Assembly: GCA_025917655.1 (NCBI GenBank)
Contig: CP084620.1
Span: 248,001-312,000, forward strand
Reading direction: 5' to 3'
DNA: 64,000 nt
Source: Chlorella sorokiniana
Taxonomy: Eukaryota > Chlorophyta > Trebouxiophyceae > Chlorellales > Chlorellaceae
Made by a program: the position numbers and the translations under genes. This document shows, in pieces, positions 1 through 64,000 of the stretch (position 1 is the stretch's first letter; every line of letters starts with the position of its first letter). The notes beneath the pieces are model-generated. The model saw only the letters and a list, made by a program, of their open reading frames with translations. It was not told where the DNA came from and made no database searches.

Positions 1-167
1 ACTGCTACAGCGCCCCGGCAGAGAACGCCATCATTCTCTCGTAAAGAACATGCGACTGTGATCGTGGTATAATGGCCAGATGCGCGAGACGTCTCCATGA
101 CCCTTGACTGGCACTGGGCGCGGTACGCCGACCCGAGGCAGCCCGCAAAAGCGCGCTTGCTGCTACT

Positions 168-172
168 TTACA
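168..172 (-). terminator. Poly(A) signal TGTAA of the ARIADNE gene
   Basis: TGTAA on the minus strand about 180 bases beyond the stop codon. This is the usual chlorophyte polyadenylation signal. Confidence 0.5.
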
Positions 173-351
173 GGCCTTCTGAATCTGCTGCATCAAATTG
201 TACACGCGTAGAGATACTGACTGTGCACATAACAGTACACGGGCTGTGCTGGCAGGAGCGGGCGGCTGGGGCACAAGTGCAAGGGTCGGGCGAGTGCACA
301 GTCAGCCTCCTGATCGCCTGCCGCCTGGGCGTCGCCACCAGGCGAGAGCCT

Positions 352-3300
352 TCACCTGGGCTGCCGAGGAAGGCCGCACATGTCGCACTCTGCTGTGCTG
401 GGGTCGGTCATGTGGTACGTGCAATGGCGGCATTCCCAGCCCTCAGCCTCATCCGCCTCGCCGCTCTCCTCAGCGCTCTGCCGCCGCTTGCTGGACCGAG
501 TGACGCGGCGGCTGGGCGCCGGCGCCTTGCCCGCCGCCTTGGCCCGCGCCGCAGCCTCCGCCGCAGCCGCCTCCTCTGCCTGTGCGCTCGTTCCCGCTGC
601 CTCCATGGGCACTGCAAACAGGGGGCAAAGCAAGCAGAGCTGCCCGTTCCAGCACAGCTAGAGAAGCGCAGGGCGGCAGTGCTGGCAAGCAGCAGTGCCA
701 TCCGGCCCTCCACTGCAACGCCCCTCTCATGGCTGCTTATACAGAGCCTCGATGCATCCCTTCATACCCCCTTACCATCATATTCCTTGAGCGCCTGGTC
801 CAGCCCCTTCTCGAACTCATCCACCAGCTTCTCAAAGTGGATGCGCGTTACGTCTGTCAGCCCGATCAGCTGCTCCCTGCAGCAGGATGGGAGGGGGGCT
901 TGGAGGGCAAGGCCAAGATGCTTGCCCGGCAGCACAGCTTGTGCTTTCAGGCAGGGCAGGGGAGGACGGCTTCCACTCAATGAGGGCAGCAGCTGACACC
1001 GACGTCAAGAGGGCCCCCAAACTCGCAGGTGGAACGAGGAGCGGCGCTGCAGCGGCTGCGAGCAGGGCGGCACGCCAGGCTGAGCCGGCTGCGCTGCGCA
1101 GCGCGCCTGAACACGGGCCACTCCTGCTGGAGCTGGGGCAGGGGGTCGGCGGCGGCGGGGGCCACGCTGCTGGTGCTCGGGCCGGCGTCGTCGGCCGCCT
1201 GCTTGGGCATGTAGATGAACCTGCTGAGGTCTTTCTCCACCTGCAAGGCAGGCGCGATTGGATGAGTGGGTACCCCAAGAAGGAGACGACGGCGGAACGG
1301 CACCTCGAACCACGCATGCAGGGGTGCAAGCGTGGCTGAAGTAGCAGCCGGCCTGGTCAGGCAGGGCGGGGCCGGACACCAGGCACCACATACCCAGCGC
1401 CGCTTCGGCGGCACGCTATAAAACAGCGGCAGCAGTAACAGCCATGCACGGTGGTGCTGCAGGGTGTACCGCAAGGTGTACCGAAAGGTGTACCGCTCAC
1501 CTTGTGGTGCAGCTTCTCTAGGTAGTGCTCCGCCTGGCCCTGCAGCGGGGGCAGCAGCGGGGGAGGGAGGGGCGAAAAGGGGGCAGGCATGGGTGTGGGC
1601 GATGCCGCTTGGCTGCACAGCCTCAGCTGCGTGTCGGCGCTGGGCCTCTGCAGCCTTTACCAGTGGCCCAACGAGGCCCCAGCGGGCCGGCGGGAGCGTC
1701 AAGAGCGCTAGTAAAGTTGCCTGCAGGTACAGCCAGCCGCTGCCTGCGATGCAAGAGCGCAGTGAAGGCGCAGGCTACACGGGGGCGCACCTGGTTGAAC
1801 TCGAAGAACTCTTGCTGCTGCCCCAGCCGCTCCTTGTCCTCCGTGCTGGCGTCCAGGCTGTCGGCAAAGGCGTAGTACGCGGTGGCGTACGTCCACTTGA
1901 GCACGCGGCGGCATTGCACGACCTGGAAGTGCAGCAGCACGGGAAAGGTGGGGTGCAGGTCAAAATGGAGGTTGGGGATCCGCGGACTTGCCGAGGCTGG
2001 GTTGTAGGTGGACAGCGGGAGCCCATTGCTGGCTGATGGCACAGCAGGCCCCCACGCTATGTCGACACCCCGTTGGCTCCCAAAACACACACCAAGGAAC
2101 GTGCCCTGGTACAGTGAACGCCAAAGAGCGGCCCCACAGCCCCTGTGTTTGCAGCGCTCCACCAGCTTCTCCACTGCACCACCCCCGCCCCCACCTGCAT
2201 CCACGCGTCCACCACAAACTTGAGCTGGCTGGTGGGCGTGGCGGTGTTCTCGCTCAGCTGCTCCTGCTGCTCCTCCCGGAATCGCTTCGCCATGGCCAGC
2301 GCCTGCGGGGGCGCAGGGGCGGAGGAGGGGCAGGGCCGGCGTGAGGCACGAGAGGAGGGGGCAGGGCCGGCGGGGGAGCACGAGAGGAGGGGGCAGGGCC
2401 GGCGGGGGAGCACGAGAGGAGGGGGCAGGGCCGGCGTGAGGCACGAGAGGAGGGGAGCGTGGCAGGCCCAGATGGCAGGTGCAACACCCATGATACACAC
2501 AGGCCTTGCGATGCGGCAACGCGCCCTTCCACTGCCCCGGCCGCAAAAGCTACCAAAAAAAGACGTGGACCTTCGTTTTTCTTGCCCGTTGGCGACACAA
2601 GTTCTGCCGCGATACCCCCACCTTCCGCCCACCTTCTTGCGGGACGAATCGTTCTCCGCCCAGCGGTGCCAGTAGTGCATGTAGCGCTCCAAGCAGGCCC
2701 GGGCGTGGGCGCGCTGCCGCTCCTGTTCGTCGAACTCGCCCTTCTCCACCGCCTTCTTGAACCTGGGGGCAGCGGGGCAGGAGGGCGGAGGGTGGGGTGG
2801 GGGTGGGTGTTGGGGGGCTACAATGCAGTCGAGAGGCTGAAAAGGCCACCCCCAAACGCATGCTTCTGCACACAGCGAGGCGCAAGAAGCAGGAGCACAC
2901 TGTGGCCGGTGGCCTGCTTGGTCACGCGCCAGCCGCCGATGGACGGGACGCTCACTTGTTGCAGTTGTAGAAGCCACCGGTGCGCTCGCCGTGCTCCGAC
3001 CAGGGGCCCTGGCACAGCCAGCAGAACTCGTGGCGGCACTGCGAGCACGTCATGTGCATGCAGCCCTGGTTCTTCTCAATGGGCCGCCTGCAAGGAAGGA
3101 GCAGCAAGATCCAAGGAACGAACAGGCGCGGCGGTCAAACGTGGTCAAGGGCGGCGAGGCGGTCGCGGTGGGCACTCTGGCTGACGAGTCTCTGCAGCTC
3201 CCAGCAACACAAGCGGCATGGCAGCGGCACGCAAGCCCTGCGACCGTCGGGGACGCACGTGCACTTGGGGCAAGGCTTTGTGTTGGCGAGGATCCAGGTC

Positions 3301-5770
3301 ATGTTCTCGCTCTCCGCGCTGTTCTTGATCTGCGCATGGCAGGGCGTCCAGCGGCGTACACATGTCAAATGGCGCCCTCCCATCTGGCCACGGTTTTTGA
3401 CTACCCATGCAGCTCGAAGCTGTGCAACTCGCTGGAAGACTAGGCATTACGTGCCGAAATGCAGCACAGGCCTGCGCCTCAAACAGGAAGGGCAGTACCG
3501 CGGAACCCACCAGCCACTTGCGCACGGTCTCGCAGTCCACCGGGCGGTGCGCCTCCTCCTTGCAGTTGAAGCAGAAGGCGGCGCCGCAGCGGCAGAAGAC
3601 GTCCTGTGCCGCTCCCCGCTGATCGCTCATGCTGACCACTGCATTCTGGCAGTCTGCGGCATGGGAAGAGGGGGTGAACAGCAGGAGGGGCGGTGTAGGA
3701 TCAAGCGCGGAAGGTGAGCTTCTGTGGCGTGGGCTGTGTCGTGGCGAGGCAGCAATCAAACGGTGATGCCGCAGTAGACGTTGCTCCAGGGAGGCCCCTG
3801 GCGGCCAGCAATCCAGGGCAGGCGGACGCCAGCGCAAACGCAACATCGCTGCCGTGGCGGGAAGCCGGCCCCGGCGTTCGGCATCGCGCTGACCTGGCGC
3901 GGGGCACCACACAATCTGGCGCTGGTCATCCACGAAGGAGCGTACTGCGAACTCCTCGTACCGCCCGCGGTGGGGGCCGTCCGCCACCGCTGAGATCACG
4001 CGGCGCGGCACAGCTGCCTTGCAGTCTGCAGGAGGGGCGTGGAGCGGGGTGAAAGGGTAGGGTGGCGCGTGAGAGCTGAGAATGACGAGGATTGCCGCAA
4101 GAGGCGGCTGCAAGGGGACAAGAAAGGGATGCAACCACCCCAGGCCGGGCAGCCGAAAGGTTGAGACGCAGCGCAGAGCCCCCATTCGCCCCTCCACACG
4201 CGCAGACATGGGCGGCAGGCGCTGAGCAGCTGGCAGGGGCTTGCCTGGGTCGGGGCAGCGCAGGTCAAGGCAGGAGGGCCCCGAGTCAACCGCAGTGTGG
4301 ATGTATCCGCGCCAGCAGTCCTGCAGCGGCGTGCGGGCAACCAGCGCAGCGCTGTCGACTTGCCGCCAACACGTGGACCGCCGCGGCCCGACTTAAGGCG
4401 GTCAGCGGCCTGGGGGCACCGCTGGCCTCACAGGCTGTCTCTGAGAGAGGCACAGGTCTGCTGGTAGCGGAATCGCACAGTGGTGTACTGCCCCCTGTGC
4501 ACCACTCAAGTCCGTACTGCCTCACCTTGCAGTAAAAGTGCTTGCAGCGTGCAGACAGCATGTCCTGGACCGGGAACGGCTCGAAGCAGATCTTGCAGAC
4601 CTCCTGCGAAACAATATAGGCAACGCAATGAGCGCAAATGCTTGGAAGCCCCACGCACAGCAACAGCACGTAGGATGAGTCGGCGCTCGCTGGCCCTCGC
4701 CCAGCAGCGGCCGCTCGAGGGCGTGAGCAACAGCGGCTCAAGCACGCTGAGTAGCCGCCGCAATCACTGAGCCGCTGCTTCTCCTGCGGTCGCGGCGGCT
4801 CCCCACACAGCTTGGCTGGCTGCACGTGAACCGCGGCAACGCACCTCCTTGCGTCGCGGGGCTGGCTGCTCATCCACCAGCCCAACCCGCTGCTGCACGC
4901 CCTCCGGATCTGTAAACCACTCCTCCTGCAGCCACAAGGAGGTCAATTGCAGGCAGAATCAGCAGCAAACTGCAACCCCGCCCGGGATGGCCACCGAGGC
5001 GCAGGGCTCAACCAGCCAGGTGGTTGCGGCAGTCCAGCTGCGCCTGCTTCCGTTGACCACCATTGACCACCGACTCAGCGCCACAAGCCAGAAGGCCGCC
5101 CGCTGAAACGCTAGGCAAAGAGGCCGAAGGGCAGCACCCAGCACTGCTAGGCGTGCAGTCTTCGCAGCTGCGGTTGGGCAGCTCAGCCTGCTGACCTGCA
5201 GCCGGGTGAGGTCCCACTTGTAGAAGCGCAGCACCCGCGTGGCCTCCGCCTCGCTGATGCACAGCAGGTCCACCACCTGGCCCACGGCGGCGCCCAGCCG
5301 CTCCCGCAGCTCCTCCTTGTTCAGCACAACAAAGGTTTTCTGCGCGGGGCGGGGCAGGCGGCGAACAGGAGGGTGTGGCGGGCACAAGCAGGAGGCAGCA
5401 GCAGAAGCGACACAAGCTTGCCAGGCACTGAGGGTTGAACCAGCCCGCCAGTAACGCAGGGCGTGGCTGCAATGCGTTGGCGGCATGGACAGCGCACGGC
5501 CGGGCCTTGCTGCTGGGCAGGCTGGCGGCAGAGCCTGCCGCCAATCTGCTGGACGGCCGACTGACGGCGCAGGGCAGTCAGGGAAGTGTCGTGGGCGACG
5601 GGGGCAGTGATCACAGGCTGAAGGGCGGCCATGACTCGCACCTTGGCCACCTTTGCCACGGGTGACGCCGCCTCGGCCTCATCCTCGCTGTAAGCATAGC
5701 CCTCGTCGCCGCTGGAGTAGGCAGGCTCGCTGCCCATCTCGTAGTCGCTGTCTCCGTAATCATCGCTCAT
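352..5770 (-). CDS. ARI: ARIADNE-type RBR E3 ubiquitin ligase
   Basis: Multi-exon gene read right to left. The start at 5770 gives an acidic N terminus ([16 protein letters not shown]) typical of plant ARIADNE proteins. RING1 begins near 4600 (CKICFEPF). The linker ends in WCPAPG near 3900. The in-between-RING exon lies near 3500-3660, with [22 protein letters not shown]2 is split over 3320-2960: NTKPCPKC, then [18 protein letters not shown], whose MTC cysteine matches the ubiquitin-accepting cysteine of RBR ligases. Helical Ariadne-domain exons follow at about 2760-800. The last exon ends with a RanBP2-type zinc finger (WECRHC...CDMCGLPR) just before the TGA at 352-354, the plant ARI arrangement. 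RBR ligases take ubiquitin from an E2 onto that cysteine before passing it to a substrate. The gene is divergent from PRP22. Exon borders are approximate. Confidence 0.9.
2327..2456. repeat. GC-rich minisatellite, about four units of 31-32 bp
   Basis: Four tandem copies of a unit containing GCACGAGAGGAGGGGGCAGG, with small variants (GTGAGG or GGGGGA before the GCACGAG core). It lies in an intron of the ARIADNE gene and shows no coding character. Confidence 0.85.
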
Positions 5771-6193
5771 GGCTGCCGCCTCTGCGGGCCCAGGCCCGCG
5801 AGGACACGCTTGGACTTAGTCCACAAGCCAGCAGATCAATGAAGGTTTGGCTGAACAGGGGCTTTGCAGGAAACAAACTCATGTATCGTATTCCTGTCGC
5901 AATGAGGCCCGGAGTTTTGCTCCCCGGCTGCTGCGTCCTGCTACGACCTGCGAGACGGCATGAACCCAGCAGCCGTCAGCTGTTCACATTTTCTCGACTC
6001 CATATCCATCACACGACTTGAACCAACGGGCGAAGGAGGTCCTGGGCCTCGCTGCCTTGCAGCGGGCCTCTGCAGGCGCTCTCTGTGTCGATTGGCAGCC
6101 CTATAATTGCATCGATAGTGTACCACAGCACATATTCGTGTGAAGCGACTCGCCATAGGCCTGCACGCCCTGTTGGGCGAAACCATCTCGGCC
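5771..6193. promoter_or_regulatory. Shared 5' region of ARIADNE and PRP22
   Basis: Only 423 bases separate the two divergent start codons, so both promoters and 5' UTRs must lie here. I see no convincing TATA box. A CCTATAATTGCA stretch lies near 6100. Confidence 0.5.
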
Positions 6194-16211
<10,018 letters not shown>

Positions 16212-16511
16212 TGCGCGTGCGGGCCAGCAGAGGAGCAGGGCGGGAGCCGGATGGCAGCGCCGCTGCCCGCCCCGTCGGCTGCTGCCCAGTGCCCGGACAT
16301 CTCCCTGCCCGGCGGCGTGGTGCTTGCACCCGTGCCTTGGAACCCCAGCATGCCGTTGGAAACTCATACCCACTGCTCTGATTGCCCTCCAGGCTGCCTT
16401 CAAGCATGTTGCTGCGCCCATGCTGACAGCGGCGGCAACTGCAGCGGCGTCAGTGCCCAACCTCTTGTCATGTGCTGTCAGCTGCTCACTTTGCAAGTCG
16501 CTGATCTGCTG

Positions 16512-16516
16512 TGTAA
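16512..16516 (+). terminator. Poly(A) signal TGTAA of PRP22
   Basis: TGTAA (TGTAATCATAAAC) about 300 bases past the stop codon. The same signal is carried in the downstream copies at 17489 and 21433. Confidence 0.5.
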
Positions 16517-16980
16517 TCATAAACTTCAATGGCTTTGCTCATCATGCATGCAGCCACTGGTAGAGCTGGCAATTGAGCGCTGTGCCAGCTGGGCAAACGC
16601 TGGGCTTGCAGGCCGCTTGAAGCGGCTGCCGGCTGCACGGCCTTGTGTCCATCCTTCTGCATGCCTTGTTAAGTGCGACGAGGCATCCAAACCCAAGACA
16701 GAGTTCCTGGCCGCCTGCTGCCGCAGTCTACAGCGCGGCTGAGTCCAGGGGAGTCACTGCCCCCTGCTCATTTGGGCATCATGAAGCATGCATGCCTGCT
16801 GGGTGAGTGGCCCGAGCCTGATGATCTCTTGGTTGGAAGCAGCCAGGCCCCCACCACCGGCCCCACCTTGTTTGGCCAGCCTGCCACAGCACAATGATCG
16901 CATCAATGCACATGGCCTGCCTGCGTGTGGCTGAACAGGCTGCTACCGGCCAGGCCGACAACGGTGGCGGCACCCAGCGG

Positions 16981-17890
16981 CGACCCTAATGATTGGCGTT
17001 TGAGCAAAGTGCGAAAAACCTTTTCTGTTGTGCTGTGCATGCTGTGCTGGCTGTGGCCGCGCCGCACGGCCACCTGCGGCCGTTGGGGCGTGGCTGTGGT
17101 CACCGCCAGTTGTGCTGCAGCTGCTGCTCCCTTGCTCAGACCGCTCACAGCGTGCCTTGTGCTGTTGCCCACCTGCAGAGGAGGGGCTGATGCGTGTGTG
17201 GGCCAGCGGAGGAGCAGGGCGGGAGCCGGCTGGCAGCGCCGCTGCCCGCCCCGTCGGCTGCCGCCCAGCGCCCGGACATCTCCCTTGCCGGCGGCGTGGC
17301 CCTTGCACCCGTGCCTTGGAACCCCAGCATGCCGTTGGAAACCTAAACCCACTGCTCTGATTGCCCTCCAGGCCGCCTGCAAGCATCTCGCTGCTCCCAT
17401 GCTGACAGCGGTGGCAACTGCAGCGGCGTCAGTGCCCAACCTCTTGTCATTTGCTGTCAGCTGCAATTCTGCAGTCGCTGATCTGCTGTGTAATCATAAA
17501 CTTCAATGGCTTTGCTCATCATGCATGCAGCCACTGGTAGAGCTGGCAATTGAGCGCTGCGCCAGCTGAGCAAACGCTGGGCTTGCAGGCCACTTGAAGC
17601 GGCGGCTGGCTGCACGGCCTAATGTCCATCCTTCTGCATGCCTTGTTACGTGCAAGGAGGCATCCAAACCCAAGACAGAGTCCCTGGCTGCCTGCTGCCG
17701 CAGTCGACAGCGCGGCTGAGTCCAGGGGAGTCGCTGCACCCGCTTCATTTGGGCATCATGAAGCATGCATGCCTGCTGGGTGAGTGGCTCGAGCCTGACA
17801 ATCTCTTGGTTGGAAGCAGGCAGGCCCCCACCACAACCCCGCCTTGTTTGGCCAGCGAGCCGCAGCACAATATTTGCCTCAAGGCACATG
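16981..17890 (+). pseudogene. Segmental duplication, copy 2 (PRP22 3'-end fragment)
   Basis: A direct copy of 16001-16910 that begins inside the penultimate PRP22 exon (CGACCCTAATGATTGGCG) and includes the intron, the final short exon, the stop and the 3' UTR with TGTAA. About 70 bases separate the copies. It has no helicase body, so it cannot make PRP22. It could act as an alternative terminal exon and poly(A) region if transcription reads through. Confidence 0.85.
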
Positions 17891-18333
17891 GCCTGCCTCT
17901 GCAGAGGCAGCTGCCTTCTCCCCTAACAAACGCAGGCCTGCCCGGTTTGTCCTCGTCAGCCTTTTGCTGCTACTCGCCCTGGGCTCTGTTTCTCAATACA
18001 TTGACAGGCATGGCTCCCTGTGCCGACGTGTCTTTGCAGGCCTGCTGCTGGCGGCTCTGCTGCTCTTCCCTGCCAACGGCAGCGGCTTGGGGGCCCTTGA
18101 AGCGCGTGAGTTGGTCTCCTGCGGTGAGGGCGGCCAGCAGATTCAGGAACAATGCGGCACGGCCGCCGGTGTGGGTGTCCAGGTATTGAATCACGGTCGT
18201 CAGGCAAACCTCGACGATATCGATACTGGATGGGAAATGGCAGCAGCATCTAGATCTGCAGGAGGCACGTCGACACTCTTAGGGCTGCAGGCAGCTGCAG
18301 CTCACCCGGTGGGCGTCCTGCGCAGGCCTACGA
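17891..18333. other. Exon-like minus-strand fragment of unknown gene
   Basis: On the minus strand at 17970-18194 a compact open stretch reads IQYLDTHTGGRAALFLNLLA and continues LTRFKGPQAAA. Its composition suggests former or present coding sequence. I do not recognise the family. It lies between the PRP22 duplication and the first palindrome, and no complete gene can be assembled around it. Confidence 0.3.
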
Positions 18334-18793
18334 CAGCATCGACAGCGCAAGGGCACACATGCTGCGAGCAGCATTGCAGGCAAGGGCATAACAGGCATGT
18401 GTTGGCGTACCTTGTCAGTATCCGTCGTTTTCACGATAAGTCGGTTGTCAGGCTTCATCTTGGAAAAGAACTTATGTAGCAGAGTCTTCCATACATGCTT
18501 GTTGCTGATTACTGTGGCACAAGGGAGGCCGTGAGAGTGCTCCAAGTGCTCCAAGGCTGCCTGCACAAGCTCAGCTGGCAGACTCGGAGCACTCTCATGG
18601 CCTCCCTTGTGCCACAGGGTTGGGCAATAAGCATGTATGAAAGACTCTGCTGCACATTTTCTTTCCCAGCTTAATCCCGACGACCGGCTCATCGTGAAAA
18701 TGCTGGATACTGAAAAGGTACGCCAACACCTGCATGGCCATGCCCTTGCCTGCAATGCTGATCGCAGCACGTGTGCCCTTGCGCTGTCTATGC
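18334..18793. repeat. Palindrome 1: head-to-head exon duplication
   Basis: Left arm about 18334-18548 and right arm about 18577-18793 are inverted copies, roughly 80 percent alike, with a spacer of about 30 bases. Read outward from the centre, each arm has an acceptor (GTGCCACAG), an exon-like core and a donor (AAG/GTACGCC). The minus-strand core reads KFFSKMKPDNRLIVKTTDTD and the plus-strand core FLSQLNPDDRLIVKMLDTEK, so both still resemble the same peptide. Family unknown. Confidence 0.85.
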
Positions 18794-19200
18794 AAAAGCT
18801 CTTGCTTCCTCTTTAGACGGCCTCAAACGCCAGACCGGTGCCCGGACAGTAGGACCTGGCCGTCTGCCGAGTTGCACTGCCCCCAGCTTTCAGTGCTCAA
18901 GTCATCCTTGCAGTGGCGTCGCTGACTCACAGCGCTCATGGCATGAGGGCTGCCAAGCATGCACCCGCGCTGCTGCGCCCTGGCTGCACTGTGCACGACT
19001 CGTTGCTCTGCTTTTTTTTGTCACCGCCCCCTGCCTCCCGCCTTTGCAGCTGGACTTGGCCCTGGTGGCACACGAGGTGCGCCAGTGCGGCGTGCACTCC
19101 TTCCATGGCCCCTGCCTGGGACTCGCCGACATCGATGCCGCTGATCGCTCCCTCTCCTGCCCGCTGGGCCCCCTCCCGGCTGGCGAGACGGCCTCCTTAT

Positions 19201-19367
19201 TCAGCAGCAGCATTTACCCCTGGCCAGGATGTTCTTTGCGGATGCCTCGGGGCCCAGCAGCACGTGCCCAGCAGTGGCAAAGGAGGCCGTGCTGGGCAGG
19301 CCTGGGTTGCTGAACCCCCAGGCATCCGCAGAGAACATCCTGGCCACGGGTAAATGCCGCTGCTGAA
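19201..19367. repeat. Palindrome 2
   Basis: Arms of about 46 bases (CAGCAGCATTTACCCCTGG ... CACGGGTAAATGCCGCTGCTG) surround a centre of about 75 bases that itself contains a smaller inverted repeat (CCCAGCAGCACG / CGTGCTGGG). It could fold into a long stem. Confidence 0.8.
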
Positions 19368-19946
19368 AGCCTGTAAAGTGCGTAGATGTGCAGGGAAATG
19401 GCAGCCTGAATGACAGCCTGCTTGCAGATTGCACTCACAAGCGCTGCGTCTCGTTAACCGCGCGCTGTGCATGCTGACTCTTCCTTCTGCAGGCAACCGC
19501 GGCAAGGTGCGCCAGGGGTACCAGGCAATCAAGTGACAGAAGGCAGCAGACCACATTGCCGCCAAGGTTGCTGAGTTTCAGCTGGTGCTCAGCACGCTGC
19601 ACACCACGCTGCTGGACGAGGCTGAGGGCAAAGCCGAGAAGCTGGAGGAAGCTGAGCCCGGCAGCCTGGCCCGCCCCCTGCTGTGGCGCGCGCACGTCTA
19701 CCGCCTGCACTGGCTGGCCGTTCGCGACAGCGGGGCTTCCTTGAGGATGTCGCCGCCAAGCTGCTGCCGCTGGGAGCCGAGCTGGACTTCACGCGCACAT
19801 TCCCGCGCAACGCTGCTGTGTTGGCCATGCTGCTGGCCGCCGTGGGCGCCGAGGACGGCCTGCTGCTGTCTAACTGTCCTCACTCTGGCATCCTCCTCAA
19901 TCAGTGCATACAGCATGATGTTCCCCTCGTCGGCCGCCGTGCCAAG

Positions 19947-20226
19947 CTCAGTCTGCAGGTCGGCGGCGCTCTTGCCCGGGCACAGCGCCTCCACCATGGG
20001 GCGCACGGTGATGGAGGGAATGAGTTCCAGGACCGCCTGCGCGCTGATGCCCCAGAAAGTAGGGCAGTCAGACAACAGCAGGCCGTGCTGCATCTGTCTG
20101 ACTGCCCTACATTCTGGGGCATCAGCGCGCAGGCGGTCCTGGAACTCATTCCCTCCATCACCATGCACCCCATGGTGGAGCCGCTGTGCCCGGGCAAGAG
20201 TGCCGCCGATCTGCAGGCTGAGCTGA
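19947..20226. repeat. Palindrome 3: head-to-head exon duplication
   Basis: Two arms of about 130 bases, over 90 percent alike, separated by about 16 bases. Both arms read the same peptide on opposite strands: FWGISAQAVLELIPSITV on minus and FWGISAQAVLELIPSITM on plus, each followed by CPGKSAADLQ.EL. Most differences leave the peptide similar. Confidence 0.9.
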
Positions 20227-20250
20227 GCGCGGTCTTGCTTCGTGCTGCCG

Positions 20251-20400
20251 CCGCTCACCCTCCTCAGTCAGTGCATTCAGCATGATGTTGTCCTCATCGG
20301 CCGTCGTGCTCCTGATGCGGTGGCGTGCTCATGATGCGGCGGCCGATGAGGACAACATCATGCTGTATGCACTGACTGAGGAGGATGTGAGGGTGGGCGG
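20251..20400. repeat. Palindrome 4: head-to-head exon duplication
   Basis: Arms of about 50 bases around a centre of about 35 bases. The plus-strand arm reads ADEDNIMLYALTEEDVR. A third copy of this segment lies at 19878-19946 on the minus strand (ADEGNIMLYALIEEDAR), where it continues directly from the palindrome 3 exon. That shows the original order of these pieces. Confidence 0.85.
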
Positions 20401-20629
20401 CGGCAGCACGCAGCATGTCGCACAGGGCTCTCCGCCGCATGCCAGCTTGCCCTGTTTGCAGATCAGAGTGGAGTGGCGCTGGCACTTGGACGCTTCCGCA
20501 CCTGCAGGACTCATGCTTACTGCGCCTGTTATGCTTTTCCGCCCCCTCGCTGCGTCATGTGCAGGCCGTCATTGCCGCCAAACCTGCCATCACAGTGGAG
20601 GACGCCATCGAGGAATTGCTAGAGCAGAA

Positions 20630-20770
20630 GCCAGCCTGCTGCAGCTCACTTCGCAAGGTCCCTAAACACGCGCTGGCCGCACTTCAGGCCCAGCATCTCG
20701 ATGGCGTCCTCCCGAAGTGCGGCCAGCGCGTGTTCAGAGACCTGTGAAGTGTGAGCTGCAGCTGGCTGGT
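20630..20770. repeat. Palindrome 5
   Basis: Arms of about 58 bases (CAGCTCACTTCGCAAGGTCC ... and its inverted copy) around a centre of about 22 bases. It follows directly after the plus-strand exon-like stretch AITVEDAIEELLEQKP. Confidence 0.8.
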
Positions 20771-20860
20771 TCCTGCTCTGGCACTCACTCCAATGTCCAC
20801 TGTCGACAAGGGTTGTTGCAGCCGCAGCCCTGCAATGGTGCTTTGCAGGAAGCGCTTGGG

Positions 20861-21043
20861 CAGCTGGCGGAAGCTGACGGGCAAAATCAAGCTGGATCAC
20901 ATCACGCCCCAGCTGATAACATCGATTGAAGTGCAGTTGCAAACGGCCTGCTCTGCAGCCAGTGCCCCCTGCACTTCAATCGATGATATCAGCTGGGCCG
21001 TGATGTGATTCAGCTCGATTTTGCCCGGCAGCTTCCGCCAGTT
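20861..21043. repeat. Palindrome 6: head-to-head exon duplication
   Basis: Arms of about 75 bases separated by about 35 bases. The plus arm reads WRKLTGKIKLDHITPQLITS and the minus arm WRKLPGKIELNHITAQLISS. Five of these 20 residues differ, three of them conservatively (K/E, D/N, T/S among the changes), and both strands stay open. Confidence 0.85.
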
Positions 21044-21123
21044 TGGGCACTGGCTGCAGAGCGGGCCGTTTGCAACTGGCCCTTTCCTGTATCGCGCTGC
21101 AGCCGAGCTGCATCTTATACAAG

Positions 21124-21590
21124 CGGAGGGGCTGATGCGTGTGGGGCCAGCAGAGCAGGGCGCGAGCCGGATGGCAGCGCAGCTGCCCGCCCCGTAAGCT
21201 GCCACCCATTGCCCGGACATCTCCCTGCCCGGCGGCATGGTGGTTGCATCTTGCCTTGAACCCATCAGTTTGATGGAAATATACATTCATTGCTTCGCCT
21301 TACCCTCCAGCCTGCCTGCATGCATGTCCCTCGTACAAGATGGACGCGTCCATGCTGATAGCGGCGGCAACTCCAGCGGCGGCACTGCTCAACTGCTGTC
21401 AGCTGCTTACTCTGCAAGTCGCTGACCTGTTGTGTAACTCGAACTCGAACTGGAATTGTATCTGCCCCTTTAAGATGGCTGTGCTCATCGTCATGCAGCT
21501 GCTGGTAGAGCTGGCAATCAAGCGCTGCGCCAGCGAACGCCAGGCTTGCAGGCCGCTTACAGTGGCTGCTTGCTACACCGCCGACCATCC
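21124..21590 (+). repeat. Segmental duplication, copy 3 (PRP22 last exon and 3' UTR)
   Basis: A more diverged third copy. It starts at the last PRP22 exon (GAGGGGCTGATGCG) and runs through the 3' UTR, including TGTAA at 21433, to about 21590. It lacks the penultimate exon and last intron found in copies 1 and 2. Confidence 0.8.
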
Positions 21591-21859
21591 ATACAGGGCC
21601 ACTCCAATCATTCTTTGTGCCTTGTCCCCTGCGGGAGGCAGTAATCCTGCTGGGAGGCACGAGCTCTGTTGATGATTCGATGATGAGCTACAGGCCTCTC
21701 TGCTAACAGGACCAGCTGAGAGCATCCAAGTCTGCTCACGTTATGACTGCAACTTAAGTGCAGACTGTCAGCACTCTATAACATGAGAGGTACATATATA
21801 AAGCAAAGAAGACCACTTGCTGAAGGGCTGAAGGGCCAGTAAGCACGAAAGAGGTCCCA

Positions 21860-24785
21860 TTGATTCCACTCTACGCATCAGCTCCACCGCCGCCGGATAG
21901 AGCCCCACAGCCCCGCGGTGGCTGCCGCCGCCAAGGCGCTGCCCCTGACCAGGGCGCCCACTACAGCCCCCTGCAGGAAGCTCCGCCACGAGGGCCACAC
22001 CCTCCTCCACCACGCCCGCACCGAGCCATCTGCCTTTGCCTGCAAACACGGCACGAAGAAGCGGGCGTGTGAATATAGGGAAACAGGAGGCCGAGGATCC
22101 CTTCCTCAGTTTCCACCCCTCAGGGGCCACGACGGCCACACCGGCCCAGCTGCTGGGCACCGCCACCCCGCTCACCAGTCTTGGGGCGGCCAGCGAGACC
22201 AGCAGCGCGTGGCTGGACAGGGCGCCGGCCAGGGCGGCGGCCGCGCTGGCTGCGCCCAGCGGCGACGCGCGGCAGCCACCTGTGTGGCCCATGCACCGGC
22301 GCACACGGCGGCGGGCACCAGGCGCCGCACGGTGGGGTAGTCTGCCGGCACGACCCACTGCAGGCACAAGAGCAAACATGCGAACTCAAGTGCTCACAAG
22401 CATGACATGGCTAGCCTGAGGAAAGCAACCAGAGCCCAGCCACAGCGCCGAGCGGGGTCACACACGCTGCTGCCCTGCTCCTGCTCACACGCACCGTGAG
22501 CACAGCGCCCGCCGCAGCGACCGCGCCGCCGCCCAGCAGGAGTCCGCCAAAGCTGGGTGGAGGCGCCTTGGGCGTGCGCTGCCACAGCAGGAGGACGTCG
22601 TCCAGGGCGCCGTTGAGCGTGGCCGGGAACAGGCTGAACAGGGTGACCTGCCCCTCCCACCGCCGCCGCTTGGCTTCCTCGCACCTCGCCTGCAAGCAGC
22701 CGCAGACACAGCTGTGATGCCTGGGTCCGTGCTGCTGCGACAATTCCTAGTGCGCTTGTCGCAAGACAGGGAAGGGAGCAGGGCTCAGCTGCGCAACATG
22801 TGCGGCACATGGTGCAGGCACGCGAGGCTCACAACCTGGTACCTCAAGCACTGGAAGTGTACCTCAAGCACTCGCAGCTCGTTTCAAGCACACGCAGCGC
22901 ATCATGATGCAGTAGCAGCCAGCAGCCCACCCGTTTGATGGCACGTGGGTTCACTGCCCGGACCACCCGCGCCAGGTCAGCGCCACCTGCCAGCTGTGCC
23001 AGGGTGGCACCATCCAGGGCAGCCAGCTGCACAGAATACCTGCCTGCAGATATGGCCACCTTGCGGCTGTAGGCCGGGTCTGCGGCGGGAACAAGCAAAG
23101 AAGGGTTGGCAGGGGTTGGCAGCGTGCGCAAGCGCGTGCTTGTTTGGCAGCGCAGCGTGCAGGACAGGCTGGCGGCGATGGCTCGTCCATGCATGCCAGT
23201 GGCAAGCGGCACGCCGGGACAGCTGCCCAGCAACAGCACACACCATGCGCCTCCCCTCCGTAAGCAACGGCGCAGAGGGTTGCCGCAGCAAGGTCGTCCA
23301 CGGCCAGCCGCCAGAGCCAGCCCCGAGGCCTGCCAACCTCCTGGCCAAACCTGCAGGCATGGGGGAGGGGGGGGGTGTCTCCAGGAGCACGTGATTGGCT
23401 GCAGCTGTCGTTTACTTGTCTGCCGCACTGCAACGCTGGCACGCCTGCCAAACGCCTGCACTCCATACAAGGCTGCTCCGCTGCCTGCTCGGCACGGACT
23501 GAGGCAATCATGCGCAGGGCAGCGCAAGCTTTGCTCACAGCGTCTCAAACTTCTGGCCAATCCAGCGCCGATCAAGGAGGCGCGCTTGGTGAGCGCGTGC
23601 CCATGCCACGGGCGCACACGCTTGCAGCAACGGAACATGCTCCTGGCGCACGTCAATGCCGTCCAGCATGCCAGAGAAGGCTCTGCACAATGAGCAGGCC
23701 AGTTTGCTTTGGTGTGCAGTCAACTCCCCAAATGCAACACGCCCAGCCCCTGTCCGCCCACACTGAACATGCCTCCTGGCTTCCTGCCGGGGCAGCAGCA
23801 GTAACAGCAGCGACCACTTGGCGGCGCACCGGTACTCAGCGATGAAGGTGCCTGGCGCATCGTGGGCGGCGGCGTGTGCCACAGCCAGCCCGGGCAGCGC
23901 AGCCGCCAGCGCCTGTGTCGCCAGCTCAGCCTCCAGCCCGCCAATCAGGGTGCGGAGCCTTGCGTGGCCCTTCTTCAGCGTGAAGCCGAGGCTCAGTCGG
24001 TGCTCCACAAAGCTGCAGCCACATTCCAGGGGAACGACATTCAGTAAACGACAGGCCAGAATCGCGTCCTGGACTCACTTTGGGCCCGCAGTTGGGCATT
24101 TACAAAAGCAGAAACCGCTCCGGACGTTTGGGCAAGGGCACAAAGAGCGCAGGGAAGCAGGTGGCAGATGGGCACTCACCGCCAGGGCCCCTCGCCGCCG
24201 CCAGGGCACAGCGCCACCTGTGCCGCCAGCTCAGCACCCATGCGCTGCACCTCCTCCTCGATGCGCTCCTGCGTGGCGGCGTCACGGCTGGCCATCCAGG
24301 GCTGCAGCACAGCCTCCAGGCCCTCGAACGGATCCGTGCACTTGCGCAGCAGCCGCTCGCGGAGGCCCTCCTGCAGCGCTGCGCTCGCGCAAGGCTGGAG
24401 CAGGGGGGCCGAGCCAGTGCAGGCATGCAAGGGAGCAGGTAGGTGGGCAGCAAGCGCAAGCACGAGCAGGGCAGAAGAGGGACTGAAGGAGTTGCATTGA
24501 AAGGCAGGCAGGGCTGCGGAGCGCAGCAGCAGGTTGCACCGCCGTGAGCAAGGCAGAAGCTGCCACAACCCGTGCTGCCATACCCGTGCTGCCCTAACCC
24601 CGACCCCCTATCGCTATTTGTTCACCTTGCACGACTGGGTCATGTCTGGCGAGTTTTGTGAACCTTGACTGCGTGGGAGCGAGGGTGCCCCTGCGGCAGA
24701 GCAAGGACGCCTGCTCTGGGGACGCAAGGAACGCAATGAATGGATCAAGCGTGGCTTCCAGGCACTTATAAACGCGCGAGGGCAT
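21860..24785 (-). CDS. Unrecognised protein, multi-exon
   Basis: I do not recognise the family. The start at 24785 (MPSRVYKCLEATLDPF) opens exon 1, which ends at a donor (CAAG/GTGAAC) near 24625. It joins in frame to an exon near 24390-24180 (LQEGLRERLLRKC; EGLEAVLQPW) and then in frame to one near 24015-23830 (FVEHRLSLGFTLKKGHARL; ending FIAEYR). Later exons include YSRKVAISAGRYSVQLAALD (about 23080-22930) and LFSLFPATLNGALDDVLLLW followed by a hydrophobic Gly/Ala stretch (about 22690-22500). The last exon, 22375 to about 21860, seems to need a frame correction. The mix of charged helices and a hydrophobic C-terminal part suggests a membrane-associated protein, which is inference only. Its exon 1 forms the left arm of the 24.6-25.0 kb palindrome. 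Confidence 0.5.
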
Positions 24786-25035
24786 GGCAAGGCCATAGCC
24801 AGCGCCTGGCCAGGTAAACCCCAGGCGTCAAAACCTGGTCGCCTGGGGTTTACCTGGCCAGGGCCTGGCCAGGGCCCTCGCGCCCCTAAAAGGACCTGAA
24901 AGCCACGCTGAATACATTCACAGTGTTCCTTGCGTCCCTTTTGCGCCCTTGCTCTGCCCCAGGGGCAGCCTCGCTCCTACGCAGTCACGGTCCACAAACC
25001 TCGCCAGACATGCCCCAGCTGTGCAAGGTGAGCAA
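24618..25035. repeat. Palindrome 7: 0.4 kb inverted repeat between divergent genes
   Basis: Arms of about 214 and 195 bases (24618-24831 and 24841-25035), roughly 85 percent alike, with a loop of only about 9 bases. The perfect inner part is CGCCTGGGGTTTACCTGGCC and its complement. The left arm is exon 1 and donor of the minus-strand gene. The right arm is a decayed inverted copy that has lost the ATG but keeps the donor (GTGCAAG/GTGAGC). It lies just upstream of the phospholipase gene. Confidence 0.9.
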
Positions 25036-25203
25036 GCAGCGATAGGGGTCGGCCGCGGCTGGCACCCGTGAGCAATGGCAGCTTCTGCCTTACTGCAGCG
25101 GTGGCACTGCTACTGCACCCTGCTGCTGCTGCTCCCCAGCCCTGCCTGCCTTCCATTGCACCTCCTTCTGTCCCTCCAGAACTCCCCATTCTCACCGTTG
25201 CGC

Positions 25204-26374
25204 ATGCTGTGCTACCCGCCATATGCCATGCAGATTTGCTCGGCAGGCCTGGCCCTTCTGGCGCTGCTGGCGGTTGCGCATCGGTGAGGGCCGCCAATGC
25301 GTGGGGCGGCTGAGCCATGCGTCTTCGTTTGCTGCGCTGCTGGGGGCAAGCACCCGCTCATCCGACCCCTGCCGCCATGCGTCGCAACCGCCCGCTGTTG
25401 TCCTCCGCCCGGCTGCAGCGCCGATGGCTTCGTCATCAGAATTGGCAACATCAGGATTGACCCCATGCCCCCGCGGCACGTGCGCGAGGCGCTGAAGCAA
25501 GGCAACTTCAAGCCGCTCGTCACTAACATCGTTGGCGAGGCCGTTAAAGCGGGAGACCGTGTCGGGTGGGTGTGTGGGTTTGGGGGAAATGGGTGCGTGG
25601 TGCTGCACGGCTCAATCTGTGCGTGTCTGTGTGTATGCTGCCTGGCAAGTACGCGGGGCCGGCAGAGGGCCATTGCATACGTGCGCGTGCTTGATGCCAG
25701 CAGTTGGGCCAGGTTGCCTTTGCGTCGCGTGCCTGCGCTGGCTCCTGCCGCGCTGCAGCCGCACGTGCCTCTCTCTTGAGTGCTACCGTCTGGGCGCGCC
25801 CCCACCCGCTGCTGCAGGCTGGACGTGGGCAGGGCTCTGCCCCCGGCGTTGCCAACGCCGCCCGGCGCGGCGACGCCGACGGTTTTGTCAAGGCGGTCCA
25901 GGAGGCGCCTGCGTCGGTGCCCTGCGTGCGCTGCAGGAGGCGAGCGAGGTTGTGGTGCCGCTGGCTGCGGGCTCGCTCACCGCCTGGACGCAGCTCAGCC
26001 GCCTGATCAACACCCAGCCCTACCTGACCTGCCCCGCCGGCCACGTGGCGCGCCCCAAGCCCGGCGCCCTCCCTCCCACCACCAACGGCTGCGGCCCCAA
26101 CGGCGCGGCGCTGCCCAAGGGCATCGTGCTGCCCGGCTTCACGGCCTGCTGCAACGCCCACGACACCGGCTACGCACGCTGCGGCTCCTCGCAGCGCCAG
26201 GCCGACGACGCCCTCTACCTCTGCCTGCGCGCGGCGTGCAACAGCCTGGGCAACACCGACCCCCGCCGCGTCACCTGCCCCACCTCTGCCTACGCCTACT
26301 TTGCTGCCGTCACCAACTTTGGCGGGGCGGCGTACCGCAGCGGGCAGGAGCAGTGTGAGTGTGTGCCTGCATGA
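25204..26374 (+). CDS. Secreted phospholipase A2-like protein (group XII type)
   Basis: Phospholipase A2 enzymes cut the sn-2 acyl chain of phospholipids and need calcium. The start at 25204 is followed by a hydrophobic segment (ICSAGLALLALLAV) that fits a signal peptide. An upstream ATG at 25075 would give a longer hydrophobic N terminus. Exon 2 (25419-25560) reads GFVIRIGNIRIDPMPPRHVR, which I do not recognise. The last exon (about 25936-26374) holds the catalytic domain: NGCGPNG, LPGFTACCNAHDTGYARCG with the CCxxHD motif (catalytic His, calcium Asp), then DDALYLCLRAACN. The cysteine spacing is closest to animal PLA2G12. Joining of the middle exon (25820-25935) is uncertain. TGTAA lies at 26634. 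Confidence 0.75.
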
Positions 26375-26626
26375 AGCGGGCCCAACCTGCAGCAGCCTGG
26401 CACGCTGCCTGCCCCAGCTGTAACTATGATCTGCCCCCTACGGTGCTGTGCCGCTGCCCCCCTCCAACCCCCTCAACCCTTGCTAGTGGCCACTGCCTGC
26501 CCCGCTTCTCAACTGTGCGCGTCTGCTCCCCTTTGATATGAGTGCCCTTGCGTCCTTTTTACGTTCTCAAAGCCCCTGCATGCCGTTGTGGTGCCGGGGT
26601 TGAGACTCTTCAACATTGCAGAACTC

Positions 26627-26722
26627 AATCCGGTGTAACGTACATGATCACTATTGCTCCAATCTTCAGCAGGCAGGCTCAAAAGTGTTCTTGACCTGTG
26701 GGCCTGCGACCTGCAGCAGCGG
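26627..26722 (-). repeat. Dispersed repeat, copy a (inverted relative to copy b)
   Basis: About 95 bases matching, in inverse orientation, 29828-29925 at roughly 80 percent. The shared core is CTGCTGAAGATTGGAGC, followed by ATAGTGATCA. The two copies flank the bZIP-like gene. Function unknown. Confidence 0.75.
26634..26638 (+). terminator. Poly(A) signal TGTAA of the phospholipase gene
   Basis: TGTAA about 260 bases past the stop codon at 26374. It lies within the dispersed repeat at 26627-26722. Confidence 0.45.
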
Positions 26723-26936
26723 CGGTCCCGCCCCAGCAGCTGCAGTTGGCATGTGGTTTGGCAGCTGCATTGCTGCACCTGGGATGTCGCGACGCGCTCC
26801 CCTGCTGCAGGGCTGCACTGCTGCTGGCCATCCACACATCTGCTGTCTTGTGCATCAGCAGGGCGACCCTTTAACCTTCCAGTGCACTGGGCGATCAATA
26901 CACATGCTGCGTGCACGCTTGCAGCGTCAAGCAGAT

Positions 26937-29288
26937 TCAGAAGCTGTTGGGCATGAGGTGTGATGCTGGAGCTCTCATCTCTGGTGCCCGCCTGAAGCGG
27001 AAAGGATCCCTGCCCCTGAGGGGCTCGGCAGGTGGGCAGGCAGATACAGACGTCACATGCAGGTTGGAGAAAAGGCAGCCTGCTTTTGTGACTGCGCAAT
27101 GTTGATGATTACACATTAATGTACACATGCAAATGGTGATACATACATGAGGAGGAAAGATACAGGTTGACCCAGCTGTTTGGCAGCGGGGGCGTGGGTT
27201 AAGTGAGATCTGCGTCACGCCGCCGCACCGCACCCTCCTGCCTGGCGTTTGGGGCACATGTTCAGGCTGGCATGCCAGGTGTGGGGGGCTCCTTGGGGAG
27301 GCAGCACCCTGCTGCCGCCTCCCTCTCATGTACATGGAATTGCGGGCTGGCAGGGCCTGCGCTGCAGCCACCTCGGCCCATGCCTGGCGGCGGTCTTCGA
27401 CCAGCGAGCGCCGCTCCTCTTCAGTCAGCGGCAGGCTGCTGCGCTCCAGCGCGCAGCGCAGCAGTTCTGCCACGTTGGGGTTGCGCCCTCCAGCGCAAGC
27501 CGCCAGCACGCGCGCCTGCTGCAGCTCATCAACCACGCTGGCCGCCGCAATGTGCAGCTCGACGCGGGCCAGCATGACAGCGGCGGTCGCCTGCTGAGCT
27601 TGCCCAGCAACGCCGGCCAGATCCAGCCAGCTTGCAGCGCTGCGGGGCAGGCAAGGGGGCCCGGAAGCGTGGGGTGGGGTGGAGGGTTGAAGCTGTGCAG
27701 GCAAGCGCCAGCAGGACAGCTGCAAACGGACCAGCTCCAAGAGCCACATGCCCGGCAGCGGCAAGGGGGCAGCATGCCATGTCGCCATGTTCAGTGCTCG
27801 CCTGGTGCCCAGGCCGGGAATGTCTGGCCTTTGCGTTGCAAGTCTTCCTGCAGCGCGGCCACCAGCTCCTGCAGGACAGCAGCAGCGCGCTCTCCCTCGC
27901 AGCGCAGGGCAGCCAGGTTGTCTTGATACCGGCGGTATGCAGCCCACAGTTTCTCGTGCTGCCCCGGTCCAGCTGCATGGGACGTGATGCCTGCAGGCAC
28001 GGCAGGGTTCCAGGGTTGCGGGACATGGGCAGCCACTGCGTGGGGCATGCTGCTGCGGCCGTCGCCCTGCCAGGGCAGGAATGCCTGCACGCCAGCGCAC
28101 GGCCAGTCCCCCGCACCGCGAGCTCGCGCCAGACGGCGGCCGCTTGCTCCGGCGTCTCATCCTCAAAGCGTGCATAGTTGGGGAAGCCCAGCGCCGCCGC
28201 CTCCTCAGGGCGCTGCCATGACACCGCATCGCGGACGGTGCTGTATGTGAGCATCAGGCGCAGCCGGGACATCTGCTCCCCCCGCTCGCCGGCGTCCCAG
28301 GCTTGAACCGCCGCCGCCACGCTGTCCACGATGCGCCTGTACTCTGCCAGCGCCGCCTCCCTGGACAGCGCCAGCACGGCGCACAGCTCAGGCTGCGCCG
28401 CCAGAGCGCGCCTGCCCAGCACCTCCTGATCCCTGGTCGGAGGGGGCACGCGCGCGCGCGGGGACACATGCATTTATCAAGAGCAGACAGAGACGGGTGT
28501 GCAGCACAAGCCCGCTGCGGAGGCACGGTGCGGGTGCTGGGCCGACGCAAGGCTGACGGCCATACTTGATCGGGAGACTGAGCGCGCCAACCAGCGCGCC
28601 GCTGTGGTAGCCGTCGCCACCTGCAGGCGCGCCCGACGCAGCTGCGGCCGCGCTGCACACCGCCGCCGCGCGCGCATCCAGCGACAGGCCCATCAGCTGC
28701 GCTGCCGCCGACTCTGCAGCAGCAAACTCTGCATCAGCAGATTCTGCCGCTGATTCTGCCTCATCTCGCAGCCTCGGCGCCTCGCCGTTGGCAGCGCCTT
28801 GCTGGGGCAGCAGTGAGATGGCCTCATCTAGGTATGAAGCCAAGGCCACGCGCGCCGACACCTCGCTGCCCAGCTCCCAGTTCTCCTCTCTGGCCTGCTG
28901 CACTGCCGCTGCCTTGGCTTTCAGCTCGGCCTCCATTGCTTGCTTTGCGTTCTTGCGCCGCGCATAGAGCGCTCGCTGATTGGCTGCCTTCCTTGCCCGC
29001 CGCCGTTGCTGGTCAAAGGGGTGGGCCAGCTGCGCTTGTGACGTCGCTCCAGTGGCTGACTGCTGCGGAGCTGGGCGGCGTGCATTCTGATAGAGGCATG
29101 CCGAGCTGCCACGAGGCGATGTCAGGCATACCTGGCAATCCATCGCCACCCCACTGACCTTCCCAGGCTGCGGCTGGCAGGGCAGAGGGCATGTGTGGTG
29201 TGTCGCTGGCCATACCGTCGGCGGCGGCAGCCACACCTATGTTGAGCTCTGCTTTGCTGCCGGCTGAAAGCCATAACGGTGAGGCCAT
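26937..29288 (-). CDS. bZIP-like transcription factor
   Basis: The start at 29288 (MASPLWLSAGSKAELN) sits in a strong CCACCATGG context right after an acceptor (TGTTTGCAG), so an intron in the 5' UTR is likely. An exon near 29080-28560 carries a basic region, RRKAANQRALYARRKNAK in outline (N-x2-A-x2-AR-x-K; the genomic reading is RKAANQRALYARRKNAK), followed by a heptad-like Glu/Ala/Leu stretch, consistent with a bZIP dimer zipper. Further exons read LALSREAALAEYRRIVDSV (28430-28110), WAAYRRYQDNLAALRCEGER (27980-27800) and LTEEERRSLVEDRRQAW (27640-27370); they are helical and of unknown fold. The join between exon 1 and the bZIP exon is unresolved. The 3' end is uncertain: the open frame reaches 26937, but a TGTAA at 27113-27109 suggests a stop before about 27199. 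Confidence 0.55.
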
Positions 29289-30058
29289 GGTGGGTACAAC
29301 CTGCAAACACAAGCATAGAAGAGGTGGTGCGGGACCGTTGCATCAGCGCCCGAGCACCCCAAGCCGGCCGGGACTCGGCGTGACGCTCCAACCGGCCAGC
29401 CGCCCACCCCTGGCGGCAGCCCCAAGCGCCCGGGCCATTCAGTCGCGCGATCGAATCAGATCTCTCACCGTTATCAAGGCGGGGAAACGCAAAAAGCCTC
29501 CGCCGCAGCCGCTTCTAAGCGGAGTCCCGCACCCTGTGATCCCTAGAGTTCCGTGACCACCGCACTGCGCTGAATCCCTGCCTGTGGTGTCCAAGCCGTC
29601 GGTTTGGTAGCGGTCTAGCCGCATGGCGCTGCTGCCAGTGTCCGCTGCGCGGTGCCTGCTGCGCCTGCTGCTCACGCTGGGGTTGGCCGTCGCGTGGCGG
29701 GGGGAGCGCAGTCTTGAGTCTAGACATCCCATTGACAACCTCAGATCTGTCAAACCGCGCGCCAGTTGCAGCCACTGGGGCAGACCCTCTTCTTTTCTCT
29801 TACCCTCCTCTATTCTTTCTCTTTCTGAACCGCCGCTGCTGCAGGTCACTGACCCACAGCTCAAGAGCGCTCTTCATAGCCCGCCTGCTGAAGATTGGAG
29901 CGATAGTGATCAACTACGATACACCCCAGCGTGACAGCAAGCGAAGCCCTCGGTAGCCTGTTCACCCGCCAGGTGCTTGCCAGCGGGAAAGCGCCATCTG
30001 CGACCGCTCAGGGACTGCCATCAACCGCATTGTCCGTCCCGCCCCGCCAGCCGCTGCC
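29289..30058. other. Intergenic region between bZIP-like and ZIP9-like genes
   Basis: About 770 bases between the 5' end of the bZIP-like gene and the 3' end of the ZIP9-like gene. It should hold the bZIP promoter and 5' UTR intron. Apart from repeat copy b (29828-29925) I see no gene-like content. Confidence 0.5.
29828..29925 (+). repeat. Dispersed repeat, copy b
   Basis: Inverse partner of 26627-26722 (see that entry). It lies in intergenic sequence upstream of the bZIP-like start, so the pair brackets about 3.1 kb. Confidence 0.75.
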
Positions 30059-31361
30059 TCAGTGTTCATGCCCCCAGCTGAGCGCCACAGGCAGCAGGCT
30101 GCCCGCGACGACCGCTGCCAGCTGGGCGGCGCCCGCGTGGCCGCCGCCGCCGCCCGCGCAGCGCCTCCGGCAGGATGTGCATGGTGGCGGCGTGGAGGAA
30201 GGTGCCGCCGGAGAAGATCACGCAGAGTGCGACGGCGGCTGGGGAGGACAGCACGGTGAGCGAGCCCAGCAGGGAGTAGGTTGCCAGCGTGGCGGCGGCG
30301 CCGCCGCCGCAAACGCGAGCAGCGTGGGCCGCGCTCGGCCCAGGCCCCAGCCGCAGGACAAGAGGTAGGCGCCCAGCCCAAAGGCCATTGGAGCCTTGTG
30401 CAGCACCATGGCCGCCGCCACCAGCATGCTGAGCCGCGCATCGCCGCTAAGGAAGGCGGCGCCCATGGCCAGCCCGTCGGCGGCGCAGTGGATGAGCAGG
30501 CCGGCGACGGCGCTGGAGGGGTCGGCTGCAGAGGCTGGGGCCGCGGATGCAGAGCCTGCAGCGTCGCAGCAGCAAGGAGGGCAGCGGAGCGAGTTGGGGG
30601 ATATCCTCGACGGGAAGGGGCTTTCCGAGAGCGACAGCATGGCTGGTGCTGGGTGCCCTGCTGTGAGCAGAGGCGGCAAAGGAGGTGCACCTTTCTTGGC
30701 CTTGCCCGTCGGCTCCCGGCTGCTCCGACTGCAGGCTCGGCCTCCGCGGCGGCGCCGCCATCGCCCGCCGCAACTTTCTTGCCGCGCTTGGCGGTGGGCG
30801 AGGCGTCGCGCCCGCGCTCGCTGCCGCCGCCGCAGCCATGGCCGTGCGTGTGGGAATGGCCGTGGGCGTGGGTGTGGCCCGGGCGCCGCAGCTGCCGCCT
30901 GCTGCGTGCTGCAGTCGGTCGAGCAGCAGCATGGCCAGGAATCCCAGGACAAGCACCAGGCCGGCCACGCCCTCGGGCACGCCCTCCTCGCCGTGGCCGT
31001 GGCCGTGGCCGTGCCCCTCGTGGTCGTGGTCATGACTATGGCTGTGAGCTCCAGCCTGCACGATTTCATCATCCTCAGTGCGCTCAGCAGCTGCAGAAAC
31101 AGGCAGGCAGGCCTGGGGCAAAACGGGCGCCGAGATAGCGTGGCGCCGCACGCTGCGCACCTGGGCAAAGGCGTGAAAGCCCTCAGGGATTATGACCGCC
31201 AGCGCGGATCCCACCAGTAGACCAGCACCAAGCGCTGAGAGCGTCTGTATGTGCGTTTCCTTGACTTTCAAGAAGAACGGCAGCGCACCGCACACTAGAG
31301 CACCCCCAAACATCAATGCCAGGGTTGTGATCAGTTGCGCACTGGCGTCGAAGTCCGTCAT
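30059..31361 (-). CDS. ZIP9-like (SLC39A9) zinc/metal transporter
   Basis: ZIP proteins move zinc and other divalent metals into the cytosol; ZIP9 relatives sit in Golgi or plasma membranes. The start at 31361 gives MTDFDASAQLITTLALMFGG, matching the short N terminus of SLC39A9, followed by LGAGLLVGSALAVIIPEG (TM2-3). A His-rich cytosolic loop (HSHSHDHDHEGHGHGHGHG) precedes TM segments with the metal motifs HCAADGLAMGAA (HxxxD) and HKAPMAFGLG (HKxP). The true C terminus appears to be GSLLPVALSWGHEH with TGA at 30059-30061, close to the SVGHQH end of animal ZIP9. Reaching it needs single bases restored near 30298 and 30155 in G/C runs. An upstream ATG at 31388 would add nine residues. Divergent from the UBL-LRR gene. 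Confidence 0.85.
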
Positions 31362-31653
31362 GTTGCTGCCAAGAATCACAAACCACAAACAGATGTGGTG
31401 CTGTTGGTGAACTTGCCAGTGTGAGAGAATAGGCCCGTGTCAGGCCACCCTTTACAATGACTATATCTGACTGAGTTGTTTAAGCATGCATGATTTAGGC
31501 TTGGCCTCCTTGTTTGATTGGGCAGTACGTGCTGAACCTGGAGCATGTACTTGACAGGGACGGAAACGTAATCGCACCGCTGGGAAGATTGACCGAGATG
31601 GTAAGTATATATTGGCTAGCACACATACACGCCCGACACTCACCCTGCCACAT

Positions 31654-33331
31654 ATGAACCTGAGTGTCAAGTATGGCAGGGAAACGCTATCCCTGGCCCT
31701 ATCACACGATACCACGGTGGCAGAGCTGCAAGATGAGCTGGAAAAGCTGACGGGACTGATGGTGAGCATCAGCTGCCGCCGAAAGCTGCCGCCAGCTGCC
31801 GGGCACCGACAGCCTTTTGCACGCCTGCCCATATCCGTCAGTACGCTGCAACCATTTTCCTGATGCTGTCCTGTGAGCAGGTTCGCAAGCAGAAGCTCAT
31901 GGCCAGCGGCAAGGTGATTGGCGGCAGGCCTGGCACGCTGGTGGCGGCGGGGTCAAGCCCGGGGCCAAGCTCATGCTGCTGGCTGCGGCAGGGACGGCCA
32001 GCCAGGGCCAGGCTGCGCTGGATGCGGCTCGTCAGAGCCGCCAGGCGGCCCTGGAGCGCGGCAGGCAGCAGCTGGCAGAGCGAGCAGCCAGGGTCGGCGG
32101 AGCCGCGGCAACCCCAGCAGCCAGCATGGCGAAGCGTGCCGAAGCGTGGGCCAAGACAGGCATCGCCGCCCTGCGCGACCTGCAGCTGGCGCAGCTGCCA
32201 GCCGAGCTGTTCAGCGCGGCTGTGGCGCCCAAGCTGCGCGTTCTGGACTGCGGCGGCAATGCGCTGAGCACGCTCCCTCCAACGCTGAGCACGCTGAGCA
32301 CGCTCCAGCGCCTCCGCCTCTCCCTCACCCGCCTCGACGACGCCGGCATGCCCTGGCAGCTGCTGGCGGGGCTGCGCCAGCTGGCGGTGCTGGTTGTCGA
32401 CGACAACCGCCTGGCAGCCCTTCCGGACTGTTTGTCTGGGCTGGCAGCCCTGCAGAAGCTCAGTCTCAACGGCAACCAAATCGGTGAGTCGGTTGGAAGC
32501 TAGAAGGGCACCTGCGGGGCCTATCAAGCGGAGGACACCCTGCCTGGATGGTTCTTATGTTAGCATTGCTGTCGTTGCACAAGCTGCGACCCGCTTATGA
32601 ATGCCGGCCTGCTTCGCTGCCGACTGGTTGTTGCACGCAGCCAGCCTGCCAGACGGCATCGCCAGCCTGACGCAGCTTCGCGTGCTGGCGCTGCGGGGCA
32701 ACCGCCTGGCCACGCTGCCCGCCGCGCTAGGCGGCTGTGGCCAGCTGCAAGAGCTGGATGTGAGGGACAACCAGCTGGCGGCGTTGCCGGCTGAGCTGGG
32801 GCACCTGAAGAGCCTGCGGCTGCTGCTGGCTGACAACAACAGGTGTGTTTCTGGCGCTGCTGGACAGGGCTGGCCACCTGTTCTGCTGAAGACTGTTAGC
32901 AGTACTGCACAGCTGGCCACTCATGCAATCGCACCTTACTTTGGTGCGCTGCAGGCTGTGTGACGTGCCAAGCGAGATCCTCACGGGCTGCACCTCGCTG
33001 GCCACCCTTTCCCTGCACGGCAACCCCGTCACCGCTGAAGCGCTGCGGGAGCTGCCTGGCTGGGCCGCGTTTGACGAGCGTCGGCGCACCAAATACGATA
33101 AGCAGGTGGGTGCTGGCCGGGCTGTTTACGGCCATAGCTGCACAACACCTCCAGGCCTCCTGCCATGCCTTCATGTAATGTGCCTTTCTGCATGTGTCCT
33201 CTTTCTTCTGCATCAGCATGCTATGCTTCGTGTGCTTCCCTGCCGTTGTGAATGTTCAGGTGGACATGAAGGTGCTGAGCGGCAGCTTTGACGAGGGCGC
33301 AGACATCAACGAGTTCGAACACTGGAAGTGA
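31654..33331 (+). CDS. Ubiquitin-like domain and leucine-rich-repeat protein (At2g30105-like)
   Basis: The start at 31654 opens a ubiquitin-like domain (MNLSVKYGRETLSLALSHDT; VAELQDELEKLTG), joined across an intron to VRKQKLMASGKVI. After a coiled Ala/Arg-rich linker come LRRs: LRVLDCGGNALSTLP (32235), LAVLVVDDNRLAALP (32385), LRVLALRGNRLATLP (32680), LQELDVRDNQLAALP (32745), LATLSLHGNPVT (33000). The last exon gives VDMKVLSGSFDEGAD...FEHWK and TGA at 33329-33331, the same ending as the plant LRR/ubiquitin-like protein At2g30105. The role of this family is unclear; a ubiquitin-pathway scaffold is inference. One G appears to be missing near 31951 (GGCGGGG/TCAAG), between VAAG and VKPGAKLMLL. 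TGTAA lies at 33394. Confidence 0.85.
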
Positions 33332-33393
33332 CGATTGCGTCCTCGGTGTTGTTCTTCCCACTTGACAGCCTGCAACATCTCTGTCCTACGATT

Positions 33394-33398
33394 TGTAA
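33394..33398 (+). terminator. Poly(A) signal TGTAA of the UBL-LRR gene
   Basis: TGTAA 63 bases after the stop codon. Confidence 0.5.
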
Positions 33399-33580
33399 CA
33401 TTGGCAGTGGTGGTTTCATGCTGCTTGTGCGGCTGAGTTGGCAGCGTGCCGAGGCGGCGGGGCTGACCTGGCCGCCAGCAGTGACCCGCCGGCGGACATG
33501 CAACCCATCACCAACCAATGGATTATTTGCTTGAACCAACAAGTTGCTTTGCTGTGCGTTCCTGCGTCGCCACAGTCGCC

Positions 33581-36500
33581 ATGGCTCCACTGCCCACCGT
33601 CTCCGCAGCCACCCTCGATCGAGTGCGCGGCGCCCTTTGGGGTGAGCTTCAGACCGAGTGGGATGCATGCCATGACGGCGATCCGCCGCATGACTGGCTG
33701 GCGGTGGTGCCGCCGCCACTTGCTGGCTGCCGCTGGCTCACCTACCCCGTCACCCACGTGCGAGCCTTGGCTCAGGTTTGTCCACACCCGCTGCGAGCTG
33801 TCTTGTGCATCCGCAGGTGTTTACATTGCGGATGCGCTGTCCATGCCTGTGCACTGGTACTATGACGTGCGGGCCCTGCAGCGAGACTTTGGGCGCATCA
33901 CCACGTACCAAGCACCCAAAGAGCGGCACCCGGGTGGGCATGCTGCTCTGCCTGTGAATTTGCAGCTGCCTGGCAGCCGCTCTGGCAGCCGTTGACTGGC
34001 AGCCGCCAGTGGTCCTATGCAAGCAGGAAGGGAGGGGGCAGATTGCCTCGGTTGGGCGGCGGGCGGCTCTGGCCGCTTGCCCATAAACACAACGTCAACA
34101 CATAAGATATTTGATTGAATGTATAAGAAGCCTCCGTCAAGTTTATGCGCCGCCGCCCGCGCAGGCAGCATCATGAGTGTGAGCAACACGGGGGCCACGG
34201 GCGCGGCGGGCAGGGCGGGCGCATCGTTGGCGACGTCATCAACCACGGAAAGCACGACCGCTGGGGCAAGCCGGTGCGTGAGGCTGCCGGTGGTTGGTGC
34301 AGCAGCCCGAAAACTGTGTGTAAAGGGGGAGATCCTTGTGGGACGGATGTCTGGGCAGGGTTGGGGCGTGGTTGTGGCACTCTGGCTGGGGCCACACAGC
34401 CCAACACGGTCGCAACTGCCGCTGTCGGATGCCCTGCGCCGCGTGTCTTGTGACGCAAGCATCATGTCGCACCACGGCCGCGCCCTGGCCTCTGGCACAC
34501 TCGTCGTACCGCCCCGCCGCTCCCGCTGTACCTCGCAGAACGTGCACTATCACGAGGGCATGCAGGCTGGGAGAACACGCTCAACGCGCTCTGCGCCCGC
34601 GTCGTCACGCGGGGCATGGCCAAGCGCGGCGCCTACAGCGCCGAGGGCTTCCTGCAAGAGTGCGCTCGCCGCCGACGCCGCCGCAACAAGCCACGGCGCC
34701 CTGCAGCTGGGCGTGCGCTTGCGCCTGGGCCTGCTGCTGCCCGGTGCTGCATGCCCGGCCCCTTGCCTGCCCAGCACCAGTGGTGGTCAGCTGCTGGACC
34801 AACCCTCCTGTTCCATCTGCCCATCATCCATCGCGCTTTGCATCAATTTTTTTGTGGTGCAGCTACGTTGCCTTCATGACCACTCCGGGCTCCCACAACG
34901 ACACCTACGCGGAATCATATCACAGGGACTTCTTCAGGCAAGAGTGCCTGGCTGCTGCCTGCATGCACTGCGCTGCCCGCTGCCTGCCCTTGCACTGTAC
35001 AGCGGTGGTTTGGGTGGCGGCAGCGCCGTCTATCTTTCATCCAAGCGGTCTCGATCATATTGCCGGCTGGCTGGCTGGTGGTGACCCAGCTGAGCAGCGA
35101 CAGCAGGCAGCGACAGGCGGGGTGGACGTCCCCGGCATGGTTCTTTTCGGGACCAGGCTCGACCTGCACTCACAGTGTGTTTGTTCGCCACCCTGCAGGA
35201 ACTGGGCTGCGGGTGTGCCTCCTGAGAAATGCAGCCGCGGCACGGTGAGGCGCTGCCGCCCGCCCGCCCGCCGCAGCGCGGAGCTCCGCGCGGTCTCGCA
35301 TTTCCCTCGCCACACACGCCACAGTTACCACCCGCTCGGTGCTTTCTGCATCGGCAGCGGCGGCCCCTCCTCTACCGTAGCGCCTCCCGACCCTCTCTGC
35401 CGGTCACCCAACTGCCAGCTCAGCTGGCACACCGCCGCTGTCATACCCACAACTCACTCATGTGCCTTGCCCCCGCAGGAGGGCCACAACACCGCCAGCA
35501 TCGGCGGCTTCGTCACGCTGCCGCCCGTGGTCCTGGGGGCGCTGCAGAAGGGGGTGGAGGCGGCGCAGGCGGCGGCGGCGCGCCACCTCAGCCTCACGCA
35601 CGAGTCGCAGGCCCTGGAGCGGTACGCCAAGGTGGGCTGTAAGATAACATGTGTGCGGAACGGCTGACAAGCATAACGTCTTGGAGCTACCGGATAAGTA
35701 GCAGTGCACGCAACCTGTACCACGGATGGCCAGGCCAGCATCACCGCTGGCCGGGCTGATGGCACCTTGGCATCGGCGGCCCCTCCGCTGGTTCCGCTCC
35801 CGTATTACTTATCTCCTCTTCCACCTCTTTCACCGCCCACAGGTCTACGCCAAGCTGCTGTTCGAAGTGGCGGCGGGGCGGGATCTGCGGGAGGCGGTGC
35901 GTGGCGCCGCCGCCGACGTGGGCCTGGACCTTGGTGAGTCCCCGCCCTCCCAGTTTTGTTCCTTCTGTTACTGCCGCTGTGGTGCTGCTGCGGTGCTTGG
36001 GGGGGCAAAGGTGCCCCCTGGGCGTGCCCGTTTCTTGCCGCATGGCGCAGCTGCCCTCTGCGCCTGTGCCGGTGCTGCTGGCGCTGCTTGCTTGTGCGTT
36101 TGTACAGCTTGAAACATGCATGCCATCTCATCGTCAAGTATCAACTTGAGAGGCCTTGCGCCACGCTGCGGTTGCTGTGCACTTTGCGTCTCCGCTGCTC
36201 ATGCATCGATGAGGCACCTTGATTTTACCGCCGCAGACCGCGTGCTGCGCTATGGCTACACTGATGTGGAGGTGGTGCAGCGCGTGTTTGGCTCTGCCTG
36301 CTACATCACCGACTCGTTCCCAAGGTGAGTGTGGGGAGCTCAGCACAGCCAGCGGACGCGCAAGAGTCTGAGATGCATGGCTTCACTGCGGGGATTCAGA
36401 AACCAGAGGGCAGAGGAAGCAGACAGAGCTGAGCTTGGGCGGGCAGTCGCGGCAGGTTGGCAGCTGGGAGTTGTCGGCTGCTTTCTGGGCGTGGCTCGCC

Positions 36501-37093
36501 GCACGCCAGCCGTCACCCCAACCCAACCCTCCCCGCGCTTTCTCGCGCCTGCCTACCCACCCTCAACCCCCGCTGCGCCCCCTGTGCCTGCCGCAGCGTG
36601 CTCTACCTCGCCTACAAGCATGCCGACAGCTTTGAGGATGCGGTGCTGGCAAACACAAACGTGGGCGGGGAGAACTGCCACCGCGGTAGCGCTCTGGTGA
36701 GCTGTGGAGGGGCCACGGAGTGCCTGGTTGCTGGACGCCTCGTTGCTGAACCTCGCTCTCCAGATTGCAGCCTGCCTCGTGCATGGCATAGCGACGTGCA
36801 AGGTTGTAACTGCCATATGATGTCCGGACTGACCGCTAGGCACAATAACGATGCAGGGCGCAATCATGGGTGCCGCGCACGGCGTGTCGGGCATCCCCCG
36901 CCCGCTGCTGGAGGGGCTGCACGACGGCAAGGCCATTGGCAGCGAAATCGACGACTACATCTCGACGCTCTACCCCGAGGGGCAGGAGCAGCAGGGGGCA
37001 AGGCGGGCGCGGCGGCGGGCGTGCAGGCCGAGCTGTGAGGAGGAGCATGGCGTCGATCGCTCCGCTGACTTATTGACTTCATTGAGAGCATGA
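33581..37093 (+). CDS. ADP-ribosylglycohydrolase (DraG/ARH) family protein
   Basis: Members of this family remove ADP-ribose from proteins or related substrates using two magnesium ions. The start at 33581 (MAPLPTVSAATLDRVRGALWG) sits in GCCATGG. Exons in order: GVYIADALSMPVHWYYDVRA (33818), GRIVGDVINHGKHDRWGKP (34216), NVHYHEGMQAG then NTLNALCARVVTRGMAKRG (34540), YVAFMTTPGSHNDTYAESYH (34861), NWAAGVPPEKCSRGT (35201), EGHNTASIGGFVTLPPVVL (35479), RVLRYGYTDVEVVQRVFGSA (36239), LAYKHADSFEDAVLANTNVG with GENCHRG (36600), and GAIMGAAHGVSGIP (36860). The acidic NDTYAE and GGENCHRG segments correspond to metal-site motifs. The intron after RDFF starts with a GC donor at 34938. Single G losses near 34191 and 34571 break frame. 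The exact substrate cannot be inferred. Confidence 0.8.
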
Positions 37094-37124
37094 TTTCATG
37101 AGCCAACTATTCATTTGATTTGTT

Positions 37125-38403
37125 AGGGCCCCGGATTATAAGTGGCGAACGTTTCCTTCGACCCCGTTTGCTGATGTGGCAAAGCTCTGACCGGCTCGTG
37201 CAGGCGGCAGCAGCGTGTAGCAGCGGTCGCTCCTCGGAAATTCGCCAGTGCACGCGCCGGGCAACAGAATAATCAAGGAAAGGCGGAAAATTGTGACGGC
37301 GGGCTGGGGCGGTGCGTGCGTTGACCGCTGCCTTGGTCGCGCCGAAGCCGGTACGGTACTTCGGAAACAATCCCTTTTCCAGGCGGCTATTTTCTACAGA
37401 AGAACCTTATTATGTAGAGTCTGTGCGACAGAAATAAATTGTTATTCGCTGGCTCTTGTTCTGACCAGTCGCAAAACGATACAGTAACGCGACAAGGAGG
37501 TTTCTGTTGGTTTGCATATCCATCAATATCTCCTTTCGAAACAACAGATCACACGGCTGCTTTCGACAGGGCGGCGGCAATTTCTGCAGCTTTGTGACTT
37601 GCCGCCGCCACTGTTGCGGGGCAGCAAGCTACGCTGTTGCCACGCCTTGAGACTTCAGCACGCACATCCCGCCCGTCGTTTGATTCACACTGAAACAGGC
37701 GGGTGTCCTTGAGCTGCAAGCAGCACGCCTGCGCCAAACACCTACGTGCACGCAGGCGCAGATGTGTCGGGTAATCAGCTCACAAGGCCAACTTGCCAGC
37801 AACCACTTAAGAGTGGGTGGGTATAGCGCGCAGTTTGCTCACACGCTCGATGCGGTATCAGTCCTGTGGACTCTCCCTAGTGCTCCCCTGTCCCACACCC
37901 ATGCACACCTCACTTCCATGCTCATATCATGCTGCATGCCTTGGTGCTGACTAAATGCAAGCCTGATGTCATGCCGCCTGTCATGCGGCAGGGAGCCCAG
38001 CTGTTGCCCTACCCCGCTACTGCCCGGCAGCTTTGAACAAACGGAAAATAGCAATCATGCATCTTGACTCGCCGTCGAGGGCGGTTATGCACGGTTAGGA
38101 TGCATAGTTACAGAGCCGCCCCTTTGACGGCGGCAGCCTGAGCCTGCGCGTGCACACCACCTTCACGCGCATTGCAGCAAGTCGTTACACAGCATGGGTG
38201 TAGCGCAGATTTGCCTATGCCCAGCAGCTACACGTCTTATCTCCAAACACCTTTAATCCTCACATAGTCCCTACCTCGTCAGCCACAACGTCATCACTTG
38301 CACGCTGGTGGTCTGGCGGTAACTGGCAACTCCTCTCGACCCCCTGAAGCCCGGAGGGCGTCCTCAGACGGGGCCCCAAACCTCCTCAGGGCATTATTTC
38401 AAG
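37125..38403. repeat. 1.27 kb unknown repeat, copy 1
   Basis: Begins AGGGCCCCGGATTATA and ends GACGGGGCCCCAAACCTCC...GGCATTATTTCAAG. It matches 38421-39680 in the same orientation along nearly its whole length with many substitutions and small indels. No credible protein is encoded. It lacks clear terminal inverted repeats beyond a short GGGGCCCC near each end, so I cannot assign a transposon class. An imperfect hairpin lies at 38076-38125. Confidence 0.85.
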
Positions 38404-38420
38404 ACATGATCCTGCTAGTT

Positions 38421-39680
38421 AGGGCCCCGGATTATAATAGTGAAGGGGTTTTGTGACGTCACGACAGGTCAGCATGCACCTCGCTGACCGGCTTGTGCAC
38501 GCGATAACAGCGTTTAGCAGCGACGGCTGCTGGAAATTCCGTCAGTGCACGCGCCGAGCAACGTAAAAATTTACGTGAAGCAGAAAATCGCGATGGACGG
38601 CTTGGGTGGTGCGTGCGTTGACCGCTGCCTTGGTCGCGCCGAGGCGGTACGGTACTTCGGAAGCAATCGCGGTGTCAGGCGGCTATCTCCTACAAAAGAG
38701 CGTTGTTTTGTGGATTCTATGCGCCAAATATGCATTCTCTGGCTCTTGTCTTTCTGACCAGTCGCAAAACGATCAGTGCGTTTGGTGGGTTTCTGTTCGT
38801 TTTTCATATCCATCAATGTCGCATCTCGACGAACTTCCGACTGCCCACTTCCGAATGGGCAGCGGGCAATACCTGCAGCGTTGTGACTTGCCGCCGCCGC
38901 TGTTGCGGAGCAGCGAGCTACGCTGCTGCCCGCCGTGAGACTCCAGCATGCACATCCCGCCCGTTGCGTGATTCACACTGACACAGGCGGGTGTCCTTGA
39001 GCTGCAAGCGGCACGCCTGCGCCCAACACCTACGTGCACGCAGGCGCATGTGTGTTGGGTAAGCAGCTCGCATGGCTAACCTGCCTGCAACCACTTAAGA
39101 GTGGGTGGGTGTGGCGCGCAGTTGGCTCACTCTCTCGATGCGTTTCATGCCAGTGGTCTTTCCCAAGTGCTCCCACTCCGCAATACACCCACGCACATCC
39201 CACTTGCATGCTCATACCATGCTGCATGCTTAGTGCTGGCCAACTGCACTCCAGATGTCATGCCGCCTTTCATGCCGCAAGGAGCCCAGCTGCTGCCCCA
39301 ACCTGCCACTGTCCGACAGCTGTGAACAGCAAAATAGCAGCCATGCATCGTCAAGGGCGGCTATGTACGATTAGGATGCATGCTTACATAGCCGCCCTTC
39401 ACGGCGGCAGCCCGCGTCTGTCCGTGCACACTATACTTCACGCACATTGTAGCAAGTCCTTGCACAGCTTGGGTGTGGCGCAGGTTCACCTATGCCCAGC
39501 AGCTCACGCATCCTACCTCCGAGCATTGTTTAATGTTCACATTGTCCCCACCTCGTCATCCACAACGTCATCACTTGCAGACCAATGGTCTGGCGGTAAC
39601 TGGCAACTCCACTCAACCCCCTGAAGCCCGGAGGGCGTCCTCAGACGGGGCCCCAAACCTCCTCAGGGCATTATTTCAAG
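38421..39680. repeat. 1.27 kb unknown repeat, copy 2
   Basis: Direct copy of 37125-38403, starting 17 bases after it ends. The matching hairpin region at 39353-39399 has a perfect 15 bp stem (AAGGGCGGCTATGTA / TACATAGCCGCCCTT) around a 17-base loop, while copy 1 keeps a weaker stem at the same place. Confidence 0.85.
39353..39399. other. Hairpin conserved between the two repeat copies
   Basis: Perfect 15 bp stem and 17-base loop within repeat copy 2. In copy 1 the equivalent segment (38076-38125) keeps the GGGCGG/CCGCCC base of the stem and the loop core GGTTAGGATGCAT or close to it. It may be a structured RNA element, but this is inference. Confidence 0.6.
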
Positions 39681-40027
39681 CGTCCAGGCTTGCTGCAGCC
39701 GTGGGAAGAACTTGAGGCTCTCGCTCAAGCAGTACATTCAAAGGGGTGTACTGCGGAGCTGCATTTCCCTTTTTGGGCCGACGGGTCCCACAGAGGCAGC
39801 TCACATCGAGTTCGTGGCTAATCTCCCGACATTCTGTGAGGCGCGCCGACGCGCATTGGGGACGCTGGCTCTGAAGCTCGTCACAGTTGCGTGGCGTTTG
39901 GCGCCCCCTCAGGCCGAGCCATACCAGCGCAGCGCCTGCAGCACATCCGGACAGCAGCAGCCGCCAAGAAGGGCTTCCCCGACTTCACCACCTTTCCGCT
40001 TGAAAGCTCGGCGGCGGCGGCTGCCAC

Positions 40028-43000
40028 ATGACCGACAACGAGAAGCGCAAGGCCGAGGAGGCGCTGGAGGGAGGCCCCGCCAAGAAGGCAGCCCCCAGCG
40101 GCGACAAGCCCCTGTCCGTCAACCCCAAGCGCGTGCGCCAGCTGCGCAAGGGGGCGGCGCAGGGCGACGGCCCGGTCATCTACTGGTGCGGCGCCGCTGG
40201 CCGCGCTGCTGCGACCCAGACTGTTGACTCGTTTGTTCCCATCAATGTAATTTTTAGTAGATTAAGTTAGCAGCTGTTCCCAATGCATGCTACCCACTAG
40301 CTTTCCTCTGCATCTGGCGCAGGATGTCGCGGGACCAGCGGGTGCGGGACAACTGGGCGCTGCTGCACGCGGCGGCCGAGGCCTCCAAGCGCGGCGTGCC
40401 CGTCGCAGTGGCCTTCAACCTGGTGAGCCGCTGATCTCTGGGCTTGCCCCAGTGGCGGTGGACGCTGACGTGAACAGCAGCGTGTGACTCCAGGGGGAGT
40501 GCGGTGGCAGCAGCAGCCTCGCAGCGGCCACTATCGACGGTAGCAGCGGGACTCGGCCTGGCCAACGCCTCTTCCATTCGTCCCTCCACCTCTTATATCT
40601 TTGAATGTATTGCTGATTGCTTAGTTGCACACCTATAACCCTTCATGCTGCAATCTGAAACGACGATCGCAGGTGACCGAGTACCTGCACGCCGGCGCCC
40701 GCCAGTTTGGCTTCATGGTGCGCGGGCTGCGCCTCATGCAGCCCAAGCTGGAGGCGCTCAACATCCCCCTCTTCCTGCTCAAGGGTGAGGCGTGCTGCAG
40801 CAGAGAGCCGCTGATAGTTTTGGTTTCGTGCTGCTCCAGCAGCACGCTGGCCCCCGTGCACCCCAACTGCACGAGCCATCTCCAACCCCGACAAGTCCCA
40901 GGGTACATGTTGTTCGCAATGCTGCACCCCCACCCCTCTCTGCTCGCAGGAGACCCGCTGGACACAATCCCCGCCCTGGTCAAGGGCACGGGCGCCTCGC
41001 TGCTCGTCACCGACTTTGCGCCGCTGCGGCTAGGGCGGGCGTGGCGGGAGGGGTGGCGGAGCGGGTGGAGGTGCCTTTCCACGAGGTGGATGCACACAAC
41101 GTGGTGCCCTGCTGGGTGGCCTCAGGTGGGTGGGGCGCTGCGGTGGAAGGCTTGGCTTCACGCGGTGGTGGTGTTTTTGTTTGTGTGGAGCGGGCGGCTG
41201 TGGTAGCACTCTCTGCCCGTGCCCCGCCCATACGCCTACCCACACAGCGACACACTTCCACCCCCGCAAAACCGCTACCCACCCATCCAGACAAGCGAGA
41301 GTACGCTGCGCGCACCATCCGCCCCAAGATCCACGCCAAGCTGCCCGAGTTCCTCACAGAATTCCCGGAGCTGCCGCCTCAGGTGGGGATGAGTGGTTCT
41401 GCTCACGGTTCTCACTTGTGTCCCCGTGCCGATGGGTGCGGTGGCGTGGCGGCAGCTTGCGCCACCGGCATGCAAAGGCGTCCTGGGAGGCTGGCAGTTC
41501 CAGCTGGGCGCTCTGCCGCCGGCACACCTGTGGCTCTCGACTCTGTGCAGCATAAGCACGAGGCCCACGTCAACCCAGGTCAATCGCGGCTGATGGAGGC
41601 CTCTCCTTAGTAAACCTTCTCCCTTGTCACATCGCTCACAGCAAGGAACTGTTGATTCCTCGTGTCCTTTGCAGCCAGAGTGGACTTGTGCCGTGAAGCC
41701 AGACCCGGTTGACTGGGACGCTCTGCTGGCGGAGGTGCTGGCCCGCGGCGCCGCCGTGCCCGAGGTGGCGTGGTGCCAGCCTGGAGAGGAAGCCGCCATG
41801 GAGGTGCGCCGAGGCCGCCTTCTGCTGCATCTGCTTCAGCAGCCGCTTCTGCACTTGCTGCTTCCGTACCGGTCGTGGGGGTGCATTTGTTGCCCGGGAC
41901 GGGGTGCTGTGCGGGGCTGGGTGGCAGCTGCCGCCTGTGGCCGCTGCCAGGGACAGCCAACGTCCTTGGGCAAGGCATGACCTGCAGCGATGCAAGGTTT
42001 TGCAAGGTAGATTGGACATCTTGGTGCCAGTGCCTGCAGAGCCAGCCTGCCATGCAATCCCTCCTGGCTGATTACCGTGCGCATTTTGCCCGTGCAGGCT
42101 CTACTGGGCGAGAAGGGCTTCCTGGGCAAAGCGAGGCTGGGCAAGTACTCGGAGAAACGCAACGACCCCACGGTAGATGCCCTGTCCAACCTGTCACCCT
42201 ACTTCCACTTTGGCCACCTGGCGCCGCAGCGTGCCGCTGTGGAGGCAGCCCGCAAGAAGGCCCTGTCCAAGGTGGGGCAGGGGGTGGCCTGCCGCTGGGG
42301 TACCCCTCCGGTGCTGCCTGGGGGCGGCAAGGGGAGCGCAATGGCGAGCAGATGAGACAGCTGAGCAGACGGATCAGCCTGCGAGTCTTTTTGGTTGTTG
42401 CCAGCCTGTTGAAGGCGTTGCAAGGTGCCTTGAATGCCTCTTCAACTCCTTTTGTTTTCCTCCTGTCCCTGCCAGGCCTCGGTGGAGGGCTTCTTGGAGG
42501 AAATGGTTGTGCGGCGCGAGCTGTCTGGTGAGACGCTCGTATCAAGCTCTATTCATCTACGCATCATCCTGCAGGCATCAGACGGGGAAGCGCATGCCAA
42601 AAGGCTGCGCAAGAGCTTGTGGGCAAGGGCGCCCGCCCGCCTTGCTCGACACTCGCGATCGCCCCCTGCTGCCACGATGCCGCCCACTTTCCGCATGATG
42701 ATGCCGACTTTCTTTTCCTCCTACTTCACTTGCGCAGACAACTACTGCTTCTACGTTGAGAACTACGACTCCCTTGATGCCGCCTACGACTGGGCCCGCC
42801 AAACGCTGGACGCACACCGGGCGACAAGCGCGAACACGTGTACACCAAGTGGGCGGCGGCGGCGCCTCCCTGCTTTTGGCCAAACTGCTTCATCTGTGCA
42901 GTTCTGAAACATGTGCAGGAGTGGGGCCGCTCTGCACCGGGCGGCTGGTTGCTGTCTCAATGTCTGTCGGCGCCTTTGAGTGACGCTCCTGTCATTGCCG

Positions 43001-44050
43001 CTACCTCTTGTTACATCTCCGCAGGGAGCAGTTTGAGAAGGGGCAGACGCACGACAAGCTGTGGAACGCGGCGCAGCTGGAGATGGTGCACTTTGGCAAG
43101 ATGCACGGCTTCATGCGCATGTACTGGGCCAAGAAAATACTGGAGGTGGGGGCATGCTGTCCTAAATGTGTGCAGAAGCCTTGGGATGGTTGTGTTGTTT
43201 GTGTTGTGAGGCAAACGGCCTTTGGCATTGGTTGGTATCCACAAGGCAAGGTTGTGTGGGTGGCAGCCTGGCTATCAGCATGGCCGTGCCTAGCGGACAG
43301 CAGGCCTCTGCCGCCAGACCGAGGCCTCCACAGCCAAGCAGCGATGCGTTCAAGCAGAGCTGGCTGCGCCGCGCCCACTCTGCCTGCTCGCAGTGGACGG
43401 CGTCGCCCGAGGAGGCCCTGGAGATCGCCATCTGGCTGAACGACAAGTGAGGCGACAGGCTGCGGTGGCTTGCGATTGGGAGGAGCGGTGGCTGCCGGCA
43501 GTCGCCGAGCCAAGCAGCACTGGGGCCGTGCAGGCTGCAGCGCCGCAGCCCGCAGCGCCGCCAGCTGCAGCTTGGAGCTGGCATGCGTCGCTTAGTGGGC
43601 AGGCTGCACACGCGGCGCAAGTGCAGTTCTCTGCCCCTCTGCATCGCATTGCGATTTGTACCGCTTCACTGCCTGTATAGGTACGAGCTAGATGGCCGGG
43701 ACCCCAACGGCTACGTGGGGTGCATGTGGTCCATTGCCGGCATCCACGATCAGGTGGGACGTACAACCTCGCCGATCACTTTCTTTTCAAATTACATTAC
43801 ATCAATGCAGTGTGCCCCGCATGGCTGGTTGCCTGGGTGGGCCCCCGCACCGCTCCAGTCCTCGGGTACCTTTGATCCCCATGGCGCAGGGGTGGGCGGA
43901 GCGCGCCGTTTTGGCAAGATCCGCTACATGAACTACGCTGGCTGCAAGCGCAAGTTCGATGTGGACCGGTATGTGGCACGCGTCAGCGCTCTGGTGCGCG
44001 ACCTCAAGAAGGGCGGCGCCGCCGCCACAGCAGCGGCGAAGAACGCGTGA
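40028..44050 (+). CDS. PHR2: Class II CPD photolyase
   Basis: Flavoenzyme that uses blue light to split UV-made cyclobutane pyrimidine dimers. The start at 40028 gives a Lys-rich N terminus ([16 protein letters not shown]). The first exon ends Y-W across an intron to [20 protein letters not shown], a class II hallmark. Further exons: [20 protein letters not shown] (40690), [20 protein letters not shown] (40952), [19 protein letters not shown] (41066), [20 protein letters not shown] (41299), GLGKARL-type segment then [20 protein letters not shown] (42105-42260), [38 protein letters not shown] (43027), [36 protein letters not shown] (43682), [19 protein letters not shown], with TGA at 44048-44050. 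Single-base losses near 41051 and 42821 interrupt the frame. An upstream in-frame transit peptide exon is possible but not seen. Confidence 0.93.
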
Positions 44051-44285
44051 GAATCCACGCGGGGATTCGTGCGCGCAGCTTGCTGCAGGGACGCTGCACT
44101 ATACAGCGCTTGGCACAAGTTCAGTGCTGCACCTCGCTGCGTTTATACAGCTCTTGACTCTGCTGAAGCGCCGGCCAACTGACATTGCAATCTGCTGACA
44201 ATTTTTTTTGTGACTTTTAAGTGATGCACATACAACCAATCATAAACAGAGCCGCGGTGTTGTACACAGGCATGTGTTTCCAGCG

Positions 44286-45307
44286 TCAGAATTGAAAAGC
44301 ATTCACCAGACAGCATGAAATGGAAGGCGGAACAGCGGAGCGAGAGAACCACAAAGCCAGCAGGCAGAGCATTGTATGAAAAGTATAAGGAAGAAGATGT
44401 TGAGAGAGGGTGCCAGGCTCGATTACCCTGGCTGGGCGCTGCCTTCTCGCCGCCGCTGCATGGATGGGAGCGGTGCACCGACGATGAGGGAGGGCGCAGA
44501 ATGCAGACGCTTCCGCAGTGTGCTTTGCAAGGCACCCAGCTTCCACCTCACAACGCCACGACCGCCTCACCTTTTCTCCCTTGTTGGCCTTGACTTTGAG
44601 CTTGATCTTTGTGCCGCCAGCTGCTGGTGCACCGCCGGTGCCGCCGCTGCGGCCGGACCCGCCAGCCGTCGCAGAGGGTGCCCCAAAACCGCCCAGGTTG
44701 GTCGGCTGAAGGTCGCCCTTTTCAGCCTGCGAGCAACAATGCTTTCCTGTGAGAGAAGATACAATCATGGTGTTCACGCAGTTGCACGGCAGGGAGGGCC
44801 GAGCGGCCAGAACAGAGATTTGCCTGCATTTCTGCAGTGCGGGCCGCACCTCTGTGAGCTTCAGGCCCCCAGGCGCCAGCGCAAAAGAAGCCTCGAACGT
44901 GGCCTTGCTGATGTGCTTGAACTCTGGGCGGTTGGAGGAGGGGAACTGCCGGGCCAGGGGCGCCAGGTCGTATTCGCTGCCCTTCCGCCGCCAGTCGGTG
45001 AGGCACAGCACGCGGCTTTGGTAGTCAGCGGGCAACAGGCCGCCACCCAGCACATGCGCTGCAATTGTGCTCAGGTTGTTGGTCTCCAGCAGGTTGCTGT
45101 CGCCCCGCTGATGCGGCTCATCAGGGGGCACTGCAGGTGCAGCCAGGCAGGGAGCGGAGAGCAGGTGGCAGCAGCGGCGGGGCAACACACAACAGAGTCA
45201 TGCTCCTTCTGCGCGCGGCAGTCATGAATGCAACGTAGATCGCTCTCATACAGCATCACGCGCTGCGCACCGGGCCCCGGCTCGAGAAGCAGGAATGGCT
45301 TGGCCAT
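44286..45307 (-). CDS. Unrecognised conserved-looking protein
   Basis: The start at 45307 (MAKPFLLLEPGPGAQRVMLY, then ESDLRCIHDCR) opens exon 1. The main exon (about 45130-44850) reads GDSNLLETNNLSTIAAHVLG, then SRVLCLTDWRRKGSEYDLAP and HISKATFEASFALAPGGLKL, ending at a GTGCGG donor. The next exon (about 44725-44587) is AEKGDLQPTNLGGFG followed by a Gly/Ser/Ala-rich stretch and a Lys-rich tail (KIKLKVKANKGEK) with a GTGAGG donor. I do not recognise the domain. The basic tail could bind nucleic acid or direct nuclear entry, which is inference. The last exon and stop are uncertain; the open frame runs to 44286. Divergent from the glucose transporter gene with about 120 bases between start codons. 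Confidence 0.5.
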
Positions 45308-45313
45308 AAGGGC

Positions 45314-45320
45314 TATAAAA
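45314..45320 (+). promoter_or_regulatory. TATA-box candidate for the glucose transporter
   Basis: TATAAAA 106 bases before the likely start codon at 45426 and only 7 bases from the start codon of the divergent gene. This spacing fits the plus-strand gene only. Confidence 0.5.
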
Positions 45321-45425
45321 GTGCTTGTCTCCCTGTCTCCAGCATTGCTTCAGGAGTTCAACAGTAACAAGCAACATTGAAAGCGAAAGCGGCGCGTGTA
45401 CAGGTCGCCGGCCGCAAAAGAAAGC

Positions 45426-48400
45426 ATGTCACTTGCCTGTTTCCTGGCTTGTCCGTTCCGCCAATCGCTGAGTTCATCTTGTGGCATAAGCGAGTTTCCG
45501 ATCGACCCGTTGCACTCGCAGACCTTCCACCCTGCGAATGTCTGTCAGATCATTTTCCTCAAGCACCGCCACCTTCCCCCTTGCTCTTACTGCACACAAA
45601 GGACCAGCGAGGAGGTCCACCTTTTCGCGCCGCATCAGCCGCCCCGTCGCCGCGGGTGGGGCGCGGCAGGGCAGGGGTATGAGCGCAGCTGGCGGGAGCC
45701 CAGGGCAGCCGCCGCGCGCGACGGCGACACCGAGCGCCTGCCCCTCTTTGGCAGCGGCACCTCTGGCAGCTCCAGCCCCATGGGAACCCTCAAACACCGC
45801 ACGGGCGGCAGCCTGGGTGACGTGCTCGTCGCGGGGCGGCGGCAGACGACGCCAAGGCCCACGGCGGCGCCCCCTCGGTGGCACCCGCTGTGCTGCTGTG
45901 TGTTGCGGTCGCCAGCATGGGCGCCCTCTGCTTCGGCTACCACCTGGGTGTGGTCAACGGCCCGCTGGAGGCGCTCTCTCAGGAGCTGGGCTTTGGCGGC
46001 AGTGCTTTCCTTCAAGGCCTGGTGGGTGCTGCACGTCGTCGGCTGCGAGCCTCAGGGCTCTGTGCAACTGCAGGGTGTGCCTGCTCCTCGTGCAGCAGCA
46101 GCTGCCCCCTGCCTGCCTCCCTGGCGGCAGCTGAGTGCCGGAATATGATTTGTGAATTGGTTGTGGTATCCACTGTGCCCGGTGGTGCCGCTCACACCTG
46201 GTTCGTTTCGCTTCCCCGCCCCGCCAGGTCGTGAGCAGCTGCCTGCTGGGCGCGGCGGTGGGCAGCCTGCTGGGCTCCGGGCTGGCAGACTCGCTGGGCC
46301 GCCGCCGCGCTTTCCTGCTTGATGTGGCGCCGCTGGTGGCGGGGCCGCTCCTCAGCGCCACCGCGGGCGGCCTGACCGCCATGATTGCCGGGCGAGTGGT
46401 GACGGGGCTGGGCATCGGCCTGTCGTCCGCCCTCGTACCGCTGTACATCTCTGAGGTACGTACCGCACGCACCGCTCCCTGCCCACCTTCGCACAGCCTT
46501 GCCTGGGGCAGCTGGCTTGCGCAGCCAGCTGGGAGCTGGAGAGGTTGGCTGCTTGTTTGCCCAACCGACCGAGTGTCCCTTCTTTCCTCGAATCGAAAGA
46601 ACCGGCCGCTCACCGGCGCTCCCTGCCCCCTGCCTCAAGCTCCCGCGGCCCCTCTTGCCGCCCGCCGCCGCAGATTGCGCCCACCGCCATCCGCGGCGTG
46701 CTGGGCGCCGTCAACCAGCTCATGATCTGCGTCGGCATCCTGGCCGCCCTGCTGGTCAACGTGGCGCTGCCGGCCACCGCCTGGCGCGCCATGTTTGGGC
46801 TGGCGGCGGCGCCTGCAGCGCTCTTGGGGCTGGGTGAGGAGGCGGGCAGGGCAGCGCTGCCTGTGTGGGTTGGCTTGGGGGTGGGGGCGGGGACTGGCTA
46901 CTGAGCGATCCATGCCTGATCGACGCAGCGGCATCCTCCCCTCCCTTGCCTCGGCAATCACAAAATACGGCAGGCTTGCTGCACACGAACCCCGCTGCCG
47001 CACTGTGGCGACCAGGCACTCACTGGTCCCCGCCTCTGCCTGCCTTTGCGGCCCCCTGCAGGGATGCTGGCCTGCCCGAGTCACCCACCTGGCTCACGCT
47101 GCGCGGGCAGCGGCGCGAGGCGGCGGCGGTGGCCGAGAAGCTGTGGGGCGCTGAGGCGCACCAGCAGCTGGGCTCGGGTGGGCCCTTGCAGCTGCTGGCC
47201 GCAAATGCAGCTGCGGGGGCAACAGCTTGGACATGCCGCTGCCGCTGCCGTTTGCCTTGTTGGCTCCAGCGGAGGCCAGTTCAGTGTTGCATTCCTGTGC
47301 CCCCCCCGCCTCCCGGCCCAGGCCGCAGCGAGGGCGCGGGCCGGCGGCGCCGAGGCGTCGTGGGGGCGAGGTGCTGGGCAGCCGCGCTGCCCTCACTGGC
47401 GTGGCGCTCTTCGCCTTCCAGCAGTTCTCGGGCATCAACGCCATCGTCTACTTTTCTTCCTCGGGTGAGAGCGGCGGCGGCGGCAGTGGTGGTTTTATAG
47501 AGGTGTGAAGGTTAAAGTCTGTGCGTGTGTGGTGACGGCGAGTTGAGGGTGTGTGCGCATGACAGCAACATTGGCTCTCACTTGCGAGTGTCGGCGCGCA
47601 CTTGCACGGCCGACAGCCAAGTGCCGGCTTCCCGCCGTCTCTCCTTGGTTTGAAGGCTGCGGCAGCAGTAGAAGCGCTGGTGCTTGCTTCGGCACTCTGC
47701 TTGGCCACCAAAGCCCTGCCTGCCCGATGCAAGCGCCGCCGTTGCCGCCTTGGCTGCCCAGCCCGCGCGTGTCGAGACGCAATCATCCACAGGCCGCCCG
47801 GCCCACACCCTGTCCCTCCCGCAGTGTTTGCCAAGGCGGGGGTGCAGTCCGGCGCGCTGGCCAGCGCCGCCGTGGGCGCCATCAACGTGCTGGGCACAGT
47901 CGTTTCTGCCGGGCTGATGGACAAGGCTGGGCGCAAGTGAGGTCGCATGCATGGGGCATGCTGTTGCTGCCTGCTGCTGTCGCTGCCTGGAGGCCGCGCT
48001 CACCCCAACTGGCCGACGCTCTTGCATAGCGTTCTGTATCCTCTACCCACCGAGCCGACCAACGCGACCCACCCTGGACTGTTGCCCCCCGCACTCACCC
48101 CACCTGTCGCAGGCAGCTCATCAGCCTGAGCTTCGCCGGCATGGGGCTCAGCATGCTGCTCATGGCTGCGGGCCTGGCCCTGCCCTTCCTCAGCGGTGAG
48201 GCAGGCTGCCTGCTGCGCCATGCACGCTGCCGCCGCCGCGACAGCCGCCGCCGCTCCCGCCGTGGCGCCGCTGCAAGGCCAGCTGGCCGCCCCCGGCGCA
48301 TCTGCCTGCACGCCCCCTCTCCCCCTTTGCTTCCCGTTTCACAGCGTGGGTGCTGACAGCCTCCTTGCCGTTGCCTTTGCTTCCCGTTTCACAGCGTGGG

Positions 48401-49228
48401 TGCTGACAGCCTCCTTGCCGTGCTGCTGCAGGTTGGGCGGGCCCCATTGCGCTGGTGGGCACCCTCGCATATGTGCTGGCCTTCGCGCTGGGAGCAGGCC
48501 CCGTGCCGGGCCTGCTGGTGCCCGAGATCACGGCGGCGCGCATCCGGGGTGAGCCCGCGCTGCCGGCAGGGCCCTCTCAGAATATTCAAGGCCGGCGTGG
48601 AACCGCCCGCCGCTGCCTCCACCCGTCGTGTGCTGCAGCCGGCAGGTGCCGGCTGCTGCCGCTTCCCAAACCGGACAGCTCCATGCCCAACCTCCATGCC
48701 GAGGATGTGAGCAGCAGCGTTTCTTCCTCTGAGTGGTTTGTCGCGCCGCCGCTGCCGCTGCGCGCTGCCTGCAGGCCGCGCCGTGGCGCTGGCCATGGTG
48801 TCGCACTGGGTGTGCAACTTTGCCATCGGCCAGCTGTTCCTGGCGGCGGTGACCGCGCTGGGCGTGCCGCTCGTCTACCTCTTCTTCGCCGCCGTCTGCT
48901 TCGCCTGCGTCGCGTTCGTGGCCCGCGCCGTCGTGGAAACCAAGGGGCGCAGGTGAGCAGCGAGGGCTTGCTGCTGCGCCTTTCACTGCCACAGCAGGCC
49001 GGTGTCGGTGGCGGCGTGGCACGGCCTGCTGGCAGGCCGCCTTTGTCCCCATTGCTTGCTACATTGTGGCAGGCCTATCGTGGTCAGGAGACGGTGATGC
49101 TCCTGCCCTAAGCACAGCGGCCCTCGCGTGCAGCTGCCCTGCAATTCTGTACATCTTGCAGTGCCTCATTCCCCCTGCCACCCCTTTGCAGCCTGGAGGA
49201 AATCGAGCTGGCCATGAGCGCAGTATGA
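45426..49228 (+). CDS. Plastid glucose transporter (pGlcT-like, MFS sugar transporter)
   Basis: Twelve-helix sugar porter that in plants exports glucose from starch breakdown out of plastids. The start at 45426 precedes a Ser/Arg-rich region that could be a transit peptide. The body follows plant pGlcT closely: ASMGALCFGYHLGVVNGPLE (45912), VSSCLLGAAVGSLLGSGLAD (46229), SLGRRRAF, GRVVTGLGIGLSSALVPLYI (46390), TAIRGVLGAVNQLMICVGIL (46685), ESPTWLTLRGQRREAAAVAE (47080), FAFQQFSGINAIVYFSSS (47412), GALASAAVGAINVLGTVVSA (47853), DKAGRK, GTLAYVLAFALGAGPVP (48458), VPEITAARIRG, RAVALAMVSHWVCNFAIGQL (48780), VETKGRR and SLEEIELAMSAV, TGA at 49226-49228. Frame breaks near 45838 and 47071 are best explained by missing bases. 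Plastid location is inferred from the family. Confidence 0.9.
48325..48424. repeat. 50 bp tandem duplication in a transporter intron
   Basis: Two adjacent copies of a 50-base unit (CTTTGCTTCCCGTTTCACAG...CTCCTTGCCG), differing only at the last bases. Each copy holds a good-looking acceptor (TTTCACAG) that family conservation says is not used; the real acceptor is just downstream at CTGCTGCAG/GTTGGGCGGG. Confidence 0.85.
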
Positions 49229-49437
49229 CGGCCATGGACAACAGCCAAGAACAACCTGACGTGCGCTCCAATGCGCCGCACTGTATGCATCCTTTCCATT
49301 TTTTTTTTGTTGCTGCGATGCTGTTCATGATCTATCTTTTGACCACAACCACCGTTTTTTGGATTTCTGCACCTCTGAAGATGGAAGGAACGGAGCGGGG
49401 CTGCGGATGGCAGTGGGGTGCACGTCGCGCGCTGGCG

Positions 49438-50274
49438 TCACAGCACGGGTATCCCGCGGTCCTGGCTGTGCCTGTAGAAGGCGCGCAGCGACAGCGGCTC
49501 CAGCTGCTGCTCAGCCGCCAGCGTCGTGTACTTGGCGTACTGCTCCTGCAGCCAGCCAGCAGGGTTGCAACAGGAGGTCAGGCGCAGAACGACAGTTGCT
49601 CCTCCGCACCGCGTGAATACTGTGCTCCTCAACAGGGCAGTTGATCTCATTGAGCATGGAAAACACAGAGCGACAATCCTCCCTCCCAGGCACACGAATG
49701 CTGTATTGCTTTTGAGAGCGTGAAAGCTGCATGCTGAGCGCCCCCGCTGCTGCTCGCCTGCACCCGGGGTAGTGCCGCATAATCTCCTCGCTGCAGGGCG
49801 TTCCCTGGCCCAGCTGCTGCGAGATGGCGGCTGCCAGGTCGGCCTGCGTGGGCTGCGGCGCCGTCGCAGGGCCTGGGCTTGCTGCACGCGACGCGCCCGG
49901 CGTCGTCTGCCGCGACATCTCCTCCGTTTCTAGCAGCGCCTCCGCATCCAGCTCCTGCCAATAGCGAGCCTCCTTCTCCAGGCCCCAGCCACTCAGCCGG
50001 TGCTGGTGCCGCGTCTGCGGCCTGGGTGGTCCATGCTGCGACGCCGCAAGCAGCTGCGGCGGCGGCGAGTTGCTCAGCTGGGTGGGCGCAATCGACACAA
50101 GCTGTGTAGCGGTCTCCGGGTGTGCCTGCGTCGAAGATGTTTTAAGTGTCTAAGGGAGCCGGCCTTGATAAAGTCCGGCAAACATAGGGGTTACAGCGCG
50201 CATACCTCTGTTGAACTCTTCCGACGTTTGAAAGTTACATTTACATCGCCGTTCGATTTACGCCGCTCCATCAT
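49438..50274 (-). CDS. Unrecognised small protein
   Basis: The start at 50274 gives MMERRKSNGDVNVTFKRRKS, ending at a GTATGC donor near 50206, and joins in frame at an acceptor (GACGCAG) near 50127 to HPETATQLVSIAPTQLSN. The second exon continues through a Pro/Gln-rich part, a charged segment (EKEARYWQELDAEALLETEE) and ISQQLGQGTPCSEEIMRHYP to a donor near 49768. The final exon (about 49555-49438) reads EQYAKYTTLAAEQQLEPLSL then RAFYRHSQDRGIPVL and TGA. Roughly 180 residues, largely disordered with a helical C terminus. No family recognised. It faces the transporter tail to tail. Confidence 0.55.
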
Positions 50275-50552
50275 TTACATCAAAGAGGAAAGGGAGCGCA
50301 GGGGACTGAGCCCGGTTTGAAGTGACGCCGCCGCCAGCATGTCACGACGTTCTCAGCATGCCTGGCCGTCCCCCTAGGCTTTGCTGTATGCAGCCTGATT
50401 GGAGTGTCAGCCCGGCTGCAACCGGCATCATTGTCATGTAAACTACTTGGACAGACCCTGCTCGGCAGCGCTACATTAGCTGCTAGATAAGGATGGCAGC
50501 AGCAGTGTTCGGTTGAGCCAAGCCGTAGAAGTCTCAAACATGTTACCCCAAG

Positions 50553-50557
50553 TTACA
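50553..50557 (-). terminator. Poly(A) signal TGTAA of the TOPORS-like gene
   Basis: TGTAA on the minus strand about 180 bases past the stop at 50734. Confidence 0.45.
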
Positions 50558-50733
50558 TTCTGCACAGGTGATATAAGAATACACCAAGGTACACTACAAC
50601 ATGGAATGGCAGTCTGGGAGGTTATACAGCGTAATGGGTGTAGGGGGCCAGAGCGGCACAGCCAGACGGTGAAATGGAACATTGGCCTGCTGACGTTTCA
50701 ATGGCAACGCAGCAGCAAACCAGAGCCGACCAC

Positions 50734-53644
50734 TCACATGCCCCAGCGGTCGCCGCCGTCGTCCGCGCCTGCCCGATACCGCCCAGGGCTGCACTGCTCC
50801 GGCGATTCGCTGCGCCGCGCACATCCACCTCCATACCGCTCCCGCCCCCGGCCAGCGCTGCGGCGACGTTTGCGTCTGCGCGAGCTCCTGCTGCGGCTGC
50901 GGCTGCGGCTGCGGTGGCTGCAGCGCTCGCGGCCACCATCATCCCTGCCCCTGCTCCTGCTCCTGCTCCAGCCGTGCGACCGCCGCCGCCGGGAGTCTTG
51001 GCTGCGCTTCCTGCCGCGATCGCAGGGCAGCGGGGCAGCCTCCTGCTGCTGCTGCTGCTGCTCCAGCTGCCTGGCGCCTTCAGCCGCTGGGAGGTGCATT
51101 GGCGGCGGCGAGGGGTTCCTGCTGCCGCCGCGGTGCAGCTGCCGAGGGGGCCTAGGCACACTTGCGTCCGGCACCGCCGGCTGCTGCTGCAGGTTGCCGC
51201 CGCTGCTGCCGCGGCCGCGGGCCACTAAGTGTGCGGGCTCGATGCGGCGCCCCTGCTCCGCTGTGTCCTGCTGCTGCTGCTGCTGCTGCTGCTGCGGGTT
51301 GGCCGAAGCTGCTAGGGCTGCTGGCGGCTGCCCAGGCCGGCCCTGATCCCAGCGAGACATGCGCACGCCCGCACTGCCCGTACCGCCCTGCCGCTGCTGC
51401 TGCCGCTGCTGCTGCTGCCACACCGGTGCGTTGCGGCGCAACAACGCCGGCGGCTCGCTGCGCAGCGGAGGGGCCGCAGCTGCAGGTGGCGCCGGCGGCG
51501 GCGTTGCCTCCCGCCGCCGGTACCGCACCATGCGGTCGTAAGTGGCCAGTGTGTAAGGTGGCGCCGTGGCAAAGCAGCGCAGTTCGTGCCAGAAATGCGC
51601 GCTGTGTTCGTACAGAAACGGGCGCAGTGCCTCTTCGGGGCTGCTGCCCAGCGCGCCGCCGCCGGTGCCGCCTCCGGGAGCGTCGGCTCCCCGTCGCGGC
51701 GCGCGGCCGCCGCGGCCACCATGCCCGCCGCGCGGCTGGACGCAAGGGCCACCGCTCGCCGCGCCGCCGCCTGGCTGCTGTAGCTCGCGCCGCTGCCGCT
51801 GCCGCCGTCGCCGCCGCTGTGCTGCAGGGGCTCTATTCCATATGCTGCCACCAGCCCCATCACAAAGCCCCGCAGGATGGTGACGTCATCCGTCTGCAGC
51901 AGCGCCCGCAGCTCCCGCTCGATCCACTCGGTGAGGCGCCGCTCCCGAGAGGAGCCAGTGCCCAGCGCCAGGCGGGCGGCCTCGCAGCCCAGAGGCTCAG
52001 CCCAGAGGTCCTGGTAATTGTGACAGTGCAGCGGGGAGTGAAATGAGTGGCGAAAATGGAGAATGGGCGGAGTATGATTGGCAGGGATGGGAGTGAGTGC
52101 GCATGCACGGGCGGTGGCGGGTGGGCTGCTAACGGGCAGCAGCATAAACGGCAGCGGCAGCGCCACCGTTGAAAGGTGGAGGCGTGCACAGCTGGGCCGC
52201 GCTCCGCAGCATGCCCTGCACAGCTGCCGAGCGGCGGCTGCACGGCCTGTGCAGAAGCTCCATTGCCCCCCGGTCCCTATCAGCATCCACACCTGGTCAT
52301 AAACCTGACGGCGCCACAGCAACACATAGTCTTCCTCGGTGACTGGCCGCTCCTCGGCGGCGGCGGCCGTCGCCCGCCCAGCTGCCCCCGGGGGCGGTAC
52401 CCCCCGCCTGCAGCCGCTGCTGCAGCCGCCAGAAGTATGGCCGCGGGCCTGGGGGCGGCGGCGGCGCGGCGGCGGCGGCGGCGGCCGCCGGCGCGGATCC
52501 CGGTCGCCCGCTGCGCCCGCTGCCCGCCTCTGTGCGCAGGCGCACAGAGCCGGCTGCGGGCTGCTGCCCCTGCTGCCCTCGCCGCTGCCGCTGCTGCTGC
52601 AGGCGCTGCTGGCGCGGCTGGAAAGGGTCCAGCAGCCCCGCCACCCCCAGGAAGTCTTGGAGGCGCTGCAGCAGCACGGCGCCGCCGCCGCTGTCGTCGC
52701 CGTCGCTGCTGCCGACGGCGGCGAGCTTGGGGGAGGGCGGCACGACGCGCTCCTTGTGCGTGCCGCTGGGTGTGATGTCATACAGCACTGCGCAAAAGGG
52801 GAGGAGGAGGGTGATGTAAGGATGTTGCTCATGCGTGCGTGTGGCAACACCAAACAGGCAGTTCATTGCCAGAAGCATGGAGGGGCTGCCTGCGGCCTGC
52901 AAACGAGCAACACAAAGCCTCTCCCAACTTGACATGGAGATGAGGCGGGACCTGGGAGCCGGGGGCCGCGCGCCGCACCTGAGCCCACGCGCGCCTTGCA
53001 AAGGGGGCACACCCGCTTGTGGTGGCCCAGCCAGCGGCTGATGCACGGCTCGCAAAACTCGTGCATGCACGGCGTCACCACCGCCTTGTCGCCCAGCTCC
53101 ACCACATCCACCAAGCCTGCCAGTGGGGGGGACACAGGGAAGAAAGAAGTTCACCCGGGGTTGACCACCAGGTTGCAGCGGTCGGAGCAATCAGCTGAAC
53201 GGTAGCGAAGGCACAAGGCGCGACCCGCCCTCAGCCAGCACCGCTGTAACTCAAAGACGGTTGCTCACAGATGGGGCACGTGGGTGCTGGCTCCTGCTCC
53301 TCGACATCGCTGGGCTCGTCATCGCTGCACTGCAGCTGGAAGCCCGTGTACGCCGGCGCCGCCGCCGCTTGGGCCTCCTGGCTGCCATGCTGCTGGCCCT
53401 GGCTATCGCGCTGCTGCCACCTCTCGTCATTTAGCTCGCTGCGTCGCCGTTTGCCAGGAGGTGAGGCGTGCAGAGGCTTCTGGGGAGCCGCTGCCAGTTT
53501 GCCGGCGTCTGTAGAGCGGTTTTCCCGGCGTGCAGAGCCGTTCGTAGGTACTTCCATGCTGTTTCCAGCTTTGGGAGGCTCGGGCAAGGCGGCATACACG
53601 CCTGCTGCAGGCAGCCACACCTGCTGTACCTTTTCCCGGCTCAT
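50734..53644 (-). CDS. TOPORS-like RING E3 ligase with RS-rich tail
   Basis: TOPORS proteins are RING ligases that attach ubiquitin, and in animals also SUMO, to nuclear partners. The start is at 53644 (MSREKVQQVWLPAAGVYAAL). The RING is split by an intron: CPICEQP (53275), then VVTPCMHEFCEPCISRWLGH and CPLCKARV (53090-52985). After a Gln/Gly-rich region comes EEDYVLLWRRQVYDQ (52345-52300), matching the short helix after the RING in TOPORS. The exon at 52010-51340 includes LTEWIERELRALLQTDDVTI and LRPFLYEHSAHFWHELRCFA with YDRMVRYRRRE, the conserved TOPORS core block (PFL...HF.HE...FA). The C terminus has polyGln runs (51290-51050) and a long RS/RG-rich segment. At least two frame corrections are needed (near 52385 and in the GC-rich stretch about 51780-51650). 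Confidence 0.8.
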
Positions 53645-54171
53645 ACCGCCCTGAAACTACAAAGGAAAGATCAGCAAAACATGCATAGTGGGCTAAGGTG
53701 ATCAGAACAATGCAGTGGAGGTGTTACGAAAGATGCAGGGGGTGCGCTGGCGTGGCTGGCGCCCGCGCTGTGTCGGTCGTAGCCAACACGCAGCACAAAG
53801 GCAAGACGCTCACCGCAGTTGAGCTTCCAAGATGAACTCATAATGTATCATGCAATGAGAAGCGCAGCCTGCTGCTAGCAGCTCGAGATGCTGCAGGCTT
53901 GAGCGGCCGGCCGGCCGGCCGCGGCCTGGCTGGCAGCGCCCGTGTTGCGCCGCAACTGGAACCGCGCAAGCAGGGCCAAGGAGGTGCGGCATTCTACGCT
54001 ATCTGACTAATTGTAGAAGAGATCAGGTGTCCTGGGCGTAAGCGAAACTCTGTGCGACGCAGGCCGGCATGTCCTGCGCTGCCGGTGCAAAGGGAACGCG
54101 TGGTAATGGAGTGAACTAATTGGTGGACGCGATCGGTAGCTGTCGGTGGGCCAGGAAAGGCCCACTGCCGT
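53645..54171. promoter_or_regulatory. Shared 5' region of TOPORS-like and polymerase genes
   Basis: 527 bases between divergent starts. It contains a short GGCCGGCCGGCCGGCCGCGG palindromic run near 53909-53928 and no other gene-like content. Confidence 0.45.
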
Positions 54172-57100
54172 ATGGCGCCCAAACGCAAGCAGGGGCCGGC
54201 CTCCGGCCCCTCCACGCCAGGAAAACGCCTTGAGCCGGTCCAGCTGGAGTATGACAGGCGAGTCGGACTTTCAAGAAGGCTCCAAGGCAGCCTGCGCGCC
54301 ATTCTCAAGGGCGTCTTGTCACGGCTCGAGCAACCGCCATCGCCGCCGCCGCCGCCGCCTGCTCTCCCGCTACAACCCGTAGCCTGACCAGATGCTGATT
54401 GGATGCTGTTGACTTTTTGCAGAGCCCAAGAAGCACGCGCGGCCCGCGTGGCAGCAGCAGCCGCGGCAGCGCGGCCCGTCCGCCTGCGTGTCACTCGGGA
54501 GCCGGCGCCACCGCTGGCGCGCGGAGAGGGCTTGGTCTTTATGGCCCTGGATGTGGTGGAGGAGGCGCAGGTGGAGCGCTACAGGGGCTATGACTGGGCA
54601 GCGCCCTCGGATTTTCCATGAGCGTCCCATGAACCCTCGTGGCAGCCAGAAAAGTACTCTTGACGTCCTGCTCAATCCACATCGTACGCTGGTCACCGTT
54701 TTACTTCCCCCTGTCCCCGGCAGGGCCGCTTTCACGTCTGGGGCACCACCGCGGCCGGCGCCTCCGTGCTGCTGCGCCTCACCGGCTTCCAGCCCTACTT
54801 CTACGTGGCGGCGCCCAAGGGGCAGGTGGTTCCTGTGGGAGTGGCATCGAGCTCTCGCGAAAACACGTCAAGGGGGAGGGGGCGTTTACTCTTGGTTGCA
54901 AGCCCTGTGACAACCTCTGGCATGAGGAGCACAGGCGTCAGGGCCTATCGCCAGCCAGGGGTCAGATGCAGCGCTGGGCAGCGCTGCCAGCCTTTTCAGG
55001 GTTCAGCGCAGGCCTCTTACCACCACCTGCTGACAACAACCCCCACCACCACCACCCACCCACCCACACACACACACCCACCCCTCTTTCAGGCCGCTGT
55101 CAGCGGCGACGAGGAGGCGCGGGGCAGCCAGGCCGCCGACACGGACATAGAGTGGGACGAGGAGCAGCTGGAGCGGCTGCGGGTGGGTGGCTGTGGGTGG
55201 CAGGGTGGTGGCAGCCTGGCGCACTGGAGGGCAAGTTTCCTTGGGTTTGCAGGAGTGCTGCTGGGTGGCCGCAGAGTGCCAGCATGCTGGATGGCAAGCT
55301 GCCTTGCCCGCAAACTTGAAACACACTCGTTGGTTCCCCTTGCCCAGTTGCAAAACAAACGCTGCTGTGCGCTGCCTGTTCGCTGCAGGGCCTGCTCAAC
55401 CGCCAGCTGCCCAGCGACTGCCGCCTGACACGCGTGGAGGCGCTGCGCCGGACGCCCATCATGTTCTATCGGCAAGCTTGCGCTGCGCCGCTGCTTGTAT
55501 TTGTTTCCTTGCCAGCACATGTATGCCCACTGTGATGGCGATGCAGCTGCCCCTAGCCAGAGCTAGGGCAAGTGCGGCCAGGAGTGCCCGGCACCCCCTT
55601 TGGTAGCGATTGTATCGCACCGCGGAGATGCGCCCCCACCACACACACACACACCATCCCACCCCCTCATCGGCCCTCGCCCCCTTCCCTGGGGCGCGTC
55701 CCCTCCGCGCTCCCCACCCCCATCCACTCGCCCCTCTGCCTCCCACACGCAGACCCGACCGGCCCCAGGGCGACACCTTCATGCGGCTGGTGCTGGGGGC
55801 AGGGGCCAGCGCCAAGCGCGGCGCGGCGGCCTTTGAGAAGGCCATGGCTTCCGGCCACCTGAGGCATGAGGTGGGAGGGTGGGTTGGGTGTGAAGACGGA
55901 AGGGCAATCGCGGAGGGGAAACGACGCAGTGCAACTGGCACGGGGGCTGAGCTCGATCAGTGTGCTGTACAATACGTGATGTTGCATTTGCATCCTGGAG
56001 CGACGGCGCTGCGCATTGAGCCCGGCCACCCTGTTTCATTCCTCCCCCTCCAAGCAGGGCTTGGTCTGGCGGGATTTGACTGTCTATGAGGCAGAGGTGC
56101 AGCCGCTGCAGCGCCTGCTGGCTGACGTGCCTCTCAGCGGCGGCGCCTGGCTGTACGTGCCGCCCGCCCCGAGGGCGCCAGCAGCGCCCAGGCGCAGAGC
56201 GCTGCCGGCTGGCAGGACGTGCCCCCTGCCGAGCGGATCAGCAGCTGCGACGTCGAAGTTGCTGCGCCCTGCCAGGCGGTGTGCTGCCTGACGCCCGACG
56301 CCACACAGCTGGCAGACCCGGCCTGGAGCCCCTTCCCCAGCTGCCTGCTGGCAGACGACGCAGCCGCAGACGACGCTGCGGCAGTGCCCCCTGCAGCGGC
56401 AGAGGCGGCGGCGGCGGCCAAGCGCGGCGACATAGCGGGGCTGCGCATGTGTGTGACGGATGTGCTCTGTGCTGCGGCGGATGGCGCAGACAGGTGGGCA
56501 GCCTCCGGGCCTCAGCTGCCGCAAGAACCGGACGTTGGCTCGAGGCACTGCTTTGCGTTTGTTTGTTCCGCTCGTATATTCATGGCAGCCATCATCCACA
56601 CAATCCCCCGTCTGCCCACACATGCAACGCACCCTCCTCGTGAACCCCTTGCAGGGTAGCTGTGCCCAGCCAGGGAGATCCAGTCGTGGCAGTTACCGCC
56701 ACCTTTTTCCCCTTTGCCACCGCCAGGCACAGCGTCGAGTCGACGCCGCCGCAGCAGCAGCAGCAGCAGGGAGGCGCAGCGGGGCCCCCTCAGGGAAGCG
56801 ATGGGTTGGGGGCGGCGAGCTGGGTGGCGGCTTGGAGGGCGAGGAGGAGGGGGAGGGCGCCGTCGTTGTGGCCTCGCTGGCGGCTGTTGCGGGGGCCTGT
56901 CGGCGCGGGCCCCCGCCGCGCCTCGGCCACCCAAGCCCCGGGCCTGCCAGGCGCAGCAGCTGCCGCTGCCCAGCAGGAGACCCTGGTCTTCTTGCTGCAC
57001 CCTGCTGCGGCCGCTGTGCACGCTGAAGTGGCAGAGCGCAGCGTGGCGGTGGGGCGGCGCCGCCGCCGCCCGCGTCCTTCTCTTCGCCTCTGAAGCCGAG

Positions 57101-60100
57101 CTGCTGCTGACGTGGGCAGAGTGCGTGCGACAGGCGGATCCTGACGTCGTTGCACTGTTTGAGGTGAGATGGGGTTGGAGGGAACTGCTGGGGAGTCAAT
57201 GAGGTTCTTCCTTCCCCAGCAACGGCAGGGAAGGGAAAACCCTTCAGGGAGGGATGAGTGCCCCCTCTGTGGCTGCTGGGGGTACGTGCAGCTGCTTCTC
57301 TCAACGCGCAAGATGGGCATTGCCGAATGCAGATCCAATGCTAGGGGTCGGGGCCTACAAGGGCTCATCGTGCATGCTGCCGCCCGCCCACCCCCAGGTC
57401 AACGACACGCTGGCGGTACTGCAGCAGCGCTTTGCGGCGCTGGGGCTGGAGGGCGGCGCGCTGCAGGCAAGCACAGCCTGGGCCCACCCGGCGCTGCGTG
57501 AGCGCCTGCACGCGGCCCTTCTTGATTGGCATTTTAGGAGGGGCAACCAGCGCTACGCGCACCCGGGGTGTTCTCTCAAGGTACCTGCCCTTACTGCCCC
57601 CCTGCTCCCCCCTCCCCCATTCAGCTGTCGCGCCTGCTGCGCTGCGCTGCGCGCGCCCGCTGTCCCTCAAGAAGGTGACCATGTACTCGGCGCAGTGGGT
57701 GCGCTCCCAGAGCCGCATGAGCTCCACCAGCAACCAGGAGACGTGGAGGTGGGCTGCGTGCCCAGTTGCCTGCTGCAGGCTGCCGGGAAGAGCAGCGGGC
57801 GAGGCGGCAGGGCTGCGGAAGGCGGGGCGGGACGCTGCGTGGTGCCAAGCTTGCAGCGGCTGACGCCCGTCGATGGCTTGCTCGGCAGGGGCCAAGCTGT
57901 TCGCAGTCTCGCCGAGGCCCCCACCATCCCCCCACACAATAAAGAAACAAAAGGAAGCCCACCCCCATGACGATCGCCGACCTGCTGCTGCATCACCCTC
58001 CTCCTCCTGCCATTGCACCCTTTACTGCAGGGCCGACATCGACGGCCGCATTGTGGTGGATGCTGCGCCAGGTGCCCTTCTGCTGGCCTTGCATGCTCGG
58101 CGCCCCCGCATGGCACCATCAAACACGCAGGCCGCCACCAAGCGATGCAGAACCTGCTGTGCTTTTCTGATGAGCTGCGGGATCGAGATGCCTGCCCCTC
58201 TTTCCTGGCGGCTCTGCAGGTGCTGACAGCCCAGAACTTGGCATCCTTCTCGCTGGTAGACTGCGTGCAGAGCCTGCTGGGCCAGACGATTGAGGTGGGC
58301 ATGCGCGTGTGTTAAGGTTGACAGGGTGGCTTGCTCCAGGGAATGCATGAGGGCGCAGCAGGCAGCGCCGATGGCCTGCAAGGAGACAGTTGAAAGGACG
58401 ACGAGAATAGGAGGGGCTGGGTTTAAACTCTGGTCAGCTTTGTTGCAGGCCCCAAGAGGGCTGCCGTCCTATGTGCAAGCCGGTGCCGTCCCGTGTGCAA
58501 CCCGCGCTTTGTTGTGGCATGCAGGTGTTGCGACCTGGCCGCCTGGCCGCGCTGGCTGGCCTGGCCGGCGCCCCGCAGCAGCCCCTGCTCGGGTCCCGCC
58601 TGCCGCCCCCGCCGCCGCCGCGGCGGATGCGCTGCGAATCGCGCGCTACGCGCTGCGCCGCGGCGACGCTGTCGCCAGCCTGCTGCACCGCCTGGCCACG
58701 CTGCCCGAAATGGTGGAGATGGCTCGCGCCACGGGGCTCACCTTGCAGCAGGCAAGCTATGCACTGCGCGACTACACACTGTAGTTCTGTCCACAAAGTG
58801 TGCGGCACGCCAGTCTCCGGCCGCTGCCCACCCCCTGCCGCACGCCGCCGCCCACACCGCGGGCCGCTGCCCACTGGCCGCCCGCAGGCCGCCTACAACG
58901 CCCAGATGATCCGCACGTATAGCCTGCTGCTGCGCACCGCGCGGCGCCAGGGCTTTTTGGTGCCAGGGCGGCAGGAGGCGGGGCAGCTGCAGGAGCACAC
59001 CTTCATCCTGCACCCAGTGGAGGAGGGTCAGTTTTATCGTTTTGTTTCCTACTATTTTTTTGTTTCTGGTTGTTTTGTTGGGGGCACCTGTTTGCACCGC
59101 GATGTAGCAGCCGCCGCCCCTCGTCCCACCGCCGCCAGGTCAGCTACAACGCCCAGCTGGCCCGTTCTTGGAGCCTGGTTCTGCGCTGCGCGGGGCGGGC
59201 CCGCGTGGTGGTGGGCGGGCGCGAGAACCCCGCCCTGCTCAGCGAGCCGCCGTTCCTGCTGCATCCCGCGGAGCAGGGCACGTTTGCAGCGCTGCAGGGC
59301 TGCTGCCGCCTGCCGCCGCCGCCGCTTCAGTTGCTGCCGCCTGTCGCACGATCGCTGCTGCTGCGCTGACTCTGCTCGCCTGCTCCCCACCCCCAGTGCC
59401 GCATTCCCAGGATGTACTGGCCCTCTGTCCAGCCGCTACACGTCCCAAACTGCCCCTCAATCCCCCCGATGGCGTGCAGGCACTGTGGGCCTCTACAAGC
59501 AGCCGGTTGCCATCCTGGACTTCGCCTCCCTCTACCCCTCCATCTACCGCGCCCACAACCTGTGCTACACCACCCTGGTGCACAGCGGCGACTTGGAGCG
59601 CCTGCCGCCCGAACAGCTGACGGTCACGCCCACGGGTGAGAGGATCTGGAGATACTATAAAGCAGTTTTTGATGGGGGAGGGGGAGCTGCTGTTGGGCTA
59701 AAGGCAGGGGGTGCATGGTCCAGGCCATGCTGCGTACATGTATCAGGAAGCAGGGTGGTCTGCCTGGAACAATACAGAAAGCAGGGCAGTCCACCTACAG
59801 CGATGCGCTAGCCTGCTCTGCGGCAAGCGCAGGCCTGGCCACGCAAAAGCTGAGCAGCTGGTGCCCGCCGCTCCCTGCACGCCCGCAGGCGCCGCGTTTG
59901 TCAAGCCGGACGTGCGGCCGGGCATCCTGCCCGGCATCCTGGCTGCGCTGATTTCAGCGAGAGCGTGAGCCCCCAGCCCTTTCTCTCTGGTTGCCACATT
60001 CATGCCCAGTAACTTGTTCAATGCTCTCACCTCAACCCTGTGCTGCCGCATCGCCTGCTTCATCCGGCTTCCGCGTTGCTTTGGTCCCACCTGGCAGGCC

Positions 60101-63100
60101 GTGCCTGCCCGCCTCCCCCGGGCATCAACCCTCTTCACCCCCTCCATCCAACCCTGCCTGCCCTGCAGCGCCACGCGAGAGCAGCTGAAGGCGGCGGCAG
60201 ACCCCGCGGCCCGCGCCGTGCTGGACAGCCGCCAGAAGGCGCTGAAGGTGACGGCCAATGCGCTCTACGGCTTCACCGGCGCCGCCGCCCGCCGCTGCAG
60301 TGCATCCAGCTGGCGGACAGCTGCCTGGCGTACGGGGCGCAGAGCTGCAGGTGGGCCCGCTCTTCTTGTTTTCTTTATTTCATTAGTGGATTGTGTGTGT
60401 GTGTGGGGGGGGTGTATGTGTGTGTGTGTGTGTGTGTGTGGGGGGGGGCAGCTGCCTGTTGAGGCTTGCTGATCCCTTGGGACCCAAAGCGATCCTGCTC
60501 GTACCTGCTGCCCTGCATTTGCCGGCTATGAGTGATGGTGGGTTCATCAGCTCTCGGAGGAACGGGCCCCCAGCTTCCCCGCCACACACGCAGCCGCATC
60601 TCTCACGCCTGCCCTGCATGCTGCCAGGCGGGCCAAGGAGGTGCTGGAGGCGGCGGCGGCCGGCGGCCAGCTGGCGCCCCACGGCGGCGGCGCCCGCGTG
60701 ATCTATGGCCACACAGACAGCCTGTTTGTGCTGCTGCCCCAGGTGGGCTGGCCTTCATCTGCTCTGTCATGGCTCAAAAACTCTTCCCCAGTGTGAGGAA
60801 GCGGGGGGCTAAGGACGGGCAGACGACAGGGCTGTGTGCGGGGGCACGATGTGTGTTGGCCATTCCGCCATGGTTGTGCTGTTGGCCCCCCCCACATACA
60901 CGCACACCGCCCAACCCACCCACCCACCTCCACCCCGGACCCCTGCAGGCGGCAGACCCCGTGCAGGCCATTGCTGCTGGCCGCCTCGCTTCCCGGGTGG
61001 TGTCGGCCGCCTTTCCTCCACCCATGGAGCTCAAGTTTGAGCGCGTGTGCCAGCCCTTCATGCTGCTGCACGTCAACAGGTGCCTTCCCGGCGTTCCGGC
61101 AGCTGCCCTCTGCAGGCAGCCGCAGCCGCAGCTCGGCAGTCCTTTGCGGGGGTCGCGCCCAGCCCATTCTGTCAATGCTGACCCAGCTGCTCCTTCTCTG
61201 TTGCTCAGGCTACTGCTGTTTACATTGCTGTTGGTATGGATAGCGATCCGGCTTTTCTATGCGAATGCAGGTATGCGGGACGCGCGTTTGAGCGGGAGGA
61301 GGATGTTGAGCGGGGCGGAGAGCTGATCTGCAAGGGGGTGAAGAGCATGTGGCGCCAGGTAATAGGCTGCCTTCAATTCATTTCGAACCGCATTCTCTGC
61401 CCAGCATGTGTTGCCTCATCGTGGGGTGCCACACGGGCATGCAACACGACGCATGTTGCATGCGACCAGCACTTGCCGCGGCTGTGGCTGTGGCATGTTC
61501 ACCAGAGCTTTTGCTGTGTGCGCTGCCCCCCCTGCAGACAGCCCCCATCCTGCGCACCACGCTGCATGGAGCACTGGAGCGCATCCTCATGCGGGACGAC
61601 CTCAGGTACAGCTGTACCGCCAAAGCGCTGTACCGCACTGCCTCTGCCAACACCTGCTGCAGCACAGGGACCCGGGGCTGGCGGGCGTGTATGCCACAGC
61701 AGCCTGGCTGTTGCCGCCAGGCTCCCTTGGTTCACTTGCTGCTCAGCTGCTTACTGGCTGTGTTCTGCCAGCTTCTACACCTGCTATGCTGCTGCATCCT
61801 TTGCACCGCTCTAGCGTGGCCCCTCCCTTCTCCTTGCAAGCACTGCTTCCCGCTGCGCTTGCCACAGGGGTGCCCTGGCGTTTGTGGCAGGGGAGGTGCG
61901 GCGCTTGCTGAGCGGTCGGGTCGAGCTGCACGAGCTGGTGATGACGGGGGCCTGTGGCGGCTGACGGGGAGCAGGTGGAAGCGCGGCGGCCGAGGCGGGG
62001 CCCAGCACAGAGGAAGTGCGGGTGAGCGGCTGGAGCAGGCAGAGGCGGCGGTGTCGCTTAAGCCGCCTGCATGCCTACGCCACTGGCTGTGTGCACTTGA
62101 TTGTGGCAACACTGGACTGCATGTCGTTGCGTGCGCTCCCTAGCAGGGACCACATGCAGCGCTGGCCGTCAGGCTCAGCCAGCGCGACCCTGGCCGCTCC
62201 TTTGTGCTGGTGAGCAGCGGCCTGCTGCCGCCCGCCGGTGCACGGAGCCGCAATTGCTTCAACAGTTGGCAGACCACAGCAAGCTGTGTGCATGCGGCAG
62301 GGCTGCAAGTAGTGGCTGCTGGCTGCTGTTGCTGCAGCAGATGCACCGGCCATGGACCGCCCATTGTACCGCAGGGCGAGCGGCTGCAGTACGTCCTGCT
62401 GGCCGGGAGCGGCTGCAGGAAGATGCGGCAGAGGACCCGCTGACGGCGGCGCGGGCGGGGCTGGAGGGCGACTACAGCCTGTACTGGAAGGTACCGCCTG
62501 TTACTGCCTGGTGGCACTGTGTGCTCCAGGCAGTGGACTGTGCCCGCGCGCATCGGTTCCCTTGCATTGCCGCCTCCGCGCTTGCGTTTCCAGCATACCT
62601 CCCCTCATACAGCTGCTCCCGAGACGCCATCACGATCCACCGCCGCAACCACCCACCCCCGCAGAACAAGCTGATCAAGCCGCTGCAGGAGGTGTTCAAG
62701 GCGGCGGTACCGCCAGCTCAGCAGGGGGCGGTGCTGGCGGAGCTGCTGGGCGGGGACCATACGCGGGTCAGGGTGGACGCGCTGAGCCCGCCCCCGCGCT
62801 GGGACCAGCTAGCCCGCCGCCGCGCGCGGCCGCGGCAGGGGTAAGCTTCACCTCCAGTACCTGAGCTGCACACGCAGTCAGCGAGCTACATGGCTTCATA
62901 TTGTAAAGTCTGCAGCAGAATGCATCAACTGAAGCTGTGGTGCCTTGCTTTGGCGGTCCGGCATGTGCAGGGAGCGGCGGCGGCGGCGGCGGCGGCACCC
63001 CGCCCGCCAGTCCCACATGGGGCTCTTCTTCCGCCCTGTGCCTAAGTGCCTGGGCTGCAGGGCCAGCATGCCCAGCTACAAGGGGCCGCTCGACGACGCT

Positions 63101-63577
63101 CCGGGGCTGTGCGACAGCTGTGCGGGGTGAGGGGGTGGTGCCTGGTGGTGGTGGTGGTGGTGGGGGGGCAGCCACTTTCCATGGGGGACTTCCTGCTGCG
63201 CGACCATGCTCTTCCTCAGCAGCCCAACAGCCCAAAAGCACCGCCCAGCAGCGCGCACTGCTTGCGTAGTTGGGCCGTCTGGCTGTGATTCACGATGCTA
63301 TGCCAATGTAACCCTTAAGCCTTATTCCTTGCCCTCATGCCTTTGCAGCAAGGAGGGCAGGTGGGAGGAAACGTACCTAGGCCTGCTGGACGATCAGGCG
63401 GCGGCCGAGGCACGGCAGAGCGCAGCGTACTCGGCCTGCGCAGCGTGCCACAGCGGCGGCGCCAGCGGCCCGGTCCTTTGCGAAAACGGCGAGTGCCCTT
63501 TCACCTTCACGCGCCTCGCATGCAGCAGCCGGGTGCAGCAGGTGGACAAGCAGCTGCGGCGGCTGGACATCTTCTGA
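54172..63577 (+). CDS. Diverged DNA polymerase delta-like catalytic subunit (B family), exonuclease motifs lost
   Basis: The likely start is at 54172 (MAPKRKQGPASGPSTPGKRL). N-terminal exons match POLD1 in outline: VFMALDVVEEAQ (54537), WGTTAAGASVLLRLTGFQPY (54740). The exonuclease region aligns with POLD1, but FDIE is TDVL (near 56460), the NxxxFD motif is lost (DPDVVALFE/VNDTL, 57140 and 57397), and YxxxD is YALRR (58650). The palm is better kept: motif A LDFASLYPSIYRAHNLCYTT (59516), motif B LKVTANALYGFTGA (60240), motif C YGHTDS instead of YGDTDS (60706), and VNRYAG where POLD1 has KKRYAG. LGGDHTRV (62748), the CysA module (CLGCRAS...CDSC, 63050) and the CysB module (CAACHS...CENGECPF, 63440) are intact. 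TGA at 63575. Best read as a POLD1 paralog, since a sole replicative copy should keep these residues. One base appears missing near 60290. Confidence 0.8.
58888..59026 (+). other. Polymerase alternative exon A
   Basis: 139 bases, phase 0 to phase 1, peptide beginning AAYNAQMIRTYSLLLRTARR and ending FILHPVEE. Flanked by CGCAG and GGTCAG. It aligns with the POLD1 segment just before motif A (QLLRQAMHEGLLMP). Confidence 0.8.
59139..59277 (+). other. Polymerase alternative exon B (duplicate of exon A)
   Basis: Also 139 bases, phase 0 to phase 1, peptide beginning VSYNAQLARSWSLVLRCAGR and ending FLLHPAEQ. By my count 21 of 46 residues are identical to exon A. Acceptor CCGCCAG; the donor would be GC type (G/GCACGT). 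Including both exons would shift the frame, so only one can be used per transcript. Confidence 0.75.
60390..60450. repeat. (GT)n and poly-G tract in a polymerase intron
   Basis: Two GT microsatellite stretches each joined to runs of G, within the intron between motif B and motif C exons. Confidence 0.8.
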
Positions 63578-63737
63578 CCGCTCGTTCTTCTTACTAGTTT
63601 CTGCCAGCCGCCACAACCTTGTGTGGCGTCCTACACTTGTTGGCGCCTTTCATAGCTGCCTTGGTTTTGAACATGCCACAAGTCGCACCAGACTCAAACG
63701 ATTTAGGCCGCCAATCGGCTGAAAAAGGGGCTTTTGC

Positions 63738-63742
63738 TGTAA
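63738..63742 (+). terminator. Poly(A) signal TGTAA of the polymerase gene
   Basis: TGTAAAACC 161 bases past the stop codon at 63577. Confidence 0.5.
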
Positions 63743-63810
63743 AACCAAGCCTTAAACGAGGCTAAGCCCGGCCCGCGGCAACTTTTGTCAACAGCCCACC
63801 CGCCCGTGCA

Positions 63811-64000
63811 TCATGTAGTGTGCTGGTGCGCCTGGCGGCTGGGGGCGGTGAACCAGGCCTGCGCGCGGTCGGCGTAGGGCGCAGCGCGGGCAGCATGCCC
63901 AGCAGGGGCTGCGCCTTGGCGCCGATGGCGGCCCAGGCCTGCGGGGGGACAGCGGAGGTGGACCGACACACGTTGAGCAACCGCAACTGCCAGGCGCGGC
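63811..64000 (-). CDS. 3' end of an unrecognised gene (partial)
   Basis: On the minus strand an acceptor (CCCCCCGCAG) near 63940 opens AWAAIGAKAQPLLGMLPALR. If one C is restored in the run near 63878, the frame continues as YADRAQAWFTAPSRQAHQHT to a TGA at 63813-63811; otherwise it runs on in a less protein-like frame. The rest of the gene lies beyond the window. Family not recognised. Confidence 0.4.
   Translation of the reverse strand, partial: PRLAVAVAQRVSVHLRCPPAGLGRHRRQGAAPAGHAARAAPYADRAQAWFTAPSRQAHQHTT

What the first reader, a model, noticed from the sequence alone, without database searches (positions are those of the whole stretch)
58888..59277. Mutually exclusive exon pair inside a DNA polymerase
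Two adjacent exons of exactly 139 bases share phase (0 to 1) and 21 of 46 residues, and both keep an acceptor. Each joins in frame to the upstream exon (ending 58751) and to the motif A exon (starting 59480). Using both shifts the frame. This is the classic layout for mutually exclusive splicing, which would swap a 46-residue block just before catalytic motif A. I know of no such case in a B-family polymerase.
Basis: partly seen in the sequence, partly recalled or inferred. Interest (0 to 1): 0.85.

Follow-up and report, generated by a model that had tools for sequence, protein, structure and literature searches.

The report
Twin alternative exons, algal polymerase-delta-like gene
A gene resembling the catalytic subunit of DNA polymerase delta, probably from a green alga, carries two related versions of one exon, and only a message that includes exactly one of them stays in frame, so the cell may swap a 46-residue piece of the enzyme; RNA evidence is still needed.

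Summary
Exons A (58888-59026) and B (59139-59277) are both 139 bp, phase 0 to 1, with 21 of 46 residues identical; the next best match to A in the window is far weaker. Only A alone or B alone keeps the frame. The gene is a divergent relative of POLD1, the Pol delta catalytic subunit. Amino-acid similarity between A and B is higher than expected had B been dead since the duplication (3-8% of such simulations reach it), and B has no indel or stop. Mutually exclusive use is the best reading (about 0.5). Against it: B has the weakest acceptor measured, a GC donor, and fewer conserved POLD1 residues than A. No RNA and no relatives could be reached. One-base frameshifts in it also occur in two conserved control genes, so they may be assembly errors. 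The kind is known: an equal-length pair is verified in Volvox cyn23. My limited searches found none for POLD1.

The parts
54535..63577 (+). approximate extent of a POLD1-like gene (many exons); the 5' limit is uncertain because the N-terminal part is weakly conserved; stop TGA at 63575-63577
   Evidence: N-terminal match to POLD1 126-158 not significant (E 0.11); polymerase domain 247 bits to 6s1m; C-terminal zf-C4pol E 1.5e-5, 25.6 bits, below its cut-off of 28.9, and 34 bits to 7kc0
58617..58751 (+). upstream exon (end of the exonuclease domain), ends in phase 0 at a GC donor CAG|GCAAGC; by reading the sequence the exon probably starts near 58525, with a one-base frameshift before 58617
   Evidence: spliced alignment to POLD1; donor score above 18 of 28 local donors with the GT/GC position left out
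58888..59026 (+). exon A, 139 bp, phase 0 to 1; acceptor CCGCAG, donor AGG|GTCAGT
59027..59138 (+). A-B intron, 112 bp, shorter than all 28 reference introns (137-387); bases 7-66 are 58% T against 7-47% in the 28
59139..59277 (+). exon B, 139 bp, phase 0 to 1; acceptor GCCAG (weakest measured), donor AGG|GCACGT (GC type)
59480..59635 (+). motif A exon (DFASLYPSI), entered in phase 1 from either A or B; donor CGG|GTGAGA
60701..60721 (+). motif C reading IYGHTDS; His codon at 60710-60712 where both POLD1 templates have Asp

Best explanation
A tandem duplication of one exon in a divergent POLD1-like gene gave two alternative coding exons, A and B. The spliceosome joins the upstream exon (58751) to either A or B and then to the motif A exon (59480). 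Only single inclusion keeps the frame, so double inclusion and double skipping give out-of-frame messages. The swap changes a 46-residue block just before motif A. Shown: the duplication, equal length and phase, the frame logic. Supported by modelling: joint protein-level constraint on the pair. Inferred: that both are spliced in vivo, and that choice is favoured by weak sites (weak A donor followed by a T-rich stretch, weak B acceptor, GC donors upstream and on B) and perhaps by the unusually short A-B intron. A is probably the default exon and B the minor one.
For: Homology far above chance. Identical length, no indel and no stop in B; zero stops alone has probability 0.345-0.372 under neutral decay, so it counts little. 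BLOSUM 105 at the observed DNA divergence is reached by 0-0.8% of single-branch neutral runs, 0-1.0% of both-neutral runs, 3.2-8.0% of A-constrained/B-dead runs, and 62.8-68.6% of runs with both under relaxed constraint. The fixed-omega likelihood is higher at omega 0.1 than at 1 by 10.2 lnL units (window codon frequencies) or 5.1 (pair frequencies). B's third-position GC is 0.91, equal to A; the adjacent introns have 0.53-0.71 GC. Exactly one exon is needed for frame. WebScipio criteria met. GC-AG introns are 7.7% in a GC-rich Chlorella (PMC3033335, passages), so a GC donor need not be dead. Precedent in a green alga: Volvox cyn23, two 106-nt exclusive exons verified by RT-PCR (PMC4378016, passages).
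Against: No RNA. No relative confirmed in viral contigs or genome contigs. B's acceptor scores below all 28 reference acceptors, and 11% of 3,977 AG sites in the window score as well; its GC donor, with position +2 left out, is above only 1 of 28, and 10% of 8,966 GC sites score as well. B keeps 3 of 23 positions shared by the two POLD1 templates, A 7 of 23, the rest of the aligned region 111 of 215; A against B is not significant, p 0.28. pN/pS is 0.89, bootstrap 0.55-1.47, which shows no constraint. Weaker statistics do not separate B-dead well: its runs reach the observed 21 identities in 26-41% and the 30 positives in 6-13%. Strong constraint on both is also disfavoured: 105 or less in 6-7% of runs at strength 0.2 and 0.4-1.4% at 0.1. 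Same-codon use at identical residues (15 of 21) is higher than in nearly all both-constrained runs, which lacked codon bias. No intron pairing beyond shuffles. In human, 1,399 of 6,541 candidates were validated at one read per criterion, 855 at three; others lacked data.
Confidence: 0.5

Rival explanations
1. Exon B is a dead or dying duplicate. Exon A alone is spliced, and B is passed over as part of a 453-base intron (59027-59479).
For: B has the weakest acceptor and a GC donor, keeps fewer POLD1 residues (3 of 23 against 7 of 23), lowers the Pfam score from 238 to 220 bits, and with B the Pfam match starts only after the exon. pN/pS is near 1 by simple counting. Identity alone (21 of 46) is reached in 26-41% of B-dead simulations.
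Against: BLOSUM similarity is reached in only 3.2-8.0% of A-constrained/B-dead simulations. No indel, no stop, same GC3. AG and GC are found at the exact ends. Recent death after a long functional life is not excluded.
Confidence: 0.28
2. The whole gene is a decaying or non-essential POLD1 paralogue. The exon pair is real but belongs to a gene losing function, so splicing choice has little consequence.
For: 39% identity to 6s1m POLD1 over 374 residues while the two POLD1 templates share 63%; motif C YGHTDS, ExoIII Asp to Arg, KKRY to VNRY; several apparent frameshifts or stops.
Against: Frameshifts of the same kind occur in an 84%-identical DHX8 stretch (12550) and in a photolyase (42819): 2 in 982 aligned codons, against about 4-5 in an estimated 620 here, Fisher p 0.21 or 0.12. 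They may therefore be assembly errors. Motif A and motif B are kept, and the C-terminal cysteines align.
Confidence: 0.17
3. Assembly artefact: two alleles or a collapsed repeat placed side by side.
For: The assembly contains apparent one-base errors.
Against: The two exons are only 64% identical in DNA, and the 100-base flanks are weakly alike at most (upstream score reached by 6.7%, downstream by 0.7% of 300 shuffles). Alleles would be far closer.
Confidence: 0.03

Closest known systems
Volvox carteri cyn23 mutually exclusive exons 4 and 5 (PMC4378016, passages read)
   Same: green alga; two exons of identical length (106 nt, also 1 mod 3) encoding alternative versions of one block
   Different: verified by RT-PCR there; the isoforms differ at 13 residues, whereas here 25 of 46 differ; a cyclophilin-related protein, not a polymerase
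Predicted or validated mutually exclusive exons in animals (WebScipio, PMC3228551, abstract and sections 5 and 13; human set, PMC5740500, passages)
   Same: similar length, phase and homology; [quoted passage not shown]
   Different: no transcript support here; gene and lineage differ
POLD1, catalytic subunit of DNA polymerase delta (PDB 6s1m, human; 3iay, 7kc0, 6p1h, yeast; the species labels are recalled)
   Same: palm domain order, motif A, motif B, C-terminal cysteine modules
   Different: much more divergent (39% to 6s1m); motif C Asp to His; ExoIII Asp to Arg; no YxGA stretch in either exon version

Membership tests
mutually exclusive exons from tandem duplication | adjacent homologous exons of similar length and same phase | tested here: met
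   139 and 139 bp, phase 0 to 1, 45% relative BLOSUM score
mutually exclusive exons from tandem duplication | usable splice sites on both copies | tested here: inconclusive
   AG acceptors on both; GT donor on A, GC on B; A's acceptor is strong, the other three sites score low by a local matrix from 28 introns
mutually exclusive exons from tandem duplication | joint inclusion not productive | tested here: met
   A+B and neither both shift the frame
mutually exclusive exons from tandem duplication | transcripts carry one or the other and not both | not testable with these tools
   no RNA data available
mutually exclusive exons from tandem duplication | both copies conserved across species | tested here: inconclusive
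   no relatives confirmed in two collections not meant for eukaryotes; constraint inferred only from the pair itself
POLD1 (Pol delta catalytic subunit) | best match to POLD1 rather than to other B-family polymerases | tested here: met
   247 bits to 6s1m and about 201 to three other Pol delta chains; Pol zeta 125, herpesvirus-type polymerases 120-123, archaeal-type about 93 or less, Pol alpha 69 or less (60 of 82 matches shown; the group labels are partly recalled)
POLD1 (Pol delta catalytic subunit) | motif C YGDTDS | tested here: not met
   YGHTDS at 60704-60721; a base error in the assembly is not excluded
POLD1 (Pol delta catalytic subunit) | ExoIII YxxxD | tested here: not met
   YALRR against YCLKD, position 515 of 6s1m by alignment
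POLD1 (Pol delta catalytic subunit) | ExoI and ExoII residues | tested here: inconclusive
   the rest of the exonuclease domain did not align beyond 37 residues; match of the joined region E 0.048
POLD1 (Pol delta catalytic subunit) | C-terminal cysteine modules | tested here: met
   cysteines align to 6s1m 1011-1098; zf-C4pol E 1.5e-5 but below its curated cut-off

The most novel reading that the evidence does not exclude
A Pol delta-like paralogue that has lost canonical catalytic and proofreading residues uses exclusive splicing to swap the block that leads into the active site, giving two isoforms of a possibly structural or regulatory polymerase subunit that still carries the C-terminal module by which, as recalled, POLD1 binds its partner subunit.
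Probability: 0.15. Interest if true: 0.75.

Novelty: new member of a known kind. Interest (0 to 1): 0.45.

Why it matters
If both exons are used, this would be a splicing switch in the core of a replicative-type DNA polymerase. I saw no such case in the listings of my searches: 20 listed of 112 papers, 2 of 2 and none held; the library lacks most subscription journals. It would also add to the Volvox cyn23 case in green algae. The altered motif C and exonuclease residues raise the separate question of whether some algae keep a non-catalytic Pol delta relative.

Tried and rejected
Own-genome search failed because no genome is held. Relatives: viral contigs gave 25 pattern matches and genome contigs 373, none confirmed as a relative, so sister-species conservation could not be tested. 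A third copy in the upstream intron (suggested by the reading ASYALRDYTL after 58752) was rejected: its alignment to exons A and B is reached by 51% and 75% of shuffles. In the same call the intron after B against exon A was reached by 3.7% of shuffles; with seven comparisons I took this as chance and did not follow it. Competing intron pairing: the three duplex energies were weaker than the shuffle means, reached by 90-95% of shuffles. Pol zeta (Rev3) identity, my first guess, was rejected by scores. Both exons constitutive: rejected by frame. Decay of the whole gene from its frameshifts: weakened because DHX8 and photolyase carry them too. Codon-model optimisation ran to unbounded branch length, so only the fixed-omega profile is used. 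Rfam (gathering thresholds) and tRNA scans of the window gave nothing. Searches for an inactivated Pol delta paralogue gave no paper or one on bacterial polymerases, seen as a listing only.

Reference introns: 28, from DHX8 (12 of 13 found), photolyase (9 of 9) and this gene (7 of 9 found). Dropped before counting: the DHX8 row at 11320 (GC donor, poor site, likely misplaced), the row at 59044 (misjoined by template similarity) and the row at 58752 (scored separately). Introns found later were not added. The matrix was trained on the same introns it ranks.

Full report
What is there. The window is GC-rich (59-68% in 4-kb blocks) with many short introns; a green alga is my inference, not a tool result. 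No whole genome is held for it. Exon A (58888-59026) and exon B (59139-59277) are each 139 bases with AG acceptors, and share 21 of 46 residues and 89 of 139 bases. Among 127,720 translated positions of the window, exon B is by far the best match to exon A (105, next 24). A scan for similar translated 40-residue blocks within 3 kb on one strand (score 70 or more) listed rows from two long tandem duplications, a leucine-rich-repeat pair, low-complexity pairs, and this exon pair.

The gene. Joined exons match POLD1 6s1m at 247 bits, three other Pol delta chains at about 201, Pol zeta at 125, herpesvirus-type polymerases at 120-123 and archaeal-type ones at about 93 or less (60 of 82 matches shown). 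The species labels human for 6s1m and yeast for 3iay and 7kc0 are recalled. Pfam DNA_pol_B gives 238 bits with exon A and 220 with exon B; with B the match begins only after the exon. The C-terminus has a zf-C4pol match below its curated cut-off and aligns to Pol delta chains. The gene is unusually divergent: 147 of 374 aligned residues (39%) identical to 6s1m, while 6s1m and 3iay share 238 of 376 (63%). Motif C reads YGHTDS, the ExoIII Asp is Arg, and neither A nor B holds a YxGA stretch, which both templates have before motif A. That YxG(A/G) is a DNA-binding motif of family B, the motif names, and the role of the motif C Asp are recalled and come from no call.

Is the gene broken? Spliced alignment found one frameshift in 374 aligned codons, another in a 71-codon stretch near 62.4 kb and none in 82 codons at the C-terminus. 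By reading frames there is another before 58617 and a stop or pair of shifts near 61.95 kb. Most of the exonuclease domain did not align to the template, so its state is unknown. The same kind of one-base shift occurs in a DHX8 helicase that is 84% identical to its template in that part (12550) and in a photolyase (42819): 2 in 982 aligned codons. Taking 4 or 5 in about 620 codons here (620 is my estimate), Fisher p is 0.21 or 0.12. I read these as assembly errors, but gene decay is not excluded.

Splice sites. Against a matrix from 28 local introns (137-387 bases), leaving out the GT/GC position, the upstream GC donor is strong (above 18 of 28), A's donor is weaker than all 28, and B's GC donor is above 1 of 28. 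A's acceptor is strong (above 22 of 28), B's is below all 28, and the motif A acceptor is above 3 of 28. In the window 11% of AG sites and 10% of GC sites score as well as B's acceptor and donor. The A-B intron (112 bases) is shorter than all 28, and its bases 7-66 are 58% T against 7-47%. GC-AG introns are reported at 7.7% in Chlorella sp. with a GC-rich genome (PMC3033335, passages), so B's donor is not a fatal defect.

Alive or dead? Simple counting gives pN/pS 0.89 (bootstrap 0.55-1.47), which shows no constraint. That measure may be saturated: at the 21 identical residues 15 codons are the same, against 13.0 expected at saturation. Methods that weigh the kind of amino-acid change favour constraint. 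BLOSUM 105 is reached by 0-0.8% of single-branch neutral simulations, 0-1.0% of both-neutral runs, 3.2-8.0% of A-constrained/B-dead runs, and 62.8-68.6% of runs with both under relaxed constraint. Other measures are weaker: B-dead runs reach the 21 identities in 26-41% and the 30 positives in 6-13%. Strong constraint on both fits poorly (105 or less in 6-7% of runs at 0.2, 0.4-1.4% at 0.1). The fixed-omega likelihood falls from -294.6 at 0.1 to -304.8 at 1 with window codon frequencies, and from -303.7 to -308.7 with pair frequencies. These tests concern the pair jointly and assume simple mutation models. They disfavour B having been dead since the duplication but cannot exclude recent death. 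B retains 3 of 23 positions shared by the two POLD1 templates, A 7 of 23, the rest of the aligned region 111 of 215. A is nearer the ancestral form, but the block was probably already unusual before the duplication, because A and B share YNA where the templates have SRG or ARG.

Mechanism. Only A alone or B alone joins the upstream exon to motif A in frame. Mutual exclusion could thus be enforced by loss of non-productive messages, helped by weak sites and a short A-B intron; intron-intron pairing showed no signal. With both exons the shifted frame stays open through the motif A exon, so decay by an early stop is not shown. [quoted passage not shown]

Compared with what is known. The pair meets the WebScipio prediction rules (PMC3228551, abstract and sections 5 and 13). 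A verified green-alga precedent exists: Volvox cyn23, two exons of 106 nt (PMC4378016, passages). In human, 1,399 of 6,541 candidates were validated at one read per criterion, others lacking data (PMC5740500, passages). Tandem exon duplication is reviewed in PMC9013439 (passages). Searches for POLD1 or Pol delta with exclusive exons (20 listed of 112, 2 of 2; listings only) and for tandem exon duplication in algae (none) showed no described case; the library lacks most subscription journals.

Verdict. The altered active-site residues deserve as much attention as the exon pair.

Noticed in passing
60704-60721 and 58647-58661: The POLD1-like gene reads YGHTDS for motif C and YALRR for the ExoIII YxxxD; its KKRY motif is VNRY. 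It may be a catalytically altered paralogue.
   Followed up: partly
12550 and 42819: One-base frameshifts inside a conserved DHX8-like helicase gene and a photolyase-like gene, suggesting indel errors in the assembly.
   Followed up: partly
about 16083-17790: Near-identical tandem duplication with a period of 977-979 bases; coding status not tested.
   Followed up: no
about 37230-39680: Diverged tandem duplication with a period of about 1277-1297 bases; coding status not tested.
   Followed up: no
25928-26353: Open stretch matching Group XII secretory phospholipase A2 (Pfam PLA2G12, E 1.3e-13).
   Followed up: no
2322-2455: Minisatellite, 32-base unit, 4.3 copies.
   Followed up: no
59033-59092: T-rich stretch (58% T) just after exon A's weak donor, above all 28 reference introns in the same interval; a possible splicing element.
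   Followed up: partly
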